Assembly: GCF_000744095.1 (NCBI RefSeq)
Contig: NZ_JQLI01000008.1
Coordinates: forward strand, 2,356,001-2,420,000
DNA length: 64,000 nt
Direction: 5' to 3'
Source of the DNA: Cupriavidus necator A5-1
GTDB taxonomy: Bacteria; Pseudomonadota; Gammaproteobacteria; Burkholderiales; Burkholderiaceae
The notes under the pieces are model-generated. The model had not been told where the DNA came from, ran no database searches, and worked only from the letters and a program-made list of their open reading frames with translations. This document shows positions 1-64,000 of this stretch, in pieces (positions within the stretch are counted from its first letter, which is position 1; each line of letters opens with the position of its first letter). A program made the position numbers and the translations under genes.

Positions 1-118
1 GAAGCAGTATCCAGCGGATGGCCAGGCCGGGAGCTGATATTCCCAGCCAGACTGCGCATGAAATGGCGACTGGTAGCGTCAATGCGGCATCGCCGACATT
101 GCTGATTGCGTTCCACAT
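1..118 (-). CDS. PAP2-like membrane phosphatase, N-terminal part only
   Basis: Thirty-nine codons run from an ATG at 118 off the left edge. The peptide begins MWNAISNVGDAALTLPVAIS and continues as a hydrophobic segment ending in WILL. This opening (aromatic, then N-x-GD, then a membrane helix) is how many PAP2-superfamily inner-membrane phosphatases of Burkholderiales start. An AGAGA stretch a few bases before the ATG can serve as ribosome binding site. The catalytic KxxxxxxRP, SGH and HxxxxD motifs would lie outside the window, so the family call rests on the N-terminus alone. Confidence 0.45.
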   Translation of the reverse strand, partial: MWNAISNVGDAALTLPVAISCAVWLGISAPGLAIRWILL

Positions 119-296
119 GGTCTCTTTGGGGAGAGAAGATGCCGTAGCTTAGCGCAGCCAAAAGAAACTGCATTCAAAGCAATCGGCGGACCTGCTGCGG
201 TGGCGGCTGGGGCAAGCTGATGCAGCACGACGGCATATGCCGCGATGAAGCGCAGCAGTCAAGGCAAGATGGCAGCGGAGTCGCCGGGCGGCTTCT

Positions 297-617
297 TCAT
301 TTCGGAGCCTTTGGCTGCTGGAGTGTAGAACTGCCCGTGGACGGGTACAGAGATGGTGAACGCGGCTGGGAATTTGTCATTCCGCTTCTGTCAGACGATG
401 TGTCTCCAAACTGGGAGCCGCCTGCTGCGCCGCTATAGCGCTTTGCAATATCGGCGTTCACGCCACCCGCGGAGTAGCTTTGCATTTGGCCAGAGCCGTA
501 GCTGGCACCGCCGTACTGCGTGCCACCAGTCTGGCCGTGGCTGGCCACACCAAGACGCTGGCCGGCATGGGCGCCCCCAGCAACCAGCACGAGTATCAAG
601 AGGGATGGAAATTTCAT
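297..617 (-). CDS. small secreted Gly/Ser/Gln-rich protein
   Basis: A 106-residue protein. The ATG at 617 is chosen because a GGAG lies just upstream and because it yields a clean signal peptide, MKFPSLLILVLVAGGAHA, cleaved after AHA. The open frame extends further upstream but that part has no signal or family resemblance. The mature part is low-complexity, rich in Gly, Ser, Gln and Tyr, with no cysteine and no recognisable domain. It is probably periplasmic or extracellular. Function unknown. Confidence 0.55.
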   Translation of the reverse strand: MKFPSLLILVLVAGGAHAGQRLGVASHGQTGGTQYGGASYGSGQMQSYSAGGVNADIAKRYSGAAGGSQFGDTSSDRSGMTNSQPRSPSLYPSTGSSTLQQPKAPK

Positions 618-884
618 TTGCAGGCTCCGCTCATGAATGGGTGCGCACAGGCCTTGCCTTGAGCGGCCCACGCTCGAACCGCAAGTGTTTATTGTGCGCT
701 GCAACCTGATTCTACCGACTCGTCGGCTATGCCGATCCCTTCGAAATAGGGGATTCCAAGCGATTGCCCCGGACTCGAATGGCTCCCCACCGCGGCCATC
801 CCGAGGACTGAGCACCCGCCGCAGCCGTCCGTCGGGCTGCGCCTGCTTTCCGATCATTGATGCCGCGCCGGCCGCGCGGCGCAA

Positions 885-1435
885 TTAGAACGGCAGTGGG
901 CCCACCGCGGATTGCGGCGGCACCGGCGGGAACGCGATCAGTCCGGTCTGGCGCTGCAGCGCATAACGCACGTAGACGCCGGCATACCATTGGCGATAGT
1001 CTCGCGCGTTGTCGATGCCTACCAGGCCGCCCACATAGAGTTGCAGAGTTGCTGCGCCACCTGGTATTCGATCGAGCCGACCAGGTTGTAGGCCAGGCCG
1101 GTCGTGAACTGGCCCGGGTAGACTGCGCTGGTCGCGTTGGTCAGGCCCTTGCTGTTGGCCGTGGCCACCGCGGCATTGGCCGCCGACTGGGCCGCCGCGT
1201 CGGTGGGGAAGTAGTTGGAGTCATCCTCGCTGAACGCCTGCACCCCAAGCGCGCCGCGCACGTGGTAGGCCAGGCGCGCGGTGCGGCCCGACAGCGAGAG
1301 CGGCACCGTCACCGCGAAGTAGGTCTGCGGGCTGAAGTACCCGCCCTGGCCGAAGGTGAAGTAGCGCAGGTTCTCCGCATACCCCATCGAGGTAAAGTTC
1401 ACGCCGCTCAGCAGGCGCTGGTCCGGGGGACCGCG
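885..1435 (-). pseudogene. bcsC 3'-end relic (cellulose synthase operon protein C), frameshifted
   Basis: Two minus-strand frames together give the C-terminal beta-barrel domain of BcsC, the outer-membrane channel for cellulose export. The first frame carries LRYFTFGQGGYFSPQTYFAV and continues to VGSIEYQVAQQL. The second, shifted frame continues LYVGGLVGIDNARDYRQWYA and ends at a stop at 885-887. The shift comes from a perfect 8-bp tandem duplication (AGAGTTGC at 1037-1044 and 1045-1052); removing one copy restores QQLYVGG. Everything upstream of about 1435, including the TPR repeats of a full BcsC, is absent. No other bcs gene is in the window. Confidence 0.8.
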
Positions 1436-1444
1436 CCGGCCACC

Positions 1445-1600
1445 GTCACGGAGATCGCTCAGTTCGAACGAACAGCCTTTGATGCCGGATCGCTGCAGCT
1501 GCATCTGGTGGAAGCGAAAGCAGCAACTGCACACGCTGTTTGCCTTGAGCAATCTGTGGATGATTGCGCCATCGACTTCAGCCAGGTGCCAAGCGGTAAA
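1445..1600 (+). pseudogene. probable IS5-family transposase C-terminal relic
   Basis: The plus-strand frame around 1500-1565 reads KQQLHTLFALSNLWM, close to the conserved end of IS5-type transposases in Ralstonia and relatives, which finish with a similar LFALSNLWM stretch. No upstream DDE region, no inverted repeats and no target duplication are visible. It abuts the point where bcsC homology breaks off, so an IS-mediated deletion may have removed the rest of bcsC. The assignment rests on one short motif recalled from the family. Confidence 0.4.
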
Positions 1601-1792
1601 TGCGCCGGGATTCTGGCTGCCCTCGCTCGCACCGAATCTCGCGTCGATTCAGGTGGAATCGCTCATCGAATTCACTTGGCCACGCTCACACGATCAACTC
1701 GGCGGCGCCGGCTTTCTAGCCATCCTTGCAACAACGCCTCCTCCTCACCTGGCGTCGGCGAGGAGAGGCAGGCAGTGATGCAGCTTACTGTT
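1600..1792. other. gap without a recognisable gene
   Basis: Between the IS5-like relic and the 3' end of the Asp-box protein no frame has a convincing start, ribosome site or family resemblance. Confidence 0.5.
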
Positions 1793-3235
1793 TTACGGAG
1801 CAACCACGAACACATCTGTGCGATTCGCCGTATTGCCTGAGTTCGCCTGGACAAAGAAGGGCACAAAGGCATTTCCCATTGTCGCCAACCCTTCATAGTC
1901 GCCGACAAAGAAGCCCGATGCCGCCGGCGCCGTCTTCATATCGAAGGGACCGGCCAGATGCACTTCGCCGCCGAAGGAAAGGCCCCCGTTGCCCGAGGTG
2001 GTGAGCCAGTAGTCCGTCGGCAGCGTGGTGGTGTTGCCGGTGGCCAGGTTGCGGAAATCGTAGTAGGTAACAGCAACGATTCCGGCAGAATTGACTCGCA
2101 CGGACGGCGTGAATGCGGGACGTCCGGTAGGCGTATTGACGCGAATCGGAGTGCTCCAGGTCTGGCCGCCGTCGCGTGATGTCGACATGGCGATCTCATC
2201 GTACAGCCCGCCATTGAAGCGCGAATCCTGCCACACCACGTAGAGTTGCCCGGTTGCCGGGTCGATGGCGGGCTCGGGAATGATGTCCCCGGTGCGCACT
2301 GCTTCGCCGGTATTGGGATCCGTCACCCCCACCGTGCGCATGTCGGCGATGACGTCAGGCTTGGTCCAGGTGGCGCCATCGTCGGTCGACATGACGAACG
2401 CGACCTTGGACGCAGTGATATTGAAGGGCGGCCTGATGAGGTTGAAGAAGTTGTAGAGCGTGCCGGTCTGCGAGTTGACCACGATCTGGTTTCCAATAGT
2501 CTGCTGCCGCGAAGGGGTGTTCACGATCACTTTCGGCGGGCTCCAGGTCAGGCCGCCGTCGACAGTCTTGGAGAACAGCGCGGGTCCGCGGAAGGCGGCC
2601 GTGTGCAAATTGGCATACGGATTGGCATTCGGCTGCTCGAGACGGTCCCATACGGCGTAGGCAACGCCAGGGGTAACCGGATTGGCCGTCACGGATTCCT
2701 TGTCGTTGAAGAACTGCGAAGAGGGTTCGTTATCCGCAATGATGACACTTAGGTTTTGCCAACTCTTGCCGCCATCGCGCGAGACCGCGGCGCCGACCGC
2801 GTTGCTGTTGTTGGAGCGGTTGAACGAAATCGAGATCGCATAGGCGGTGCCGTCGGGCCCGATCGACACCCAGGGGTCGGAGGCGCGCTCGTAACCGAGC
2901 CCGCCGGCGCAGGCACTGAACGGCAGGACCGTCTGCGTCCAGGTCTTGCCGCCATCGAAGGAGGAACCGGCAACCAGACCACGTGCGCCGCCATCCGACC
3001 AGCGGTCCTGCTGCCACACGCCAATGAAATTGGTGGGGTTGGCGGGATTGATGGCCAGATAAGGTTCGACCTCTGCATTCAAATAATTTATACCGGTGCC
3101 GCCGCCAACGGTGCATCCGGCAAATGGGCTGGGGCCGGAAACCAGCGTGGCCGCCTGGCTGGGGGGGCTGACCGTCAAGGCTGCGCAGAGCGCGGTTCCG
3201 GCCAGCAACGGGATAAGCTTGTTATTGCAATGCAT
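1793..3235 (-). CDS. secreted Asp-box (BNR-repeat, sialidase-fold) protein
   Basis: A 480-residue protein with an N-terminal signal peptide (MHCNNKLIPLLAGTALCAAL, cleaved near SQA). It carries six Asp-box-like motifs of the S-x-D-x-G-x-T-W type: SFDGGKTW, SRDGGKSW, TVDGGLTW, STDDGATW, SRDGGQTW and a degenerate SGNGGLSF. Such repeats mark the six-bladed propeller of sialidases and many non-sialidase glycan-binding proteins. I do not see the arginine triad of true sialidases clearly, so substrate and activity are open. The ATG at 3235 is preferred over a TTG 15 bases upstream because GGAGGAGG lies at good spacing. It is single, and divergent from the HiPIP gene. Confidence 0.8.
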   Translation of the reverse strand: MHCNNKLIPLLAGTALCAALTVSPPSQAATLVSGPSPFAGCTVGGGTGINYLNAEVEPYLAINPANPTNFIGVWQQDRWSDGGARGLVAGSSFDGGKTWTQTVLPFSACAGGLGYERASDPWVSIGPDGTAYAISISFNRSNNSNAVGAAVSRDGGKSWQNLSVIIADNEPSSQFFNDKESVTANPVTPGVAYAVWDRLEQPNANPYANLHTAAFRGPALFSKTVDGGLTWSPPKVIVNTPSRQQTIGNQIVVNSQTGTLYNFFNLIRPPFNITASKVAFVMSTDDGATWTKPDVIADMRTVGVTDPNTGEAVRTGDIIPEPAIDPATGQLYVVWQDSRFNGGLYDEIAMSTSRDGGQTWSTPIRVNTPTGRPAFTPSVRVNSAGIVAVTYYDFRNLATGNTTTLPTDYWLTTSGNGGLSFGGEVHLAGPFDMKTAPAASGFFVGDYEGLATMGNAFVPFFVQANSGNTANRTDVFVVAP

Positions 3236-3647
3236 GAGGACCTCCTCCAATTGCAGACGGCTCGCCTCAGCTTAGGCAACTTGTCTCGTTGGCAAGATGA
3301 CGAATTGTTAATTCTGTATGAGACCTGGCTTTTTAACCTCCGGCTTACAAGTGGTGCTTTCCTGATCCATGTTTCGGCTGGGGCAAGGCGATGGCATGGA
3401 ATGGGGCATATGCCACCCGCGCGGCACGGCGTTCATGCAGTGCAGTTTGCCGCCGCGGCGCTGTCCGCGGGGGTGGCGGACGCTGGGTTATGCCGGTCGC
3501 AGCGGCTTCCGCTGCACTTTTCGGTTCGAGGCAAAGCGTGCCTCAGGCTTGTGTTTGCCGCTCGAACGTCTAGCGTGAAAAGATGGGAGCTTATGCCGTC
3601 GGGGCGAATACAAGCCGACCAACAATGGCTTGACTGGAGGTGCTGCG
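3236..3647. promoter_or_regulatory. divergent intergenic region
   Basis: About 410 bases separate the Asp-box gene (leftward) and the HiPIP gene (rightward). It should contain both promoters. It includes a locally AT-rich stretch near 3290-3360, but no site I can assign. Short open frames here lack ribosome sites. Confidence 0.4.
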
Positions 3648-3962
3648 ATGACTACTCGACGAACATTTTTGAAGGGTATATCGGGCCTTGTAGCGGCCGC
3701 AGTGGGTGGCATCGAGTCCCCGGCAAATGCACAAGCGGGGAAGCTTGACGAGAACGATCCACAAGCCGTCTCACTAGGATATAAGCACGAAACAACGAAG
3801 GTCGATAAGGCTAAATTTCCAAAGCACGAGGCGAGCCAGAAGTGCAGCAACTGCCAATTGTTTCAAGGAAAAGCCAGCGACGCGTGGGGACCCTGTCCCA
3901 TTTTCGGTAGTAAGCAGGTCGCAGCAAACGGTTGGTGCAACTCTTATGTGAAAAAGGTTTGA
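3648..3962 (+). CDS. high-potential iron-sulfur protein (HiPIP), Tat-exported
   Basis: A 104-residue protein with a twin-arginine signal (TTRRTFLKG) and a hydrophobic stretch ending ANAQA. The mature part has the four cysteines expected of a HiPIP, C66, C69, C83 and C97, spaced CxxC-x13-C-x13-C. These would bind one [4Fe-4S] cluster that cycles between the 2+ and 3+ states. The protein is a periplasmic one-electron carrier that folds with its cluster before Tat export. GGAGGTG precedes the ATG at 3648 at good spacing; an upstream in-frame start would place residues before the Tat motif. No partner oxidoreductase is adjacent. Confidence 0.92.
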   Translation: MTTRRTFLKGISGLVAAAVGGIESPANAQAGKLDENDPQAVSLGYKHETTKVDKAKFPKHEASQKCSNCQLFQGKASDAWGPCPIFGSKQVAANGWCNSYVKKV

Positions 3963-4018
3963 AAAATCTAAGACGCCTCTATCTCTAAGCGCGCTATCTC
4001 ACATGAAAGGAGACAGCA

Positions 4019-4300
4019 ATGAAAAAGCTAGCCTTCCTCGCCGCCCTTTCGCTTACGGCTGTTGCGGCTTGGGCCCAGGGCGGCCGCTACGGCTCCCCTC
4101 CAACACCAGGGACTGACACTGGCAGGCGCGCAGAGCCGTCTGGGCAGGCCGCCAGCGGTGCCTCCGGCGAGAGCGCCAAAAAGGACAAGAGCGCAGCTCA
4201 CGGCGATGTTGACCGTAATATGGGGCGTGCAGGCGGCCAAGGCGCTTCGGCCGCGGCCACGCGTAGCCACCCTGCGTCGGCCCCCAAGAGCCAGCCCTGA
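4019..4300 (+). CDS. small secreted low-complexity protein
   Basis: A 93-residue product that starts with a signal peptide (MKKLAFLAALSLTAVAAWAQ), with AAAGGAGA directly before the ATG. The mature part is rich in Gly, Ala, Ser, Pro and Lys, and likely disordered. No domain is recognised. It follows the HiPIP gene by 56 bases on the same strand and may be co-transcribed. Confidence 0.6.
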   Translation: MKKLAFLAALSLTAVAAWAQGGRYGSPPTPGTDTGRRAEPSGQAASGASGESAKKDKSAAHGDVDRNMGRAGGQGASAAATRSHPASAPKSQP

Positions 4301-4838
4301 CCTGCGGAGGAGAGGGGCGGTGCAATCAGAACCGCCTTCTTGCCACTTCGAATCAAGGTCTCCGACCGGTAGGCCATCACTGTGGCCGACGGGCTGCTAT
4401 GCTGACTCGACCGGGCTGGACAAGTGCTGCAGACGTTGCGTCAGTAGAGAAAATGTCGGTGCGGACTCCTCCGGGCGCAGTTGCTCGTTGATTTGGCCGT
4501 GCAGAAGGAGGGCGCCTCAGCGGCCCGATTCACTGTCAAATTTTATTGAACATTTTGTCAATTTGAATCGGGATTGTATAGCGGTGTTATCCAAGCAAGA
4601 ATGCTAGGCTGACCGCGATGGGACCAGCCCACGCCCGAGGAAGCTTCCGTTTCCTTCGGTCGACCATCAGCGGCGGTGCAATGAGGTCTTCGTCGCCGCT
4701 GCCAACATCCGCGAGTCCGGCACGCCGCATGTAGGGCGTTGCGCTGCAGCAGCCAACCGGCATCGCGTGGCGCCAGCCCGATAGGCTACGATTTTTCACA
4801 GACGGCTCGTGCCTCGAAACAGCCCATGGAGACAAACA
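4301..4838. other. 540-base gap before the CoA-transferase gene
   Basis: No gene is supported here. It contains an AT-rich patch at 4532-4575 in which TGTCAA occurs twice, at 4534-4539 and 4556-4561 (22 bases apart, about two helical turns), with TTGAACA between them at 4546-4552. This could be an operator, but it lies some 280 bases from the next start codon. Confidence 0.35.
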
Positions 4839-6086
4839 ATGCAGACGCCTGACCAATCCCAAGGCATCGACTTCCCGCTTGAGGGCGTGCGCGTACTCGA
4901 CCTGTCGCGTGTGTTTGCGGGACCGCTGTGTGGCCAGGTCCTGGCCGATTTCGGCGCCGACGTGGTCAAGGTGGAACACCCCGGCCGCGGCGACGACACG
5001 CGCGACTGGGGCATGCGCATCGGCAAGACCGAGACGACCTACTACAACAGCATGAACCGCAACAAGCGGTCCATCACGCTGGATCTGCAGAGCAAGGAAG
5101 GCGTGCAGATTGTCTACGACCTGCTGCCGCAGTTCGACGTGGTCATCCACAATTTCAAGACCGGCGGGGCCGAGAAGCTCGGCCTCGGCTACGAACAGCT
5201 CAAGGCCATCAGGCCCGACCTGATCTACTGCGCGGTTTCCGGCTACAACAGCAGCGGCCCCGAGGCCAAGCGTCCCGGCTACGACCTGGTGATCCAGGGA
5301 GAGGCCGGGCTCATGGCGCTCAACGGCGAAGCCGACACGCCGCCGCTGAAGTTCGGCGTGGCGGTGGTGGACCTGATGACCGGCATGTATGCCGCGCAGG
5401 CGGTGCTGGCGGCCCTGTTCCGCCGCGAGCGCAAGGGCAGGGGCCAGCTGATCGAGATGGCGCTGTACGACTGCGGGCTGATGGTCACCGGCTATTACGG
5501 CCTGGACGCCATGCTGCTCGGACGCGACCCCGCACGCTATGGCAATGCCCATCCGTCGATCGTGCCCTATGGCATGTTCGAGGCCGCCGATGGCCCGCTG
5601 ATCATCGCCGTGGGTAACAACAGCCAGTTCGACAAGTTCTGCCGCCAGGTCATCGAGCGTCCGGACATCGTCGAGGACCCGCGCTATGCCACCAATGTGG
5701 AGCGCGCCAGGAACCGCGAGACGTTGACCCCGCTGATCACGGGCCTGATCCGCGGCTTTGCGCGCGACCTGCTGCTGGAGCGCATGACGGCCTGCGGCAT
5801 TCCCTGCGGCAAGGTGGCGGGACTGCACGAGGCCTTGACCAGCGAGCGGACCCGCGAGGGCGGCCTGCTGCGCGAGATGCCCCATCCCGTTGCAGGCAGC
5901 ACGCATGTGTTCGCGCCCCCTTACCGCCTGGATGGCCAGCGCCTGCCGATCCGCAATGCGCCGCCGACGCTGGGCGAGGGCACGCGGGCGGTGCTGCAGA
6001 GCCTGCTGCAGATGAGCGATGACCAGCTGCAGGCACTGCAGGCCCGCGGCGTGCTGACGCTGCCCGAGGCACCGCAGAACGCCTGA
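4839..6086 (+). CDS. class III (CaiB/BaiF) acyl-CoA transferase
   Basis: A 415-residue enzyme of the CaiB/BaiF family, the usual length. These transfer CoA between acyl-CoA and a free carboxylic acid through an aspartyl-CoA thioester. N-terminal hallmarks are VRVLDLSRVFAGP and FGADVVKVEHPGRGD; the likely catalytic aspartate is D178 in VVDLMTG. The ATG at 4839 follows GGAGAC and is preferred over an upstream in-frame start at 4809. The next gene on the strand is a Bug receptor, a frequent pairing in Burkholderiales, suggesting uptake and activation of an organic acid. The substrate cannot be told from sequence. Confidence 0.9.
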   Translation: MQTPDQSQGIDFPLEGVRVLDLSRVFAGPLCGQVLADFGADVVKVEHPGRGDDTRDWGMRIGKTETTYYNSMNRNKRSITLDLQSKEGVQIVYDLLPQFDVVIHNFKTGGAEKLGLGYEQLKAIRPDLIYCAVSGYNSSGPEAKRPGYDLVIQGEAGLMALNGEADTPPLKFGVAVVDLMTGMYAAQAVLAALFRRERKGRGQLIEMALYDCGLMVTGYYGLDAMLLGRDPARYGNAHPSIVPYGMFEAADGPLIIAVGNNSQFDKFCRQVIERPDIVEDPRYATNVERARNRETLTPLITGLIRGFARDLLLERMTACGIPCGKVAGLHEALTSERTREGGLLREMPHPVAGSTHVFAPPYRLDGQRLPIRNAPPTLGEGTRAVLQSLLQMSDDQLQALQARGVLTLPEAPQNA

Positions 6087-6209
6087 GCATTCGCGCCGCG
6101 CGGACGCACATGGACGTCCGCGCAACCCCGCCCGGCAAGGGGGGCCTTGGGTTCCCTTGCACTGATTCAACCTGGAACAACAAACGTGCGCACTCGAAAT
6201 TTCACCCGT

Positions 6210-7187
6210 ATGGTCCACTCCCGGCGTCGTGCCATTCTGGCCCTGGTCGCAGCGCCGCTGCTCGTCGGCAGCGCTTTCGCGCAATCCTGGCCAAGCAAGC
6301 CGATCAAGCTCGTCGTGCCGTTCCCGCCGGGCGGGCCCACGGATACTGCGTCGCGCATCGTCGGCCAGAAGTTGGGCGAGCGCCTCAAGCAGCCGGTGGT
6401 GGTGGAGAACCGCGCCGGTGCATCGGGTTCCATCGCTGCCGCCCAGGTGGCCAAGAGCGCGCCCGACGGCTACACGCTGATGATGCTGGCCACGCCCACA
6501 CTGCTGGCGCCGCACCTGTACAAGAAGGCGGGCTACGACACGACCAAGGACTTCACGCCCGTAGCCACCGTCTATGACCTGCCGATCGTGGTGGTGGTCA
6601 ACCCGACGCTGCTGCCCAACGTGACGGACCTGCCCAAGTTGATCGCACAGGCCAAGGCGCAGCCGGGCAAGCTCAACTACACCAGCTCCGGCGCGGGCAG
6701 CTTCGGCCACCTGAGCATGGAACTGCTCAAGCAGATCGGCGGCTTCGAGATGCAGCATGTGCCCTATAAGGGCGGCGTGCCCGCGATCAGCGACACCATC
6801 GGTGGCCAGGTCCCGATCATGTACGCCGACCTCGTCGCCGCGCTGCCGCACATCCAGGCGGGCAAGCTGCGTGCCATCGCGGTCGGCTCGCCGCAGCGCG
6901 TCCGCATGCTGCCCGACGTCAAGACCATTGCCGAGCAAGGCTTCAAGGGCTACGACGCCGTTTCCTGGGGCGGCCTGCTGGCGCCGCCGGGCACGCCCAA
7001 AGAGGTGGTGGACCGCATCTCTGGCGAAGTCGGCAAGATCCTGGCCGACAAGGAAGTCCAGGACAAATTGCTGAAGGCCGGTGCCATTGCCAACTACCAG
7101 GCGCCGGCGCAGATGGGCCAGCGCATCCAGCAGGACTATGCCAAGTGGGGCAAGGTGATCCGCGACAAAGGCATCGCGGTCGAGTAA
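6210..7187 (+). CDS. Bug/TctC-family periplasmic solute receptor
   Basis: A protein of about 325 residues. The signal peptide MVHSRRRAILALVAAPLLVG ends near FAQ, and the mature part opens with WPSKPIKLVVPFPPGGPTD, the classic TctC/Bug start. Such receptors bind carboxylates such as tricarboxylates, amino acids or aromatic acids, and may serve a TctAB transporter encoded elsewhere or act as orphan sensors. The start is uncertain: the ATG at 6210 gives a good signal peptide but a weak ribosome site, and a GTG at 6186 is an alternative. It follows the CoA-transferase by 123 bases and likely shares its function. Confidence 0.9.
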   Translation: MVHSRRRAILALVAAPLLVGSAFAQSWPSKPIKLVVPFPPGGPTDTASRIVGQKLGERLKQPVVVENRAGASGSIAAAQVAKSAPDGYTLMMLATPTLLAPHLYKKAGYDTTKDFTPVATVYDLPIVVVVNPTLLPNVTDLPKLIAQAKAQPGKLNYTSSGAGSFGHLSMELLKQIGGFEMQHVPYKGGVPAISDTIGGQVPIMYADLVAALPHIQAGKLRAIAVGSPQRVRMLPDVKTIAEQGFKGYDAVSWGGLLAPPGTPKEVVDRISGEVGKILADKEVQDKLLKAGAIANYQAPAQMGQRIQQDYAKWGKVIRDKGIAVE

Positions 7188-7198
7188 GCGCCAGCAAG

Positions 7199-7225
7199 CC
7201 GGGCACGCTGCAACGGCGTGCCCGG
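7199..7225 (+). terminator. stem-loop after the Bug receptor gene
   Basis: A perfect 10-bp inverted repeat (CCGGGCACGC at 7199-7208 and its complement at 7216-7225) with a 7-base loop lies 12 bases after the stop codon. There is no T-run after it, so it may be a Rho-assisted or mRNA-stabilising hairpin. Confidence 0.5.
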
Positions 7226-7319
7226 TGCACACAATCCCGGGGCGGTCAGCGACCCGGCCCGCGCTCCAGGACCTGTCTCCGCTAAAATCGACCAGAAGCG
7301 GTTCCCCAAGGTTAATAGC

Positions 7320-9689
7320 GTGGCACTTCAGCAGGGTTTCATCCTGACCCGACATTGGCGCGATACGCCGGCTGGCACCGAGGTCGAGGTCTGGCTGGCT
7401 ACCGATGATGGGCCACGCCGGCTGCACCTGTCCTGCCAGCCGTCCATTGCGTTTATTCCCGAGGCACAGCGTGAGCGCGCCGAGGCGCTATTGCGCCGCG
7501 AGCGCGATGTCGAGCTGCGCCCGCTCAAGCTTCAGGATTTCCAGCGCAGGCCCGTACTGGGCCTGTACTGCCAGCAGCATCGGCAACTGATCCAGCTCGG
7601 CCGCTCTCTGCGCGACGCCGGCGTGGATGTCTACGAAGCCGATATCCGCCCGCCCGAGCGCTACCTGATGGAGCGCTTCATCACCGCCCCGGTCTGGTTC
7701 GACGGTGAGCCGGATGCCAGCGGCGTCGTGCTGCGCAATGCCCAGATGAAGCCCGCGCAGGACTACCGGCCCACGCTACGCCTGGTCTCGCTCGATATCG
7801 AAACCAACGCGTTCGGCGAACTCTATTCGATTGCCCTCGAAGGCTGCGGTCAGCGCCAGGTCTACATGTTGGGCACGGCGCCGCAGACGCCCACCGAGGT
7901 CGATTTCTCGCTCGAATACTGCGCAACACGGCCCGGGTTGCTGGAAAAGTTGAACCAGTGGCTGGCCGATCACGACCCCGACGCGATTATTGGCTGGAAT
8001 CTGATCCAGTTCGACCTGCGCGTGTTGCACGAGCATGCACGCCAGTTCCAGATTCCGCTGCGCCTCGGCCGGGGCGGTGCCGAAATGGAATGGCGCGAGC
8101 ACAACGCCCAGCAGCACTATTTCGCCAGCGCACCAGGCCGGTTGATCATCGACGGCATCGAGGCGCTGCGTTCCGCCACGTGGAGCTTCCCGTCGTTCAG
8201 CCTCGAATCGGTGGCACAGACGCTGCTGGGCGAAGGCAAGGCGATCGACAACCCGTACGACCGCATGGCCGCCATCGACCGCCTGTTCGAGCAGGACAAG
8301 CCGGCGCTGGCCCGCTATAACCTGCGCGATTGCGAACTGGTAACGCGGATTTTCGAGAAAACCGAGCTGTTGCCATTCCTGCTGGAGCGCGCCACGGTCA
8401 CGGGCCTGCCGGCCGACCGCAGCGGTGGTTCGGTGGCTGCCTTCACGCATCTCTACATGCCGCTGATGCACCGCCAGGGGTATGTAGCGCCCAACCTCGG
8501 CGAGAAGGCACCGGAGGCAAGCCCCGGCGGCTTTGTCATGGATTCGCGGCCGGGGCTGTACGAATCGGTGCTCGTGCTGGACTACAAGAGCCTCTATCCG
8601 TCGATCATCCGTACCTTTCTGATCGACCCGGTCGGCCTGGTCGAGGGTCTGGCGCATCCCGACGATGCCGATTCGGTACCTGGCTTCCGCGGTGCGCGGT
8701 TTTCCAGGACGAAGCACTGCCTGCCGGCGATCGTCGCCAGGGTCTGGCAAGGCCGTGAGGCCGCCAAGCGTGAGCGGAACAAGCCGCTCGCTCAAGCGCT
8801 CAAGATCATCATGAACGCGTTCTACGGCGTGCTCGGGTCCAGCGGTTGCCGGTTCTTCGATCCGCGACTGGCGTCGTCGATCACAATGCGCGGACACGAA
8901 ATCATGCGACAGACCCGGGCGCTGATCGAGGCCCGCGGCTACGAGGTGATCTATGGCGACACGGATTCCACGTTCGTCTGGCTGCGCCGCGCCCGGACGG
9001 AAGCCGATGCGGACCAGATCGGCCGCAGCCTCGTCGCGTACGTCAATGACTGGTGGCGCGACCACCTCTGGCAGACCTATGGCCTGGAAAGCGCGCTCGA
9101 ACTCCAGTTCGAAACCCACTTTCGACGCTTCCTGATGCCGACGATCCGCGGTGCGGACCTCGGCAGCAAGAAACGCTATGCGGGTCAGGTCGAACGGCCG
9201 GATGGCAAGGTCGAGATGGTGTTCAAGGGTCTCGAGACGGTGCGTACGGACTGGTCGCCGCTTGCCCAGCGGTTCCAGCAGACCCTCTACGAGAAAATCT
9301 TCAACCGGGAGCCGTACGAAGATTATGTGAGGGACATCGTGCGTCGCACGCTGGCCGGCGAGCTCGACGAGCAACTGGTTTACCGCAAGCGGCTGCGCCG
9401 CAAGCTCGATGAATACCAGCGCAACGTGCCGCCGCACGTCCGGGCCGCCCGCATCGCCGATGCCTATAACGAGCGCCAGGGGCGCCCGCGCCAGTATCAG
9501 CACGGCGGCTGGATCAGCTATGTGATGACGGTGGCGGGGCCGGAGCCACTCGAAACCCGCGCGGCGCCGATCGACTACAGCCATTACGTCACCAAGCAGC
9601 TCCAGCCGATTGCCGATGCCATTCTGCCGTTCCTGGACGACGATTTCGAAACGCTGTTAACTGGCCAGATGGCGCTGTTCCCGCAATAG
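7320..9689 (+). CDS. polB: DNA polymerase II (family B)
   Basis: A 789-residue family B polymerase that aligns along its whole length with Escherichia coli Pol II, from [12 protein letters not shown] at the N-terminus to the end. Visible motifs are the 3'-5' exonuclease Exo I (SLDIETN, near residue 158), [13 protein letters not shown] (motif A) and YGDTDSTF (motif C, near residue 544). It is a damage-inducible repair and translesion polymerase in E. coli; here no LexA box was identified. The GTG at 7320 is chosen because protein similarity begins there; the 34 extra codons upstream have none. It converges with the HisN-like gene downstream. Confidence 0.96.
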
Positions 9690-9701
9690 CTCGGGCATGG
9701 C

Positions 9702-10493
9702 TCAACCCTGCGCATTCAGCAGCCGCAGAATCTCCTCATGCACGCGAGCATCGCCACTGGCGACCACCGCTCCCCCATGTTGGGGATCGCCGCCCGTCCA
9801 GCTCGTCATGATGCCGCCGGCGCCCTCGATAATCGGGATCAGCGCCTGCACGTCATAGGGTTGTAGTCCCGCTTCGACCACGGCGTCGACATGACCGGCG
9901 GCGACCATGCAATAGCCGTAGCAATCCCCGCCGTATCGCTGCATCCGCGCCGTCCGTGCCACGCGCTGGAAAGCATCCCACTGTTCGCTGGTCTCAAACA
10001 TATCCGGCGTGGTGCAAAGCAGCTTGGCTTGCGCGAGCGCCGGGCAGGGCTGCACCCGTAGTGGTTTGCCATTCAGCCAGGCACGGTTGCCGTCTCCGGA
10101 AAAACGCTCGCGCGTGAAGGGCTGGTCCATGACACCCAGCGCGGGGCGCTGGCCATCGTTCAGTGCAATCAGCGTCCCCCAGAGCGGCAGCCCGGTAATG
10201 AAGGCACGCGTGCCGTCAATGGGATCCAGTACCCAAAAGAACGGATCGGTGCCGGTCATCCTCTGTTCCTCTTCACCAAGTACCCCGTGGGTGGGATAGG
10301 TGCTTCGGATGAGTTCACGCATGGCTCGCTCGGCTTCCCGATCGGCCACGGTGACGGGATCAAAGCGGGTGGCGCCTTTGTTCACCACGTCGACGACCCC
10401 ACGAAAATGGGCGAGTGTCATCGCGCCTGCCACATCGGCCAGGCGGCCGGCAAAGGTGAGATATTCGGCTTGCTCGTCTGGGTGCATAGACAT
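9702..10493 (-). CDS. hisN: histidinol-phosphatase / inositol-monophosphatase family
   Basis: A 263-residue Mg2+-dependent, Li+-sensitive-type phosphatase. Metal-site motifs are GEEEQ and DPIDGTRAF, with the later Asp in YDVQALIPIIEGAGG. The combination of DPIDGTRAFITGLPLWGTLIAL and the C-terminal GG-x-MTSWTGGDP resembles HisN histidinol-phosphatases more than inositol or fructose phosphatases. It is monocistronic, away from any his operon, so the exact substrate is inferred. Two close ATGs (10493 and 10487) are possible; neither has a strong ribosome site. Confidence 0.85.
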   Translation of the reverse strand: MSMHPDEQAEYLTFAGRLADVAGAMTLAHFRGVVDVVNKGATRFDPVTVADREAERAMRELIRSTYPTHGVLGEEEQRMTGTDPFFWVLDPIDGTRAFITGLPLWGTLIALNDGQRPALGVMDQPFTRERFSGDGNRAWLNGKPLRVQPCPALAQAKLLCTTPDMFETSEQWDAFQRVARTARMQRYGGDCYGYCMVAAGHVDAVVEAGLQPYDVQALIPIIEGAGGIMTSWTGGDPQHGGAVVASGDARVHEEILRLLNAQG

Positions 10494-10651
10494 GGCAGTG
10501 TGCGAAGCTAAGTGCGTCCCTTGGCCGGGCGCGGATTACCAAGCGATATCGTTGGCGGCGGCAACAACGCGTTCCGTGATCGGCTGGCCCCATAAGTGGT
10601 TGTTCCCGGGCGCCCTGGCGCCCAACTCTCCCACCAGATGTGCATTAGTAG

Positions 10652-10704
10652 GCATTTATCCTAATTTATTTGCAAAGGATAATTTATCCAGATAGGATAA
10701 ATGC
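10652..10704. promoter_or_regulatory. operator-like nested inverted repeat
   Basis: A perfect 12-bp inverted repeat (GCATTTATCCTA at 10652-10663, complement at 10693-10704) encloses a second one, GGATAA-T-TTATCC at 10677-10689. Together there are four copies of a GGATAA/TTATCC half-site within 53 bases, in a locally AT-rich island 24 bases before the ATPase gene. The layout is that of a multi-site operator, perhaps autoregulatory. I do not recognise the cognate regulator. Confidence 0.6.
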
Positions 10705-10728
10705 TGATAATCGCACCCGGAAGTCACC

Positions 10729-11889
10729 ATGTCCGAGCCGTCCGCCGCCTCCGAACGTTACACCTTTCGCCGCCCCGCGTTGGCGGCAAGCTTCTGCGCG
10801 GCCTTGGCCGGGGAGGGAATCCAGGATGCCCGCTCGGGCCTGTTCCTCGCGGCGCCGCGTCGGGTAGGGAAGTCCACGTTCCTGCGCGAGGACCTTGTGC
10901 CGGCCGCCGGGCAGCGCGGCTGGGTCACCGTGTATGTCGACTTGTGGTCGAACAAGGCGCACGACCCGGGCGAGCTGATCGCCGACGCCATCAAGCACAA
11001 AATTGCCGATCACGACGGTGTCGTGAGCAAAGCCGCAAAGGCTGTCGGCCTCACCAAGGTCACCGTCATGGGCACCCTCGGGTTGGACCTCACCGCCACG
11101 GGATTGCCAGCGGGCGTCTCGCTCACGCAGGCCCTTGAGGCGCTGCGCAAGGCCGCCAGGAAAGCGGTTCTCCTGATCGTCGATGAAGCGCAGCACGCTC
11201 TGACCACGGAGAAGGGCGTGGAGGCGATGTTCGGCCTGAAGGCGGCGCGCGACGCGATGAACGTTTCGGGCAAGGCCCCGGAGCTCATGCTGGTCTTCAC
11301 CGGCTCAAGCCGGGACAAACTCGCGCACCTGGTCATGAATTCGCGCATGCCGTTCTACGGCTCCCAGGTGACGCCGTTCCCGCTGCTCGATCGAAACTTT
11401 ACCGACGAATTTACCAAGAGCGTGAACCGGGCGCTCGCCGCGGGCAATCAGCTTGAGCCGGAGGCCGTCTACGAAGCCTTCGTGATGGTCGGGCATCGCC
11501 CGGAGATGCTGCGCCACCTGATTGGCACGATCGCACTGGCGAACGAATCGCCAAACCTCAGTATCCGACTCAAGGATGACGCGACGCTCGTCCAGGAGCG
11601 CTTGTGGCATGACGTCGAAAGCGACTTCACCTCGCTGTCGCCACTTCAGCAGGCGGTGGTGCGTGTCATGGCTGGCAAGGACGGTCAGTTTTCTCCCTTC
11701 GGAGAGAGCGCCATGTCCGCGTACAAGGCCCTTGTGCCGGATCATGTGAGCGTGAGCGCCGGGACGGTTCAAAATGCGATTGACGCCCTTCGTGAGCGCG
11801 AGATCGTATGGAAAGAGTCGCGAGGCTCGTACGAAATCGAAGATCAAGCGTGGCTGAGCTGGCTCCGCGCCAAAGGCCTGACGTCCTGA
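10729..11889 (+). CDS. AAA/P-loop ATPase with C-terminal winged-helix-like part
   Basis: A 386-residue protein. The Walker A motif is AAPRRVGKSTFLRE (about residues 42-55) and Walker B is VLLIVDEAQHAL (about 145-156). FTGSSRDKLAHLVMNS matches the sensor and arginine region of STAND/AAA_16-like ATPases of the COG1672/ORC-Cdc6 type. The last 90 residues (LSPLQQAVVRVMAG to the end, including a stretch on paired repression or activation-like IDALREREIV) look like a winged helix. No nuclease, protease or transmembrane part is visible. It stands alone behind the nested operator. Such ATPases are widespread in Proteobacteria and their role is unknown to me; DNA binding is plausible. Confidence 0.75.
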   Translation: MSEPSAASERYTFRRPALAASFCAALAGEGIQDARSGLFLAAPRRVGKSTFLREDLVPAAGQRGWVTVYVDLWSNKAHDPGELIADAIKHKIADHDGVVSKAAKAVGLTKVTVMGTLGLDLTATGLPAGVSLTQALEALRKAARKAVLLIVDEAQHALTTEKGVEAMFGLKAARDAMNVSGKAPELMLVFTGSSRDKLAHLVMNSRMPFYGSQVTPFPLLDRNFTDEFTKSVNRALAAGNQLEPEAVYEAFVMVGHRPEMLRHLIGTIALANESPNLSIRLKDDATLVQERLWHDVESDFTSLSPLQQAVVRVMAGKDGQFSPFGESAMSAYKALVPDHVSVSAGTVQNAIDALREREIVWKESRGSYEIEDQAWLSWLRAKGLTS

Positions 11890-11967
11890 AGGACGCGGTA
11901 ACGCGGCCGCGTCGACTGGTGCCTGCAGGCCAGCCTGCACGGAGGAGGCGCCCGTGACGCAGCCAGC

Positions 11968-13983
11968 CTAGTCGCCGCCGGGCTGGTCCCGCAGGCTCGC
12001 CTTCGCTTCTGCCTCGGTCTCGTAGACATAGGGCGCGAGGCCGCGCCGGGCGAGCGTGTCGCCGAGCTTGGCGCGCATGAAGGCGCTGGTGGTAAAGCGG
12101 GTCACGCCGATGTAGTAGCGTGCCACCATGTCCGAGATCATCTCGACATAGGCATCTTCCACGCTCCGGTCGAGCACGAAGCCCTCGTAGTTGACCACCG
12201 TGTAGACCCTGTGGCCCAACGGCTCGCAGATGCGGATGACCTCCTTGCGGATCGCCTCGACGTCTTCCTGGCGCTTCACTTCGAGCTGCTCGAAATTCAG
12301 GAACAGGATGTTCTTCTCTTCGTCGTAGTTGAAGCGCGCCTCCAGCGGCAGGCGCAGCACGTCGGCGCGCAGTCCCATCGGCTCGGGGCGGAAGATCCGC
12401 TCGTCCATCAGCACCGGCGAGCGCACGATCGGGACGAAGTCCATCTTGGCGAGGATGTCGCGCTCCAGGTCGACCCCGGGCGCAATCTCGATGAGTTCCA
12501 TGCCCTGCGCGCCCAGCTCGAACACGCAGCGCTCCGTGATATAGAGCACGGGCTTCTGCGACGCCGCCGCGTACGGGCCGGAGAAGGTGCGATGCTCCAC
12601 TTCCTGGACGAATTTCCTGGCCGTGCCGTCGCGGTGGATATGGAGCTTGCCGTCGGTCACCGAGAACTCGCCGCCGCCCGCCATGAAGGTGCCGACAAAC
12701 ACGGCCTTCTTCGCATTCTGGCTGATGTTGATAAAGCCGCCGGCACCCGCCAGCCGTGGCCCGAACCGGGAGACATTCAGGTTGCCCATGCGATCGGCCT
12801 GCGCCAGGCCGAGGAAGGCGATGTCGAGCCCGCCGCCGTCGTAGAAATCGAACTGGTAGGGCTGGTCGATGATCGCGTCGGGGTTGGTCGCCGCGCCGAA
12901 GTTCAGCCCGCCGGCAGGAATGCCGCCGATCACGCCCGGCTCGGTCGAGAGCGTCACGAGGTCGAGGATCCGTTCCTCGTTGGCGACGTTGGCGATGCCC
13001 TCGGGCATGCCGATGCCGAGATTCACCACGCTGTTCGGCTGGAGTTCCATCGCGGCGCGCCGGGCGATCACCTTGCGTTCGCTCATCGCCATCGGCGCCA
13101 CGCTGCTCGTCGGGACGCGGACCTCGCCCGAGAACGCCGGATTGTACGGCGTGGCAAAGGTCTGCAAGTGGTTCTCCGGCTGCGCCAGCACCACGCAGTC
13201 CACCAGCACGCCGGGAATTTTGACCTGGCGGGGATTGAGCGAGCCGCGTTCGGCGATGCGCTCCACCTGCACGATCACCATCCCGCCGCAGTTGTGCGCG
13301 GCCATGGCGATGGCAAGTGCTTCCAGCGTCAGCGCCTCGCGCTCCATGGTGATATTGCCGTCCGGATCGGCCGTGGTGCCGCGCACGATGGCGACGTTGA
13401 TGGGGAAGGCCTTGTAGAACAGATAGTCCTGGCCGCCGATCTGCATCAGCTCGACCAAGTCCTCGGTAGTGCGTTCGTTCAGCTTGCCGCCGCCAAAACG
13501 CGGATCGACGAACGTGCCCAGTCCGACCCGCGACAGGTGGCCGGGCTTGCCGGCCGCGATATCGCGGAACAGGTGGGTGATCACGCCCTGCGGCAGGTTG
13601 TAGGCTTCGATCTGGTTGCCGACTGCGAGCTGCTGGAGCTTCGGTACCAGCCCCCAGTGTCCACCGATCACGCGCTTCACCAGACCGGGCAACGCGAAAT
13701 GATTCAGGCCCCGCTCCCTGCCGTCTCCCTGGCCGGCGGCATAGACCAGGGTCAGGTTGCCGGGCTTCGACAGGCTGACGGGCGTGTCGTCGTCCTGCGA
13801 CAGGCAGATTTCCTCGACGGCCATGGCAATCTCTTCCGCGAAGCCGATGCCGACGAAGCCGCCCGTCGCCACGGTATCGCCATCCCGGATCAGGCGTACC
13901 GCTTCACGCGCCGAGACCAGCTTGCCGTTCTCGCGCGTGTGAATCGCTGGCAATGGACGGTGCTTACTGTCTTGCGTATTCAT
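11968..13983 (-). CDS. fused two-domain acyl-CoA:carboxylate CoA-transferase (class I) with C-terminal extension
   Basis: A 671-residue enzyme joining the alpha-like half (about residues 20-270, with [16 protein letters not shown]) and the beta-like half (about 300-520, with [14 protein letters not shown]). The catalytic glutamate is E348 in STEPGVIGG. This resembles propionate or acetate CoA-transferases and the two-subunit 3-oxoacid CoA-transferases. The last 150 residues, after about 530, form an extra domain seen in some long homologues. The ATG at 13983 lies 5 bases after the stop of the permease gene, so translation is probably coupled. It likely activates the acid imported by that permease, using acetyl-CoA or succinyl-CoA as donor. 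Confidence 0.9.
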
Positions 13984-13988
13984 TTGGA

Positions 13989-15383
13989 TCAATAGATGCC
14001 GGTCAGGTAGTAGAAGGCAATGACGACGAACACCGCCAGCGTCTTGATGCAGGTGACTGCGAAGATGTCGCCATAGGACTGGCGGTGCGTCAGGCCTGTC
14101 ACCGCGAGCAGCGTGATCACGGCGCCGTTGTGCGGCAGGGTATCCATGCCGCCGCTGGCCATCGAGGCGATGCGGTGGAAGACGTCCAGGGGGATGCCGG
14201 CGGCATGCGCCGCGGCGATGAACTGGTCGGACATCGCGGCGAGCGCGATGCTCATGCCGCCGGAGGCCGAGCCGGTGATGCCGGCGAGCGTGGTGACCGT
14301 GATGGCTTCGTTGACCAGCGGGTTTGGAATCGACTTGAGGGCGTCGGCCACCACGAGGAAGCCGGGCAGGCCTGCGATCACCGCGCCGAAGCCATACTCC
14401 GAGGCGGTGTTCATGGAAGCCAGCAACGAGCCGCCGACCGCCGCCTTGGACCCTTCGGCGAACTTCTGGCTGACCGGCTTGAAGGCGAACACCAGCACCG
14501 CGAGGATACCCACCAGCAGCGCGCCCTCGACCGCCCAGATCGCAGCCACCTTGGACACCTCGGTGGTGACGGGTTTGGTAGCGCCGGCGAGCATGAACTC
14601 ATGGGTCTTGCCATAGAATCGCGGGATCAGCTCGGTAAACACCTTGTTCAGCACGCCAACCAGCACGAGCGGCAGGATGGCGATCCAGGGATTGGCCAGC
14701 TTGCCATGCTCGAAGGCCTCGGGCTCGTTGGTATGGCCCTCGCCATAGCCCTCGCCGCCAGCCGCAGCCTGGCGCCGGCGCAAGTTGAGGTAGGTCAGGC
14801 CCACCACCAGGATGAATATCGTCCCGACCACGCCCAGCCAGGGCGCGGCCCAGGTATTGGTATTGAAGAAAGTGGTCGGGATGATGTTCTGGATCTGCGG
14901 CGTCCCCGGCAACGAGTCCATGGTGAAGGTAAAGGCGCCCAGCGCAATGGTGCCGGGTATCAGCCGCTTGGGGATGCCGCCTTGGCGGAACATCTCGGCG
15001 GCGAAGGGATAGACGGCGAACACCACGACGAACAGCGAGACGCCCCCGTAGGTCAGCACCGCGCACACCACCACGATCGACAGCATTGCCCGCTCACGCC
15101 CCACCAGCGCGATCACGGCCGAGACGATGGACTTGGAAAAGCCGGAGAGCTCGATCGTCTTGCCGAATACCGCACCCAGCAGGAAGACCGGAAAGTAAAG
15201 CTTGACGAAGCCGACCATCTTGTCCATGAACACGCTGATGAACATTGGCGGCACCAGGGCCGGGTCGGTCAGCAGCACGGCGCCGAGCGCGGCAACCGGC
15301 GCGAACAGGATCACGCTGAAGCCGCGGTAGGCGACGAACATCAGGAAGAAGAGGGCGGCCACGACGATCAGGAAGCTCACCAC
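13989..15383 (-). CDS. GntP-family permease
   Basis: A 464-residue, highly hydrophobic inner-membrane protein with about 12-14 segments. The GntP hallmarks are the N-terminal [20 protein letters not shown], the [13 protein letters not shown] stretch and the [14 protein letters not shown]-like region near residues 360-380. The family carries gluconate, hydroxybutyrate and other carboxylates in symport with protons. It starts at GTG (15383, followed by a second GTG) behind AAGGAG. It sits in a unit with a CBS-domain protein upstream and a CoA-transferase downstream. A short-chain hydroxyacid or keto acid is a reasonable substrate, but this is inferred from the neighbours. Confidence 0.88.
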
Positions 15384-15465
15384 GATGCTCTCCTTCCAGG
15401 GTGACGGGTGACGGTCTTGATGAAGGTCCTGCCCGACGCCTTGCTGGCGGAGCCGGGCGCTTGCG

Positions 15466-15933
15466 CTAGTAGGAGCCGCCCGTATCGATGGTCATGTTGA
15501 GCATGTCATGCTCGAGATCCTTGATGAAGGACTCGTCCTCCTGGATCAGTTCCTCCAGGACGTCATTGTTGGAGACTACCCCGATCACCCGCTGGGACTC
15601 GATGACCGGCAGGTGCCGGATCCGCTTGGCGTGCATCAGCGCCAGGCATTGCTCGCAGGTGTGGTCGGGCGTGACATAAATCACTTGCGTGGTCATGATG
15701 TCGCGGACCCGGGTGTCGCCTGCCGTGCGGCCGGCCAGCTCGACTTTTCGGGCGTAGTCGCGCTGGGACAGGATGCCGGCGAGGCTGTCGGCCTGCATCA
15801 CGAGTACCGTGCTGACATCCTTGTCAGCCATCAGGCGCAGCGCGGCCAGTACCGAGTCGTCGGGGCTCACGGAGATCAGGTCGCGAGGCTTGTCGGACAA
15901 GAGCTGGCGCGCCGTCTTTCTCGCTTTCTTCAT
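15466..15933 (-). CDS. tandem CBS-domain protein
   Basis: A 155-residue soluble protein made almost entirely of two CBS repeats: one around residues 10-70 (ISVSPDDSVLAALRLMADKDV, GILSQRDYARK) and one around 75-135 (DIMTTQVIYVTPDHTCEQCL, GVVSNNDVLEELI). Paired CBS modules bind adenosine nucleotides and act as energy sensors. It is 83 bases upstream of the GntP permease gene on the same strand, so it may be the first gene of that unit and could tune permease or CoA-transferase use; that link is inferred. Confidence 0.88.
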   Translation of the reverse strand: MKKARKTARQLLSDKPRDLISVSPDDSVLAALRLMADKDVSTVLVMQADSLAGILSQRDYARKVELAGRTAGDTRVRDIMTTQVIYVTPDHTCEQCLALMHAKRIRHLPVIESQRVIGVVSNNDVLEELIQEDESFIKDLEHDMLNMTIDTGGSY

Positions 15934-16002
15934 GGTACAGACATTACGGGCGCTGTGGCGAGCGACCGCTCCGTTTGGTCTTCGGCATAAGCTGACTGAC
16001 TC

Positions 16003-16203
16003 TTACCGAATGCGGCGCACGGCTTCGAGCATGGAATTCCCCTGACTTGTCAGGCGCGGGTAGGCATCCCCGCTACCATGACCATGCTCCATCGTGACCA
16101 GCTTGTGAGCCAACAAGGTGTCCAATTGCTCGGGCTCGAGGTCGTCGATCTCCTGCGCGTCGCCGAGCAGCAGTAGCGCGGCGATTTCATGCGGACTTAG
16201 CAT
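16003..16203 (-). CDS. small hypothetical protein
   Basis: A 66-residue acidic protein (MLSPHEIAALLLLGDAQEID and onward) ending in TSQGNSMLEAVRRIR. GGAGG stands 5 bases before the ATG at 16203; the open frame continues upstream, but without a start as good. The pattern of a helix pair followed by a P-R-L-T-x-x-G-x-x-x-L motif looks like a minimal winged-helix of the kind seen in short Burkholderiales proteins. Function unknown. Confidence 0.6.
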   Translation of the reverse strand: MLSPHEIAALLLLGDAQEIDDLEPEQLDTLLAHKLVTMEHGHGSGDAYPRLTSQGNSMLEAVRRIR

Positions 16204-16510
16204 GGCGGCCTCCGTTGTCGCGGTTGGAAAATCACGAAGTACGACTGCTGCCCCGAACTCGGTTCCACAGTTGGCGGTGGCGACAGCAGGGGATGCATCG
16301 GTGCGAGGAGCGCTGGGAGCGTACACCGAACGGCCACGATAAACTTCTTTGCGCCTGGCATCAAGCCAGATATATGCGGCAATGCAGCAGAGTGAAGCAG
16401 CGCCAGGGTACCAAAAGGCGGTTGCCGCGAGGCTACTGGCAGCATTGCGCGGCGCCGCGGGAGAGGACTGGCGCACGGCGCCGACGCGGCCTTAATAAGG
16501 AGGCAAGGTA
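16204..16510. promoter_or_regulatory. divergent gap between the small gene and the SDR gene
   Basis: About 300 bases that must hold two promoters. No gene with a usable ribosome site is seen, and no specific operator was recognised. Confidence 0.35.
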
Positions 16511-17284
16511 ATGGAATCGAAAGCAGTATCGCAAGCCGACCGTGTGGCACTCGTGACCGGCGCCGGCAGCGGCATCGGCCGGGCCACGGCCAACCGCCTG
16601 CTCGACGATGGCTTCAGGGTGGTGGTGGCGGGACGCCGCATGGAGCCGCTGGCAGTCCTGGTAGAGGAGGCTCGCGCTCGCGGGCGGGAGGCGCTGGCGG
16701 TGACGGTCGACGTGCGCGACGCCGCGAGCGTCGAGGCGCTGTTCGCCACCATCGAGGCGACCTACGGCAGGCTGGACGTGCTATTCAACAACGCTGGTAT
16801 CAACGCTCCGGCGATTCCCATGGACGAGCTCGACGTGGCGCAGTGGCAAAACGTCATCGATACCAACGTCACCGGCGTCTTCCTCTGCGCACGCGCAGCC
16901 TTTGCCTTGATGCGGCGCCAGTCACCGCAGGGCGGACGAATTATCAACAATGGCTCGATCTCGGCGCATGCGCCTCGTCCGTTCACAGCGCCTTACACAG
17001 CCAGCAAGCACGCGGTGCTGGGCCTGACCAAGAGCATCGCACTGGATGGCCGCGCCTTCAACATCGTCTGCAGCCAGATCGATATCGGCAATGCGCTGAC
17101 AGAGCTGTCGGCGCGAATGCAGAAGGGCGTGCTGCAAGCCAATGGCACGGTGGCGCCTGAGCCGATGGTCGACGCTCGCCACGTCGCCGATGCGGTCGGC
17201 TACATCGCCGGCCTGCCACTTTCCGCCAACGTACTGAACATGACGGTGATGGCAAGCAACATGCCTTTTGTCGGCCGCGGCTGA
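16511..17284 (+). CDS. short-chain dehydrogenase/reductase
   Basis: A 257-residue classical SDR. The nucleotide-binding motif is TGAGSGIG (residues 16-23), the structural NNAG is at 93-96, and the catalytic set is S149, Y162 and K166 (YTASK). AGGR at 40-43 in place of an acidic residue after beta-2 favours NADP(H) over NAD(H). AAGGAGG precedes the ATG at close spacing. The substrate is unknown; nothing in the neighbourhood defines a pathway, and an EAL relic follows directly. Confidence 0.9.
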
Positions 17285-17364
17285 GGCAGGCCGCCACTTT
17301 GCATGCCCGCTATTTTCGCCGGCTTCGTTCTTCATCTTGTTCGGTGGCGCGTCCAGCTGGCTCT

Positions 17365-17459
17365 CGCGCCTGAAGCGCACGGGTGTGCGACTGGCTATCG
17401 ACGACTTCGGCACCGGCTACTCCTCGCTTGCCTACCTGAGCCGCTTCCCCCGTCACTAA
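17365..17459 (+). pseudogene. EAL-domain relic
   Basis: The frame reads [20 protein letters not shown] followed by AYLSRFP and a stop at 17457-17459. This is the [10 protein letters not shown] core of EAL cyclic-di-GMP phosphodiesterases, of which D-D is part of the metal site. The rest of a roughly 240-residue domain is missing on both sides, so this is a leftover about 30 codons long. Confidence 0.75.
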
Positions 17460-17467
17460 CCGCGGCA

Positions 17468-18709
17468 CTAGGCAAATTGCCGAATCTGATCCCGGACGAC
17501 GGGACAAATCGCGGTATGCCAGTGTGGGCCTAAGAACAGATCGTAATGACCACACTGGCGTGCCGTGATGTGCCGCTTGTGGCTTGAGGCAATGCCTGGA
17601 CACAAATCGTGCGCGGCTTGGGTCTGGCCACGGCCGGCAATGTCATCCAGTTCGCCTTCGATGGTGAGCAATGCAGTGGTGTGGATGTCCTGCGGGCGCA
17701 CCGGTTGGCCTCGCACGCGCCAGTCGCCGAGGGCCAGCCGAAATTCTTGAAACACGATCTGGATGGTGTCCAGATAGAACTCGGCCGCCATGTCAAGCAC
17801 CGCGTTATATGCATCGCACGCGCGCCGGCGCGCCTCGGCACCGGCGATGTCACCCCGAACGAGATCGCGATAGTAGTCCCAGTGCGATGCAACCAGGCGG
17901 TCGGGCTGCGTCGCCACCAAACCGGCATATTGCAGGAAGCGCGGATACACTTTGCGACCGGCACCGGGGTAGCGATCTGGCACGGCGTAAATCAGGTTCT
18001 GTTGAAACCAAGCGAGCGACCGGTGCGCCGCGAGCTTGTTGATCGCGGTGGGGCTACGGCGGGCATCGATCGGGCCGCCCACCAGGATCAGGCTCTTGGG
18101 CGTTGGCTCACCTCCGCTAGCCAGCAGGGAAATGGCCGCCAGGGCGGGCACGGTGGATTGACAGATCGCAAGCACGTGCAACCGGTCGGTCCCGATCAGG
18201 CGGATACACGCTTGCATCAGCGCCACATTCTCATTCAGGTCGAACGGCCCCTCCGCCAACGGCACGCGGCTGGCATCGATCCAGTCGGTCACGTACACCT
18301 CATGGTCCGGCAGCAACGTTGTAACGATTTCCCGTAGCATGACAGCGTGGTGACCAGCGAGCGGGGCGCAGAGCAGCACCGCCGGTCTCTCCTTGCCGCC
18401 GGCGACGCCGCAATCAGCTGCCGCCTCGGCCGCAAAACGCAGCAAGCGGCAGAATGGCGTGTCGAGCACAAGCTGCTCGACCACCGGTATGACGCGGCCC
18501 TCCCGTTCGACGGCGGTAATGTTGAACTCGGGCTTCTCGTAAGCTTTGCCGAACCGGTAGAGGAATTCGTAGCCTGCGGCAAAGTACGGTGCACCCGGCA
18601 GGCAGGCCAACGGACTGTCAGGGTTGCCGAAGGCGTGCGCGGCGCCTGCGGCCCACATCGTCAGCGGATGCAAAAGCGCTCGCTGATATTCCATGAATTT
18701 GTACAGCAT
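17468..18709 (-). CDS. phaZ: intracellular polyhydroxyalkanoate depolymerase
   Basis: A 413-residue protein of the intracellular PHB depolymerase family, which breaks down stored poly-3-hydroxybutyrate on granules. The N-terminus (MLYKFMEYQRALLHPLTMWA) and the length match R. eutropha PhaZ proteins. The nucleophile is C183 in AICQST, the unusual cysteine that replaces the lipase-box serine in this family. A catalytic Asp and His are expected; GHYDLFLG near the C-terminus supplies the His. The ATG at 18709 is preferred for family match and the GGAG 5 bases upstream. It is a single gene; no phasin or phaC is in the window. Confidence 0.92.
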   Translation of the reverse strand: MLYKFMEYQRALLHPLTMWAAGAAHAFGNPDSPLACLPGAPYFAAGYEFLYRFGKAYEKPEFNITAVEREGRVIPVVEQLVLDTPFCRLLRFAAEAAADCGVAGGKERPAVLLCAPLAGHHAVMLREIVTTLLPDHEVYVTDWIDASRVPLAEGPFDLNENVALMQACIRLIGTDRLHVLAICQSTVPALAAISLLASGGEPTPKSLILVGGPIDARRSPTAINKLAAHRSLAWFQQNLIYAVPDRYPGAGRKVYPRFLQYAGLVATQPDRLVASHWDYYRDLVRGDIAGAEARRRACDAYNAVLDMAAEFYLDTIQIVFQEFRLALGDWRVRGQPVRPQDIHTTALLTIEGELDDIAGRGQTQAAHDLCPGIASSHKRHITARQCGHYDLFLGPHWHTAICPVVRDQIRQFA

Positions 18710-19230
18710 TGGAGCTCCCGGGAACAAGCCGGATAATCCGGTCACCGCCGACAGAGGTGGCGAAAGCTGATACTAGATCCACGCGAGGAATGCCCCAGAT
18801 CCCACACGGGCGTCCTTGCCACGGCGCCACGGGCACGTGGTTACCGAGGTTACAGTGTTTATGCAAGCCCTTCCAGCCTGATTTTTACTATAGGGCAGGC
18901 ACGAAGCGCGGCAAGGTTCGGTGATCGGGGGCGCTGTGCCTGCTGCTTCTGATCTAAAAGGAGGCGCGTGTGCGCCGCTCGATCAGCGCGTCCGACAGCC
19001 GCGACGAGACGATCCCAGGGTCGGTTCATACCTTCCCGACCGCCTCCTACCGCGAGGCCAAGCACCCCCAACTCAATTCCTGCCAAGCCTTCCATTAGCA
19101 TTTGCAGCTTCGACGCGCCGGGTGGATACTGAAGCATCTCCATGAGACTCTTCAGCCTCGCAACGAGGGGCGGGCTCGGCAACAGTGCCAGGCTGAAGCT
19201 GTTACCTCGCGACCGGGCAGAGGCACGCAA
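18710..19230. other. 520-base gap between phaZ and the EF-P-like gene
   Basis: Divergent genes flank it, so both promoters should be here. No frame has a ribosome site and family resemblance together; an AAAAGGAGG at about 18956 is followed by no convincing coding frame. Confidence 0.35.
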
Positions 19231-19809
19231 ATGATTGAAGCTTCCGGATTGAAGGCGGGCATGGTCATTCTGCTCGACGGCGAACTCCACAGTGTGGCCA
19301 GCGCCGAGCACCATGCAGGCGGCGGACAACAGGCTGGCGCCGTGTTCGCCAGGCTCAAGCACTTGAAAACAGGTCACATCAAAGAGCTGCGCCTGCACCT
19401 GAGCGACAGGCTCGAGGATGTTGTGCTCGAGCACAAGGAGATGGAATACCTGTATACCGACGGCGTCGCGTTTTACTTCATGAATCCGGACACCTTCGAC
19501 CAGATCAGTCTTCCCATTGAAGCCGTCGGTGCCTACGAAAAGTTCCTTCAGCCGAATATGCGGATTCCGGTGCGGCTTTACGAGGGCGAGCCGGTCAATA
19601 TCGCATTTCCCACGCAGGTCGAGCTCGCAGTCGTTTCCACGCCTCCGGGGCTGCGCGAGCATGAAAGCTCCACCTTCAAGAGCGCCACGCTCGACAACGG
19701 CATGGAAGTCCTTGTTCCCCAGTTCATCAAGGAGGGGGACACCGTGAGGATCGATACCGCCACAGGAAAATACCTGGAGCGCGTCAGGCGGGAAACCAGA
19801 AGGCCCTGA
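19231..19809 (+). CDS. elongation factor P paralogue with altered tip loop
   Basis: A 192-residue, three-domain EF-P-like protein: KOW-like domain I (1-65), OB domain II (66-128) and OB domain III (129-192, with the typical VLVPQFIKEGDTVRIDTATG). EF-P binds the ribosome between P and E sites and rescues polyproline stalls; its tip loop carries a Lys or Arg that is beta-lysylated or rhamnosylated. Here the loop reads EHHAGGGQQAGAVF (about residues 26-39), with neither Lys nor Arg at the tip. It is therefore probably not the housekeeping EF-P but a divergent paralogue. The ATG at 19231 is where similarity begins. Confidence 0.85.
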   Translation: MIEASGLKAGMVILLDGELHSVASAEHHAGGGQQAGAVFARLKHLKTGHIKELRLHLSDRLEDVVLEHKEMEYLYTDGVAFYFMNPDTFDQISLPIEAVGAYEKFLQPNMRIPVRLYEGEPVNIAFPTQVELAVVSTPPGLREHESSTFKSATLDNGMEVLVPQFIKEGDTVRIDTATGKYLERVRRETRRP

Positions 19810-19860
19810 GTGGGGCCCACGTCGCACCCTGTCTCCAGGCCACCCGCGCAGGCGCGCAGG

Positions 19861-20850
19861 TCACAACGCCACCGCCTCCCGCAACGCGCGCTCCACCGCC
19901 CGCATGGCGATCGCGCGCTTGGTCGCGTCCGCGCTTTTCGGCGGGATCGCCAGCATGGCGGTCACCAGCGCATCATGGAACTCAGGCTTGTCATGGCGCT
20001 TGCCCTGGATGGCAGCCTCCACCGACGCCAGCCGCCACGGCCGGTGCGCCACGCCGCCCAGCGCGATGGCGGCACGCTTGATAGTCTTGCCTTGCAGCGT
20101 CACCGCCGCCGCCACGGACACCAGCGCTGACTGGTAGGCGGCGCGGTCGCGCACCTTCAGGTAGACGCTTTGGCGCGCCAGCGCGCCGCGCGGCACGATG
20201 ATCCGCACCAGCAATTCGTTCGCCTTCATGTTGTGGTCGCGCTGGGGCGTGGTGCCGGGCGTGCGCAGGAAATCCTGCGCCGCCAGCACGCGCTCGCCGC
20301 CGGGGCCGCGCACCACGATCTGTGCGTCCAGCGCGGCCAGCGCGACCGCCAGGTCGGACGGATGCGTGGCGATGCAGCGGCTGCTGCGGCCGAACAGCGC
20401 GAAGGCACGCGTGGCGCCGGCCAGCAGCGCGGCGCAGCCGGAGCCGGGGGTGCGCTTGTTGCAGGGGACGTCGATGGTGCCGTTGCGGAAGTAGGCGCAG
20501 CGGGTGCGCTGCAGCAGGTTGCCGCCCACGGTGCCGGCGTTGCGGATCTGCGGCGAGCCGATCTGTTCGAGTGCCTGGGCGATGGCCGGGCATTCGTGCA
20601 CGACATCGGCGTCGGCGGCTACGTCGCTGATGCGCGCCAGGGCGCCGATGACCAGCGCCGAGCCGGTCATCGACACCTGGCTCAGTTCGGTGATGCCGCT
20701 CAGGTCGACCAGCGTGCCGGGCGCGCAGATGCCTTCGCGCATCAGGTTGAGCAGTTCGACGCCGCCGGCGATGCACATCGTGTCGGCGCTGCCGATGGCA
20801 GTGAGGGCGTCGGCGACGCTGGTGGCGCGCACGAAGGCGAATTCGCGCAT
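19861..20850 (-). CDS. molybdenum hydroxylase FAD-binding subunit (PaoB/XDH medium-subunit type)
   Basis: A 329-residue FAD-binding domain 5 protein. It begins MREFAFVRATSVADALTAIG and has a flavin-binding CIAGGVELLNLMREG and GTVGGNLLQ. It also has a cysteine-rich insert (RTRCAYFR, PCNKRTPGSGC) as in E. coli PaoB, where it binds an extra [4Fe-4S] cluster. It passes electrons from the iron-sulfur subunit to FAD. Its ATG is one base past the TGA of the iron-sulfur subunit gene. It is last in the three-gene unit. Confidence 0.9.
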   Translation of the reverse strand: MREFAFVRATSVADALTAIGSADTMCIAGGVELLNLMREGICAPGTLVDLSGITELSQVSMTGSALVIGALARISDVAADADVVHECPAIAQALEQIGSPQIRNAGTVGGNLLQRTRCAYFRNGTIDVPCNKRTPGSGCAALLAGATRAFALFGRSSRCIATHPSDLAVALAALDAQIVVRGPGGERVLAAQDFLRTPGTTPQRDHNMKANELLVRIIVPRGALARQSVYLKVRDRAAYQSALVSVAAAVTLQGKTIKRAAIALGGVAHRPWRLASVEAAIQGKRHDKPEFHDALVTAMLAIPPKSADATKRAIAMRAVERALREAVAL

Positions 20851-20851
20851 G

Positions 20852-21337
20852 TCAGCCGCCCCCGCCCGGATGGTCGCGGGCGTAGTCGAGCACCGCTTCG
20901 ACAATGTTGGGATAGGCGCCGCAGCGGCACAGGTTGCCGCTCATCCAGGCGCGCACCTCGTCCGCCGAGCCGGCATGGCCCTCGGCCACGCAGGCCAGCG
21001 CGGACATCACCTGGCCGGCGGTGCAGTAGCCGCACTGCAGGGCGTCGTGGTCGAGAAAGGCGCGCTGCAGGGCGTGCAGCTTGTTGGCCGAGGGCGCCAG
21101 GCCCTCGATGGTGCGCACGGTGTGGCCGTGCGCCATTACGGCCAGCATCATGCAGCCAAGCACGCGCCGGCCGTCGACGTGGACCGTGCAGGTGCCGCAC
21201 TCGCCCCGGTTGCAGCCGACCTTGGTTCCGGTCAGACCGAGCGCGTCGCGCAGGGTATCGGCCAGCGTGGCGCGGGTGTCGACGGTCAGGTCGCGGGCGG
21301 TGCCGTTGACGGTCAGGTGGATGGCTGCGGTCGGCAT
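20852..21337 (-). CDS. molybdenum hydroxylase [2Fe-2S] subunit
   Basis: A 161-residue subunit with two [2Fe-2S] centres. The plant-ferredoxin-type set is C42, C47, C50 and C62 (GCNRGECGTC), and the second set is C102, C105, C137 and C139 (CGYC, CRC). Unlike E. coli PaoA there is no Tat signal, so this complex should be cytoplasmic. It sits between the molybdenum subunit gene (11 bases upstream) and the FAD subunit gene. Confidence 0.93.
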   Translation of the reverse strand: MPTAAIHLTVNGTARDLTVDTRATLADTLRDALGLTGTKVGCNRGECGTCTVHVDGRRVLGCMMLAVMAHGHTVRTIEGLAPSANKLHALQRAFLDHDALQCGYCTAGQVMSALACVAEGHAGSADEVRAWMSGNLCRCGAYPNIVEAVLDYARDHPGGGG

Positions 21338-21348
21338 GCTCGGCTTCG

Positions 21349-23547
21349 TCAGTGCAGCAGGGTGTCGAGCTGGATCGGCAGCCGGCGCACGCGCACGCCG
21401 GTGGCGTGGTACACGGCGTTGGCGATGGCCGCGGCAATGCCGACGATGCCCAGCTCGCCCACGCCTTTGCTGCCGAGCGGGTTGGCCTTGTCGTCAACCT
21501 CTTTCACCAGGATCACGTCGATGGCCGGCACGTCGGCACAGGTCGGCACCAGGTACGACAGCAGGCTGGCGTTGACGAAGCCGCCCGCCACCGGATCGGA
21601 GACCGACTCTTCAAGCAGCGCCATGCCGATGCCGCCGACGATGCCGCCGGCGAGCTGGCTGCGCACCAGCAACGGGTTCACGACCTGCCCGACGCCGAAG
21701 GCGCTGACCACGCGGCTGACGCGCGGGACGGGCACGTCCGTGTCGACCACCACCTCAACAAAATGCGCGCCGAAGGACAGCATCGGCCCCGGCGCCGTGG
21801 CGGGCGGGGCGGCGTTGGCACTGGCGTCGAGCGCAGCGCCGCCGGCGGCAACGATGGCGTTAAAGCCGACACCCTGTGCAGGCGATGCCGTGAGGAAGAC
21901 GCGACCGCCGCCGGCGGCCATTGTGTCGACCGGCTTGCCCGTGAGCACAGTGCCCGGCTGCGCGGCGGCAGCGGCGAGCAGCTTGCCACGCAGGTCGCGG
22001 CTGGCCGCCAGTACCGCGGAGCCGACGCTGGCGAGCGTGCGCGAGCCGCCCGACACGGTGGTGCGGGGCAGGGCGGTGTCGCCGATCTCGACCTTGACGT
22101 GGTCCAGGTCGGTGCCCACGGCGTCCGTGGCGATCTGGGCCAGTGCGGTGCAGATGCCGCCGCCCATCTCGTGCGTGCCGCTCCTGACGGTAAGCATGCC
22201 GGTAGCGTCCATCGATACGCTGGCGGACGCGGGCGAGCGGTTGACGGGATACGCCGCGCTGGCCATGCCCCAGCCGATGCGCTGGCCCTGCGCGTTGCGC
22301 ATCGAACCGGGCACGGGCTGGCGCGCGGCCCAGCCGAATTTCTGGCCGGCCCGCTCGTAGCACTTGCGCAGGCTGTTCGAGGTCCATGCCACGCCCGAGA
22401 CCGGGTCGGTGGTGGCGAAGTTCTTGAGCCGCAGCGCGACCGGGTCCATGCCGAGCGCCACGGCCAGCTCGTCCATCGCGCTTTCCAGCGCGAAGAAGCC
22501 GGTGGCTTCGCCGGGCGCGCGCATGGTGGTGGGCGTGGGCAGGTCGAGCCGTACCAGCGAGCGGCTGACTTGCCCCGACGGGCAGGCATAGATCATGCGC
22601 GTGCGCGACGTGGCCGGCTCGAAGAAATTGTCGTTCATCGAGGTGGTGGACTTGGCGCTGTGCGTCAGCGCCTTGAGCGTGCCGTCGCTGCTGGCGCGCA
22701 GCGTCAGCTGCTGCTCGGTGTGCGGACGGTGCCCGACCATCGAGAACATCTGCGCGCGCGTGAGCGCCAGCACCACCGGCCTGCCGACCCGCTGCGCGGC
22801 CACGGCCGCCAGCAGCACGTGCGGCCAGGTCAGCCGCTTGGCGCCGAACGAGCCGCCGACGAACTTCGACACCACGCGCACCTTCGCCACGGGCAGGCCA
22901 AAGCAGGCGGCCACCATCGCCTGCTCGCCGCGCATCCATTGCGAGCCGTCGTGCAGCGTGAGCGTGCCGCCCTGCCATGCGGCAACGACGGCGGTGCGCT
23001 CCATCGGATTGTGGTGCTCGAAGGGCGTGAGGTAGGTCTGGTCGACCAGCACATCCGCTGCAGCGGGCGCGGCCGCAGCGGGCGTTGCCGCGGCCCACCG
23101 GAAGTTATGCATCGGCGAGGCGGCGGGGCGCGCGACCAGCTGCGCGGCGGGGATGACCGTGGCCGGCTTGGGCGCGTAGCGCACGGCGAGACTGTCAGCG
23201 GCAAACTCCGCGGCCTCGCGGCTGGTGGCGACGACCACGGCGATGGCCTGGCCGAGATGGGCGACCTTGTCGTCCTGCAGCGGCAAGCGGCGCTGACCGG
23301 CTGCGGCGGGGAAGGGGTCAGGAACCTGGAAGCGGGGGCAGTTGGCGGCGGTGATGACTTCGAGCACCCCAGGCACGGCGCGGGCCGCGCTGTCGTCGAT
23401 GGACAAGACACGCCCCTTCGCGATCGCGCTGGCGCGGATGACGGCATGCGCCGCATCGGCGGGGGCGGCATCAGCGGCATACGTCGCCCGCCCGGTCACC
23501 TTGGCGTGGCCGTCGATGCGCGGTACGGATTTCCCGACTGACGGCAT
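21349..23547 (-). CDS. molybdenum hydroxylase large (Mo-cofactor) subunit, PaoC/YagR type
   Basis: A 732-residue subunit of the xanthine dehydrogenase/aldehyde oxidase family, with the molybdopterin region and the catalytic glutamate in SKGVGELGIVGIA near the C-terminus. With the two following genes it forms a three-part enzyme that oxidises aldehydes or N-heterocycles using water. The length and the CNK-type FAD partner point to the PaoABC group. GGAGGAGG precedes the ATG at 23547, better than the in-frame start 18 bases upstream. Gene order is Mo, Fe-S, FAD, whereas E. coli pao is Fe-S, FAD, Mo. No XdhC/PaoD maturation gene is adjacent. Confidence 0.92.
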   Translation of the reverse strand: MPSVGKSVPRIDGHAKVTGRATYAADAAPADAAHAVIRASAIAKGRVLSIDDSAARAVPGVLEVITAANCPRFQVPDPFPAAAGQRRLPLQDDKVAHLGQAIAVVVATSREAAEFAADSLAVRYAPKPATVIPAAQLVARPAASPMHNFRWAAATPAAAAPAAADVLVDQTYLTPFEHHNPMERTAVVAAWQGGTLTLHDGSQWMRGEQAMVAACFGLPVAKVRVVSKFVGGSFGAKRLTWPHVLLAAVAAQRVGRPVVLALTRAQMFSMVGHRPHTEQQLTLRASSDGTLKALTHSAKSTTSMNDNFFEPATSRTRMIYACPSGQVSRSLVRLDLPTPTTMRAPGEATGFFALESAMDELAVALGMDPVALRLKNFATTDPVSGVAWTSNSLRKCYERAGQKFGWAARQPVPGSMRNAQGQRIGWGMASAAYPVNRSPASASVSMDATGMLTVRSGTHEMGGGICTALAQIATDAVGTDLDHVKVEIGDTALPRTTVSGGSRTLASVGSAVLAASRDLRGKLLAAAAAQPGTVLTGKPVDTMAAGGGRVFLTASPAQGVGFNAIVAAGGAALDASANAAPPATAPGPMLSFGAHFVEVVVDTDVPVPRVSRVVSAFGVGQVVNPLLVRSQLAGGIVGGIGMALLEESVSDPVAGGFVNASLLSYLVPTCADVPAIDVILVKEVDDKANPLGSKGVGELGIVGIAAAIANAVYHATGVRVRRLPIQLDTLLH

Positions 23548-23643
23548 GGTCGGCCCTCCTCCCACATCGCAAGAACTCTAGTACATGAATCCCGGCCCTT
23601 CAATGACATGTGGTTGATGTCTGACCTGCAGCGAACTAGGCTA

Positions 23644-23741
23644 GTGTCCTGGCCCGTAAATAGCTTGATGAATGAAATCGTCCAGTTGCTCTGCGGGCAA
23701 CTGGACGATTTCATATCGAGTTTATTTACGGGACAGGACAC
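23644..23741. repeat. 98-bp two-arm hairpin element with IS-like ends
   Basis: Outer arms of 19 bp (23644-23662 beginning GTGTCCTG, and complement at 23723-23741) match with one mismatch. Inner arms of 18 bp (23672-23689 and 23697-23714, with ATGAAATCGTCC) match perfectly around a 7-base loop. The whole 98 bp can fold into one long stem with a bulge. Outer ends look like terminal inverted repeats of an insertion sequence, so this may be a miniature transposable element. It lies between the divergent molybdenum hydroxylase operon and the nucleosidase-like gene. Confidence 0.75.
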
Positions 23742-23781
23742 CAGGTACGCAAAGAAGCGCGCGGCGCGCAAAGGGGAGACC

Positions 23782-24969
23782 ATGAGCGAGGCACTCGATT
23801 TCCGCAAGTCGCTGGCGCGCCAGCTGCTGTCGTCCGGCATGACCGAAGCCGATTTCGACAACCATCCCACCGTGGCGACCACGCTTGCCGCCGCGCCCGG
23901 GCTGGCGGCGCACCCCACCATTGCGTTCCCGGCCACGCTGCGGCCCATACCGGTGCCGATCGATCCCATGCCCGCGCTGGACGCTGCGCTGCCGCGTGCC
24001 GACGTGGTGGTCATCACCTGGACCGTGGACGAGACCATGGCATTGTGCGATGTCATGACGCCGGGTTTTTCGCGCGACCACTGGTATCGCTATGCCCGCA
24101 ACTTCGACCAGTACCTGCCGAAGATCCGCGCCGGCGCCCCGGCGCGCGGCGTGATGCGGCTGGCCAGCTACTTCCCGGTGCAGATCGGTGCGAAGAAGGT
24201 GCTGTGCATGAAGTCGGAGCTGCACCTGAACCAGGATGGCATCACCAGGCCGCCGGCGGGCAGCGCACACCAGGCATCGCTGCCGGTGAGGGACCTGTTC
24301 CACCAGATCCTGGACGAGACGCGGGCCAAGCTGATCATCACCACCGGCACGGCGGGCGCGGTCTTTGCCGGGCACGACCTTGGCGACGTGGTGGTCACGC
24401 GCGGCGCCAAGTTCCGCTGCAAGCAGGAGTTCCGCGACAGCCCGTTCAACGACAAGATCTATAAGTCGAAATGGACCGTCAAGACCAAGCACTTCGCCAA
24501 GGCGGTGGCGCTGATGGGCGCGTTCAAGCCTGAGCTGGCCGAGCCCGAGTTCCTGCCGCCTACGGTCAACTACGCGCCGCTGGACAACATCCCCAAGCCG
24601 ATCCGCGAGAACAATCCCGATATCAAGCTGGACGGGCGCGACATGCCCGCGTTCCACCCGATCCTGACCACCGACTTCTTTGAGTTCGGCACCTCGCTCA
24701 ACCATCTTGAAGAGATCGGCTGCGCCGTGGAAATGGGCGACGCGGTGCTGGGGCTGGTGGTGGAAGAGCGCGCCGCCGCGGGCAAGTCCACGCCGCGCTG
24801 GCTGGTGGTGCGCAATTGTTCCGACCCGCAGATCAACGGCAGGCTGCGCAGCAAGCCTGCCAGGCAGAGCCTGCAGGCGATGTGGGCGGTCTACTACTAC
24901 CTGGGTTTCGGCTACTGGACCAGCATGAACAGCGCACTGGCCTGCTGGGCGATCATCGCGTCGAACTGA
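23782..24969 (+). CDS. nucleoside phosphorylase/nucleosidase-superfamily protein
   Basis: A 395-residue cytosolic protein. The core resembles the PNP/UDP-phosphorylase fold: ADVVVITWTVDETMAL near the start of the core, then IITTGTAGAVFAGHDLGDVVVT (GTAG plus GDVVV, the purine-site signature), and CAVEMGDAVLGLV in place of the usual V-x-M-E-x-A ribose-binding stretch. The first 65 residues precede the core. It could hydrolyse or phosphorolyse a nucleoside or nucleotide; no phosphate-site motif is clear. GGGGAGA precedes the ATG at 23782, and the hairpin element ends 40 bases upstream. It converges, 15 bases apart, with a subtilase gene. Confidence 0.7.
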   Translation: MSEALDFRKSLARQLLSSGMTEADFDNHPTVATTLAAAPGLAAHPTIAFPATLRPIPVPIDPMPALDAALPRADVVVITWTVDETMALCDVMTPGFSRDHWYRYARNFDQYLPKIRAGAPARGVMRLASYFPVQIGAKKVLCMKSELHLNQDGITRPPAGSAHQASLPVRDLFHQILDETRAKLIITTGTAGAVFAGHDLGDVVVTRGAKFRCKQEFRDSPFNDKIYKSKWTVKTKHFAKAVALMGAFKPELAEPEFLPPTVNYAPLDNIPKPIRENNPDIKLDGRDMPAFHPILTTDFFEFGTSLNHLEEIGCAVEMGDAVLGLVVEERAAAGKSTPRWLVVRNCSDPQINGRLRSKPARQSLQAMWAVYYYLGFGYWTSMNSALACWAIIASN

Positions 24970-24984
24970 CTTGCCGTGCCGGCC

Positions 24985-27015
24985 TCAGCCGCCGACACGG
25001 ATCACCAGCGCGTAGCTCTGCGGATCCAGCGCCACCGAGTGCGCCACCACGGCAACGGTGGCGGTGCCCGCCGGGATCTGGTTCCAGTCTACCTGCTCGA
25101 CGTTGTTGACGCGATCGAACCCGGCCGCGCCGCGCGTCATGTTGCCGTGCCATTCACGCGTGCCGGCCTTGACGATCAGGTCCAGGTCGCTCTGCAGCCC
25201 TTCGCCTGGAGGGTCGGTCCACACCAGCGTCACCTTCAACCGGCGCGCATCGGTCGGGATCGCGACAAGGTACTCCTCACGCTCGCCGGTATCGAGCCGG
25301 GCGTCTTCATCGAAGAACTGCAGCGTTTCGTTCTCGGCGTAGGGACCGACCACGGCCTGCAGGTCCACGCGGCCGAAGCCCTGGGCGTTGTTGGGCACCA
25401 CGCCGGCCTCGGACGGCGTGTACTGGCCCGCCAGCTGGCGTGCGCCGTTGATCAGCAGCGCCTTGAGCAGGGCGGCGCTGGGCTTGCGCAGCTGGTGCTG
25501 CACGCGCAGGAACTGCCGCGTGACGGCGACGCAGCCGGCCACCAGCGGTGTGGCCATGCTGGTGCCGCCGTCGAACATGTAGAGCGGATCGCCCGACAGG
25601 CCCCAGCCTTCGGAGCGCGTCGCGCGCGAGCGCGCGGACAGGATGTAGGTGCCAGGTGCCACCACGTCCGGCTTCAGGCGCAGGTCGAGCGTGGGGCCGC
25701 GGCTGCTGAAGGCCACCATCCCGTCGGGATTGCTGGCGAGCCGGTCTGAGCGGATCGGGCTGGCGCGAAAATCCGCCGGCCAGCCCCTGCCGTACGTCAT
25801 CCTCATGGTCGGGCGCAGGCTTTCGCTGGCGCCGATGGTCAGGCAGTTCTTGGCGGTGCCCGGCGGCGGCAGCGAGGCGGGATCGACCTGCCCGTTGGCG
25901 TCGCGGTCCTTGCCGGCATTGCCAGCAGCAAAGCAGATCAGCAGGTCGCGGTGGCGGTAGACGAATTCATCCACCTCCTGCGCCTGCTGGTCATAGGCGC
26001 CGAAGTTGCCCAGGCTGCACCATGAGTTGGAGTGCACGCGCGCCTTGTGGGTCTTGTAGGGCGGCTCGAACAGGTCGTTCAGGTTGTCGGGCAAACCGCC
26101 AAGGCCGGCGTTGCGATCCAGCACCGATTGCAGCACCAGCCTGGCGCCGGGCGCGGCGCCGCAGACTGCGCCATCGGTGGCGGACACGCCGTCGCCCAGT
26201 ACCGAGCCGGCGACATGCGTGCCGTGGCCGTCCGGGTCGTCCTTGCGGCCCGGACGGCCCAGCGCGTAGAGCGCCTTGACCCGGCCCTTGAAGGCGGGAT
26301 GGACGTCGGTGGTCGAGCCTTTGTCGAAGCCGGTATCGGCCACCGCGACGACTTCACCGTCGCCGCGCAGGGCGTTGCGGTCGGCCGCCGCCGGGGCGCG
26401 CAGGATGGTGCGGGCAACGTTGTTGGCCAGGCGGCGGGAGAAGACCTCCTCGATATGGCGCACGGCATCGAGCGCGACCACGTCGGCCAGGCGGCGGCGC
26501 TTCAGGGTCAGGCGCAGCTTCAGCCCGCTGGCAATCACGTCCGCAGGCTCCACGTGCGCCGCTGCGGCGACGTCCTTGACCGCCTGCGCCGGCCTGGCGT
26601 TCCGGTGCAGCACCACGTCCACGGTCACGTGGGAGCTGTCCAGCGCTGGCGGCTGCACCAGCGCGGCCGCGGCGACGGCCACGCCGCCGGGCTGGGGCGC
26701 CAGGCGCCGCAACGACGGCGACAGCTTGACCACCTGCGGATACTGATCGGCCCATTCCACGAATGGCAGCGCCCGCACCTTGGCCAGGCTTGTCTTGGGG
26801 TAGTAGCACACCAGCCCGCCGCCGGGCACGGCCTCCAGGATGCTGGCGCCCACGCGTGCGAGCTGCTGCTTCTGCTTGGCATCGAGCGGGGCGGCCGGCA
26901 CCACGATGATGTAGTTCGTGGCGCCGGCGTCTGCGTTATCCAGCGAGACGGCGGCCAGCGCGGCCCGCGGCGCGGACGTGTCGATGGCGATGCCGTTGAT
27001 CGTGATCGAAGCCAT
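24985..27015 (-). CDS. subtilisin-like serine protease (S8), apparently without signal peptide
   Basis: A 676-residue S8 peptidase. The triad is D227 (VAVADTGFD), H264 (DGHGTHVAG) and S486 (GGTSMATP), with oxyanion N366 (FAAGNAG). Residues 1-205 form a pro-like or regulatory region, and the last 130 residues a beta-rich C-domain (TLVWTDPPG) as in KP-43-type subtilases. The N-terminus MASITINGIAIDTSAPRAAL has no hydrophobic signal, so a cytoplasmic role or non-classical export is likely. GGAGGACTCCGCC precedes the ATG. It ends 15 bases from the convergent nucleosidase-like gene. Confidence 0.9.
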   Translation of the reverse strand: MASITINGIAIDTSAPRAALAAVSLDNADAGATNYIIVVPAAPLDAKQKQQLARVGASILEAVPGGGLVCYYPKTSLAKVRALPFVEWADQYPQVVKLSPSLRRLAPQPGGVAVAAAALVQPPALDSSHVTVDVVLHRNARPAQAVKDVAAAAHVEPADVIASGLKLRLTLKRRRLADVVALDAVRHIEEVFSRRLANNVARTILRAPAAADRNALRGDGEVVAVADTGFDKGSTTDVHPAFKGRVKALYALGRPGRKDDPDGHGTHVAGSVLGDGVSATDGAVCGAAPGARLVLQSVLDRNAGLGGLPDNLNDLFEPPYKTHKARVHSNSWCSLGNFGAYDQQAQEVDEFVYRHRDLLICFAAGNAGKDRDANGQVDPASLPPPGTAKNCLTIGASESLRPTMRMTYGRGWPADFRASPIRSDRLASNPDGMVAFSSRGPTLDLRLKPDVVAPGTYILSARSRATRSEGWGLSGDPLYMFDGGTSMATPLVAGCVAVTRQFLRVQHQLRKPSAALLKALLINGARQLAGQYTPSEAGVVPNNAQGFGRVDLQAVVGPYAENETLQFFDEDARLDTGEREEYLVAIPTDARRLKVTLVWTDPPGEGLQSDLDLIVKAGTREWHGNMTRGAAGFDRVNNVEQVDWNQIPAGTATVAVVAHSVALDPQSYALVIRVGG

Positions 27016-27318
27016 GGCGGAGTCCTCCGGAGGCAGCGCCTTGCCGCCGCTTTTTATCGGTTCTCAGCCTGTTCTAGACGGAAAGCCGGGCCGCCGTGAT
27101 GAAAATTTTCTCGGTCCGGTTGAAATGACAGTGCGTTGTGGCGCCGGCGGCGCAAAGGCGGGGAGAGGGAAGGACGCGATTGCCACAGGTAGCGAACGTT
27201 GCCCGTACGAAACAAATGTAATCGTTTGTTAATGCCGCTCGCCGGTGCTCTGCTTTGACAACAGAAGCGTCCTTGCGCTTTGGTACGATCGCGCTCTTTC
27301 CGCCAGCGCCCCGCCACT

Positions 27319-29529
27319 GTGAATCGCCGCTATGTATCGTTGTTTCGTGAGTATTGCGCGCGGTGGCTCCTCCGCATCCAACCGCTGGCCGCTGCCAGCA
27401 TCACGATAGCCAGACGCGTCTTCAACGGCGCGTTGCGCCGCCTTCGCTACCCGACGCGACGCGGCATCATGCTGACCCTCGCCGCATTGCCGGCGCTGTT
27501 TCTGCTGTACGTGATTGCGCTCGTGCCGTTTACGCCTGGCATCGGCGACATCCGCAAAGCCCGCATCGATCGGCCAGCGCTGATCGTGTCGGCCGACGGC
27601 AGGGTGGTCGACGAATTCAAACCGGTCAATCGCGAGTGGGTAGCGCTCGGGCAGATCTCGCCGTACATGGTGGCTGCATTGATCGCAACCGAAGATCGCC
27701 GCTTTTACGAGCATTACGGCATCGACTGGCTGCGTATCGCGTCGGCTGCGTTGCAAACGTTCTCCGGCGACCGACAGGGTGGTTCGACGATCACGCAGCA
27801 GCTCGCGCGCAACCTGTATCCCGACGAAATCGGCCGTGCGCCGACCCTCGCGCGCAAACTCAGGGAAGCGATCACGGCGCTCAAGATCGAAGCCGTGTAC
27901 AGCAAGGATCAGATCCTTGAGACGTACCTGAACAATGTGCCGTTTCTGTACAACGCCTACGGCGTGGAAATGGCCGCACGCACCTACTTCGGCAAATCGG
28001 CACGTCAGCTCGACATTCTCGAAAGCGCGACACTTGTCGGCATGCTGAAGGCGAACAGCACCTACAACCCTGTGCTCAACCCCGAGCGCGCATTGCAGCG
28101 GCGCAACACTGTGCTCGGGCAGATGAACAAGTACGGGAAGCTCAGGCCCGACGCTTACACTTGGTTGAGCCGACAGCCACTCCACGTCAATTTCGAGTTG
28201 CAGACCGCACCACGAAGCGCGGCGCCGCATTTTTCCGCGCAACTGCGCAAGTGGCTGATCGCATGGGCCGAGCGCAACGGCTACAACATCTACGCCGACG
28301 GGCTGGTCGTGCGCACGACCATAGATTCCCGTCTGCAGGCCATGGCGGTGCAGGCGATGGACTGGCAGGCGAGCCAGCTGCAATGGATCGCGAACGGGGC
28401 ATGGAACGAACGCACGGGCTGCTGGTCGGGCAACGACCTGTTCCGGACATTCATCCGGCAAACGCCCGACTATCGCGCCGCACGCGATGCTGGCCAATCG
28501 GATCAGGCGGCGCTCAGGAAGCTCGGCTCGAACCCGACATTCGTCCGCGCACTCTGCCGGAGCAAGACCCAGGTCCAGGCGGGTTTTGTCGCGATCGATC
28601 CGCGCAACGGCGATATCAAGGCATGGGTCGGCAGTCGCGATTTCAGCGACGCACCGTTCGATCACGTGCAGCAGGCCCGGCGCCAGCCGGGTTCGACATT
28701 CAAGCCTTTCGTCTACGGCGCGGCGTTCGCGGACGGCGCGCGGCCGAGCGATACGATCGTAGACCGGAACGTCGCCATTCCACTGACCGGCCAGGCGATC
28801 TGGCGGCCTACCGACGCGGAGCCGCCCACCGGCCGACCGATGACGCTGCGCGACGCGCTGGTGTATTCGCGCAACCGCGTCACCGCTCAGCTCATGCAAA
28901 AGGAACGCCCGGAGAAGGTCGCACGACTAGCGCGTGCGATGGGCGTGCGTGAGAGTCCGCTCGAAGCGGTGCCGTCGCTCGCGCTCGGCACGAGCCCGGT
29001 CACCCTCAAGGAAATGGTATCGGCGTATGGCACGATCGCGAACCGCGGCGCCTATGTCGAACCGCGCATGGTCACTCGCATCGAAGATCATGACGGCAAG
29101 GTGCTCGCCGAGTTTGCGAGTGCGTCGCCACAACAGGCGCTGCCCGCCGCCGCAGCGCAAACGCTGGTCGATGTGATGCGCGACGTCGTTGTCCGGGGCA
29201 CCGGCGCAGGCATCCGCACGCGCTTCGGGATTCGCGCCGACGTGGCCGGCAAGACGGGCACGACGCAGGACAACGCGGATGGCTGGTTCATCCTGATGCA
29301 TCCGCAACTGGTCGCGGGCGCGTGGGTGGGTTTTGACGATGGACGTGTGACGCTCGGCAACTACTGGGGCCAGGGCGCGCAGAGCGCCCTGCCGATGGTG
29401 GGCGCGTTCTACGATATGGCGCTGCGCACGCGCGTGATCGATCCGGATGCGCGGTTCAGCCCTGAGACCCGGGCTCCTCGCAAGGTCCATGCGCGACAGC
29501 ATCGGAACTTCCTGTTCTGGAGGTTCTGA
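27319..29529 (+). CDS. class A penicillin-binding protein (bifunctional glycosyltransferase/transpeptidase)
   Basis: A protein of about 736 residues. A basic cytoplasmic part and one membrane helix (MLTLAALPALFLLYVIALVP) are followed by a GT51 domain with EDRRFYEHYGIDW and GGSTITQQLARNL. The transpeptidase domain has the SxxK motif in QPGSTFKPF, SxN in YSRNRVTAQ and KTG in AGKTGTT. It polymerises and cross-links peptidoglycan at the inner membrane. The start is uncertain: GTG at 27319 is used, but TTG at 27280 is possible; no ribosome site is convincing. It is a single gene, and codon choice looks less GC-extreme than the neighbouring helicase. Confidence 0.88.
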   Translation: MNRRYVSLFREYCARWLLRIQPLAAASITIARRVFNGALRRLRYPTRRGIMLTLAALPALFLLYVIALVPFTPGIGDIRKARIDRPALIVSADGRVVDEFKPVNREWVALGQISPYMVAALIATEDRRFYEHYGIDWLRIASAALQTFSGDRQGGSTITQQLARNLYPDEIGRAPTLARKLREAITALKIEAVYSKDQILETYLNNVPFLYNAYGVEMAARTYFGKSARQLDILESATLVGMLKANSTYNPVLNPERALQRRNTVLGQMNKYGKLRPDAYTWLSRQPLHVNFELQTAPRSAAPHFSAQLRKWLIAWAERNGYNIYADGLVVRTTIDSRLQAMAVQAMDWQASQLQWIANGAWNERTGCWSGNDLFRTFIRQTPDYRAARDAGQSDQAALRKLGSNPTFVRALCRSKTQVQAGFVAIDPRNGDIKAWVGSRDFSDAPFDHVQQARRQPGSTFKPFVYGAAFADGARPSDTIVDRNVAIPLTGQAIWRPTDAEPPTGRPMTLRDALVYSRNRVTAQLMQKERPEKVARLARAMGVRESPLEAVPSLALGTSPVTLKEMVSAYGTIANRGAYVEPRMVTRIEDHDGKVLAEFASASPQQALPAAAAQTLVDVMRDVVVRGTGAGIRTRFGIRADVAGKTGTTQDNADGWFILMHPQLVAGAWVGFDDGRVTLGNYWGQGAQSALPMVGAFYDMALRTRVIDPDARFSPETRAPRKVHARQHRNFLFWRF

Positions 29530-29695
29530 TGTCGTCGCTGGCGGACGCGACATTCGCTTTCGCAGGGTCCGCCGACGCAGCGCGATCCGAGCCGGTCGAC
29601 CGCAGCGGCGGCCGTCCGGAACCCGCCGCGCGACGCGGTTAAGCGCGCGATGGGACAGATGCCCCAATGACGGGCGCCATCGCGCGTCGCCTCGC

Positions 29696-30178
29696 TCAGT
29701 CGTCGTGACGATGCTTCTTTTGGCCCTTGTGCTTGCCGCGATTGCCGTTCCTGTCATCGGCATAGCTGTTGCGCGACACATTGCCGTTCTTGTGGTCATC
29801 GGCATAGTTGTTGCGCGACACATTGCCGCCCAGCGCCGAACCCGCTGCTCCGCCGGCCGCGGCACCGACGATGCCGCCGGTTCGGCCGCCCAGGGCATTG
29901 CCGGCCGCCGCGCCGGCGCCACCGCCCAGCGCGCCACCGACGATGGCGCCGGTTCGTTCCTTCTTGTTGGCAGTCACCGCGCCGCCCGCGCCGCCGCCCA
30001 CCGCGCCGCCGATCACGGAACCCGTGCTGCCGCCCAGTGCGCCGCCGACGGCCGCGCCCGCGGCACCGCCCAGACCGCCTCCCATGGCGTTCTTCAGGTC
30101 ATCGGCCAGCGCCGGTGTGGTTGCAGCAGTCAGCAGCAGGGTCATCAGGCACAGCGTACGAAGTGGTTGTCGAGTCAT
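29696..30178 (-). CDS. secreted glycine-zipper protein
   Basis: A 160-residue protein. The signal peptide MTRQPLRTLCLMTLLLTAAT ends near ALA, and is followed by about 90 residues of Gly/Ala repeats (GGGLGGAAGAAVGG and similar), the glycine-zipper pattern of YMGG/Omp2X-type proteins that pack in the outer membrane or periplasm. The tail has a repeated NGNVSRNSYADD unit (twice) and ends in a basic His/Lys-rich stretch. GAGGAAAAAC leads into the ATG. It converges with the PBP gene. Confidence 0.75.
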   Translation of the reverse strand: MTRQPLRTLCLMTLLLTAATTPALADDLKNAMGGGLGGAAGAAVGGALGGSTGSVIGGAVGGGAGGAVTANKKERTGAIVGGALGGGAGAAAGNALGGRTGGIVGAAAGGAAGSALGGNVSRNNYADDHKNGNVSRNSYADDRNGNRGKHKGQKKHRHDD

Positions 30179-30333
30179 GTTTTTCCTCAAATAGGGATGG
30201 TTGGCGATCAGCCGAAGCGGGAGTTTACACGGAGCGGCAAGCGGGTCCGTCTGTCCGGGAGGCTTCGGCGGACGATCCCCTGACCGATCGCCCCCTGTAG
30301 AATCGGCAGCCACGCAACCCTGGAACGTCCCGC

Positions 30334-31539
30334 ATGGACTCTCACGCCCCGGAGCGCGGCGCGCTGGTGCCGCTGGCCTATCACGCAACGGTGGTCGACT
30401 ACCTGCGTCGCCACGAGCCCGAGGTCTGGCGCTGGGCCGGCGCCCGCGCGACCGGCGCCGATCACCGCGAGGCATTGCGCTCGATGCTGCTGCGCGACAC
30501 CTACCGCATCGAGGCGGACGCGCACGCCGACGTGCACGCGGCGCTGGCCGAGGCGATGACCCGGCTCGGCATCGACGCGCGCGCGACGCTCTACCAGTCC
30601 CCGGGCCAGGACATGAACGCCTCGCTGGTCTACGTGCCCGGCGAGGTCCACATCGTCCTGCAGGGGCCGCTGCTGGAGCGGCTGTCGCCGCCGGAGCTGC
30701 TGGCGGTGTTCGGCCACGAGCTGGCCCACTACCTGCTGTGGTCGCGCGACGACGGCCAGTTCCTGGTGGCCGAGCGCATCCTGAACGACGCCCTGGCCGC
30801 GCCCGGCGCCAGCGCCAGCCATCGCGAGACCTGGCGCCGCTACGCGCTGCACACCGAGCTGTTTGCCGACCGCGGCGGCGCCGTGGCCGCCGGCGCGGTG
30901 GCGCCGGCGGTGTCGACACTGGTCAAGGTGCAGACTGGCATGGGCAGCGTGGACGCGGCCGCCTACCTGCGCCAGGCGGCCGAGATCGAATCCCACGAAG
31001 CGGGCGCGAGCGCCGCCCACAGCCATCCCGAGACCTTCATCCGGGCCCGCGCGCTGGCGCTGTGGTGGGAGGGCGTGCCCGATCTCGATCCGTGGATCGA
31101 AACCCGCCTGCACGGCCCGCTGGCGCTGGAGAAGCTGGACCTGCCGGGGCAGGTCCGGCTGCAGGCGCTGACGCGCGGCTTCCTCGCCCACTTCCTCGCC
31201 GGCACGGCGCTGGCGAGCGAGGCGGTGCGCGCGCAGGTGCGGTTGATGTTCCCCGACTGGCGCGACGACGAACCGGCGATCGGCCCCGAGGGGTTGGGTA
31301 CGGACGTGGCCGACGACAGCGTGCGCGGCTACCTCAACGCGCTGATGATGGACCTGGCGCTCGCCGACCCCGACCAGCAGGACGCGGCGCTGCTGCGCGC
31401 CGGCCAGGTGGCGCAGGCGCTCGGCAGCCTGGAAGCGCTGCAAGGCAACCTGCGCCGCGACGCCGGTTTCGGCAAGCGCGAGCTGGACCGCTACCATCGC
31501 CAACTGCAACGCCAACTGGCCAGGGAGGGCCAGGCATGA
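30334..31539 (+). CDS. M48-type zinc metallopeptidase, partner of the helicase protein
   Basis: A 401-residue protein. The zinc motif is HELAH (H128, E129, H132) in AVFGHELAHYLL and the third ligand is probably E175 in ELFADR, matching the E-x-x-A-D of M48 peptidases. Unlike HtpX or Ste24 there is no membrane helix before or after, so it appears to be a soluble cytoplasmic peptidase with a roughly 200-residue C-terminal helical part. The gene overlaps the next one by four bases (ATGA at 31536-31539), so they are co-translated. The pairing with a large helicase suggests it processes or activates a component of that system; this is inferred. Confidence 0.8.
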   Translation: MDSHAPERGALVPLAYHATVVDYLRRHEPEVWRWAGARATGADHREALRSMLLRDTYRIEADAHADVHAALAEAMTRLGIDARATLYQSPGQDMNASLVYVPGEVHIVLQGPLLERLSPPELLAVFGHELAHYLLWSRDDGQFLVAERILNDALAAPGASASHRETWRRYALHTELFADRGGAVAAGAVAPAVSTLVKVQTGMGSVDAAAYLRQAAEIESHEAGASAAHSHPETFIRARALALWWEGVPDLDPWIETRLHGPLALEKLDLPGQVRLQALTRGFLAHFLAGTALASEAVRAQVRLMFPDWRDDEPAIGPEGLGTDVADDSVRGYLNALMMDLALADPDQQDAALLRAGQVAQALGSLEALQGNLRRDAGFGKRELDRYHRQLQRQLAREGQA

Positions 31540-34500
31540 CTGAGAGCACGACCCACGGCACGAACACGATCCCCGGTACGACCGGCAGCGGCGATCCGCG
31601 CACGCTGCGCGCCCTGATCGATGCGCAGGCGGGCGCGGCGCTGCCCACCGACGACGTCCTGGTGCTGGTGCTGCCGCTGTTCGCGCAGGTCGCCGCGCTG
31701 CACGCGCAGGGCAGGGTGGCCGCGCTCGATCCCGACAGCATCCTGGTGGACGAGGATGGCGCGCTGCGCCTGCGCCGGCCCGATGGCGACGCGCCCGTCA
31801 TGGACATCGGCGCGGTGCATCGCGTGCAGCCGCATCCGGCCTCGGGCCTGAACATCGTCGGCGCGCTGCAGCTTGGCCACGCCGACGACGGACAGCGCGA
31901 CCAGACCGACCTGGCGCTGCAGCTCGAGGCGTCGGCGCCCGTCGAACGCCCGGTCTACCTGCCCGGCCCGGCCAGCTGGGAACGGCTTGTCGGCCACCAC
32001 GACGAGATCGGTGATGTCTTCCTGCTCGGCATGGTGCTCGCGAGCCTGGCCTGCGGCCTGGATTTCACCGACGAGGACGACCTGCGCACTTTCGTGGCGC
32101 ATCGCCGCAACCTGTTCCTGCTGCACGAGCGGTTGCAGCCGATCGTCGCCGCAGTGATCGTCGAGATGACCGAGATCAATCGCCACGACCGCGCGACCGA
32201 TGTCGCCGCGCAGGCGACCCGCCTGCGCACGTGGCGCGAGCAGCCGCTGGGCCTGGACGTGGAGCGTGTGCTGGCCGGCACGGCCGGCGCGACGCCGCGC
32301 CGCGCCGCCGTGCTTACGCACCTGCGCGACCGCCTGTTCGATCTCTCGCGGCGCAACCGCCTGCTGCACTTCCGCCCGGCCGCGGCCAGCGTCAACGTGA
32401 CCGTGGCCAGCGTGCCGCTGATGCTGCAGATCGAAAGCGTGCGGCCCGAGCACATCTGCACCTGGGGCGGACCGTTCGCCGCCGACCTGGTGGCGGGCAA
32501 GCCGGTGTCGCTGCAGCAATGGCTGCGCTTCGACGACCAGCCGTACCTGCCGGCGTCGCTGGACCGCCTGATCGCCGAGACGCGCCGCGACCGCGCCGAA
32601 TACGGCTTCAGCAACCTGCGTCTGGTGGTGGCGTTCCTGCGCTGGCACAACCTGAAGGAGGCGCCGGACGAGCGCATCGTGACGCCGCTGCTGTGGCTGC
32701 CGGTGGAGCTGGTCAAACGCAAGGGCGTGCGCGACCAGTACGTGATCCAGTGCGCGGGCGGCGAGGCCGAGTTCAACCCGGTGCTGCGCCACTACCTGAG
32801 CCAGCTGTACGACATCCGGCTGGACGAGACGGTGGATCTCGGCAAGACCTCGCTCGAGGAGATCCATGCCGGCATCCTCGCGCAGATTCGCCGCTCGGAG
32901 CCCTCGGTGGAGCTGCGCCTGGTCGACAAGGCCGCGGTGCGGCTGGTGCGGCAGAAGGCGCTGCAGCGGATGCAGCAGTTCCAGCGCCGCCGGCCGGGCA
33001 CGGCCGCCGCGCGCACCGGCGGCTGGCTGCCGCCGTACAGCTATGCGCAGGATGACTACCGGCCGCTGGGACGCGCGCTGTTCGAACATTGGGTGCGGCC
33101 GAGCGAGCTGCCGCAACGCTTCGAGGCGGGCGCAGCGCCGGGCGCCGGTCCGCGCCAGCCGCACATGAGCGGCCCCGCCACCGCGGAAAGCGACGAGCGC
33201 CAGGGCTACGTGCTCGAGGAGTCCGAGGGCCACCGCTATGCCTGGGACCTGGACCTGACGCAGGTGACGCTCGCGAACTTCAACTACCGCAAGATGTCGC
33301 TGGTGCGCGACTACGCGCAGTTGCTGGACGAGCCCGGCGCCAATCCGGCGTTCGACCGCGTGTTCTCGATCGATCCGCGCGACGTGGAGACGGAAGCGCC
33401 CGCGCCGCTCGCGCCGCTCGCGCCGGCCGAGCAGTGGAACGTGGTGGCGGCCGACGCGACGCAGAACGCCGCGGTCGGCCTCGCGCGCGGCCAGCGCAGC
33501 TTTATCATCCAGGGCCCGCCGGGCACGGGCAAGTCGCAGACCATCACCAACCTGATCGCCGACTACGCCGGACGCGGCAAGCGAGTGCTGTTCGTCTGCG
33601 AGAAGCGCGCCGCGCTCGACGTGGTGTTCCATCGCCTCAAGCAAAGCGGGCTGGATTCGTTGTGCTGCCTGATCCACGACTCGCAGACCGACAAGAAGGC
33701 CTTCATTGCCGACCTGCGCGCCTGCTACGAGCAGTGGATCGCGCTGCCGCACGACGGCGAGGCGCTGGCGGCGCGCCGCACGCAGGTGGCCGAGGCGCTG
33801 GCCGCGCACCAGCAGCGTATCGACGCGTTCGAGTCGGCGATGGCCGCCGCGCCGGAGGCGCTCGGCGACAGCGTGCGCGCGCTGCTGCGCCGCGTCACCG
33901 CGCTGCCTGAGGTGCCAGATGCGGTGCCAGACGCCGGGCCTGCCATGCGCGAGCGCCTGCCGGCGCTGGCCGCATGGGACCGGCAGCGCGATCTCGCGCA
34001 CCGCGTGCACCGTGCGATGCGCGAGCGCTTCGGTCTGGACAGCCTGGCCGCGCATCCGTTCGCGCGCTTGTCCCCGCAGCTGCTGGCCGACGAGCGCGCA
34101 TATGGCCGCGCCGAGCAGCTTTGCCATGACACCGAGGCGCTGTTCGATGCGCTCGACCCGCTGCTGGACAATACCGCGAGCCTGACCGGCCAGGACACCG
34201 CGCTGGAACAGGCACGCGCGATTGCCGCCGACAGCCAATGGCTGCTCGTCACGGGCCTCGCCGCACATCTGGACCTGCTCGATCCGGGCTCGCCGGCGCA
34301 AGCCGCGCTGCGCGAGGTCCGCGCGGACCTGGAGACACGCGCGCAGGCACTCGCCGACGCCCAAGCCGCAACCTCGAACTGGCAAGACAAGCTGAGCCCC
34401 GGCGATACCGAATCGGCGCTGGCGCTGGCGCGGCGGCTGGAGCCGTCGTTCGCGCGCTGGCTGCAGCCCGCATGGTGGCGACTGCGCGGCGAAATGAAGC

Positions 34501-37091
34501 GCCGCTATGACTTCGGCAAGCACGCCGTCCACCCGGGCTACGGCAAGGTGCTGGAAGCGCTGGCCGCCGAGCACGCCGCGAGCGCGGCGCTGGCGGCGGC
34601 CGATGCCGACAGCCGCCGGCGCTACGGCGTGAGCGAGATGCAGGCCTTCCTGCGCGCGCTCGGTGAACTCGAGCAGCGCCTGCAGTCGGGCGCAGGCCCG
34701 CGCGAGCTGGTCGCGCATCTGCGCCAGGCCGTCGATCCGGTCGCGGCGGCGCGCGCCGAGGCCAGTGGGCGCGAGGCGCTGGAGAAGCTCGCGCAGCGTG
34801 TGCGCGACGGGCTGATGCTGGCACCCGACGCGCGCCTCGGCGACATCGCCGAACTGCTGCGCGACCTGCGCGAGGCGCTGGACGACCTGCCCGACCTGTT
34901 GCCGCTCTTGCGCGCGGTGCATGCGGGCGACCCCGCCTGCGCCGCCACGCTGCAGTGGCTCGATCACGCACCGGCGCAGCTGGAGGCGCTGGTGGCCGAC
35001 GAGGCGCTGCGCCGTCTCGCGCGCGAGAACCCGGTGCTGGCGCGCGTCGGCGGCGCGGCGCTGGCGCAGGCCGCGCGCGCCGTGGCGCAGGGGCAGCGCG
35101 AGCTGCTCGCGCTGAACGCCCAGGTGGTGCGCGCCACGCGGCACAAGCAGTTCGCCGAGCACGTGCGCGTGTCATCGCTGTCGGCCACGATGCTCGACGC
35201 CGGCGGCAAGGCCTTCAAGAAACAATACGCAACGGGCCGCCGTGAACTGGAGCACGAGTTCGGCAAGAGCATGCGCCACCGCTCGATTCGCGATCTCTCC
35301 GACGACGAGACCGGCATCGTTATCAACGATCTGAAGCCAATCTGGCTGATGAGTCCGCTGTCGGTGTCCGACACGCTGCCTCTGTCGCCGGACCTGTTCG
35401 ACGTGGTGATCTTCGACGAGGCCAGCCAGATTCCGACCGAGGAGTCCGTGCCGGCGCTGAGCCGCGCACGCCAGGTGGTGGTGGTCGGCGACGAGATGCA
35501 GCTGCCCCCGACGAGCTTCTTCACGGCCGGCGGCGCCGAGGGCGACGACGAGATCGTCGTGGAAGAGGAGGGCGAGCGCATCGCGATCAACCTCGATTCG
35601 GACAGCCTGCTGAACCAGGCCGCGCGCAACCTGCCCGCCACGCTGCTGGCGTGGCACTACCGCAGCCGTCACGAGTCGCTGATCAGCTTTTCCAACGCCG
35701 CCTTCTACGACGGGCGCCTCGTCACCATTCCCGACCGCGTGCTGGAACAGGCCGAGGACGAGGCCGAGCCGATGCGCTCGGACCAGCAGGATGCCGGCAT
35801 CGCGGGCGCGGACGCGCTGCTGGCGCGGCCGCTCAGCTTCCACCGGCTGGCCGACGGCGTCTACGCGGAGCGCCGCAATGCGCCGGAGGCGAGCTACATC
35901 GCCCGGACCGTGCGCGAACTGCTGCGGCGCGAGACCGGGCTGAGCCTGGGCATCGTGGCGTTTTCCGAGGCACAGCAGGGCGCCATCGAGTCGGCGCTCG
36001 AAGCGCTGGCCGCCGAGGACGCGGACTTCGCGATGCGCCTGGAGCGCGAGTACGTGCGCGAGGACGACGACCAGTTCAACGGGCTGTTCGTCAAGAACCT
36101 GGAGAACGTCCAGGGCGACGAGCGCGACGTGATCATCCTGAGCATCTGCTACGCGCCCGGGCCGGACGGCAAGATGCTGATGAACTTCGGCCCGATCAAC
36201 CAGCGCGGCGGCGAGAAGCGCCTGAACGTGATCTTCAGCCGCGCGCGTCATCGGATGGCGGTGGTATCGACGATCCAGGCCGAGGCGATCACCAACGTCC
36301 ACAACGACGGCGCGGCCGCGCTGCGCGCATTCCTGCAGTTCGCGCAGGCCAGCGCGCGCGGCCAGTTCGAGCGTGCCCAGTCGGTGCTCGGGGCGCTGAC
36401 CCCGGGCGCGCGCGACGCCTTCACGCGCGAGGCCACGCCGGACAGCATCCGTGACGCACTGGCCCAGGCGCTGCGTGCGCGCGGCCACCAGGTGCACGCC
36501 AACGTCGGCCGCTCGCAGTTCCGCTGCGACCTGGCCATCGCCGATCCGTCGGGACAAGGCTACGCGCTGGCGATCCTGCTCGATACGCCGTCCGAGGCGG
36601 TGACGGACACCGCCGAGCGCTATGTGTTCCGCCCCGGCATCCTGCGCAGCTTCGGCTGGCGGGTGCTGGACATCCCCGGCAAGGATTGGCTCGACGATCG
36701 GGAGGCGGTGCTGGCCCGCATCGAGGCCATGCTGGCCGATGGCGAGGATCGCGCGCTGGACGTGGAGGTCGGGATGCCGGCGCCGTTGACGAAGCCGGCG
36801 GCGGTGCAGGGCGCGGCGTCAACGGCTGAGGCATCAACGGAAGCCCGGACGGACGCGGCGACGGCATCGGCTGCGCAAGCGGAGCTGGTGCGTGCGCTGC
36901 GCTTCGAGCAGGGCACGTCGCGCAAGTTCTGGCGTGCCAGCGTGCGCGGGACGGAGCTCTCCGTCACCTACGGCCGCATCGGCAGCGCAGGACAAACCAG
37001 CGTGAAGGCGTTCGACAGCGCCGAGCGGGCCCGGCGCGAGATGGACAAGCTGGTGGCGGAGAAACTGCGCAAGGGCTACGTGGAGGAGTAG
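31536..37091 (+). CDS. 1851-residue pseudokinase-DUF4011-SF1 helicase-REase-like-WGR protein
   Basis: Domains in order: a protein-kinase-like region (about 28-235; LHAQGRVAALDPDSILVDED stands where HRDxKxxN would be, without the catalytic Asp or Asn); DUF4011 (from LRDRLFDLSRRNRLLHF near 262); a UPF1/COG1112-type SF1 helicase with Walker A GPPGTGKSQT (near 658), a long helical insert, FDEASQIPTEE (near 1291), GDEMQLPPT, VQGDERDV (near 1525) and FSRARHRM (near 1564); an REase_MTES_1575-like domain (1632-1738, SQFRCDLAI); and a C-terminal WGR domain (1783-1848, VTYGRIGSAGQT). The architecture suggests a nucleic-acid sensor or motor in genome defence. The ATG at 31536 overlaps the M48 gene stop. 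Confidence 0.85.
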   Translation: MTESTTHGTNTIPGTTGSGDPRTLRALIDAQAGAALPTDDVLVLVLPLFAQVAALHAQGRVAALDPDSILVDEDGALRLRRPDGDAPVMDIGAVHRVQPHPASGLNIVGALQLGHADDGQRDQTDLALQLEASAPVERPVYLPGPASWERLVGHHDEIGDVFLLGMVLASLACGLDFTDEDDLRTFVAHRRNLFLLHERLQPIVAAVIVEMTEINRHDRATDVAAQATRLRTWREQPLGLDVERVLAGTAGATPRRAAVLTHLRDRLFDLSRRNRLLHFRPAAASVNVTVASVPLMLQIESVRPEHICTWGGPFAADLVAGKPVSLQQWLRFDDQPYLPASLDRLIAETRRDRAEYGFSNLRLVVAFLRWHNLKEAPDERIVTPLLWLPVELVKRKGVRDQYVIQCAGGEAEFNPVLRHYLSQLYDIRLDETVDLGKTSLEEIHAGILAQIRRSEPSVELRLVDKAAVRLVRQKALQRMQQFQRRRPGTAAARTGGWLPPYSYAQDDYRPLGRALFEHWVRPSELPQRFEAGAAPGAGPRQPHMSGPATAESDERQGYVLEESEGHRYAWDLDLTQVTLANFNYRKMSLVRDYAQLLDEPGANPAFDRVFSIDPRDVETEAPAPLAPLAPAEQWNVVAADATQNAAVGLARGQRSFIIQGPPGTGKSQTITNLIADYAGRGKRVLFVCEKRAALDVVFHRLKQSGLDSLCCLIHDSQTDKKAFIADLRACYEQWIALPHDGEALAARRTQVAEALAAHQQRIDAFESAMAAAPEALGDSVRALLRRVTALPEVPDAVPDAGPAMRERLPALAAWDRQRDLAHRVHRAMRERFGLDSLAAHPFARLSPQLLADERAYGRAEQLCHDTEALFDALDPLLDNTASLTGQDTALEQARAIAADSQWLLVTGLAAHLDLLDPGSPAQAALREVRADLETRAQALADAQAATSNWQDKLSPGDTESALALARRLEPSFARWLQPAWWRLRGEMKRRYDFGKHAVHPGYGKVLEALAAEHAASAALAAADADSRRRYGVSEMQAFLRALGELEQRLQSGAGPRELVAHLRQAVDPVAAARAEASGREALEKLAQRVRDGLMLAPDARLGDIAELLRDLREALDDLPDLLPLLRAVHAGDPACAATLQWLDHAPAQLEALVADEALRRLARENPVLARVGGAALAQAARAVAQGQRELLALNAQVVRATRHKQFAEHVRVSSLSATMLDAGGKAFKKQYATGRRELEHEFGKSMRHRSIRDLSDDETGIVINDLKPIWLMSPLSVSDTLPLSPDLFDVVIFDEASQIPTEESVPALSRARQVVVVGDEMQLPPTSFFTAGGAEGDDEIVVEEEGERIAINLDSDSLLNQAARNLPATLLAWHYRSRHESLISFSNAAFYDGRLVTIPDRVLEQAEDEAEPMRSDQQDAGIAGADALLARPLSFHRLADGVYAERRNAPEASYIARTVRELLRRETGLSLGIVAFSEAQQGAIESALEALAAEDADFAMRLEREYVREDDDQFNGLFVKNLENVQGDERDVIILSICYAPGPDGKMLMNFGPINQRGGEKRLNVIFSRARHRMAVVSTIQAEAITNVHNDGAAALRAFLQFAQASARGQFERAQSVLGALTPGARDAFTREATPDSIRDALAQALRARGHQVHANVGRSQFRCDLAIADPSGQGYALAILLDTPSEAVTDTAERYVFRPGILRSFGWRVLDIPGKDWLDDREAVLARIEAMLADGEDRALDVEVGMPAPLTKPAAVQGAASTAEASTEARTDAATASAAQAELVRALRFEQGTSRKFWRASVRGTELSVTYGRIGSAGQTSVKAFDSAERARREMDKLVAEKLRKGYVEE

Positions 37092-37095
37092 CCCC
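37074..37095 (+). repeat. 22-base hairpin repeat, copy 1
   Basis: The last codons and stop of the helicase gene form a small hairpin, GGCTAC-GTGGAGGA-GTAGCC plus CC. The same 22 bases recur exactly at 56648-56669. In this copy the stem extends by one more G-C pair. Confidence 0.75.
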
Positions 37096-37170
37096 TGGAC
37101 AGGGCGGCCACATCCCGCCTGGAGCAGGGGCGCGGCGGCCGCGCCACGACCTCTCTTCACAGCTTCCTCA

Positions 37171-38040
37171 TCATGGCGCGTAGAGGCGGGCCGGGTTTTC
37201 CACCAGGACCTGCTGCCTGAGCTCCTGCGTGGGAAGCCAGTTCCGGATGGAGCGCGCGAGCGCTCCCTCTGGTAGCGCCCGGTAGGCGGAGACGTCATGC
37301 CGTGCCTTGCCCGGATCCCGTGCGGTGTGGGGCCAGTCGCTGCCCCACAGCACGTGTCGTGGCGCAGTCCGCAGGAACATCGCAGCCCACGCGCTGGCTG
37401 CGTCGTTCGGCGGCATGCCTGCAGACGCGAGCCGGTACGGCGCGGAGAGTTTGATGTAGACGTTGCCGGAGCGCAGCGCCGTCAGCAAGGCGATCGCGCG
37501 CGCGTCGTCATGGGCCAGTGTGGTTGGCACCATGGCGAAATGGTCCAGCACGACCGGAACTGGCAGTTCCGCGAGTTGGTCAGCCATGGCCAGGATGACA
37601 TCCAGTTCGGCATAGAGCTGCAGGTGCCAGCCGAACATGGCGATGCGGTCGGCCCAGCGTGCGAGCGCCGCCTGCGCGGTGCCGGCGTCGCGCAGGCCGC
37701 TGCTTTCCAGGTTGAGGCGCAGCCCGCGCACGCCGCGTGCGCGCATGTCGCGCAAGGTCTCGTTGTCCACGTCCTCATCCAGCACGGCCACGCCGCGGCC
37801 CGCGCCTTGCAGTCGGTCGAGGCTGTCGAGCATACATCGGTTGTCCGTGCCATAGACGCTGGGCTGCACGATCACTACGCGTTGCAGGCCATGCCGCGAC
37901 AGGTGTGCAAGCAGGTCCTCATTCGATGCCGGTCCTGGCGTATAGTGCCGCTCCGCGACCATGGGATAGTCGGTGCGCGCGCCGATGACGTGGGTGTGGC
38001 AGTCCCAGGCGCCTGCCGGTAGCTTAGGAACGTCGCGCAT
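37171..38040 (-). CDS. amidohydrolase-2 family TIM-barrel hydrolase (LigI-like)
   Basis: A 289-residue metal-dependent hydrolase. WDCHTHVIG (the beta-1 HxH), LDHFAMVPTT and LWGSDWPHT (with the late Asp) are the landmarks of the amidohydrolase-2 group that holds 2-pyrone-4,6-dicarboxylate lactonase and related lactonases and decarboxylases. It is the last gene of a four-gene unit with two Bug receptors and a dehydrogenase, starting 4 bases after the dehydrogenase stop. It likely opens or decarboxylates a dicarboxylic-acid intermediate; the exact compound is not deducible. Confidence 0.85.
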   Translation of the reverse strand: MRDVPKLPAGAWDCHTHVIGARTDYPMVAERHYTPGPASNEDLLAHLSRHGLQRVVIVQPSVYGTDNRCMLDSLDRLQGAGRGVAVLDEDVDNETLRDMRARGVRGLRLNLESSGLRDAGTAQAALARWADRIAMFGWHLQLYAELDVILAMADQLAELPVPVVLDHFAMVPTTLAHDDARAIALLTALRSGNVYIKLSAPYRLASAGMPPNDAASAWAAMFLRTAPRHVLWGSDWPHTARDPGKARHDVSAYRALPEGALARSIRNWLPTQELRQQVLVENPARLYAP

Positions 38041-38044
38041 GTCG

Positions 38045-39106
38045 TTACCCTTCCAGCAGGCGTCGGGCAAAGGCGCGGCCCGTTTCAGCGGTGCCCAGGC
38101 GGCCACCGACGTCGCGCGTGGCCTCGCCCGCCTGGATCGCGGCGATCATCGCTTCGTCGATGGCGCGCGCTGCAGCCAGGAAGGCAGGCAGGTTCCTGCG
38201 CTGGCCATGCCAGCCGAGCAGTTGTCCGGCGGACACGATCAGCGAGAAGGGATTGGCAATGTCCTGGCCGGCAATGTCCGGCGCCGATCCGTGTGCCGCC
38301 TGGCCCATTGCATGGTCCTTGCCGGCGTTCAGCGAGCCGCCCAGGCCCAGGCTGCCGGACAATTCAGCGGTCAGGTCGGACAGGATGTCGCCAAACATGT
38401 TGGTCGTGACGATGACGTCGAATCGCTGCGGGGCGCGCACCACGTGTGCCATCATTGCGTCGACAATGAAGTCGTCGACCTGTACTTCCGGGAAGTCGCG
38501 CGCCACCTGGTGGCAGATGTCGATGAACATGCCATCGCCGATCTTCAGCACATTGGCCTTGTGCACGATGCTGACATGCCTGCGGCGCGTCATGGCCAGC
38601 TCGAACGCTGAGCGCGCAATGCGCTCGCAGCATTGGCGCGTAATGCGGCGCAACGAGACGACAACATCCGGCGTGATCAGCATCTCGCTGCCGCCGGACT
38701 CGATATTGCGGTCGGCATAGAAACCCTCGGTATTCTCGCGCACGACGACGAGGTCGAACTCGCCGGCCCGGTGCTGCAGGCCCGGATAGGTGCGGGATGG
38801 CCTGATGTTGGCGTACAGGTCCAGTTCCTTACGGAAGAATTTCGAGGGATTGATCTCGCCCTTGGCTTCATCCTTGAAGTCATAGGTGGCCATCGGTCCG
38901 AGCATCAGGCCATCGGCGGACTTCACTTTCTGCAGCAAGGCCGGCGTCACGGTGGCTCCGTGGCGGCGCAGGCTCTCATGGCCGGCTACGTCCAGGTCGA
39001 ATTCAAGGTCGAGCCGGAAGCGCGACGATACGGCTCGCAGCACCTCGAGCGTGGCAGCCATCGTTTCGGGGCCGATGCCATCACCGGGAAGCACGACGAT
39101 TTTCAT
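38045..39106 (-). CDS. isopropylmalate/tartrate-dehydrogenase family decarboxylating dehydrogenase
   Basis: A 353-residue enzyme starting MKIVVLPGDGIGPE. The family marks are RENTEGFYAD, the HKANVLK lysine region and the DAMMAHVVRAPQRFDVIVTTNMFGDILSDL metal-binding stretch (cited here in parts: DAMMAH, NMFGDILSD). It oxidises a 2-hydroxyacid, usually with decarboxylation, using NAD(P)+. A leuB role is unlikely since no leuCD is near and it lies in a transport-catabolism operon; tartrate, malate or homoisocitrate-like substrates are possible. AAGGACC precedes the ATG. Confidence 0.88.
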   Translation of the reverse strand: MKIVVLPGDGIGPETMAATLEVLRAVSSRFRLDLEFDLDVAGHESLRRHGATVTPALLQKVKSADGLMLGPMATYDFKDEAKGEINPSKFFRKELDLYANIRPSRTYPGLQHRAGEFDLVVVRENTEGFYADRNIESGGSEMLITPDVVVSLRRITRQCCERIARSAFELAMTRRRHVSIVHKANVLKIGDGMFIDICHQVARDFPEVQVDDFIVDAMMAHVVRAPQRFDVIVTTNMFGDILSDLTAELSGSLGLGGSLNAGKDHAMGQAAHGSAPDIAGQDIANPFSLIVSAGQLLGWHGQRRNLPAFLAAARAIDEAMIAAIQAGEATRDVGGRLGTAETGRAFARRLLEG

Positions 39107-39160
39107 GTTTGGTCCTTGATTGTGCGAGAGGAGAGAGCAAAGCGATATGCGGGGACACGG

Positions 39161-40171
39161 TCATTCAACGTAAGCACCCGCTGCCTTGACGAGTTGCGCG
39201 AACTTCTGGCGCTCTGCGCGCACGAATGCATCGAATCGCGCTGGCGTGACCGGCTCGACGGCGCTGCCGTCCGCCTCGAAGCGGGTGCGGACGGCAGGCT
39301 CGGCAAGGATCTTGTTGATCTCGGCATTGAGCAGCGTGACGATGGCCTCGGGCGTTTCGCGTGGCGCAAAGTAGCCACCCCAGAGACTGAAATCGAAGCC
39401 CGGCACGGCCAGTTCCGCGACCGTAGGCACTTGGGGCAGCGCTGGCACCCGGCGGGGCGTGGATACGGCCAGCGGCTTGATCTTGCCGCCCTTGAGGTGA
39501 GGCATGATGGCGGAGGCGCTGGAAAAGAAGAACTGCACCTGCCCGCCCATCAGGTCCGTGATCGCCTGTCCGGCGCCCTTGTACGGAATGTGGACCATCT
39601 CGGTCCGGGTTCCGATGGCCAGGGCGGCCGCTGCCAGGTGGCCCGGCGTGGCCGTGCCGGACGACGCGTAGGACACGCTGCCCGGTTTGCTGCGCGCCAT
39701 CTGCAGCAACTCGCCGAGGCTGTTGAAAGGCGCGCTGGCGGGGGCGGCCAGCACCAGCGGGGCGTTGCCGACCAGCGCTACGGCCCGGAAGTCCTTCAGC
39801 GTGTCATAGCCGGGCGCTTTCATGGCGGAGCCGTTGATGGCGATCTCGCCGGTTTGCCCCAGCAAGAGCGTATAGCCGTCGCCCCGCGCCCTGGCCACGA
39901 GCCGGCTGCCCAGTGCCCCGCTTGCGCCGGGCCGGTTGTCGACAACCACCGGTTGCCCCAGGGCACGAGAGAGTCGTTCACCGATCAGCCGGGCAAAGAC
40001 ATCGCCTTGCCCGCCCGGGGCATAGGGCACGATGACGGTGATGGGTTTTGCCGGATAGTCCTTGCTTGCCCACGCGCTGCCGAGGATGCCGCAGGCTGCG
40101 GCGGCAACGCCAGTGTGCAGGAATTGTCTGCGGTCCCTGAATGCCCGCGCGTCTGTGGTGGCGGTTTCCAA
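39161..40171 (-). CDS. Bug/TctC-family receptor (second of the operon), TTG start
   Basis: A 336-residue receptor. The Tat-like signal RRQFLHTGVAAAACGILGSAWA is followed by a mature start at KDYPAKPITVIVPYAPGGQG. The only start with a good ribosome site (AAGGAG, 7 bases upstream) is the TTG at 40171. An ATG 4 bases before it is in another frame, and an in-frame ATG at 40219 would overlap the previous gene. It is followed by the dehydrogenase gene. Two adjacent Bug receptors suggest either different ligands or a receptor-sensor pair. Confidence 0.88.
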   Translation of the reverse strand: METATTDARAFRDRRQFLHTGVAAAACGILGSAWASKDYPAKPITVIVPYAPGGQGDVFARLIGERLSRALGQPVVVDNRPGASGALGSRLVARARGDGYTLLLGQTGEIAINGSAMKAPGYDTLKDFRAVALVGNAPLVLAAPASAPFNSLGELLQMARSKPGSVSYASSGTATPGHLAAAALAIGTRTEMVHIPYKGAGQAITDLMGGQVQFFFSSASAIMPHLKGGKIKPLAVSTPRRVPALPQVPTVAELAVPGFDFSLWGGYFAPRETPEAIVTLLNAEINKILAEPAVRTRFEADGSAVEPVTPARFDAFVRAERQKFAQLVKAAGAYVE

Positions 40172-40209
40172 TCCATGTCTCCTTGATCGAACCGAAGCGG
40201 GGAGCCTCG

Positions 40210-41184
40210 TCACTGCCATTGCATGCCCGGGTGGCTTGCCACGCCGCGCCACAGCGCGAGTTCCTGGTTCAACGCCTGGCCGAAGGCGGCCGGCGTGAGC
40301 CGGACGGAATCGGCCCCTTCCTGCACCAGTCGCGCCTTGACCGGATCGGCAGCGGCGGCTTCATTGATCGCGCGATTGAGTGCGTCGATGACGGGTGCCG
40401 GTGTTTGGGCTGGCGCGAGCACGCCCCACCAGGTGGTGATGTCGAGACCCGGGACACCTGCCTCGGCAATAGTCGGCACATTGGGGAATAGCGGCGAGCG
40501 CTTCGCGCTGGTGACCGCCAGCACTGACACCTTGCCAGCCCGTACGTAGGAGAGGATGGTTGGCACGGTGGCGAAGAAAAGATCGATGCGCCCGGCCAGC
40601 AATTCGACCGTGGCCGGACCACTGCCCTTGAAGGGCACATGCGTCATCGTCAGGCCAGCCTTCTGGCGGAACATTTCGCCCGCGAGATGGTTGATGCTGC
40701 CGTTGCCGGCCGAGCAGAAATTCAGGCCATCGGGTCGTGCCTTCGCAGCCGAAATCAACTGCGCCACATTCTGCACGCCGAGTTGTTTCGAGGTCACGAC
40801 CAGTAGCGGCCCGCGGCCGATCATGGCGACCGGGGTGAAGGACCTGACCGGGTCATACGGGAGTTTGGCTTCGACGGCAGCGTTGGTGGCGAAGGTCGAC
40901 GTGGCGAACAGCAGCGTGTAGCCGTCCGGTCTGGCCTTGGCCACGATGTCGGCACCCAGCGCACCGCCAGCGCCGCCACGGTTATCGATGACCACCGGCT
41001 GGTGAAGGCGATCCGACATGTTCTTTGCGATGTCACGCGCGATGCTGTCGGTGCCGCCGCCTGCCGCGAACGGGACGACCAGCGTAATCGGCCGGGAAGG
41101 ATAGGCGGGCTCGGCTCCCGCCGGCAGCGTGAATGCGGCCAGCACGGCGAGCGTGGCCATCGCACCGCGAATCGAAATGGACAT
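40210..41184 (-). CDS. Bug/TctC-family receptor (first of the operon)
   Basis: A 324-residue periplasmic receptor with signal peptide MSISIRGAMATLAVLAAFTL (cleaved near GAEPA) and the family opening YPSRPITLVVPFAAGGGTD. The GGAGAC before the ATG at 41184 decides the start; the open frame extends 105 bases upstream without signal character. First gene of the unit, 167 bases from the divergent LysR regulator that probably controls it. Confidence 0.9.
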   Translation of the reverse strand: MSISIRGAMATLAVLAAFTLPAGAEPAYPSRPITLVVPFAAGGGTDSIARDIAKNMSDRLHQPVVIDNRGGAGGALGADIVAKARPDGYTLLFATSTFATNAAVEAKLPYDPVRSFTPVAMIGRGPLLVVTSKQLGVQNVAQLISAAKARPDGLNFCSAGNGSINHLAGEMFRQKAGLTMTHVPFKGSGPATVELLAGRIDLFFATVPTILSYVRAGKVSVLAVTSAKRSPLFPNVPTIAEAGVPGLDITTWWGVLAPAQTPAPVIDALNRAINEAAAADPVKARLVQEGADSVRLTPAAFGQALNQELALWRGVASHPGMQWQ

Positions 41185-41306
41185 GCGTGTGTCTCCGTTA
41201 TTTTGGTTGCGTGCCAGCCATGGTTCGTTGCCACGGGTAGCGTGGCAGCGCGGGTATTCCGGCGGGCAGCACGCCTGGCTGAGCGGCAATGATCGGACGG
41301 ACGGAA

Positions 41307-41324
41307 TTTGCTGTAAAGTGCAAA
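41307..41324. promoter_or_regulatory. candidate LysR-type operator
   Basis: An inverted repeat TTTGC-N8-GCAAA in the gap between the divergent LysR and Bug genes, 28 bases before the LysR start. Its size fits a LysR-type recognition site, though it is not an exact T-N11-A. Confidence 0.4.
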
Positions 41325-41351
41325 TATCCTATCGATTGATGCCGAAATCGA

Positions 41352-42269
41352 ATGAATTTTGATCTCGCGGACTTACGCGCATTTGTGACCGTCGCAGACC
41401 TTGGCAGCTTCCGCGCGGCCTCGTCGACGCTGCATATTTCCCAGCCGGCCCTTTCACGCAGGGTAGACAAGCTGGAGCAAGCGCTGGGGTTTCGCCTGCT
41501 TGAGCGTACGACCCGCAAGGTGGAGCTCAACGCCATGGGCCGGAACTTTATCCCCAAGGCCCGGCACGTCCTGAACGAGCTTGAGAGCGCGTTGCTCGGC
41601 ATGACGGACTTGTCAGACCGCCTTCGCGGACAGGTTTCCGTGGCCTGCGTTCCTTCCGCCATCGGTAACTTCCTGGCGGACGTCGTCAGGAAATTCCACC
41701 AGGCGTACCCCCGAATCCACGTTCGCTTGCTGGACGAGACCGCCTCCGAGATATTGCTGGCCGTGGGGCGCTCGGAGGCGGACTTTGGCATCAGCTACCT
41801 GGGAACGCAGGAGCCAGATCTGGAGTTCGAGCCGCTGCTTGAGGAGCCATTCGTGCTGGCGTGCCGGCCGGAGCATCCTCTGGCGCAGAGGCGTCAGGCT
41901 ACCTGGACCGAACTGGCGGAGTATGAATGCGTGACGCTTGCGCCGGGCAGTGGCAATCGCATGCTGATCGATCAGGGCTTGTCGGCCATCGCAGCGCGTC
42001 CGGCATGGACCTGCGAAGTCCGTCATGTACCGGCGCTGGTGAGCCTGATCGAAGCGGGCATCGGCATAGGTGCCGTGCCTGCCTACGCAGTGCCCGCCAA
42101 CCATCCGGCCGGCCTGGTCAGCGTCCCGCTGGTCGAGCCCGAGATTGTTCGTACCATAGGGATCACCAAGCTTCGTGGCCGACCGCTGGCTCCAGCCGCA
42201 CAAGCGTTCCACGATCTGTTGGTCGCCTCCTACGGCCGACCCGCGCAAAAAACCCGGAGGAAGAAATAG
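41352..42269 (+). CDS. LysR-family transcriptional regulator
   Basis: A 305-residue LTTR. The winged-helix HTH is at about 18-37 (SFRAASSTLHISQPALSRRV) and the effector-binding domain at about 90-295. It is divergent from the operon of two Bug receptors, dehydrogenase and amidohydrolase, the standard place for its local regulator; the inducer is probably the substrate or intermediate of that path. The C-terminus is very basic (KTRRKK). Confidence 0.92.
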   Translation: MNFDLADLRAFVTVADLGSFRAASSTLHISQPALSRRVDKLEQALGFRLLERTTRKVELNAMGRNFIPKARHVLNELESALLGMTDLSDRLRGQVSVACVPSAIGNFLADVVRKFHQAYPRIHVRLLDETASEILLAVGRSEADFGISYLGTQEPDLEFEPLLEEPFVLACRPEHPLAQRRQATWTELAEYECVTLAPGSGNRMLIDQGLSAIAARPAWTCEVRHVPALVSLIEAGIGIGAVPAYAVPANHPAGLVSVPLVEPEIVRTIGITKLRGRPLAPAAQAFHDLLVASYGRPAQKTRRKK

Positions 42270-42321
42270 TTGCCGGAGAGAATCCCGCAGGTCCAACTGT
42301 CTGCAGACGGACCTTAAACAG

Positions 42322-42336
42322 GCCGCTCACTTCCGC

Positions 42337-42348
<12 letters not shown>
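42322..42348. repeat. short tandem repeat CGCTCACTTC
   Basis: Two and a half copies of a 10-base unit overlap the stop codon of the UPF0182 gene, and probably arose by slippage. Confidence 0.6.
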
Positions 42349-45066
<2,718 letters not shown>

Positions 45067-45377
45067 CGATCATGCTCCTTTGCCGCACCGTCGTCCGTGA
45101 CCCGCCGTGACCCGGCCATGGTGCACCGCTGGCCTGCCGCAAGCGCGACTGAACGGACTGCCTGCGCATTCGCGATAGCTGCTGCGCGGCAATGCATGGG
45201 TCCGGGTCAAATCGTGCAGCCTGAGTAATTGTAGGCGAGCCAATCAGGAGGCAGCGCGTCCGGCGCCGGCATCTGCAGGAGGCCAGGCCGGCGGCGCCAG
45301 CGCGTCGGAGGCAATCAACGCGGGATCGAAGGCGGTCAGTAGATCAGGCCGGCTCCGGCGATTGCTCCAGTCAGCAG
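45067..45377. other. gap upstream of the UPF0182 gene
   Basis: About 310 bases with the UPF0182 promoter presumably at the left part. No gene is supported. Confidence 0.4.
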
Positions 45378-45530
45378 GCCTCGCGGTCGTCAGTCACCAG
45401 CGCCGGTGTCACCTGGATGGATTTGCGCGTGCCGTCCCGCTCGAAGGTCCAGGTCTGGACCTGGCTGAAGCTGCCACGGCGGACGATACCAGGCAGCGGT
45501 GGCTGGCCAGCCCTTGCCTATGAGATGACA
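45378..45530 (-). pseudogene. possible LysR effector-domain relic
   Basis: On the minus strand two adjoining frames read ASHRCLV and then RRGSFSQVQTWTFERDGTRK, ending in VTDDREAC and a stop near 45378. The pattern (short strand, then W-x-F-x-x-D-G, then VTPALVTDDREA) resembles the middle of the LysR substrate-binding domain, where a W-x-F-x-x-x-G block is followed by a v-N-D-x-E-A. Both ends are missing and a frameshift is needed, so this is at best a relic. Confidence 0.35.
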
Positions 45531-45571
45531 AAGCGCCTTTCTCTGCTCATTCATGGTCGGGAGTGGATGAA

Positions 45572-45736
45572 CTAGTCAACGATCCCTGTCGCGCCCGATT
45601 TCCCGCATGAGGGGGAGCTGCTCTTTGATGAGCTCGATCTTCTCTCGTAGTCCGAACGCCCAGGCAGGCGCGCTTGGGCTTCGCGGAAGTTCCGCTTCGC
45701 GTCATTGAACTCCCGCACCTTCTCGTCCTTTGTCAT
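45572..45736 (-). CDS. small charged ORF, probably frameshifted
   Basis: Fifty-four codons from the ATG at 45736 (MTKDEKVREFNDAKRNFREA). After about residue 29 the in-frame sequence turns into Ser-rich nonsense, while the +1 frame continues as LREKIELIKEQLPLMREIGR and stops at 45576-45578, a natural coiled-coil. A single-base change has probably broken the gene. Its ATG overlaps the TGA of the preceding 58-codon ORF (ATGA), which suggests a former two-gene unit. Function unknown. Confidence 0.45.
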   Translation of the reverse strand: MTKDEKVREFNDAKRNFREAQARLPGRSDYERRSSSSKSSSPSCGKSGATGIVD

Positions 45737-45909
45737 GGCCTTGTTGGCGCCACCAGATCTTCTGGTGTAATGAACGCCAGCAAATCACCGCCGTAATGGA
45801 GCCACTGCCTGGCGCGGGCTCGAACGTTCATCGCTACGCTTCCGGCCTTTTTGCCTGAAGGGAACCTCCAGGTTCCGACATAGGCCGAGTTCGCTCGAAT
45901 AACTTCCAT
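45733..45909 (-). CDS. small hypothetical protein
   Basis: A 58-residue ORF from ATG 45909 (MEVIRANSAYVGTWRFPSGK and onward), with a C-terminal HYGGDLLAFITPEDLV. Basic and compact, no signal peptide, no recognised domain. No strong ribosome site. It overlaps the next small ORF by ATGA. Confidence 0.4.
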   Translation of the reverse strand: MEVIRANSAYVGTWRFPSGKKAGSVAMNVRARARQWLHYGGDLLAFITPEDLVAPTRP

Positions 45910-46098
45910 CGAGTTGCAGTTATACAGGTGCCGGCACGCAGTGGCGGACGCCCCGGGGCAGAATCTCCATGAACTGGATGGCAGCGCCGCAGCGGGTGCG
46001 TCGCGGCGCGGGAAGACGCGGTTCACCCGGGTGGCGCTGTTCCGCCATCCCTCCTGCGATGCCGCGTGCCGTACATCGCGGCCACACAGGAGACCATC

Positions 46099-46233
46099 AT
46101 GCCATTCGCAAGAACCACACTCGTGCTTTGCGCCATGTACCTCGCCCTGGCAATGGGCGGATGCGCGCCACTGGACCCGGCCACAACCACGTCGTGCCTC
46201 ACGCCGGCGCAATGCGACCTCTATTCTGGTTGA
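46099..46233 (+). CDS. very small lipoprotein
   Basis: A 44-residue product behind AGGAGACC. The peptide MPFARTTLVLCAMYLALAMG is followed by GC, giving a lipobox (LAMGGC) with Cys at residue 22. The mature part is only 23 residues with two further cysteines. It lies 35 bases before the LRAT-like gene and is probably in the same transcript. Confidence 0.6.
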   Translation: MPFARTTLVLCAMYLALAMGGCAPLDPATTTSCLTPAQCDLYSG

Positions 46234-46268
46234 ATCGCAAGGCGGGCATGTAAGCGACGGAGCGGGCA

Positions 46269-46805
46269 ATGGCGCTCGGGCAGATCGCGGCAGGCAAGGC
46301 GCGGGGATGGAACGACGCCAGCGCTGCGCCGGCAGGCACGGAGCCGCCGACGGGCGTTGAGCCGGTACCCGGTGCCCACCTTGTCACCCTGCGCTGTGGC
46401 TATTGCCACCACGGCATCTACGTCGGCGGCGGCAAGGTCGTGCATTACGCCGGCTACCTTCACAGCCGGCATCCCGGGCTGGTGGAGGAGGTGGACCTCG
46501 CGGAGTTCGCGGCCGGCCGGCAGGTCTGGATCGACGCCAGCCCGGCGCCTGTCTACCCGAGCCACGAAGTCGTGCGGCGGGCACGCTCCCGATTGAATGA
46601 ACACCGCTACCGCCTGCTGACCAACAATTGCGAGCATTTCAGTGCATGGTGCCTGTGTGGCGAGAGCCGCAGCAAACAGGTACAGGCCTGGCTTGCCCAT
46701 CCCCGATCGGCGCTGCTGGGTGCTGTCAGGCTCTGCAAGGCATTGCATCAAGGCGAACCCTCGGCATCACGTCCGGTGCTGCCCGGCTGGCAGCTCTCTC
46801 CATAA
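46269..46805 (+). CDS. LRAT/NC-domain protein (papain-like permuted fold)
   Basis: A 178-residue protein. It has HHGIYVGGGKVVHYAG (H48 and H59 as the histidine pair) and NNCEHFSAWC with the nucleophile C121, matching the H/H/NCEHF signature of LRAT-family acyltransferases and their bacterial NlpC/P60-superfamily relatives. It has no signal peptide. It may act as a thioester acyltransferase or hydrolase on a lipid or peptide; the substrate is unknown. GGAGCGGG precedes the ATG. Lipoprotein genes flank it on both sides. Confidence 0.82.
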   Translation: MALGQIAAGKARGWNDASAAPAGTEPPTGVEPVPGAHLVTLRCGYCHHGIYVGGGKVVHYAGYLHSRHPGLVEEVDLAEFAAGRQVWIDASPAPVYPSHEVVRRARSRLNEHRYRLLTNNCEHFSAWCLCGESRSKQVQAWLAHPRSALLGAVRLCKALHQGEPSASRPVLPGWQLSP

Positions 46806-46824
46806 TTTCTGACGGAGACCCATC

Positions 46825-47346
46825 ATGATTCCCCATCTTCCGATGAAGCCCGCCCGGCTGCCACGCCCGTGCCTTGCAAGCCGGCTTCTCATGCTTGCTG
46901 CAGTTGCCCTGGCAGCTGGCTGCGCGAGCCCGGCATGGCAAGCTGTGGCGCCTGGCGCCAGCGAGACAGAGCTTCAGGCCTTGCTGGGTGCGCCGCGCGA
47001 GATCTATCAATTTCCCGATGGCTCCCGGCGCTGGCTCTATCCCGCGCCGGGCGAGACCAGATGGGCCGCCGACATCGGTCCCGACGGGCGGGTCGTCAGC
47101 GTCCGGCAGATGCTGAGCGCGGAGGAGTTCGGCCAGGCCCGGATCGGCGAATGGACCACGCGCGATGTCCTGACTCGCTTCGGGAAGCCTGCAGAGATAA
47201 GTCGTTTTCCGCGCATGCACCGCGAGGTCTGGGGCTACCGGTTCGCACAAGACGGCCTGGAGTACGCGACGATGAATTTCTACTTCGATCCTGCCGGCGT
47301 CCTGCGCCTTACCCAGGTGATTCCGGATTTCCTGATGGACTCATAA
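46825..47346 (+). CDS. lipoprotein with two SmpA/BamE-like repeats
   Basis: A 173-residue lipoprotein with lipobox LAAGC (Cys near residue 33). Two repeats resemble the SmpA/BamE fold: TELQALLGAPREIYQFPDGS followed by RRWLYP, and TRDVLTRFGKPAEISRFPRM followed by WGYRF. It is likely anchored in the outer membrane facing the periplasm. It follows the LRAT-like gene by 19 bases. It is not the housekeeping BamE by context. Confidence 0.75.
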   Translation: MIPHLPMKPARLPRPCLASRLLMLAAVALAAGCASPAWQAVAPGASETELQALLGAPREIYQFPDGSRRWLYPAPGETRWAADIGPDGRVVSVRQMLSAEEFGQARIGEWTTRDVLTRFGKPAEISRFPRMHREVWGYRFAQDGLEYATMNFYFDPAGVLRLTQVIPDFLMDS

Positions 47347-47420
47347 ATAATGCCCGCGCGCGCCCTGGGTTCGTCCTGACCTCGTACTCCGCCGCCCCGT
47401 ATACCGCCTGGCGCCGAGAT

Positions 47421-47467
47421 TTATTCCCGGAACGAACTCCGAAAAAATTTCGCGATGCCGGGAATAA
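47421..47467. promoter_or_regulatory. 10-bp inverted repeat before the first ECF sigma gene
   Basis: TTATTCCCGG (47421-47430) and its perfect complement (47458-47467), separated by 27 bases that include an A-run, lie 48 bases before the GTG start. It could be an operator or part of an autoregulated promoter region. Confidence 0.45.
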
Positions 47468-47514
47468 GTCGCGGTGTCAGGCGGTTTTACATAGGCCAGG
47501 GACAGGAGAGCACC

Positions 47515-48132
47515 GTGATCGCAACCGACAAGTCCAGCCGCTTCGCGCAAGTGGCGTTGCCGCATCTGGACGCGGCCTATAACCTGGCGCGCTGGCTGAG
47601 CGGCAGCCCAAGCGATGCGGACGATATCGTGCAGGATGCCTACCTGCGTGCATTCCGGTTCTTTGATGGCTTTCACGGCGACAATGCGCGCGCGTGGTTG
47701 CTGGCCATCGTCAGGAACACCTGGTTCAGCGAATGGCGCAGGCGGCGCGATGCTGCTGATGGCACGCCCTACGACGAAACGCTGCATGGCGACGAGCGAT
47801 TGCCGGGGTGGATTGACGACATCGGCAGCAATCCCGAAACGCTAGCGGTGCGCCACGACGATGTGGAACTGGTCCACCGCGCGCTCGAACGGTTGCCGGT
47901 CGTCTATCGCGAAGTGCTTGTCCTGCGCGAGCTCGAAGACATGAGCTATCGCGATATCGCCCTGGTTGCCGACATTCCGATCGGCACCGTGATGTCGCGC
48001 CTGGCGCGCGCACGTCACCTGCTCTGCGCGGCGGTGCACGCCGAGCAGGCGAGGGTGCGCGATGGCATTGGCGGCATCGCACTCCGCCAGGTACCGGTGC
48101 GGGGTCATTCGACGGGAGCGAATCATGAATGA
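47515..48132 (+). CDS. ECF RNA polymerase sigma factor
   Basis: A 205-residue ECF sigma factor. Region 2 covers about 15-85 (YNLARWLSGSPSDADDIVQD, then AYLRAF) and region 4 about 125-175 (LPVVYREVLVLRELEDMSYR, then IPIGTVMSRLARAR). The GTG at 47515 is preceded by AGGAGA. It overlaps the next gene, a membrane-anchored anti-sigma candidate, by 8 bases, the usual pairing. The target genes probably include its own locus. Confidence 0.93.
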   Translation: MIATDKSSRFAQVALPHLDAAYNLARWLSGSPSDADDIVQDAYLRAFRFFDGFHGDNARAWLLAIVRNTWFSEWRRRRDAADGTPYDETLHGDERLPGWIDDIGSNPETLAVRHDDVELVHRALERLPVVYREVLVLRELEDMSYRDIALVADIPIGTVMSRLARARHLLCAAVHAEQARVRDGIGGIALRQVPVRGHSTGANHE

Positions 48133-48802
48133 TGATGCGATGGAATACTCGCTGCACGGCATGCTGCACGACGGATCGCTCTATCACCGCGCGCCGGCGC
48201 ATCTGCCTGCGCGTGTGCTGGCCGGACTGCCGCGCGAACCGCGGCGCCGCATGGCCCGCTTCACCTGGCCCACACTTTCCTCCGGCGGCGCGCTGGCGTG
48301 GGCAGGCGGCGGTCTTGCCGGGGTGGCAGCCTCGGCGCTGGTGTTCGGCGCGCTCATCCTGGTGCGACCGCCGCAGGCCGATGCACTGGGGCAGGCGATC
48401 GTATCGAGCCACGTGCGCGCACTGCTGTCGCAGCATCCGATCGATGTGGTATCTACCGATCAGCACACAGTCAAGCCGTGGTTCAACGGGCGGCTCGACT
48501 ATGCGCCGCCGGTCACCGACCTTGCGGCGAAGGGCTTTCCGCTGGCTGGCGGCCGGGTGGACTATATCGACCGCCGCACCGTTGGCGTACTGATCTACCG
48601 CTACCAGAAGCATCCAATCGATCTCTACATCCTGCCGGCGACGAACGGCGCATCGGCAGCGGCAAGCTATTCCACTGACGGATACGCGATTGCCCGCTGG
48701 CACCAGGACGGCATGAACTTCTGGGCCATCACCGATGCGGAGCCCGCGCACCTGCATGCCTTTGTACAAGCGCTCCGGGCCACGCAAGGCGAGCAGGAAT
48801 AA
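48125..48802 (+). CDS. anti-sigma factor (membrane), partner of the first ECF
   Basis: A 225-residue protein with a short cytoplasmic N-terminus, one membrane helix (about 55-80, GGLAGVAASALVFGALILV) and a periplasmic domain. It has no zinc-binding HxxxCxxC motif, so it belongs to the RsmN/ChrR-unlike, non-zinc type often found beside such sigma factors in Burkholderiales. The GGGAGCG before the ATG lies inside the sigma gene, implying coupled translation. Confidence 0.85.
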   Translation: MNDDAMEYSLHGMLHDGSLYHRAPAHLPARVLAGLPREPRRRMARFTWPTLSSGGALAWAGGGLAGVAASALVFGALILVRPPQADALGQAIVSSHVRALLSQHPIDVVSTDQHTVKPWFNGRLDYAPPVTDLAAKGFPLAGGRVDYIDRRTVGVLIYRYQKHPIDLYILPATNGASAAASYSTDGYAIARWHQDGMNFWAITDAEPAHLHAFVQALRATQGEQE

Positions 48803-48960
48803 ACCGCGCGCCGCCAGCGTTTTACTGATGCACGGCGCACCTGTTCCGAGGGAATCCTGGATCGCCACGGAGACAGAGCGTCGTGCAGCACCTAGGCACA
48901 GCCTCCGTGGCGACACGCTCTGTGCCTCGGACCCTGGACTTACCGCATCTGGAGATTGTC

Positions 48961-49188
48961 ATGAAATTCCTGATTCCGCTGGTTGCCGCTGCGCTAACCT
49001 CCTTCGCAAGCCAATCCTATGCCTTCGCTGGTCGCACCGACAGTACCTGCGCCGACTGCAATACCCACGTTGCCGGGCCTGGCGACCCGTTCACCAACGG
49101 CGCGAAGACAGGCAAATCTGAAGTCTTCACGGACGGCGAGAAGGTTACGGACCCGCGCGATCCGTTCACCGACGGCGCTCACGCCTGA
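48961..49188 (+). CDS. small secreted protein with DPFTDGA repeats
   Basis: A 75-residue protein. The signal peptide MKFLIPLVAAALTSFASQSY ends near AFA. The mature part contains CADC and three related units, DPFTNGAKTG, EVFTDGEKVT and DPFTDGAHA. Such short repeats occur in several small Burkholderiales exported proteins of unknown role. It lies 158 bases after the anti-sigma gene and may belong to its regulon. Confidence 0.6.
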   Translation: MKFLIPLVAAALTSFASQSYAFAGRTDSTCADCNTHVAGPGDPFTNGAKTGKSEVFTDGEKVTDPRDPFTDGAHA

Positions 49189-49356
49189 AATGCTGCTGTC
49201 TTGCCGCGGCCGCACGGTATCCGCTGTCGTGGGTTCCTGTGCGGCATGCCGGACAACGTGAAGCCGGTGCAGGCACTGAGAGGCAAAGCATGAGTACTGG
49301 TTCGGGGAAGACCCCGACAGCACGTGCAGGGCCCCGTGCTGTAGCCATGACATGCC

Positions 49357-49655
49357 TTGGGCGACGACCAACTCGCCTGGCTGAAGGCCGATCTGAAGGA
49401 TTGCTCATCCAGCACGCCGATCGTCGTCTTCGCGCACATGCCAATGTGGACGATCTACCAACCGTGGGGTTGGGGCACCGGCGACGCCGGCGAGGCAATG
49501 AGCCATCTGAAGCGCTTCGGTCCGGTCACTGTCTTGAACGGCCATATCCACCGGATTGTCTCGAAGGTGGAAGGCAATATCACCTTCCATACGCGGCGCG
49601 CTCGACGGCCTATCTGCAACCGACGGCCGGCAATGTCCCAATCAGCCGGTGCTGA
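49357..49655 (+). pseudogene. metallophosphoesterase relic (C-terminal part, frameshifted)
   Basis: The frame from about 49357 reads GDDQLAWLKADLKDCSSSTP, then VVFAHMPMW and VTVLNGHIHRIV, the late motifs (HxP and GHxH) of calcineurin-like phosphoesterases. After ITFHT a frameshift is required: the other frame continues ARSTAYLQPTAGNVPISRC. The N-terminal D-x-H and G-D-x-x-D and G-N-H-E motifs are missing. So this is a decayed end of a periplasmic phosphoesterase. Confidence 0.72.
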
Positions 49656-49817
49656 GTGGCACGGCATCAAAAAAAACTCCATAACCGCGGAATAAAGCGC
49701 TGCCGCGGCGCGTTTACCCAGTTGACAGGCTTCCGGCAGCAGCAACATCGCGCTGCCCCGGCGCGGCGTTCTCGACGTGGAGAGTGCTGCCCCGCGGCCT
49801 GCCTCCTGGAGACCGAA

Positions 49818-49976
49818 ATGAAAATGCTCCATCTGATTTCTGGCCTGCTGCTTGCCATGATGGCGGTGGCGGCGTGCTCCACCGACAGTGGCACGGATCC
49901 GTCGGGCAGTTCGTCCCAATCCCGCAGTGGCAGTAGCCGGAATACGGGCAGCGGAATGTATCGCGGCAGCTACTAA
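49818..49976 (+). CDS. small Ser/Gly-rich lipoprotein
   Basis: A 52-residue lipoprotein behind GGAGACC. The signal MKMLHLISGLLLAMMAVAAC places the lipid-carrying Cys at residue 20, and the rest is low-complexity Ser/Gly. It lies 25 bases before the second ECF sigma gene and may be co-transcribed with it. Confidence 0.6.
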   Translation: MKMLHLISGLLLAMMAVAACSTDSGTDPSGSSSQSRSGSSRNTGSGMYRGSY

Positions 49977-50001
49977 TCCGTCCTGCCCGCTGGCCCGAGG
50001 C

Positions 50002-50520
50002 GTGTCCATCCCGGTGAGCTTGCGCGACGATTTCGCCGCCTGCCTGCCGCAGCTGCGCCGTTACGCGCGCGCGTTGACGGGCGATGCCGCATGGGCGGAT
50101 GACCTGGTGCAGGACACGCTCGAGCGCGCGCTCGCGCGCACCTCGCTGCTGCGCGCCCACAGCAATACGCGCGCCTGGTTGATGACCATATTGCGCCACC
50201 TCTATGTCGACCAGTTGCGCAAGCGCCACGAGCTTGCGCTTGATGCCGAGGACCCTGTGTGGCAGCGGCTGGAAGCCCCGGCCGGGGAGGTCGACGGGCT
50301 GCTGCTGCTCGATGTGCAGCGCGCGCTGTACCGCCTGCCGCTGGAGCAGCGCGACGTGCTGCTGCTGGTGGCACTGGAGCAATTGAGCTACCGCGAAGCC
50401 GCCGCAATCCTGCAGGTGCCGGTAGGGACGGTAATGTCGCGCCTGTCGCGCGCGCGCGAGCACCTGCGCGGGCTGCTCGGCGGCGACGCTGGAAACATTC
50501 CAGGGTTTTCCAAGTCGTGA
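50002..50520 (+). CDS. ECF RNA polymerase sigma factor (second)
   Basis: A 172-residue ECF sigma factor with region 2 (RRYARALTGDAAWADDLVQD, then TLERAL) and region 4 (LPLEQRDVLLLVALEQLSYR, then VPVGTVMSRLSRAR). The start is GTG at 50002 (GAGGC upstream) or GTG at 50014. It is 10 bases from its anti-sigma gene. Differences from the first ECF in region 4 suggest a different promoter set. Confidence 0.92.
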   Translation: MSIPVSLRDDFAACLPQLRRYARALTGDAAWADDLVQDTLERALARTSLLRAHSNTRAWLMTILRHLYVDQLRKRHELALDAEDPVWQRLEAPAGEVDGLLLLDVQRALYRLPLEQRDVLLLVALEQLSYREAAAILQVPVGTVMSRLSRAREHLRGLLGGDAGNIPGFSKS

Positions 50521-50530
50521 GGCAGAGGCC

Positions 50531-51304
50531 ATGACTGACAATCGAAGTTCCACCGCGCCGGCGACAGACTCGGAGCTGAAGCGGCTCTCGGCGCTGGTCG
50601 ATGGCGAGCTTGCGCCGCACGAGCAGGTCGAGGTCGTGGCCGCGCTGGCGCAAGATGTACAGGCCGCCGCACGTGTAGAGGATTACCGGCGTCAGAGCGC
50701 CGCACTCAGGTCGCTGTTTCCGTTGCCGACGGAAGTGCACTATGTGGTGGTGATGCCGCGCCGCGCGTGGTGGTGGCGTGCGGTGGCCGCGCTGGCCTGG
50801 GTCGGCGCGGGGATGTTGCTAGGCACCGGCGGCGCCTGGCTGTCGTCGCGCGGGTCCGATCCCTGGGATCTCGCCCGCCATGCTGACCTTGCCTACGCGG
50901 TCTATGCGCCGGAGCAGGGTCACCCGGTAGAAGTGGCTGCCACCGACCAGGCGCACCTGGTGGCTTGGCTGTCGCGCCGGCTGGCGCGCACACTGACGAT
51001 TCCAGCGCTGGACGAATACGGCTACACGCTGATTGGTGGGCGGCTGTTGCCCGGCGCAGCCGGTCCGGCGGCACAGTTGATGTATCAAAACCAGGCGGGC
51101 GGGCGCCTCACGCTGTATATCACCGGGGCAGCGCCGCGGCGCACCACTTTCCGTTTGTTGCGCCAGGACGACCGGAGCACGTTCTATTGGGCCAGCGCGG
51201 GTGCCGGTTACGCGCTCTCGGGCCCGCGCAGCGAGCCGCGCCTGCGCGAGATCGCGATGGACGTCTGCAGCAGCCTGGGCGGCAATCCGCAAGCATGGCA
51301 GTGA
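50531..51304 (+). CDS. anti-sigma factor (membrane), partner of the second ECF
   Basis: A 257-residue protein: an N-terminal anti-sigma helical domain (LKRLSALVDGELAPHEQVEV, about 17-36), a membrane helix near 82-105 (WRAVAALAWVGAGMLLGTG) and a periplasmic domain. LVDGEL is the usual opening of this family. It shares the YxLxGxRL-like ending with the first anti-sigma (a C-terminal domain that ends near a conserved aromatic run), so the two probably descend from one ancestor. Confidence 0.85.
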   Translation: MTDNRSSTAPATDSELKRLSALVDGELAPHEQVEVVAALAQDVQAAARVEDYRRQSAALRSLFPLPTEVHYVVVMPRRAWWWRAVAALAWVGAGMLLGTGGAWLSSRGSDPWDLARHADLAYAVYAPEQGHPVEVAATDQAHLVAWLSRRLARTLTIPALDEYGYTLIGGRLLPGAAGPAAQLMYQNQAGGRLTLYITGAAPRRTTFRLLRQDDRSTFYWASAGAGYALSGPRSEPRLREIAMDVCSSLGGNPQAWQ

Positions 51305-51466
51305 GGCGCGGCGTCACCGCTGTGTGGAATAAAACGTGGCTCTGATCCGTTTACTTCATGCAGGACTGGCGTGGCTGTGGGTAGCGGACGCGGGCCGGCA
51401 GGCAAACCGATGTGCCATGAGATCCGTGAGGGCATACGTCGGGACATTGAGGTCGGGGTGATAATC

Positions 51467-51910
51467 ATGGGCAAGGGTTTGGCGGCCGCGGCGGCCGTGT
51501 TCGCAGGCCTCAGCTTTGGCGCGGCGGCGCCGGCCGAGGAATTGGAGTCGGCGCCCTGCCAGCAAGTGGTTGGACAGGCCGAGATTGGCGGCGTGCTGCA
51601 GGAGATCTCGGGTGTGGCCTGCCTGCAGCCGGACGGGACCTGGCAGTTGGTCGACGGAGCGAGCGGGGTGGTCACCTATGCGGCCCCCGCCTACTATTAC
51701 GATCCCTGGTACTGGGCTCCAGTCGGCGTGGGCTTTGGCGCCAGTGTGATCCTGGTTGACCGCTTCCATCACGTCCACCACATGCACCATGTGTTCTTCC
51801 GCAGGCAGGGGGTGATTGTTCGCGGCGGCTTCCATGGCGGCTTGCACCGGGGGTTCCACGGTGGGGGTGGCTCGCATGGTGGTTTTCACGGTGGCGGCAT
51901 GCACCACTGA
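51467..51910 (+). CDS. secreted His/Gly-rich protein
   Basis: A 147-residue exported protein. After a signal peptide (MGKGLAAAAAVFAGLSFGAA) comes a domain of about 70 residues (QQVVGQAEIGGVLQEISGVA, then CLQPDGTWQLV) found in many small Proteobacterial periplasmic proteins, followed by a Tyr/Trp-rich stretch and a tail of His and Gly repeats (FHHVHHMHHVFF, GGFHGG). The histidine tail could bind metals. The ATG at 51467 is chosen for the signal peptide. Confidence 0.65.
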   Translation: MGKGLAAAAAVFAGLSFGAAAPAEELESAPCQQVVGQAEIGGVLQEISGVACLQPDGTWQLVDGASGVVTYAAPAYYYDPWYWAPVGVGFGASVILVDRFHHVHHMHHVFFRRQGVIVRGGFHGGLHRGFHGGGGSHGGFHGGGMHH

Positions 51911-52088
51911 GAAGGGCGGACAGCGCGTCTGGTGAATTGAAATGCGCCGACTGGCTCCTGCGTCTTACTGAGTTGTATCGAACGCGCTGGGTAACCGTGG
52001 CACCAATGACTGCAGTCAATCGCGAGGACCTGTTCTAATGTCGATAGACTAGCCAAATCCCTGCGCTCCACGCCATCAGGCAATCCTC

Positions 52089-52295
52089 ATGTCAGATCTC
52101 GTCCCGCTGGATCGCCTTCTGATTCCCATCGACCTGAGCGGCGCGCGCGGCCGCAACCGCGCCGGCGGCCGCGCGCAAATCGCCGCCCCGGACGACCGCT
52201 CGGCGGCACCGGGCGTGACGCGGTTCTTGCCGGCCGAGTATCGGGAAGCGGTTGCGCGCCCTGAAAGAATCCGTTCAGCAGGAGCGGCGCCATGA
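52089..52295 (+). pseudogene. 68-codon ORF, possible integrase N-terminal relic
   Basis: The peptide starts MSDLVPLDRLLIPIDLSGAR, followed by GRNRAGGRAQIAAPDDRSA. It resembles the first 40 residues of certain tyrosine recombinases of Burkholderiales, which have GRNRA-x-x-x-x-QI-x-A-x-ND. No catalytic part follows. Its TGA overlaps the AraC start by ATGA, so it may now only serve to lead translation into that gene. The family call is weak. Confidence 0.35.
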
Positions 52296-53101
52296 GCGGA
52301 AAGCAAACGCGATACGAGGGGGACTTCATTGCCTGGACGGGGGGTGGCCTTTTCATTGGCCGTGGGGGCGGGCTGGTCGCTCCACACGCGCACTACGCCA
52401 TTCAGCTTGTCATCGGGGCGCCTTCAGGCCTTCAGGTGCAGTCGGGCCGTCGCGGACAATGGGCGCCTTGTGATGGCGCGCTTGTCCCCTCCCGCGCTGT
52501 GCACAGTATCGACGTCGCTTCTTGCGACTGGAGCGCAGTGGTGTTCATCGAGCCGGAGACACCGGAAGGACGTGCTCTGTCCGCAAGGCTGGGAGGGCAG
52601 ATCGAGTTCCTTGGTGGAGATGAGCTGGGCTCCCTTGTCGGCAAGCTTGAGCGGGCATGGCGAGTGACCGGGACTACCGGCGCAGTGCAGAGCGCCGCTC
52701 AGGAATTGGTGAGCTCGCTTTCCAGGACTGTCCCTCACGTTCCGTCCGACCCCCGGGTCCTGCAGGCCATCGACTACATCCGCGCGCGTTCCGGCGACAC
52801 ACTGACCCTCGAGGAGGTGGCTGGCGTGGTGCACCTGTCGCCAAGCAGATTCCGCCACATCTTCGTCGAGGAGACCGGGATGCCATTGCGAACCTACCAA
52901 CTGTGGCGCCGGCTGCTGCGAGTATGGGAATTCCTCATGCAGGGCGACAGCTTGGCCAGTGCCGCCCACGCAGCCGGCTTTGCAGACTCCGCTCATCTGT
53001 CTCGCACCTGCCGCACAATGTTCGGACTGGCTCCCTCGGCCATGCAGATGAAGGGACCGCTGAGCGAGCGGCTGCGCGTGCCGTCCCACTACCTGGGCTG
53101 A
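52292..53101 (+). CDS. AraC-family transcriptional regulator
   Basis: A 269-residue regulator. An N-terminal cupin-like sensing domain (AWTGGGLFIGRGGGLVAPHA, His at HAHY) is followed by a C-terminal double HTH (about 165-260; LTLEEVAGVVHLSPSRFRHI and LASAAHAAGFADSAHLSRTC). It ends 13 bases inside the 3' end of the convergent peroxidase gene. It may control that operon, although it is not divergent from it. Confidence 0.9.
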   Translation: MSGKQTRYEGDFIAWTGGGLFIGRGGGLVAPHAHYAIQLVIGAPSGLQVQSGRRGQWAPCDGALVPSRAVHSIDVASCDWSAVVFIEPETPEGRALSARLGGQIEFLGGDELGSLVGKLERAWRVTGTTGAVQSAAQELVSSLSRTVPHVPSDPRVLQAIDYIRARSGDTLTLEEVAGVVHLSPSRFRHIFVEETGMPLRTYQLWRRLLRVWEFLMQGDSLASAAHAAGFADSAHLSRTCRTMFGLAPSAMQMKGPLSERLRVPSHYLG

Positions 53102-54372
53102 GCGACAGGACCGGTCAGGGCGCCAAGAAAGGCCACCAGGTCGTCGATATCTTGCGGCGACAGCTGGATGGTCTGCCGCCGCACCTGTTTCCCGCCGGGT
53201 CGCGCCAGTTCGCTTTGGCCAAGCACGGCCTTTGGCGCCTGGACGTAGTGCCGGATCGCGTCCTGCAGCGTCGGGAACTGGCCTGCATGCATGTATGGCG
53301 CGCGGACAGCAACGTTTCGCAGGCTCGGCGTGCGAAACGCTCCGAGGTAGCCAGGGTCGTCCGTCGCCAGGAAGTTCAGTTCTGCACACTGTTCGGGCTT
53401 GGCGTCACTGTAAGGTCCCAGGCAATTGAACTCGTCAGCCAAGAGCTTCCGGATGGCATCGGCACGTCCACGATCGGGATTCTTCGGATTCAATGGCGGG
53501 ATGCCCGTGTTGTGGAACGCCTGGTCGGTGAGCATCGGGCCGTTGTGGCAGGTGATGCACTGTCCCTTGGTCAGGTACAGTCGCAAACCCCGAACCTCCT
53601 GGCCGGTGAGCGCATCCTGGCCATGACCATCGCCGGCGAGCGTGGACTGAACGTATTGATCGAACCGCGAGGGGCCGTACTGCACTCGGCTTTCGTAGGC
53701 AGCGATAGCTTTTCCCATGTTGGCGAAGACGCGATTGACCTGGTCCCGCGTCTCGGCCGGCAACGCAGCCCACGCGGCCTGTTCGCTCTGAGTGCCCAGC
53801 GGCGAGGCGTCGGCCGGAAGTGCCTTCACGGCGTGAAGCGGACCGAAGACGTCCTTGTACTGTGCAGAGTAGTGCTCTTGGATGACGCGCACCAACCGCA
53901 CCCGGTTGCCGCCGTGCTCTGCGGCGTCCTCCATGGGACCCAATGCCTGCGACCACAGGCTGTCCTTGCGGCCGTCCCAGAAGAGGAATGGCGCGTGGGA
54001 GGCACCCATCACGGGCATCGTCCTGCGCCTGCCCGTCCCCAGTCCCTGGCCCAGAGGTTTGCCGTCCTCGAACTGCCCGATTGGGGAGTGGCAGCTTGCG
54101 CACGACACGCGGCCATTGCGACTTAAGCGGGTGTCGTTGAAAAGCGCCCTGCCTAAATTGGCCGCCTTGATGCGACCCTCATAGGCATTCGAGGGGTCGG
54201 CTGGCCGCGGCCCCGCCTGGTTCAGTTGCATCGCGGCCAGCGTCTGCAGGTCGACCTGCGACCACGCGTCACGCAGAGGCGCTGACGGTTGAGACGCCAA
54301 CACCCGCACCGCGATGGGCAGCGCCAGTAGCGCGCCAATGAGCGTCGTCCCAAATTTGATGTTGGTCTTCAT
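53089..54372 (-). CDS. di-haem cytochrome c peroxidase / MauG-family protein
   Basis: A 427-residue exported protein (signal MKTNIKFGTTLIGALLALPI). The haem motifs are CASCH (about 91-95) and CITCH (about 271-275); FWDGRKDSLWSQA and FRTPSLRNVAVRAPYMHAG are typical of the CCP/MauG group, the last carrying the conserved Met/His region. It is a periplasmic enzyme that reduces peroxide or oxidises a protein side chain. Its ATG shares one base with the stop of the upstream gene (TGATG). Confidence 0.9.
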   Translation of the reverse strand: MKTNIKFGTTLIGALLALPIAVRVLASQPSAPLRDAWSQVDLQTLAAMQLNQAGPRPADPSNAYEGRIKAANLGRALFNDTRLSRNGRVSCASCHSPIGQFEDGKPLGQGLGTGRRRTMPVMGASHAPFLFWDGRKDSLWSQALGPMEDAAEHGGNRVRLVRVIQEHYSAQYKDVFGPLHAVKALPADASPLGTQSEQAAWAALPAETRDQVNRVFANMGKAIAAYESRVQYGPSRFDQYVQSTLAGDGHGQDALTGQEVRGLRLYLTKGQCITCHNGPMLTDQAFHNTGIPPLNPKNPDRGRADAIRKLLADEFNCLGPYSDAKPEQCAELNFLATDDPGYLGAFRTPSLRNVAVRAPYMHAGQFPTLQDAIRHYVQAPKAVLGQSELARPGGKQVRRQTIQLSPQDIDDLVAFLGALTGPVAQPR

Positions 54373-54818
54373 CACTGGCGCTGGGACTTAGGGTCGATGA
54401 CGATGTTGAAGGTCACCTGATCAGGACCGGGCTCCGCCCGGATGCCGAGCTTGAGCTCCCACCAGCCGCTCATGCTGAACTTCATGCCCTCGAGAAGATA
54501 GGTGCCATCTTCGATCTCCCGCGTCACGCGCGGTTGAGTCGGGTAGCCGTGACCGTGCTGCGGCATGCCGCCGCCAACGGCGAACTGTGCTCCCTTCACG
54601 GGCTTGCCCCCAAGCGTGGCCAGCTTGACCTTCCAGGTGTGCAATTGATTGACAGCAGGAGCGGGAGTCGGGGAGATGACGGCGATTCTGTAGCGCCCGC
54701 CTTCGGTGGACTTGTCGAGGGACAGGTCGAGATTCTGCGGAGGGGTGCTGCAGCCGGAGGTGGCAAAAAGCATGGAGAACATCGCCAGGGCGGACAGGGT
54801 CTTGATGGAGGCGTGCAT
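54372..54818 (-). CDS. YtkA/FixH-like lipoprotein
   Basis: A 148-residue lipoprotein with lipobox ATSGC (Cys near residue 23). After it lies an immunoglobulin-like domain of the YtkA/FixH type: HTWKVKLATLGGKPVKGAQF, then GGGMPQHGHGYPTQPRV and GMKFSMSGWWELKLGI. The MPQHGHG motif suggests copper or other metal binding. It is located between a DUF3703 gene and the di-haem peroxidase gene and is translationally coupled to the latter. Confidence 0.82.
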   Translation of the reverse strand: MHASIKTLSALAMFSMLFATSGCSTPPQNLDLSLDKSTEGGRYRIAVISPTPAPAVNQLHTWKVKLATLGGKPVKGAQFAVGGGMPQHGHGYPTQPRVTREIEDGTYLLEGMKFSMSGWWELKLGIRAEPGPDQVTFNIVIDPKSQRQ

Positions 54819-54830
54819 GAAGGGGGCCTT

Positions 54831-55187
54831 TCACTCGGCGGTGTCGATGACACGCTGCAGGTCGGCGGAGATGGCCAAGGGCTGGAAGCCGCTCACGTTG
54901 GCGCCACCTGAGTTGCCCGAGGGCAGCAAGCCGAAGGACGTGAAGACCGCTGCCGCCGCCACTCGCCACATCTGCCCTGCGACTTCCGAGGCCCAACGGT
55001 TGCGCAGCGCGAAGCGCAGCATCAGCCAGTGCATGCGCACATGCTGGACGGTTGACCGCTGTCCGAGCACATGCGCTCGCTCCAGGTGACTGAAGGCGGT
55101 ATGGAATTCGCCGCGCGATTCGGCGGCCCTTGAACGCTGGATTTCAGTGTTGATCGCGCTGTGGATGCGGTCTGCGAAGCGGTACAT
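54831..55187 (-). CDS. DUF3703 family protein
   Basis: A 118-residue protein with an N-terminal helical part rich in His/Arg (HTAFSHLERAHVLGQRSTVQ, then HVRMHWLMLRFALRN), the DUF3703 signature, followed by one weak hydrophobic helix and a Gly-rich end (LPSGNSGGANVSGFQPL). The role is unknown; homologues often stand beside metal resistance or redox genes. TGGAGC precedes the ATG at 55187. First gene of the minus-strand unit with the YtkA-like and di-haem genes. Confidence 0.75.
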   Translation of the reverse strand: MYRFADRIHSAINTEIQRSRAAESRGEFHTAFSHLERAHVLGQRSTVQHVRMHWLMLRFALRNRWASEVAGQMWRVAAAAVFTSFGLLPSGNSGGANVSGFQPLAISADLQRVIDTAE

Positions 55188-55618
55188 GTGGGCTCCAGGA
55201 GAGGATGTGTCGGTCCGTAAATTATTCAGACCCAAGCTCTCCAGGGCTTGAACGAAGAGGCCGCGTCAACAGCCTTTTCGTTCAAGCCGGCAACTCACCC
55301 TCCGAGGAATGACAGGGGCTGTCAAAGATGGTGTTCCGCTGCGCCGGAACAGCGGAATGCGGATCGAGATCGCCGCGACGGGCATGCCACCGGCGCCGAG
55401 GATCGGGGCGCCCCATAGCCAACGATCTGTGCCACGTACCCGTCTCTCCGCAAGGGCTGGAGCGGTTATCGCACACTGCATTGTCAGGACAGCTGTTTTC
55501 CAGGGTTGGCTCAGGGCGGTGAATATGTGGCTCCGGCATAATCAACCTACCGTTTATGCCGATACGGAATTTCCGTCAGGCGCGGGCGGACACAGAAACC
55601 AAGAGCAGGAGACGTAGT
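55188..55618. other. divergent gap with a possible IclR-family relic
   Basis: Promoters for the DUF3703 operon and the Bug receptor must be in these 430 bases. On the minus strand about 55320-55440 a frame reads WGAPILGAGGMPVAAISIRI, then PLFR, which resembles the end of the IclR effector domain (APVxDxxGxxVAAISVSxP). It is too short to call a gene and nothing before it supports one. Confidence 0.3.
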
Positions 55619-56617
55619 TTGAGCATCAACATTCGCGCATCGCGCACCGTACGACTGATGGCTGTCGCCATCGCTGGCCTGGCTGTCGGGCACACGGCCG
55701 CCACGGCCGCCACGGCCGCCGATACCTGGCCGACCAAACCGATCAAGGTCATCGTCCCCTATACGCCCGGCGGCTCGACCGACACAGTTTCGCGCGTTGT
55801 GTTCGAGAAGGTCGCGCAGAGCCTGGGGCAGCCCATCATCATCGAGAACAAGCCCGGTGCGAACAGCACGCTGGGGGTGGGCATCGCGGCGCGCTCGGCG
55901 CCGGATGGCTATACCTTCGTGTCGGTGCTGGCCGCCTACAGCGCGAACATGTCGCTGTACTCGAAGCTCAGCTACAAGCCGTCGGACCTGGTACCGGTGG
56001 CCGAGATGGCGGAGCTGCCGTTGTTCCTGTTCGCCAGCAAGAAGTTGCCGGTCAAGACGGTTGGTGAACTGGTCGCATACGGCAAGAAGCACCCCGACAC
56101 GCTGACCTTCGGCTCGAGCGGTGTTGGCAGCTCCGCGCACCTGACCGGTGAGCGCCTGGCGATGGAGTCCAAAGTCAAGATGACCCACATTCCGTACAAC
56201 GGCAGCGCCCCGATTCTGCCGGCGCTGATATCGGGCGAGGTATCCGTGGCGTTCGATCCGTTGCTGGTGCCGATGCCACACGTGAAGTCTGGCAAGATCA
56301 ACGTGCTCGCCGTGGCGTCGGCCAAGCGCTGGCCGGGTGAACCGAACATCCCGACCATGGAAGAGTCGGGTTTCCCGGGCTTTGTCATGAGCTCGTGGAC
56401 GGGCCTGCTGGCACCCGCCGGCACGCCGGCTCCGGTCGTCGATCGCATGGCCAGGGAAATCGCCGCGGCAACCCGCAGCCCGGACGTTGCGAAGAAGCTG
56501 ACTGACCTGGGCTTCGTGCCGGTGGGAAGCACCTCAGAGGAGTTCCGCAAGCTGATCGATCGTGACATCACCCGCTATGGGCAGATCGTGAAGGCGGGCA
56601 AGATCACCCTCGATTGA
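55619..56617 (+). CDS. Bug/TctC-family receptor, probable TTG start
   Basis: A 332-residue receptor. AGGAGACG stands ahead of a TTG at 55619, giving a good signal peptide (SINIRASRTVRLMAVAIAGL, ending near AATAA) and the mature start DTWPTKPIKVIVPYTPGGST. An in-frame ATG at 55556 would add 21 polar residues and has no ribosome site. It is a single gene without adjacent transporter membrane subunits, as is common for this expanded family. Confidence 0.88.
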   Translation: MSINIRASRTVRLMAVAIAGLAVGHTAATAATAADTWPTKPIKVIVPYTPGGSTDTVSRVVFEKVAQSLGQPIIIENKPGANSTLGVGIAARSAPDGYTFVSVLAAYSANMSLYSKLSYKPSDLVPVAEMAELPLFLFASKKLPVKTVGELVAYGKKHPDTLTFGSSGVGSSAHLTGERLAMESKVKMTHIPYNGSAPILPALISGEVSVAFDPLLVPMPHVKSGKINVLAVASAKRWPGEPNIPTMEESGFPGFVMSSWTGLLAPAGTPAPVVDRMAREIAAATRSPDVAKKLTDLGFVPVGSTSEEFRKLIDRDITRYGQIVKAGKITLD

Positions 56618-56647
56618 GCCCACTCTCAGGGCTCGGTCCCTGAAGCT

Positions 56648-56669
56648 GGCTACGTGGAGGAGTAGCCCC
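56648..56669 (+). repeat. 22-base hairpin repeat, copy 2
   Basis: Exact copy of the 22 bases that end the helicase gene (37074-37095), now in the gap between the Bug receptor and dienelactone hydrolase genes. In the matching frame it would read GYVEE and a stop. It can form the same 6-bp stem. Confidence 0.75.
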
Positions 56670-56691
56670 CGGTGTTGCGGCACTTCTCTTT

Positions 56692-57579
56692 TCAGGCCAG
56701 GTAGCGCCGGAACCAGGCGATAGTCCGGTCCCACGCCAGCCTGGCGGCTGCCTCGTCGTAGCGTGGCGTGGAGTCATTGTGAAAACCGTGGTGGGTGCCT
56801 CGGTAGATGTGGGCCTCGTAGGCCTTGCCGTTGGCTTTCAGCGCCGCCTCGTAGGCAGGCCAGGTGGCATTGACGTTCGGATCGGTCTCGGCAAAGTGCA
56901 ATAGCAACGGTGCCTTGATGCGTGGAACGTCCTCGGGCCTGGCCTGGCGGCCGTAGAACGGCACCGCCGCAGCCAGTTCCGGGTAGGCCACCGCCGCGGC
57001 ATTGCAGACCCCACCGCCGTAGCAGAAGCCGGTGATGCCGACTTTGCCTGTGGTCAGGTTGCCGGCCCGAAGGTATTCAATGGCTGCAAAGAAATCGTCC
57101 ATGAGCTTCTGCGGGTTGACTTGCTGCTGCAGCACGCGGCCCCTGTCGTCATTGCCAGGATAGCCGCCGACCGAGCTCAGGCCGTCCGGTGCCAGCGCGA
57201 CGAAACCGGCCTTGGCCAGACGTCGCGCGATGTCCTCGATATAGGGATTGAGGCCCCGGTTCTCGTGCACGACGACCACACCGGGCACCGGCCTGGTCGT
57301 CCTGGTGGGGCGCACCATATAGCCGCGCACCTCTCCATGGCCGTTCGGAGAGGGATAGCGGATGTACTCGGCAAGGATGTCCGGATCCGTGAACGCGATT
57401 TGCTGGGCCAGCGCATAGTCGGGGCTCAGTGAAGCGAGGATAGCGGTCGCGGTCAGGCTGCCAACGGCGAATTTCGCTGCGCGGTCGAGAAAGTCGCGCC
57501 GGCTGAGCCGGCCATGCACGTAACCGTCGTAGAGCTCAAGCAGTTCGGGATGAAACTCCATGGCGGTCAGGCGACGCAT
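56692..57579 (-). CDS. dienelactone hydrolase family protein
   Basis: A 295-residue alpha/beta hydrolase. The nucleophile is the Cys of GFCYGGG, with the acid in AETDPNVN and the His in GTHHGFHND, the Cys-Asp-His triad of DLH. The N-terminal 60 residues contain RRDFLDRAAKFAVGSLTATA, a Tat-like export signal, so it is probably periplasmic. AAAAGGAGAAC precedes the ATG. It is divergent from the RND operon (about 290 bases). Its natural substrate may be a lactone or ester rather than dienelactone. Confidence 0.9.
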   Translation of the reverse strand: MRRLTAMEFHPELLELYDGYVHGRLSRRDFLDRAAKFAVGSLTATAILASLSPDYALAQQIAFTDPDILAEYIRYPSPNGHGEVRGYMVRPTRTTRPVPGVVVVHENRGLNPYIEDIARRLAKAGFVALAPDGLSSVGGYPGNDDRGRVLQQQVNPQKLMDDFFAAIEYLRAGNLTTGKVGITGFCYGGGVCNAAAVAYPELAAAVPFYGRQARPEDVPRIKAPLLLHFAETDPNVNATWPAYEAALKANGKAYEAHIYRGTHHGFHNDSTPRYDEAAARLAWDRTIAWFRRYLA

Positions 57580-57866
57580 GCGGTTCTCCTTTTACGAAGG
57601 CTCCACGGTGGTGCTGGCGAGGCGTTGCTGGGAGCCCCTGACAGCCGTCGTGGGTGTTTGAAAGTTTTTGAAATATGGGTAGCCGATAATCGGCCGAACC
57701 ATTTCTTCGAGTCGGGATAGACTTTCTCGGCTACGTCTTCTGCAACTGGCGCTGGTGCAACGGCGGGCATGGCCCTTGCTTCATGCCGCTGTTCCGCTCT
57801 GGCACAGGTCAACCGGCTTGCCGGTGACATTTTGACTCGGCCTTGATTCTTACGCAGGAAATCGCA

Positions 57867-59018
57867 ATGCAACGATCACGCGGCTGCAGCGCCTGGGTTC
57901 CGGTCACGCTGGCCATCGCCATGTCAACGCTTGCCGGATGCGGTAGCAAGAAGGAGGCCGCAGCCCCGCCGCCACCGCAAGTGAGCGTGGTCACGCTCAA
58001 GACCGAGCAGCTGACGCTGGATACCGAGTTGCCGGGGCGCACCACGGCGTTCCGCATTGCCGAAGTCAGGCCGCAGGTGGACGGCATCATCCTGCGCCGC
58101 CTGTTCAAGGAGGGCAGCGACGTCACGCAGGGCCAGCAGCTCTATCAGATCGACCCATCCACCTACGAAGCCACCTACAAGAGCGCCAGGGCGACGCTGG
58201 AATCCACCCGCCTGCTGGCAGAGCGGTATGGGCGCCTGGTCGGTGACGAGGCGGTCAGCAAGCAGCAGTATGACGAGGCCAGGGCCGCCTGGCTGCAGGC
58301 GCAGGCTGCGGTGGATCGCGCCGAGATCAACCTGCGCTATACCAAGGTGCTGTCGCCGATTTCCGGGCGCATCGGGCGCTCGAATGTGACGGAAGGTGCG
58401 CTGGTCACCAACGGCCAGGCTACCGCGCTGTCAGTGGTGCAGCAGCTTGACCCGATCTACGTCGACGTGACGCAGCCCTCTGCCTCCCTGCTGCGGCTGC
58501 GGCGCGAACTGGCCAATGGTGCGCTGCAAAGCGCCGGCGTCAACGCGGCCCAGGTCAGCCTGGTGCTGGAAGACGGTACCCGCTATCCCGAAACCGGCCG
58601 CCTGGAGTTCTCTGAAGTGGCCGTGGACCAGGGCACCGGCTCGGTGACGCTGCGCGCGGTGTTTCCCAACCCGCGCCATGAGCTGTTGCCGGGCATGTTC
58701 GTCCATGCCCGCCTGCGTGAAGGCGTGAAGACCAATGCCCTGCTCGTGCCCCAGCAGGGTGTGACGCGCGACCTCAAGGGCCAGGCCACGGCGCTGGTGG
58801 TCAATGCCAGGGACGAGGTGGAACTGCGGCAGATCCGCACCGACCGCGTCGTTGGCGACAAGTGGCTGGTTTCCGAGGGCCTCGGAGCCGGCGATCGCGT
58901 CATCGTGGAGGGCCTGCAGTTCGTGCGGCCCGGGGCGAAAGTGCGCGTAGCCCAGGCCGGTAACGGCGCAGGCGCCCCGGTGGCCGCCGCGTCCGCCCCG
59001 TCCGCGGCCAAGCCCTGA
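57867..59018 (+). CDS. RND efflux periplasmic adaptor (AcrA/MexA type)
   Basis: A 383-residue membrane fusion protein. Lipoprotein signal with LAGC (Cys near residue 25), then beta-barrel and lipoyl halves (AEVRPQVDGIILRRLFKEGS and VLSPISGRIGRSNVTEGALV) flanking an alpha hairpin, and a C-terminal membrane-proximal domain. It links the pump and outer-membrane channel. AGGAAA precedes the ATG. First gene of a three-gene operon; the next starts 27 bases downstream. No local TetR regulator is seen. Confidence 0.94.
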   Translation: MQRSRGCSAWVPVTLAIAMSTLAGCGSKKEAAAPPPPQVSVVTLKTEQLTLDTELPGRTTAFRIAEVRPQVDGIILRRLFKEGSDVTQGQQLYQIDPSTYEATYKSARATLESTRLLAERYGRLVGDEAVSKQQYDEARAAWLQAQAAVDRAEINLRYTKVLSPISGRIGRSNVTEGALVTNGQATALSVVQQLDPIYVDVTQPSASLLRLRRELANGALQSAGVNAAQVSLVLEDGTRYPETGRLEFSEVAVDQGTGSVTLRAVFPNPRHELLPGMFVHARLREGVKTNALLVPQQGVTRDLKGQATALVVNARDEVELRQIRTDRVVGDKWLVSEGLGAGDRVIVEGLQFVRPGAKVRVAQAGNGAGAPVAAASAPSAAKP

Positions 59019-59045
59019 GCACACTGCCAGGGCGAGGGAGTATCC

Positions 59046-62000
59046 ATGTCCAATTTCTTTATCGATCGGCCCATCTTCGCGTGGGTGATCGCCCTGGTCA
59101 TCATGCTGGCCGGGGTGCTGTCGATCCGCGCGCTGCCCATCAGCCAGTATCCGGCCATCGCGCCGCCCACCATCGCCATCTCGGTCAACTACCCCGGCGC
59201 CTCCGCCGAGACGGTGCAGGATACCGTGGTGCAGGTGATCGAGCAGCAGCTCAACGGCCTGGACGGCCTGCGCTACATCTCCTCGGAAAGCAACGCCGAC
59301 GGCAGCATGACGATCACGGTGACCTTCGAGCAGGGCACCAATCCGGATATTGCCCAGGTGCAGGTGCAGAACAAGCTGGCACTGGCGCAGCCCCTGCTGC
59401 CGCAGGAAGTGCAGCAGCAAGGCATCCGCGTGACCAAGTCGGTGCGCAACTTCCTGGTCATCGTGGGCCTGATTTCCACTGACCCGAAGGTCACGCGGGA
59501 AGACCTGTCGAACTACATCGTCTCGAATCTCCAGGACCCGCTTTCGCGCACCTACGGCGTGGGCGACTTCCAGGTGTTCGGCGCGCAGTATGCGATGCGG
59601 GTATGGATCGACCCGGCCCGGCTCAACAGCTACCAGCTCACGCCGCTGGACGTGAGCAGCGCCATCAGGGCGCAGAACGTCCAGGTGGCCTCCGGCCAGT
59701 TGGGCGGCCTGCCGGCGGTGCGGGGCCAGCAACTCAATGCCAGCGTGATCGGCAAGACCCGGCTGCAGACCAGCGAGCAGTTCGGCAACATCCTGCTCAA
59801 GGTCAACCCCGACGGCTCCCAGGTGCGCCTGAAGGACGTCGCCGAGGTGGGCCTGGGCGGGCAGGACTACAACATCAACGCGCAATACAACGGCCAGGCG
59901 GCCTCGGGCATTGCCGTGCGGCTGGCCGCGGGGGCCAACGCGCTGGAAACCGTGCGCGCCATCCGCAAGACGCTGGACGGGCTGGAGCCTTTCTTCCCGC
60001 CCGGGATGAAGGTGGTCTTCCCGTATGACACCTCGCCGGTGATCGCGGGCTCCATCCACGAAGTGGTGAAGACGCTGATGGAAGCCATCGTGCTGGTGTT
60101 CCTGGTGATGTACCTGTTCCTGCAGAACGTCCGCGCCACGCTGATCCCCACCATTGCCGTGCCGGTGGTGCTGCTGGGCACCTTCGGCGTGCTGGCGGCG
60201 TTCGGCTACACCATCAACACGCTGACCATGTTCGGCATGGTGCTGGCCATCGGGCTGCTGGTGGATGACGCCATCGTCGTGGTGGAGAACGTAGAACGCG
60301 TGATGGCCGAGGAAGGCCTGCCGCCCAAGGAGGCCGCGCGGCGCTCCATGGGCCAGATCCAGGGCGCGCTGGTGGGCATTGCCATGGTGCTCTCGGCGGT
60401 GTTCCTGCCGATGGCGTTCTTCGGCGGCTCGACCGGCGTGATCTACCGGCAGTTCTCCATCACCATTGTCTCGTCCATGGTGCTGTCGGTGCTGGTCGCG
60501 CTGATACTGACGCCGGCCCTGTGCGCCACCATGCTCCAGCCCATCGAAAAGGGCGACCATGGCGAGAACAAGGGCGGCTTCTTCGGCTGGTTCAACCGCA
60601 AGTTCAACTCGACCGTCCAAAGCTACGAGCGCAGCGTATCGGGCATCCTGAAGCGCCGCCTGCCGTTCCTGCTGATCTACGTGGCCATCCTGGTGGTGAT
60701 GGGCTTCCTGTTCACGCGCATCCCCACATCGTTCCTGCCGGAAGAAGACCAGGGCGTGCTGTACGCCCAGGTGCAGACGCCGGCCGGCGCCACGGCCGAG
60801 CGCACGCAGAAGGTACTCGACCAGATGCGAGAGTACATGCTGAAGGAGGAGGGCGGCGTGGTGAACTCGCTGTTCACCGTCAACGGCTTCAACTTTGCCG
60901 GCCGCGGCCAGAACTCGGGTCTGGCCTTCATTCTGCTCAAGCCATGGGAGCAGCGCAGCGGGGAAGGCACCAGCGTGTTCGACCTGGCCGCGCGCGCGCA
61001 GCGCAAGTTCATGAGCTTCCGCGATTCGATGTCGTTCGCGTTCGCCCCGCCCGCGGTGCAGGAACTGGGCAATGCCATCGGCTTTGACCTCTACCTGCAG
61101 GACCAGGCCGGCATTGGTCACGTGGCGCTGATGAACGCGCGTGACAAGTTCCTGGCGCTGGCCTCGCAAAGCCCGGTGCTGCAGCGCGTGCGCCCCAATG
61201 GCCTGAATGACCAGCCGCAGTACCAGCTGGTGATCGACGATGAAAAGGCCCGCGCGCTTGGCGTTTCGCTGGCAGACATCAACAGCACGGTATCCATCGC
61301 GTGGGGTTCCAGCTATGTCAACGACTTCATCGACCGCGGCCGGGTCAAGCGCGTCTACGTGCAGGGCCGCCCGGATTCCAGGATGAATCCGGACGATATC
61401 GACAAATGGTTCATACGCAACGACAAGGGCGAGATGGTGCCGTTCTCCGCCTTTGCCGATGGCAAGTGGGCCTATGGCTCGCCCAAGCTGCAGCGCTACA
61501 ACGGCGTCGCGGCGGTGGAGTTGCTGGGAGAGCCCGCGCCCGGGCGCAGCTCCGGCGAGGCCATGAAGGCGATCGAGGAGATCATGCGGCAGATGCCGCC
61601 GGGCGTAGGCTATGCCTGGACCGGCCTGTCCTATGAGGAACGGCTGTCGGGCTCGCAGGCGCCGGCGCTCTATGCGCTCTCGCTGCTGGTGGTGTTCCTG
61701 TGCCTGGCCGCGCTCTACGAGAGCTGGTCGATCCCGTTCTCGGTGATGCTGGTGGTCCCACTCGGGGTGATCGGCGCACTGCTCGCCACGCTGGGGCGTG
61801 GCTTGTCCAATGACGTGTTCTTCCAGGTGGGCCTGTTGACCACCATCGGCCTGTCCGCCAAGAACGCCATCCTGATCGTGGAGTTCGCCAGGAGCCAGTA
61901 CGAACAGGGCAAGAACCTGGTCGAGGCCGCCGTGGAGGCGTGCCGCATGCGCCTGCGCCCCATCGTGATGACCTCGCTGGCCTTCATGCTCGGCGTGTTC

Positions 62001-62207
62001 CCGCTGGCCGTGTCGACCGGCGCCGGTGCCGGCAGCCAGCACGCCATTGGCACCGGCGTGATCGGCGGCATGATCACTGCCACGGTGCTGGCGATCTTCT
62101 GGGTGCCGCTGTTTTTTGTCGTCGTCACCTCCATGTTCGGGCGCAAGCGCAGGCCGGAGCCGCCGGGGCCGCATGTGGCCTCCCTGGAAAAAGAGGCGCT
62201 GGAATGA
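59046..62207 (+). CDS. RND multidrug efflux pump, inner-membrane subunit (AcrB/MexB type)
   Basis: A 1053-residue HAE1-family RND transporter with 12 membrane helices and two large periplasmic loops. It starts [20 protein letters not shown]. The proton relay is visible as [18 protein letters not shown] (the Asp pair) in helix 4 and [12 protein letters not shown] (the Lys) in helix 10. It forms a homotrimer that expels drugs, detergents or aromatic compounds using the proton gradient. AGGGAG is upstream of the ATG. The stop overlaps the next start by ATGA. Confidence 0.96.
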
Positions 62208-63664
62208 AGAAGACCTTGCTCTGCGCTGCCGCCATGGCCATGCTGGCCGGCTGCAGCCTGATCCCCAGGTACGAGCGGCCGGCCTCGCCGGTGGAGGCAG
62301 CCTACCCGCAGGGCCCGGCCTACCTGCCTGCCGATGCCGCCGCCGAAGCCGGCCAGGTGCCCGCGATCGAGCTGGGCTGGCGCGAATTCTTCGCCGATGC
62401 GCGCCTGCGCCGTCTGGTCGAACTGGCGCTGCAGAACAACCGTGACCTGCGCGTGGCCGCCCTCAACGTGGAGGCGTTCGGTGCACAGTACCGCATCCAG
62501 CGCGCCGACCTGTTTCCCGCCGTCGGCGCGGCCGCACTGGGCACGCGCCAGCGCATTCCCGCCGACCTGTCCTCCACCGGACAGCGGATGATCGGCAGCC
62601 AGTACGGCGTGTCGGTGGGCACCACGGCGTGGGAGATCGACCTGTTCGGCCGCCTGCGCAGCCTTAGCGAATCCGCGCTCGAACAGTATTTCGCCAGCGA
62701 CGAGGCACGCCGCAGCGCGCAGATTTCGCTGGTGGCGAGCGTTGCCAGCGCCTACCTGACCCAGCGCGCCGATGAAGCCCTGCTGCAGCTCACCCACGAA
62801 ACGCTGGCCAATTACGAGCGCAGCTATGGCCTGACCCGGCGCAGCTACGAGGAAGGGATCGCTTCCCGGCTGGACCTGCGCCAGGCGCAGACCGCCGTGG
62901 AAACCGCCCGCGCGAGCCTTGCGCGCTACACCCGGCTGGTTGCCCAGGATGAGAATGCCCTGGTGCTGCTGGTCGGCACGTCCCTGCCAGCGGACCTGCC
63001 GGAAGGCCTGCCGCTGGCGCAGAAGCTGTTTGCCGATGTGCCGGCCGGGCTGCCCTCCGACCTGCTGCAGATCCGTCCGGACGTGCTCGCGGCCGAGCAC
63101 CGGCTGCGCTCCGCCAACGCCGATATCGGCGCCGCGCGTGCGGCGTTCTTCCCCAGTATCAGCCTGACCGCATCGGCGGGCACCGCCAGCAACCAGCTTT
63201 CGGGCCTGTTCGGGGCCGGCTCTGGCACGTGGCTGTTCCAGCCGCGGATCAACCTGCCGCTGTTTACCGCCGGCAGCCTGCGGGCCAGCCTGGACTTTGC
63301 CACCATCCAGAAGGACGTGAACGTCGCCCAGTACGAGCGTACGGTGCAGACCGCCTTCCGCGAGGTGGCCGATGGGCTGGCGGCACGGGGCACCTACACC
63401 AGCCAGCTCGAGGCCCAGATCCGCTTCGTGGAAGCCGCCCAGGACGCCTATGGCCTGGCCGACCGGCGCTACCGCACGGGTGTCGACAGCTACCTCGCCG
63501 TGCTGGACGCGCAGCGCTCGCTGTACAACGCGCAGCAACTGCTGATCCAGGCGCGGCTCGAGCAGCTGACCAGTGAAGTCAACCTGTACAAGGCCCTGGG
63601 CGGCGGCTGGCACGACCAGGCCGGCAAGGCCGATACGCCCACGGCAGCCGCCGGACCAGCCTGA
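62204..63664 (+). CDS. RND efflux outer-membrane channel (OprM/NodT type)
   Basis: A 486-residue outer-membrane factor lipoprotein. Lipobox MLAGC (Cys near residue 17), then two OEP repeats with the typical [20 protein letters not shown] and [20 protein letters not shown] followed by [11 protein letters not shown]. It forms the trimeric tunnel that joins the adaptor and pump. Start ATG at 62204 overlaps the pump stop. Terminal low-complexity Ala/Pro tail. The operon is complete with this gene. Confidence 0.95.
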
Positions 63665-63705
63665 CGCGCAAGTGAATCCGGCGCTAAGGAATGGACGTAC
63701 TCCGA

Positions 63706-64000
63706 TCAGTCGGCCGTGATGTTCCTGGCCTTGATGATCTTGCCCCAGTACTCGGTATCCTTCTTGACCAGTGCCCCCAGACCAGCGGGATCCATGTAAC
63801 GGGCTTCGATGCCGACGGTGTCGGCGCGCTTTTTTGTCTCTGGTTGCTCCAGCACCTTCTTCACGTTCTCTGACAGCTTGGCGATGACCTCGGGCGGCGT
63901 GCCGGCAGGCGCGAACAGGCCAACCCATGCTTCCAGTTCGAAACCAGGCAGTCCTGCCTCGGCGGTGGTCGGCACCGCAGGCAGCATGGGGTGGCGCGTT
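63706..64000 (-). CDS. Bug/TctC-family receptor, C-terminal part (cut by the window edge)
   Basis: Ninety-eight codons of the C-terminal part, entering from the right edge as RHPMLPAVPTTAEAGLPGFE, the common TctC block, and ending with KIIKARNITAD. The upstream part with signal peptide lies beyond the window. It converges with the efflux operon. Confidence 0.88.
   Translation of the reverse strand, partial: TRHPMLPAVPTTAEAGLPGFELEAWVGLFAPAGTPPEVIAKLSENVKKVLEQPETKKRADTVGIEARYMDPAGLGALVKKDTEYWGKIIKARNITAD

Follow-up and report, generated by a model that had tools for sequence, protein, structure and literature searches.

A zinc metallopeptidase gene coupled to a DUF4011 helicase gene in Cupriavidus necator: a candidate protease-helicase module, most likely directed against invading DNA

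The peptidase gene and the helicase gene

The window, by which we mean the whole 64,000-nucleotide stretch of Cupriavidus necator A5-1 DNA analysed here, carries two adjoining genes on its plus strand, where all features given below also lie. The first (30334..31539) encodes a 401-aa M48-type zinc metallopeptidase recognised by Pfam Peptidase_M48, and the second (31536..37091), delimited by its open reading frame and Pfam matches, encodes a multidomain helicase of 1851 aa. The reading frames overlap in an ATGA (31536..31539) that joins the peptidase stop to the helicase start. A preliminary description of the locus had given both genes and the overlap at these positions, and we find them so; the domains that it proposed (M48, DUF4011, an SF1 helicase, an REase-like domain and WGR) likewise stand, the Pfam families Peptidase_M48, DUF4011, AAA_11, AAA_12, MTES_1575 and WGR each scoring over the curated cut-off.

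The upstream product reaches 37.9 bits against Peptidase_M48 (cut-off 20.3). Its HELAH zinc-binding and catalytic motif occupies residues 128-132 (30715..30729), and, by analogy with other M48 peptidases, Glu175 (30856..30858) is presumably the third zinc ligand. In an alignment of 76 peptidases, comprising 75 related loci and the window and omitting five loci with incomplete M48 matches, H128, E129, H132, E175, D179 and H231 are each present in 76/76. The predicted model (pLDDT 94.6) has 3c37_B as its best VIA match (Z 9.8, rmsd 4.3, 167 aligned), and further matches include BepA (6ait_A, Z 9.6), Ste24 and ZMPSTE24; Foldseek gave nothing at E<=0.001, with BepA in the top row at 0.015. The fold, the HExxH motif and the downstream Glu that characterise M48 are thus all present. 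The C-terminal part, from about residue 270 to 401, has solely low-Z helical matches in VIA. Behind the M48 domain we suspect a TerB-like helical domain: it scores 21.5 and 16.7, under the Pfam cut-off of 24.4, in two of the fused proteins described below, and Pfam reports none in the window peptidase.

The large protein opens with a region, approximately residues 21-250 (31596..32285), that was identified from its structure model and PDB matches; no kinase family appears among the Pfam matches of the protein. The AlphaFold2 model of residues 1-258 (mean pLDDT 87.5) matches 62 PDB chains at E<=0.001, of which the best 50 are all protein kinases, headed by PknB (E 1.3e-5), and in VIA it aligns for example with 6b2p (Z 15.4, rmsd 2.6 over 149 residues). 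The kinase-like fold suggested in the preliminary description is therefore borne out by the model. Because the HRD loop position is variable among 76 helicase sequences and no DFG motif is visible by eye in the alignment, we regard this predicted kinase fold as a pseudokinase that lacks the catalytic residues.

There follow DUF4011 at residues 266-421 (32331..32798; 53.5 bits, cut-off 22.2, E 3.6e-14) and a UPF1-type SF1 helicase motor, with the Walker A motif GPPGTGKS at residues 660-667 (33513..33536) and its second half at residues 1228-1610 (35217..36365), with AAA_11 at 66.4 and AAA_12 at 57.6 bits (cut-off 27). The Walker A motif and the segments D1294-Q1298 and Q1526-D1531 are conserved in all 76 helicases aligned, five loci with short helicase frames having been omitted. 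Next comes an MTES_1575 REase fold (36456..36731; 54.2 bits, cut-off 38.2, E 1.6e-14), in which the catalytic Glu is replaced, and finally a WGR domain at residues 1792-1850 (36909..37085; 60 bits, cut-off 22, E 2.5e-16). The WGR region is filled in 62/76 helicases and missing in the other 14 (L101, L102 and 12 Variovorax loci, all from Schauerella, Achromobacter and Variovorax), so the domain is dispensable. One GC-poor relative, L042, has its helicase in two overlapping frames (4688-8218 and 8136-10352), which is either a frame break or a real split gene.

Pairing, fusion and loss of the nuclease glutamate

To compare loci we searched named genomes with a helicase-only alignment, which returned 98 relatives, and kept 80 loci. 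The preliminary description had allowed that helicase homologues might mostly occur without the peptidase; instead, 80/80 kept loci, spread over Pseudomonadota, Verrucomicrobiota and Bacteroidota, have an M48 gene immediately upstream and in the same orientation, although in a few of them this gene is broken or cut by a contig end. The three rows of the search alignment all came from M48-linked helicases, so that 80/80 describes an M48-linked clade and not DUF4011 helicases in general. Based on reading-frame coordinates, the genes meet in a 4-nt overlap in 57/80 loci (ATGA in 55, GTGA in two), in a larger overlap in 15/80 and across a gap in 8/80; two of the eight gapped loci (L106 and L142) have a truncated or broken helicase frame. 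Helicase or peptidase frames are in pieces in Cupriavidus sp. UYMMa02A (L142), Pseudomonas sp. KNUC1026 (L135) and Massilia glaciei (L152), through either decay or assembly errors.

Among 60 genomes (the window's own, 35 more of the genus and 24 of the order), full-length helicase and peptidase co-occur in the same nine, all Cupriavidus and including the window genome, with the peptidase of G002 in two pieces on two contigs. Copies within the genus are 92-97% identical, and this co-occurrence therefore counts for little as evidence. A class-wide peptidase search matched 13/274 genomes: two hold the two-gene pair (G000, the window genome, and G060), two hold a fusion (G299 and G179), and the other nine hold stand-alone M48 proteins with no adjoining helicase in the gene lists, as judged by eye. 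A phylum-wide profile search matched 4/398 genomes, in all of which the two parts are linked, as pairs in G000, G624 and G689 and as a fusion in G504.

In three other genomes (loci L043, L048 and L076) M48 and helicase are joined in one polypeptide, of 1953, 1896 and 2073 aa, respectively. The fused parts are M48, a DUF4011-type domain, helicase and REase, as assigned by Pfam for L043 and L048 and by BLAST and PADLOC for L076. Pfam reports no WGR in L043 or L048, and no kinase-like region is seen in the fusions at the sequence level. Searches for further fused copies found one among 390 genomes and one among 20, each being the centre genome itself. Directly 3' of the fused gene in L048, the one neighbour scanned there is a DUF5655 protein (14619-15491; 29.4 bits, cut-off 24) with no PADLOC match.

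That the two genes are accidental neighbours has nothing in its favour beyond adjacency. Retention of the pair in 80/80 related loci exceeds what chance would give and, together with the fusions, refutes that explanation, to which we attach a practically negligible probability. The pairing is real and old, and the proposal that the genes form a unit is upheld by an order and strand that are fixed across phyla. The unit is widely spread and has been overlooked.

The REase-like domain named in the preliminary description survives as a fold, confirmed by Pfam, but its catalytic Glu is missing. L1681 (36576-36578) occupies the place of that residue in the window, and the Glu of the ExD motif is replaced by L, V, M or Q in 76/76 M48-linked sequences. 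Asp1683, after the lost Glu, is kept in 76/76 and the upstream Asp1665 in 73/76. In a joint alignment the Glu is missing from 12/12 M48-linked rows and kept in 17/17 rows without M48, where it is followed in every case by an aromatic-His pair (YH or FH). These 17 more distant relatives are all the other matches, at E<=1e-60, obtained when 274 genomes were searched with the ProA profile, and in the fetched stretches around them, some on short contigs, M48 is absent in 17/17 at E 0.01. The window helicase thus departs from the ExD catalytic motif of the PDC-S37, ProA and Hhe nucleases.

With the Glu lost, an active nuclease is not to be assumed. The kept REase fold and its two conserved Asp residues would be expected of an ordinary restriction-type nuclease-helicase system that cuts via a shifted active site and has the peptidase as an accessory. 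We consider that arrangement improbable, because the Glu is gone from every M48-linked sequence and retained, with its aromatic-His partner, in every relative without M48. Judging from the conserved residues, in the M48-linked clade the nuclease is probably dead and the protease alive, and the protease may have become the effector in place of the nuclease.

A careful, unrooted tree of 33 helicases places 18 pair rows in one clade (98/96) and the three fusions in their own clade (100/100), with pairs and fusions together opposite 12 rows without M48 (99/99). On this tree the loss of the Glu is one event, so its link to M48 amounts to a single correlation. Five rows (L166 and L171-L174) were left out. 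An earlier quick tree of 68 rows that included those five did not recover pairs and fusions as one group, the fusions being grouped with L171, which, like one other row, is very long. L042, from the window's class, nests among Verrucomicrobiota and Bacteroidota copies.

The peptidase could also be a regulator that trims, activates or removes the helicase, with the helicase alone blocking invading DNA by unwinding it or displacing proteins. Invariant coupling would fit such a role, and with the REase Glu lost, the helicase itself could be an effector that does not cut DNA. The natural fusions, however, put the peptidase in cis, which is needless for a one-time processing protease, and this arrangement seems to us rather unlikely.

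Known relatives, mobility and neighbours

The window helicase is most similar in PADLOC to the candidate system PDC-S37 (PDLC05009; 691 bits), with which it shares a DUF4011-SF1 helicase-REase chassis; the best stretch, residues 567-1780, covers positions 215-1380 of the 1550-position profile. A near full-length PDC-S37 match, L163 (profile 5-1532 of 1550, 1675 bits), keeps its REase motif intact and lacks a flanking M48. In NCBIfam the same helicase-REase core brings the window protein to 699.5 bits against the anti-phage model ProA (NF058533), below the equivalog cut-off of 1500. Five ProA members over the cut-off (L062 and L159-L162) carry an intact ECDG..YH and have no M48 in their fetched flanks. 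By eye, the N-terminal ~350 residues of these five look transglutaminase-like, a Cys-peptidase fold, and may represent a second peptidase-type partner of these helicases, independent of M48; the open-licence literature did not reveal where the name ProA comes from. Against Hhe (NF042953), a DUF4011 helicase whose REase we take to be Vsr-like, the window protein scores 463.5 bits, below the equivalog cut-off of 2000. Hhe was reportedly first presented as a DUF4011-helicase-Vsr defence gene. In the Hhe-like L167 the nuclease motif is intact, and M48 is missing. The nearest NCBIfam models are named anti-phage, and the nearest PADLOC model is a candidate.

The window genome, 9.74 Mb in size, also holds a second DUF4011 helicase, of PDC-S37/Hhe type and with its nuclease motif intact (G000:C1:1039973-1045903; L169 6902-13210; 1279 bits for PDC-S37 and 1014 for Hhe); the 19.5 kb fetched for this locus contains no M48 gene.

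The kinship with Mokosh drawn in the preliminary description did not hold. Mokosh combines a COG1112-type helicase with a kinase-like domain, as the window does, but MkoA and MkoC match only in part and at 111 and 66 bits, and Pfam finds no PLD family in either window protein at E<=0.1, with M48 there instead; a Mokosh variant is thereby ruled out. The preliminary description knew of no M48 peptidase paired with such a helicase, and in the open-licence literature we likewise found no description of one. A comparable case, by description only, is the RRDM island of EPEC, where a predicted peptidase of the M48 family lies next to defence genes, its neighbours being DarTG and a type I RM system and not a DUF4011 helicase (PMC12255303). 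A defence hotspot of P. aeruginosa also has a DUF4011 gene as a core flank (PMC10250203).

The pair has moved as a unit. According to blastn alignments with Cupriavidus copies from other contexts, the transferable unit spans 30291..37109, a leader of ~42 bp and the two genes. Homology with the window runs over 30293-37095 in L056, 30291-37109 in L060 and 30291-37104 in L061, from 41-43 bp before the peptidase start to 4-18 bp past the helicase stop, and these bounds define a minimal unit of two genes, 6.8 kb in size. Seven other Cupriavidus copies, compared with the window, occupy at least four chromosomal contexts: that of the window, L055 and L059; that of L056; that of L060 and L061; and those of L057 and L058, which have just a 303-nt piece in common besides the unit. 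An upstream gene of penicillin-binding type (named by eye) has an orthologue of at least 79% identity in 14/40 genus genomes, and only in G000, G035 and G017 does the pair follow it within 2 kb; in G003, G019 and G030 the two are far apart or on other contigs. In genomes with this upstream gene and no pair (L175-L178), similarity to the window stops near the end of that gene. A divergent glycine-zipper gene (29696 to ~30230, minus strand), whose product by eye starts like a signal peptide, is for the most part included in the homology with L055, L057, L058 and L059, of which L057 and L058 are in other contexts.

Searches for a mobile vehicle found no close copy of the unit. Plasmids gave 325 helicase records, all below 60% identity and none covering 80%, and no window peptidase; phages gave a single helicase match, both distant and partial (33% across 28% of the protein), and no peptidase; viral contigs held no copy; and the fused M48 part matched nothing in plasmids or phages. 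At the unit ends only short GC-rich 10-mers are repeated, and relative to its flanks the unit has a median GC of +2.9 points, so it is not GC-poor.

Association with defence islands, a check raised in the preliminary description, is seen for a fused copy and at few two-gene loci. For 44 of the 80 loci we scanned the two closest genes on either flank, using crude gene calls and dropping products longer than 1300 aa, which left 170 proteins. At E<=1e-10, six or seven of the 170 match PADLOC (one of 85, a marginal capH, and five or six of the other 85), raw counts to be read with no random baseline. A re-scan of ten neighbours named a PtuA-like ATPase (L104), DolB/PDC-M37B (L121), a UvrD/GajB/RTasHel-type helicase (L134) and SWIM_XIII (L156); the matches beyond these fall in two families with one member each. 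Some of the matched neighbours, such as the UvrD-type helicase, are probably ordinary genes, and two-gene copies lie mostly outside defence islands. The SWIM_XIII-type protein (L156 17413-19038, PADLOC 2e-143) is two genes downstream of a Verrucomicrobiota pair. The fused L076, in turn, sits between Gabija (GajA 2.1e-185, GajB 3.5e-182) and AbiE (AbiEi 2.3e-108, AbiEii 1.7e-110), all within 16 kb (L076 2476-18674), on a 114.7-kb contig that, as the smaller of two in its assembly, is perhaps a plasmid. At L077 a SIR2 protein, PDC-S65 (7.3e-211), lies ~1 kb upstream.

The main rival to a defence role is genome maintenance, in which the pair would repair DNA-protein crosslinks or clear stalled proteins, the helicase moving and the M48 peptidase degrading, by a logic like that of SPRTN and Wss1. 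WGR domains are found in DNA-damage proteins, and the peptidase has a weak SprT-like Pfam match (E 0.0027, under the cut-off) and a weak Foldseek row with the DPC-repair protease 6mdw (E 2.3). The scarcity of defence neighbours agrees with this role, as do stable loci: loci of Variovorax and of some Sphingomonadales have neighbours in common, and the Variovorax locus adjoins dnaE-like and PBP2-like genes (named by eye). Counter to this, the distribution is patchy (9/60 genomes, in the genus only, and 4/398 in the phylum), the unit has relocated between contexts and phyla, the helicase relatives are named anti-phage and a fused copy lies inside a defence island. SOS regulation was also rejected, as LexA-type boxes, searched as patterns such as CTGTN8ACAG, are not enriched in 74 upstream regions at up to one mismatch: CTGTN8ACAG occurs in one against 3.2 expected, GTTCN7GTTC in three against 4.5, GAACN7GAAC in five against 7.8 and a Xanthomonas-type pattern in none. 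At two mismatches the alpha-type GTTCN7GTTC, in 54 of 74 against 40.7 expected, is the sole excess. On balance we think genome maintenance unlikely, while it deserves serious attention.

A helicase that may command a protease

Looking across the entire analysis, we favour, tentatively and with somewhat less than even confidence, a two-component protease-helicase module that most likely acts against invaders (phage or foreign DNA) and derives from DUF4011 helicase-nucleases of the PDC-S37/ProA/Hhe kind. Arguing for it are the M48 gene upstream in every kept locus, the fusions, the intact protease and motor residues alongside the lost REase Glu, the one-sided placement in the tree, the patchy spread over three phyla, the relocation as a unit, the anti-phage names of the relatives and the contexts of L076 and L077. 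A defence role is likely by descent and from the fused copy between Gabija and AbiE. This reading is weakened by the few defence neighbours, the stable Variovorax and Sphingomonadales loci, a GC content that is not poor, the missing close copies on plasmids and phages, and a Glu loss that is a single event.

Under the anti-invader reading, the two proteins would form a physical complex in which the large protein scans DNA through its helicase motor, its catalytically degraded REase fold and, where present, its WGR domain, while the pseudokinase/DUF4011 front end keeps the peptidase inactive. The trigger may be abnormal DNA, such as replicating phage DNA or broken or protein-bound ends. ATP-driven movement would then alter the contact with the front end and release the M48 peptidase, which would cut a phage or host protein. 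A precedent for such a mechanism is Hachiman HamAB, in which a sensor helicase restrains its effector (PMC12278908). The likeness is one of logic only, and the effector there is a nuclease.

We know of helicase-based defences mostly as systems that end in DNA cutting. It is possible, and we put this forward with more reserve, that here a zinc protease is under the command of a helicase that surveys DNA: a lineage of helicase-nucleases would have lost its nuclease when it was tied to M48, turning the sensing of foreign DNA into the cutting of protein and constituting an undescribed class of immunity. If this is true, the loss of a nuclease motif and the fixation of an intact protease beside the helicase, or fused to it, would represent an effector switch from nucleic acid to protein. 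Should the unit turn out to serve crosslink repair, it would be a protease-helicase repair module carried horizontally, which would likewise be of interest. At 6.8 kb the unit is compact enough for cloning and testing. The presence in many unrelated bacteria of the same compact unit, with a zinc protease gene overlapping that of a giant helicase in whose nuclease part the key active-site residue is lost, suggests a little-known immune-like system that cuts proteins, not DNA.
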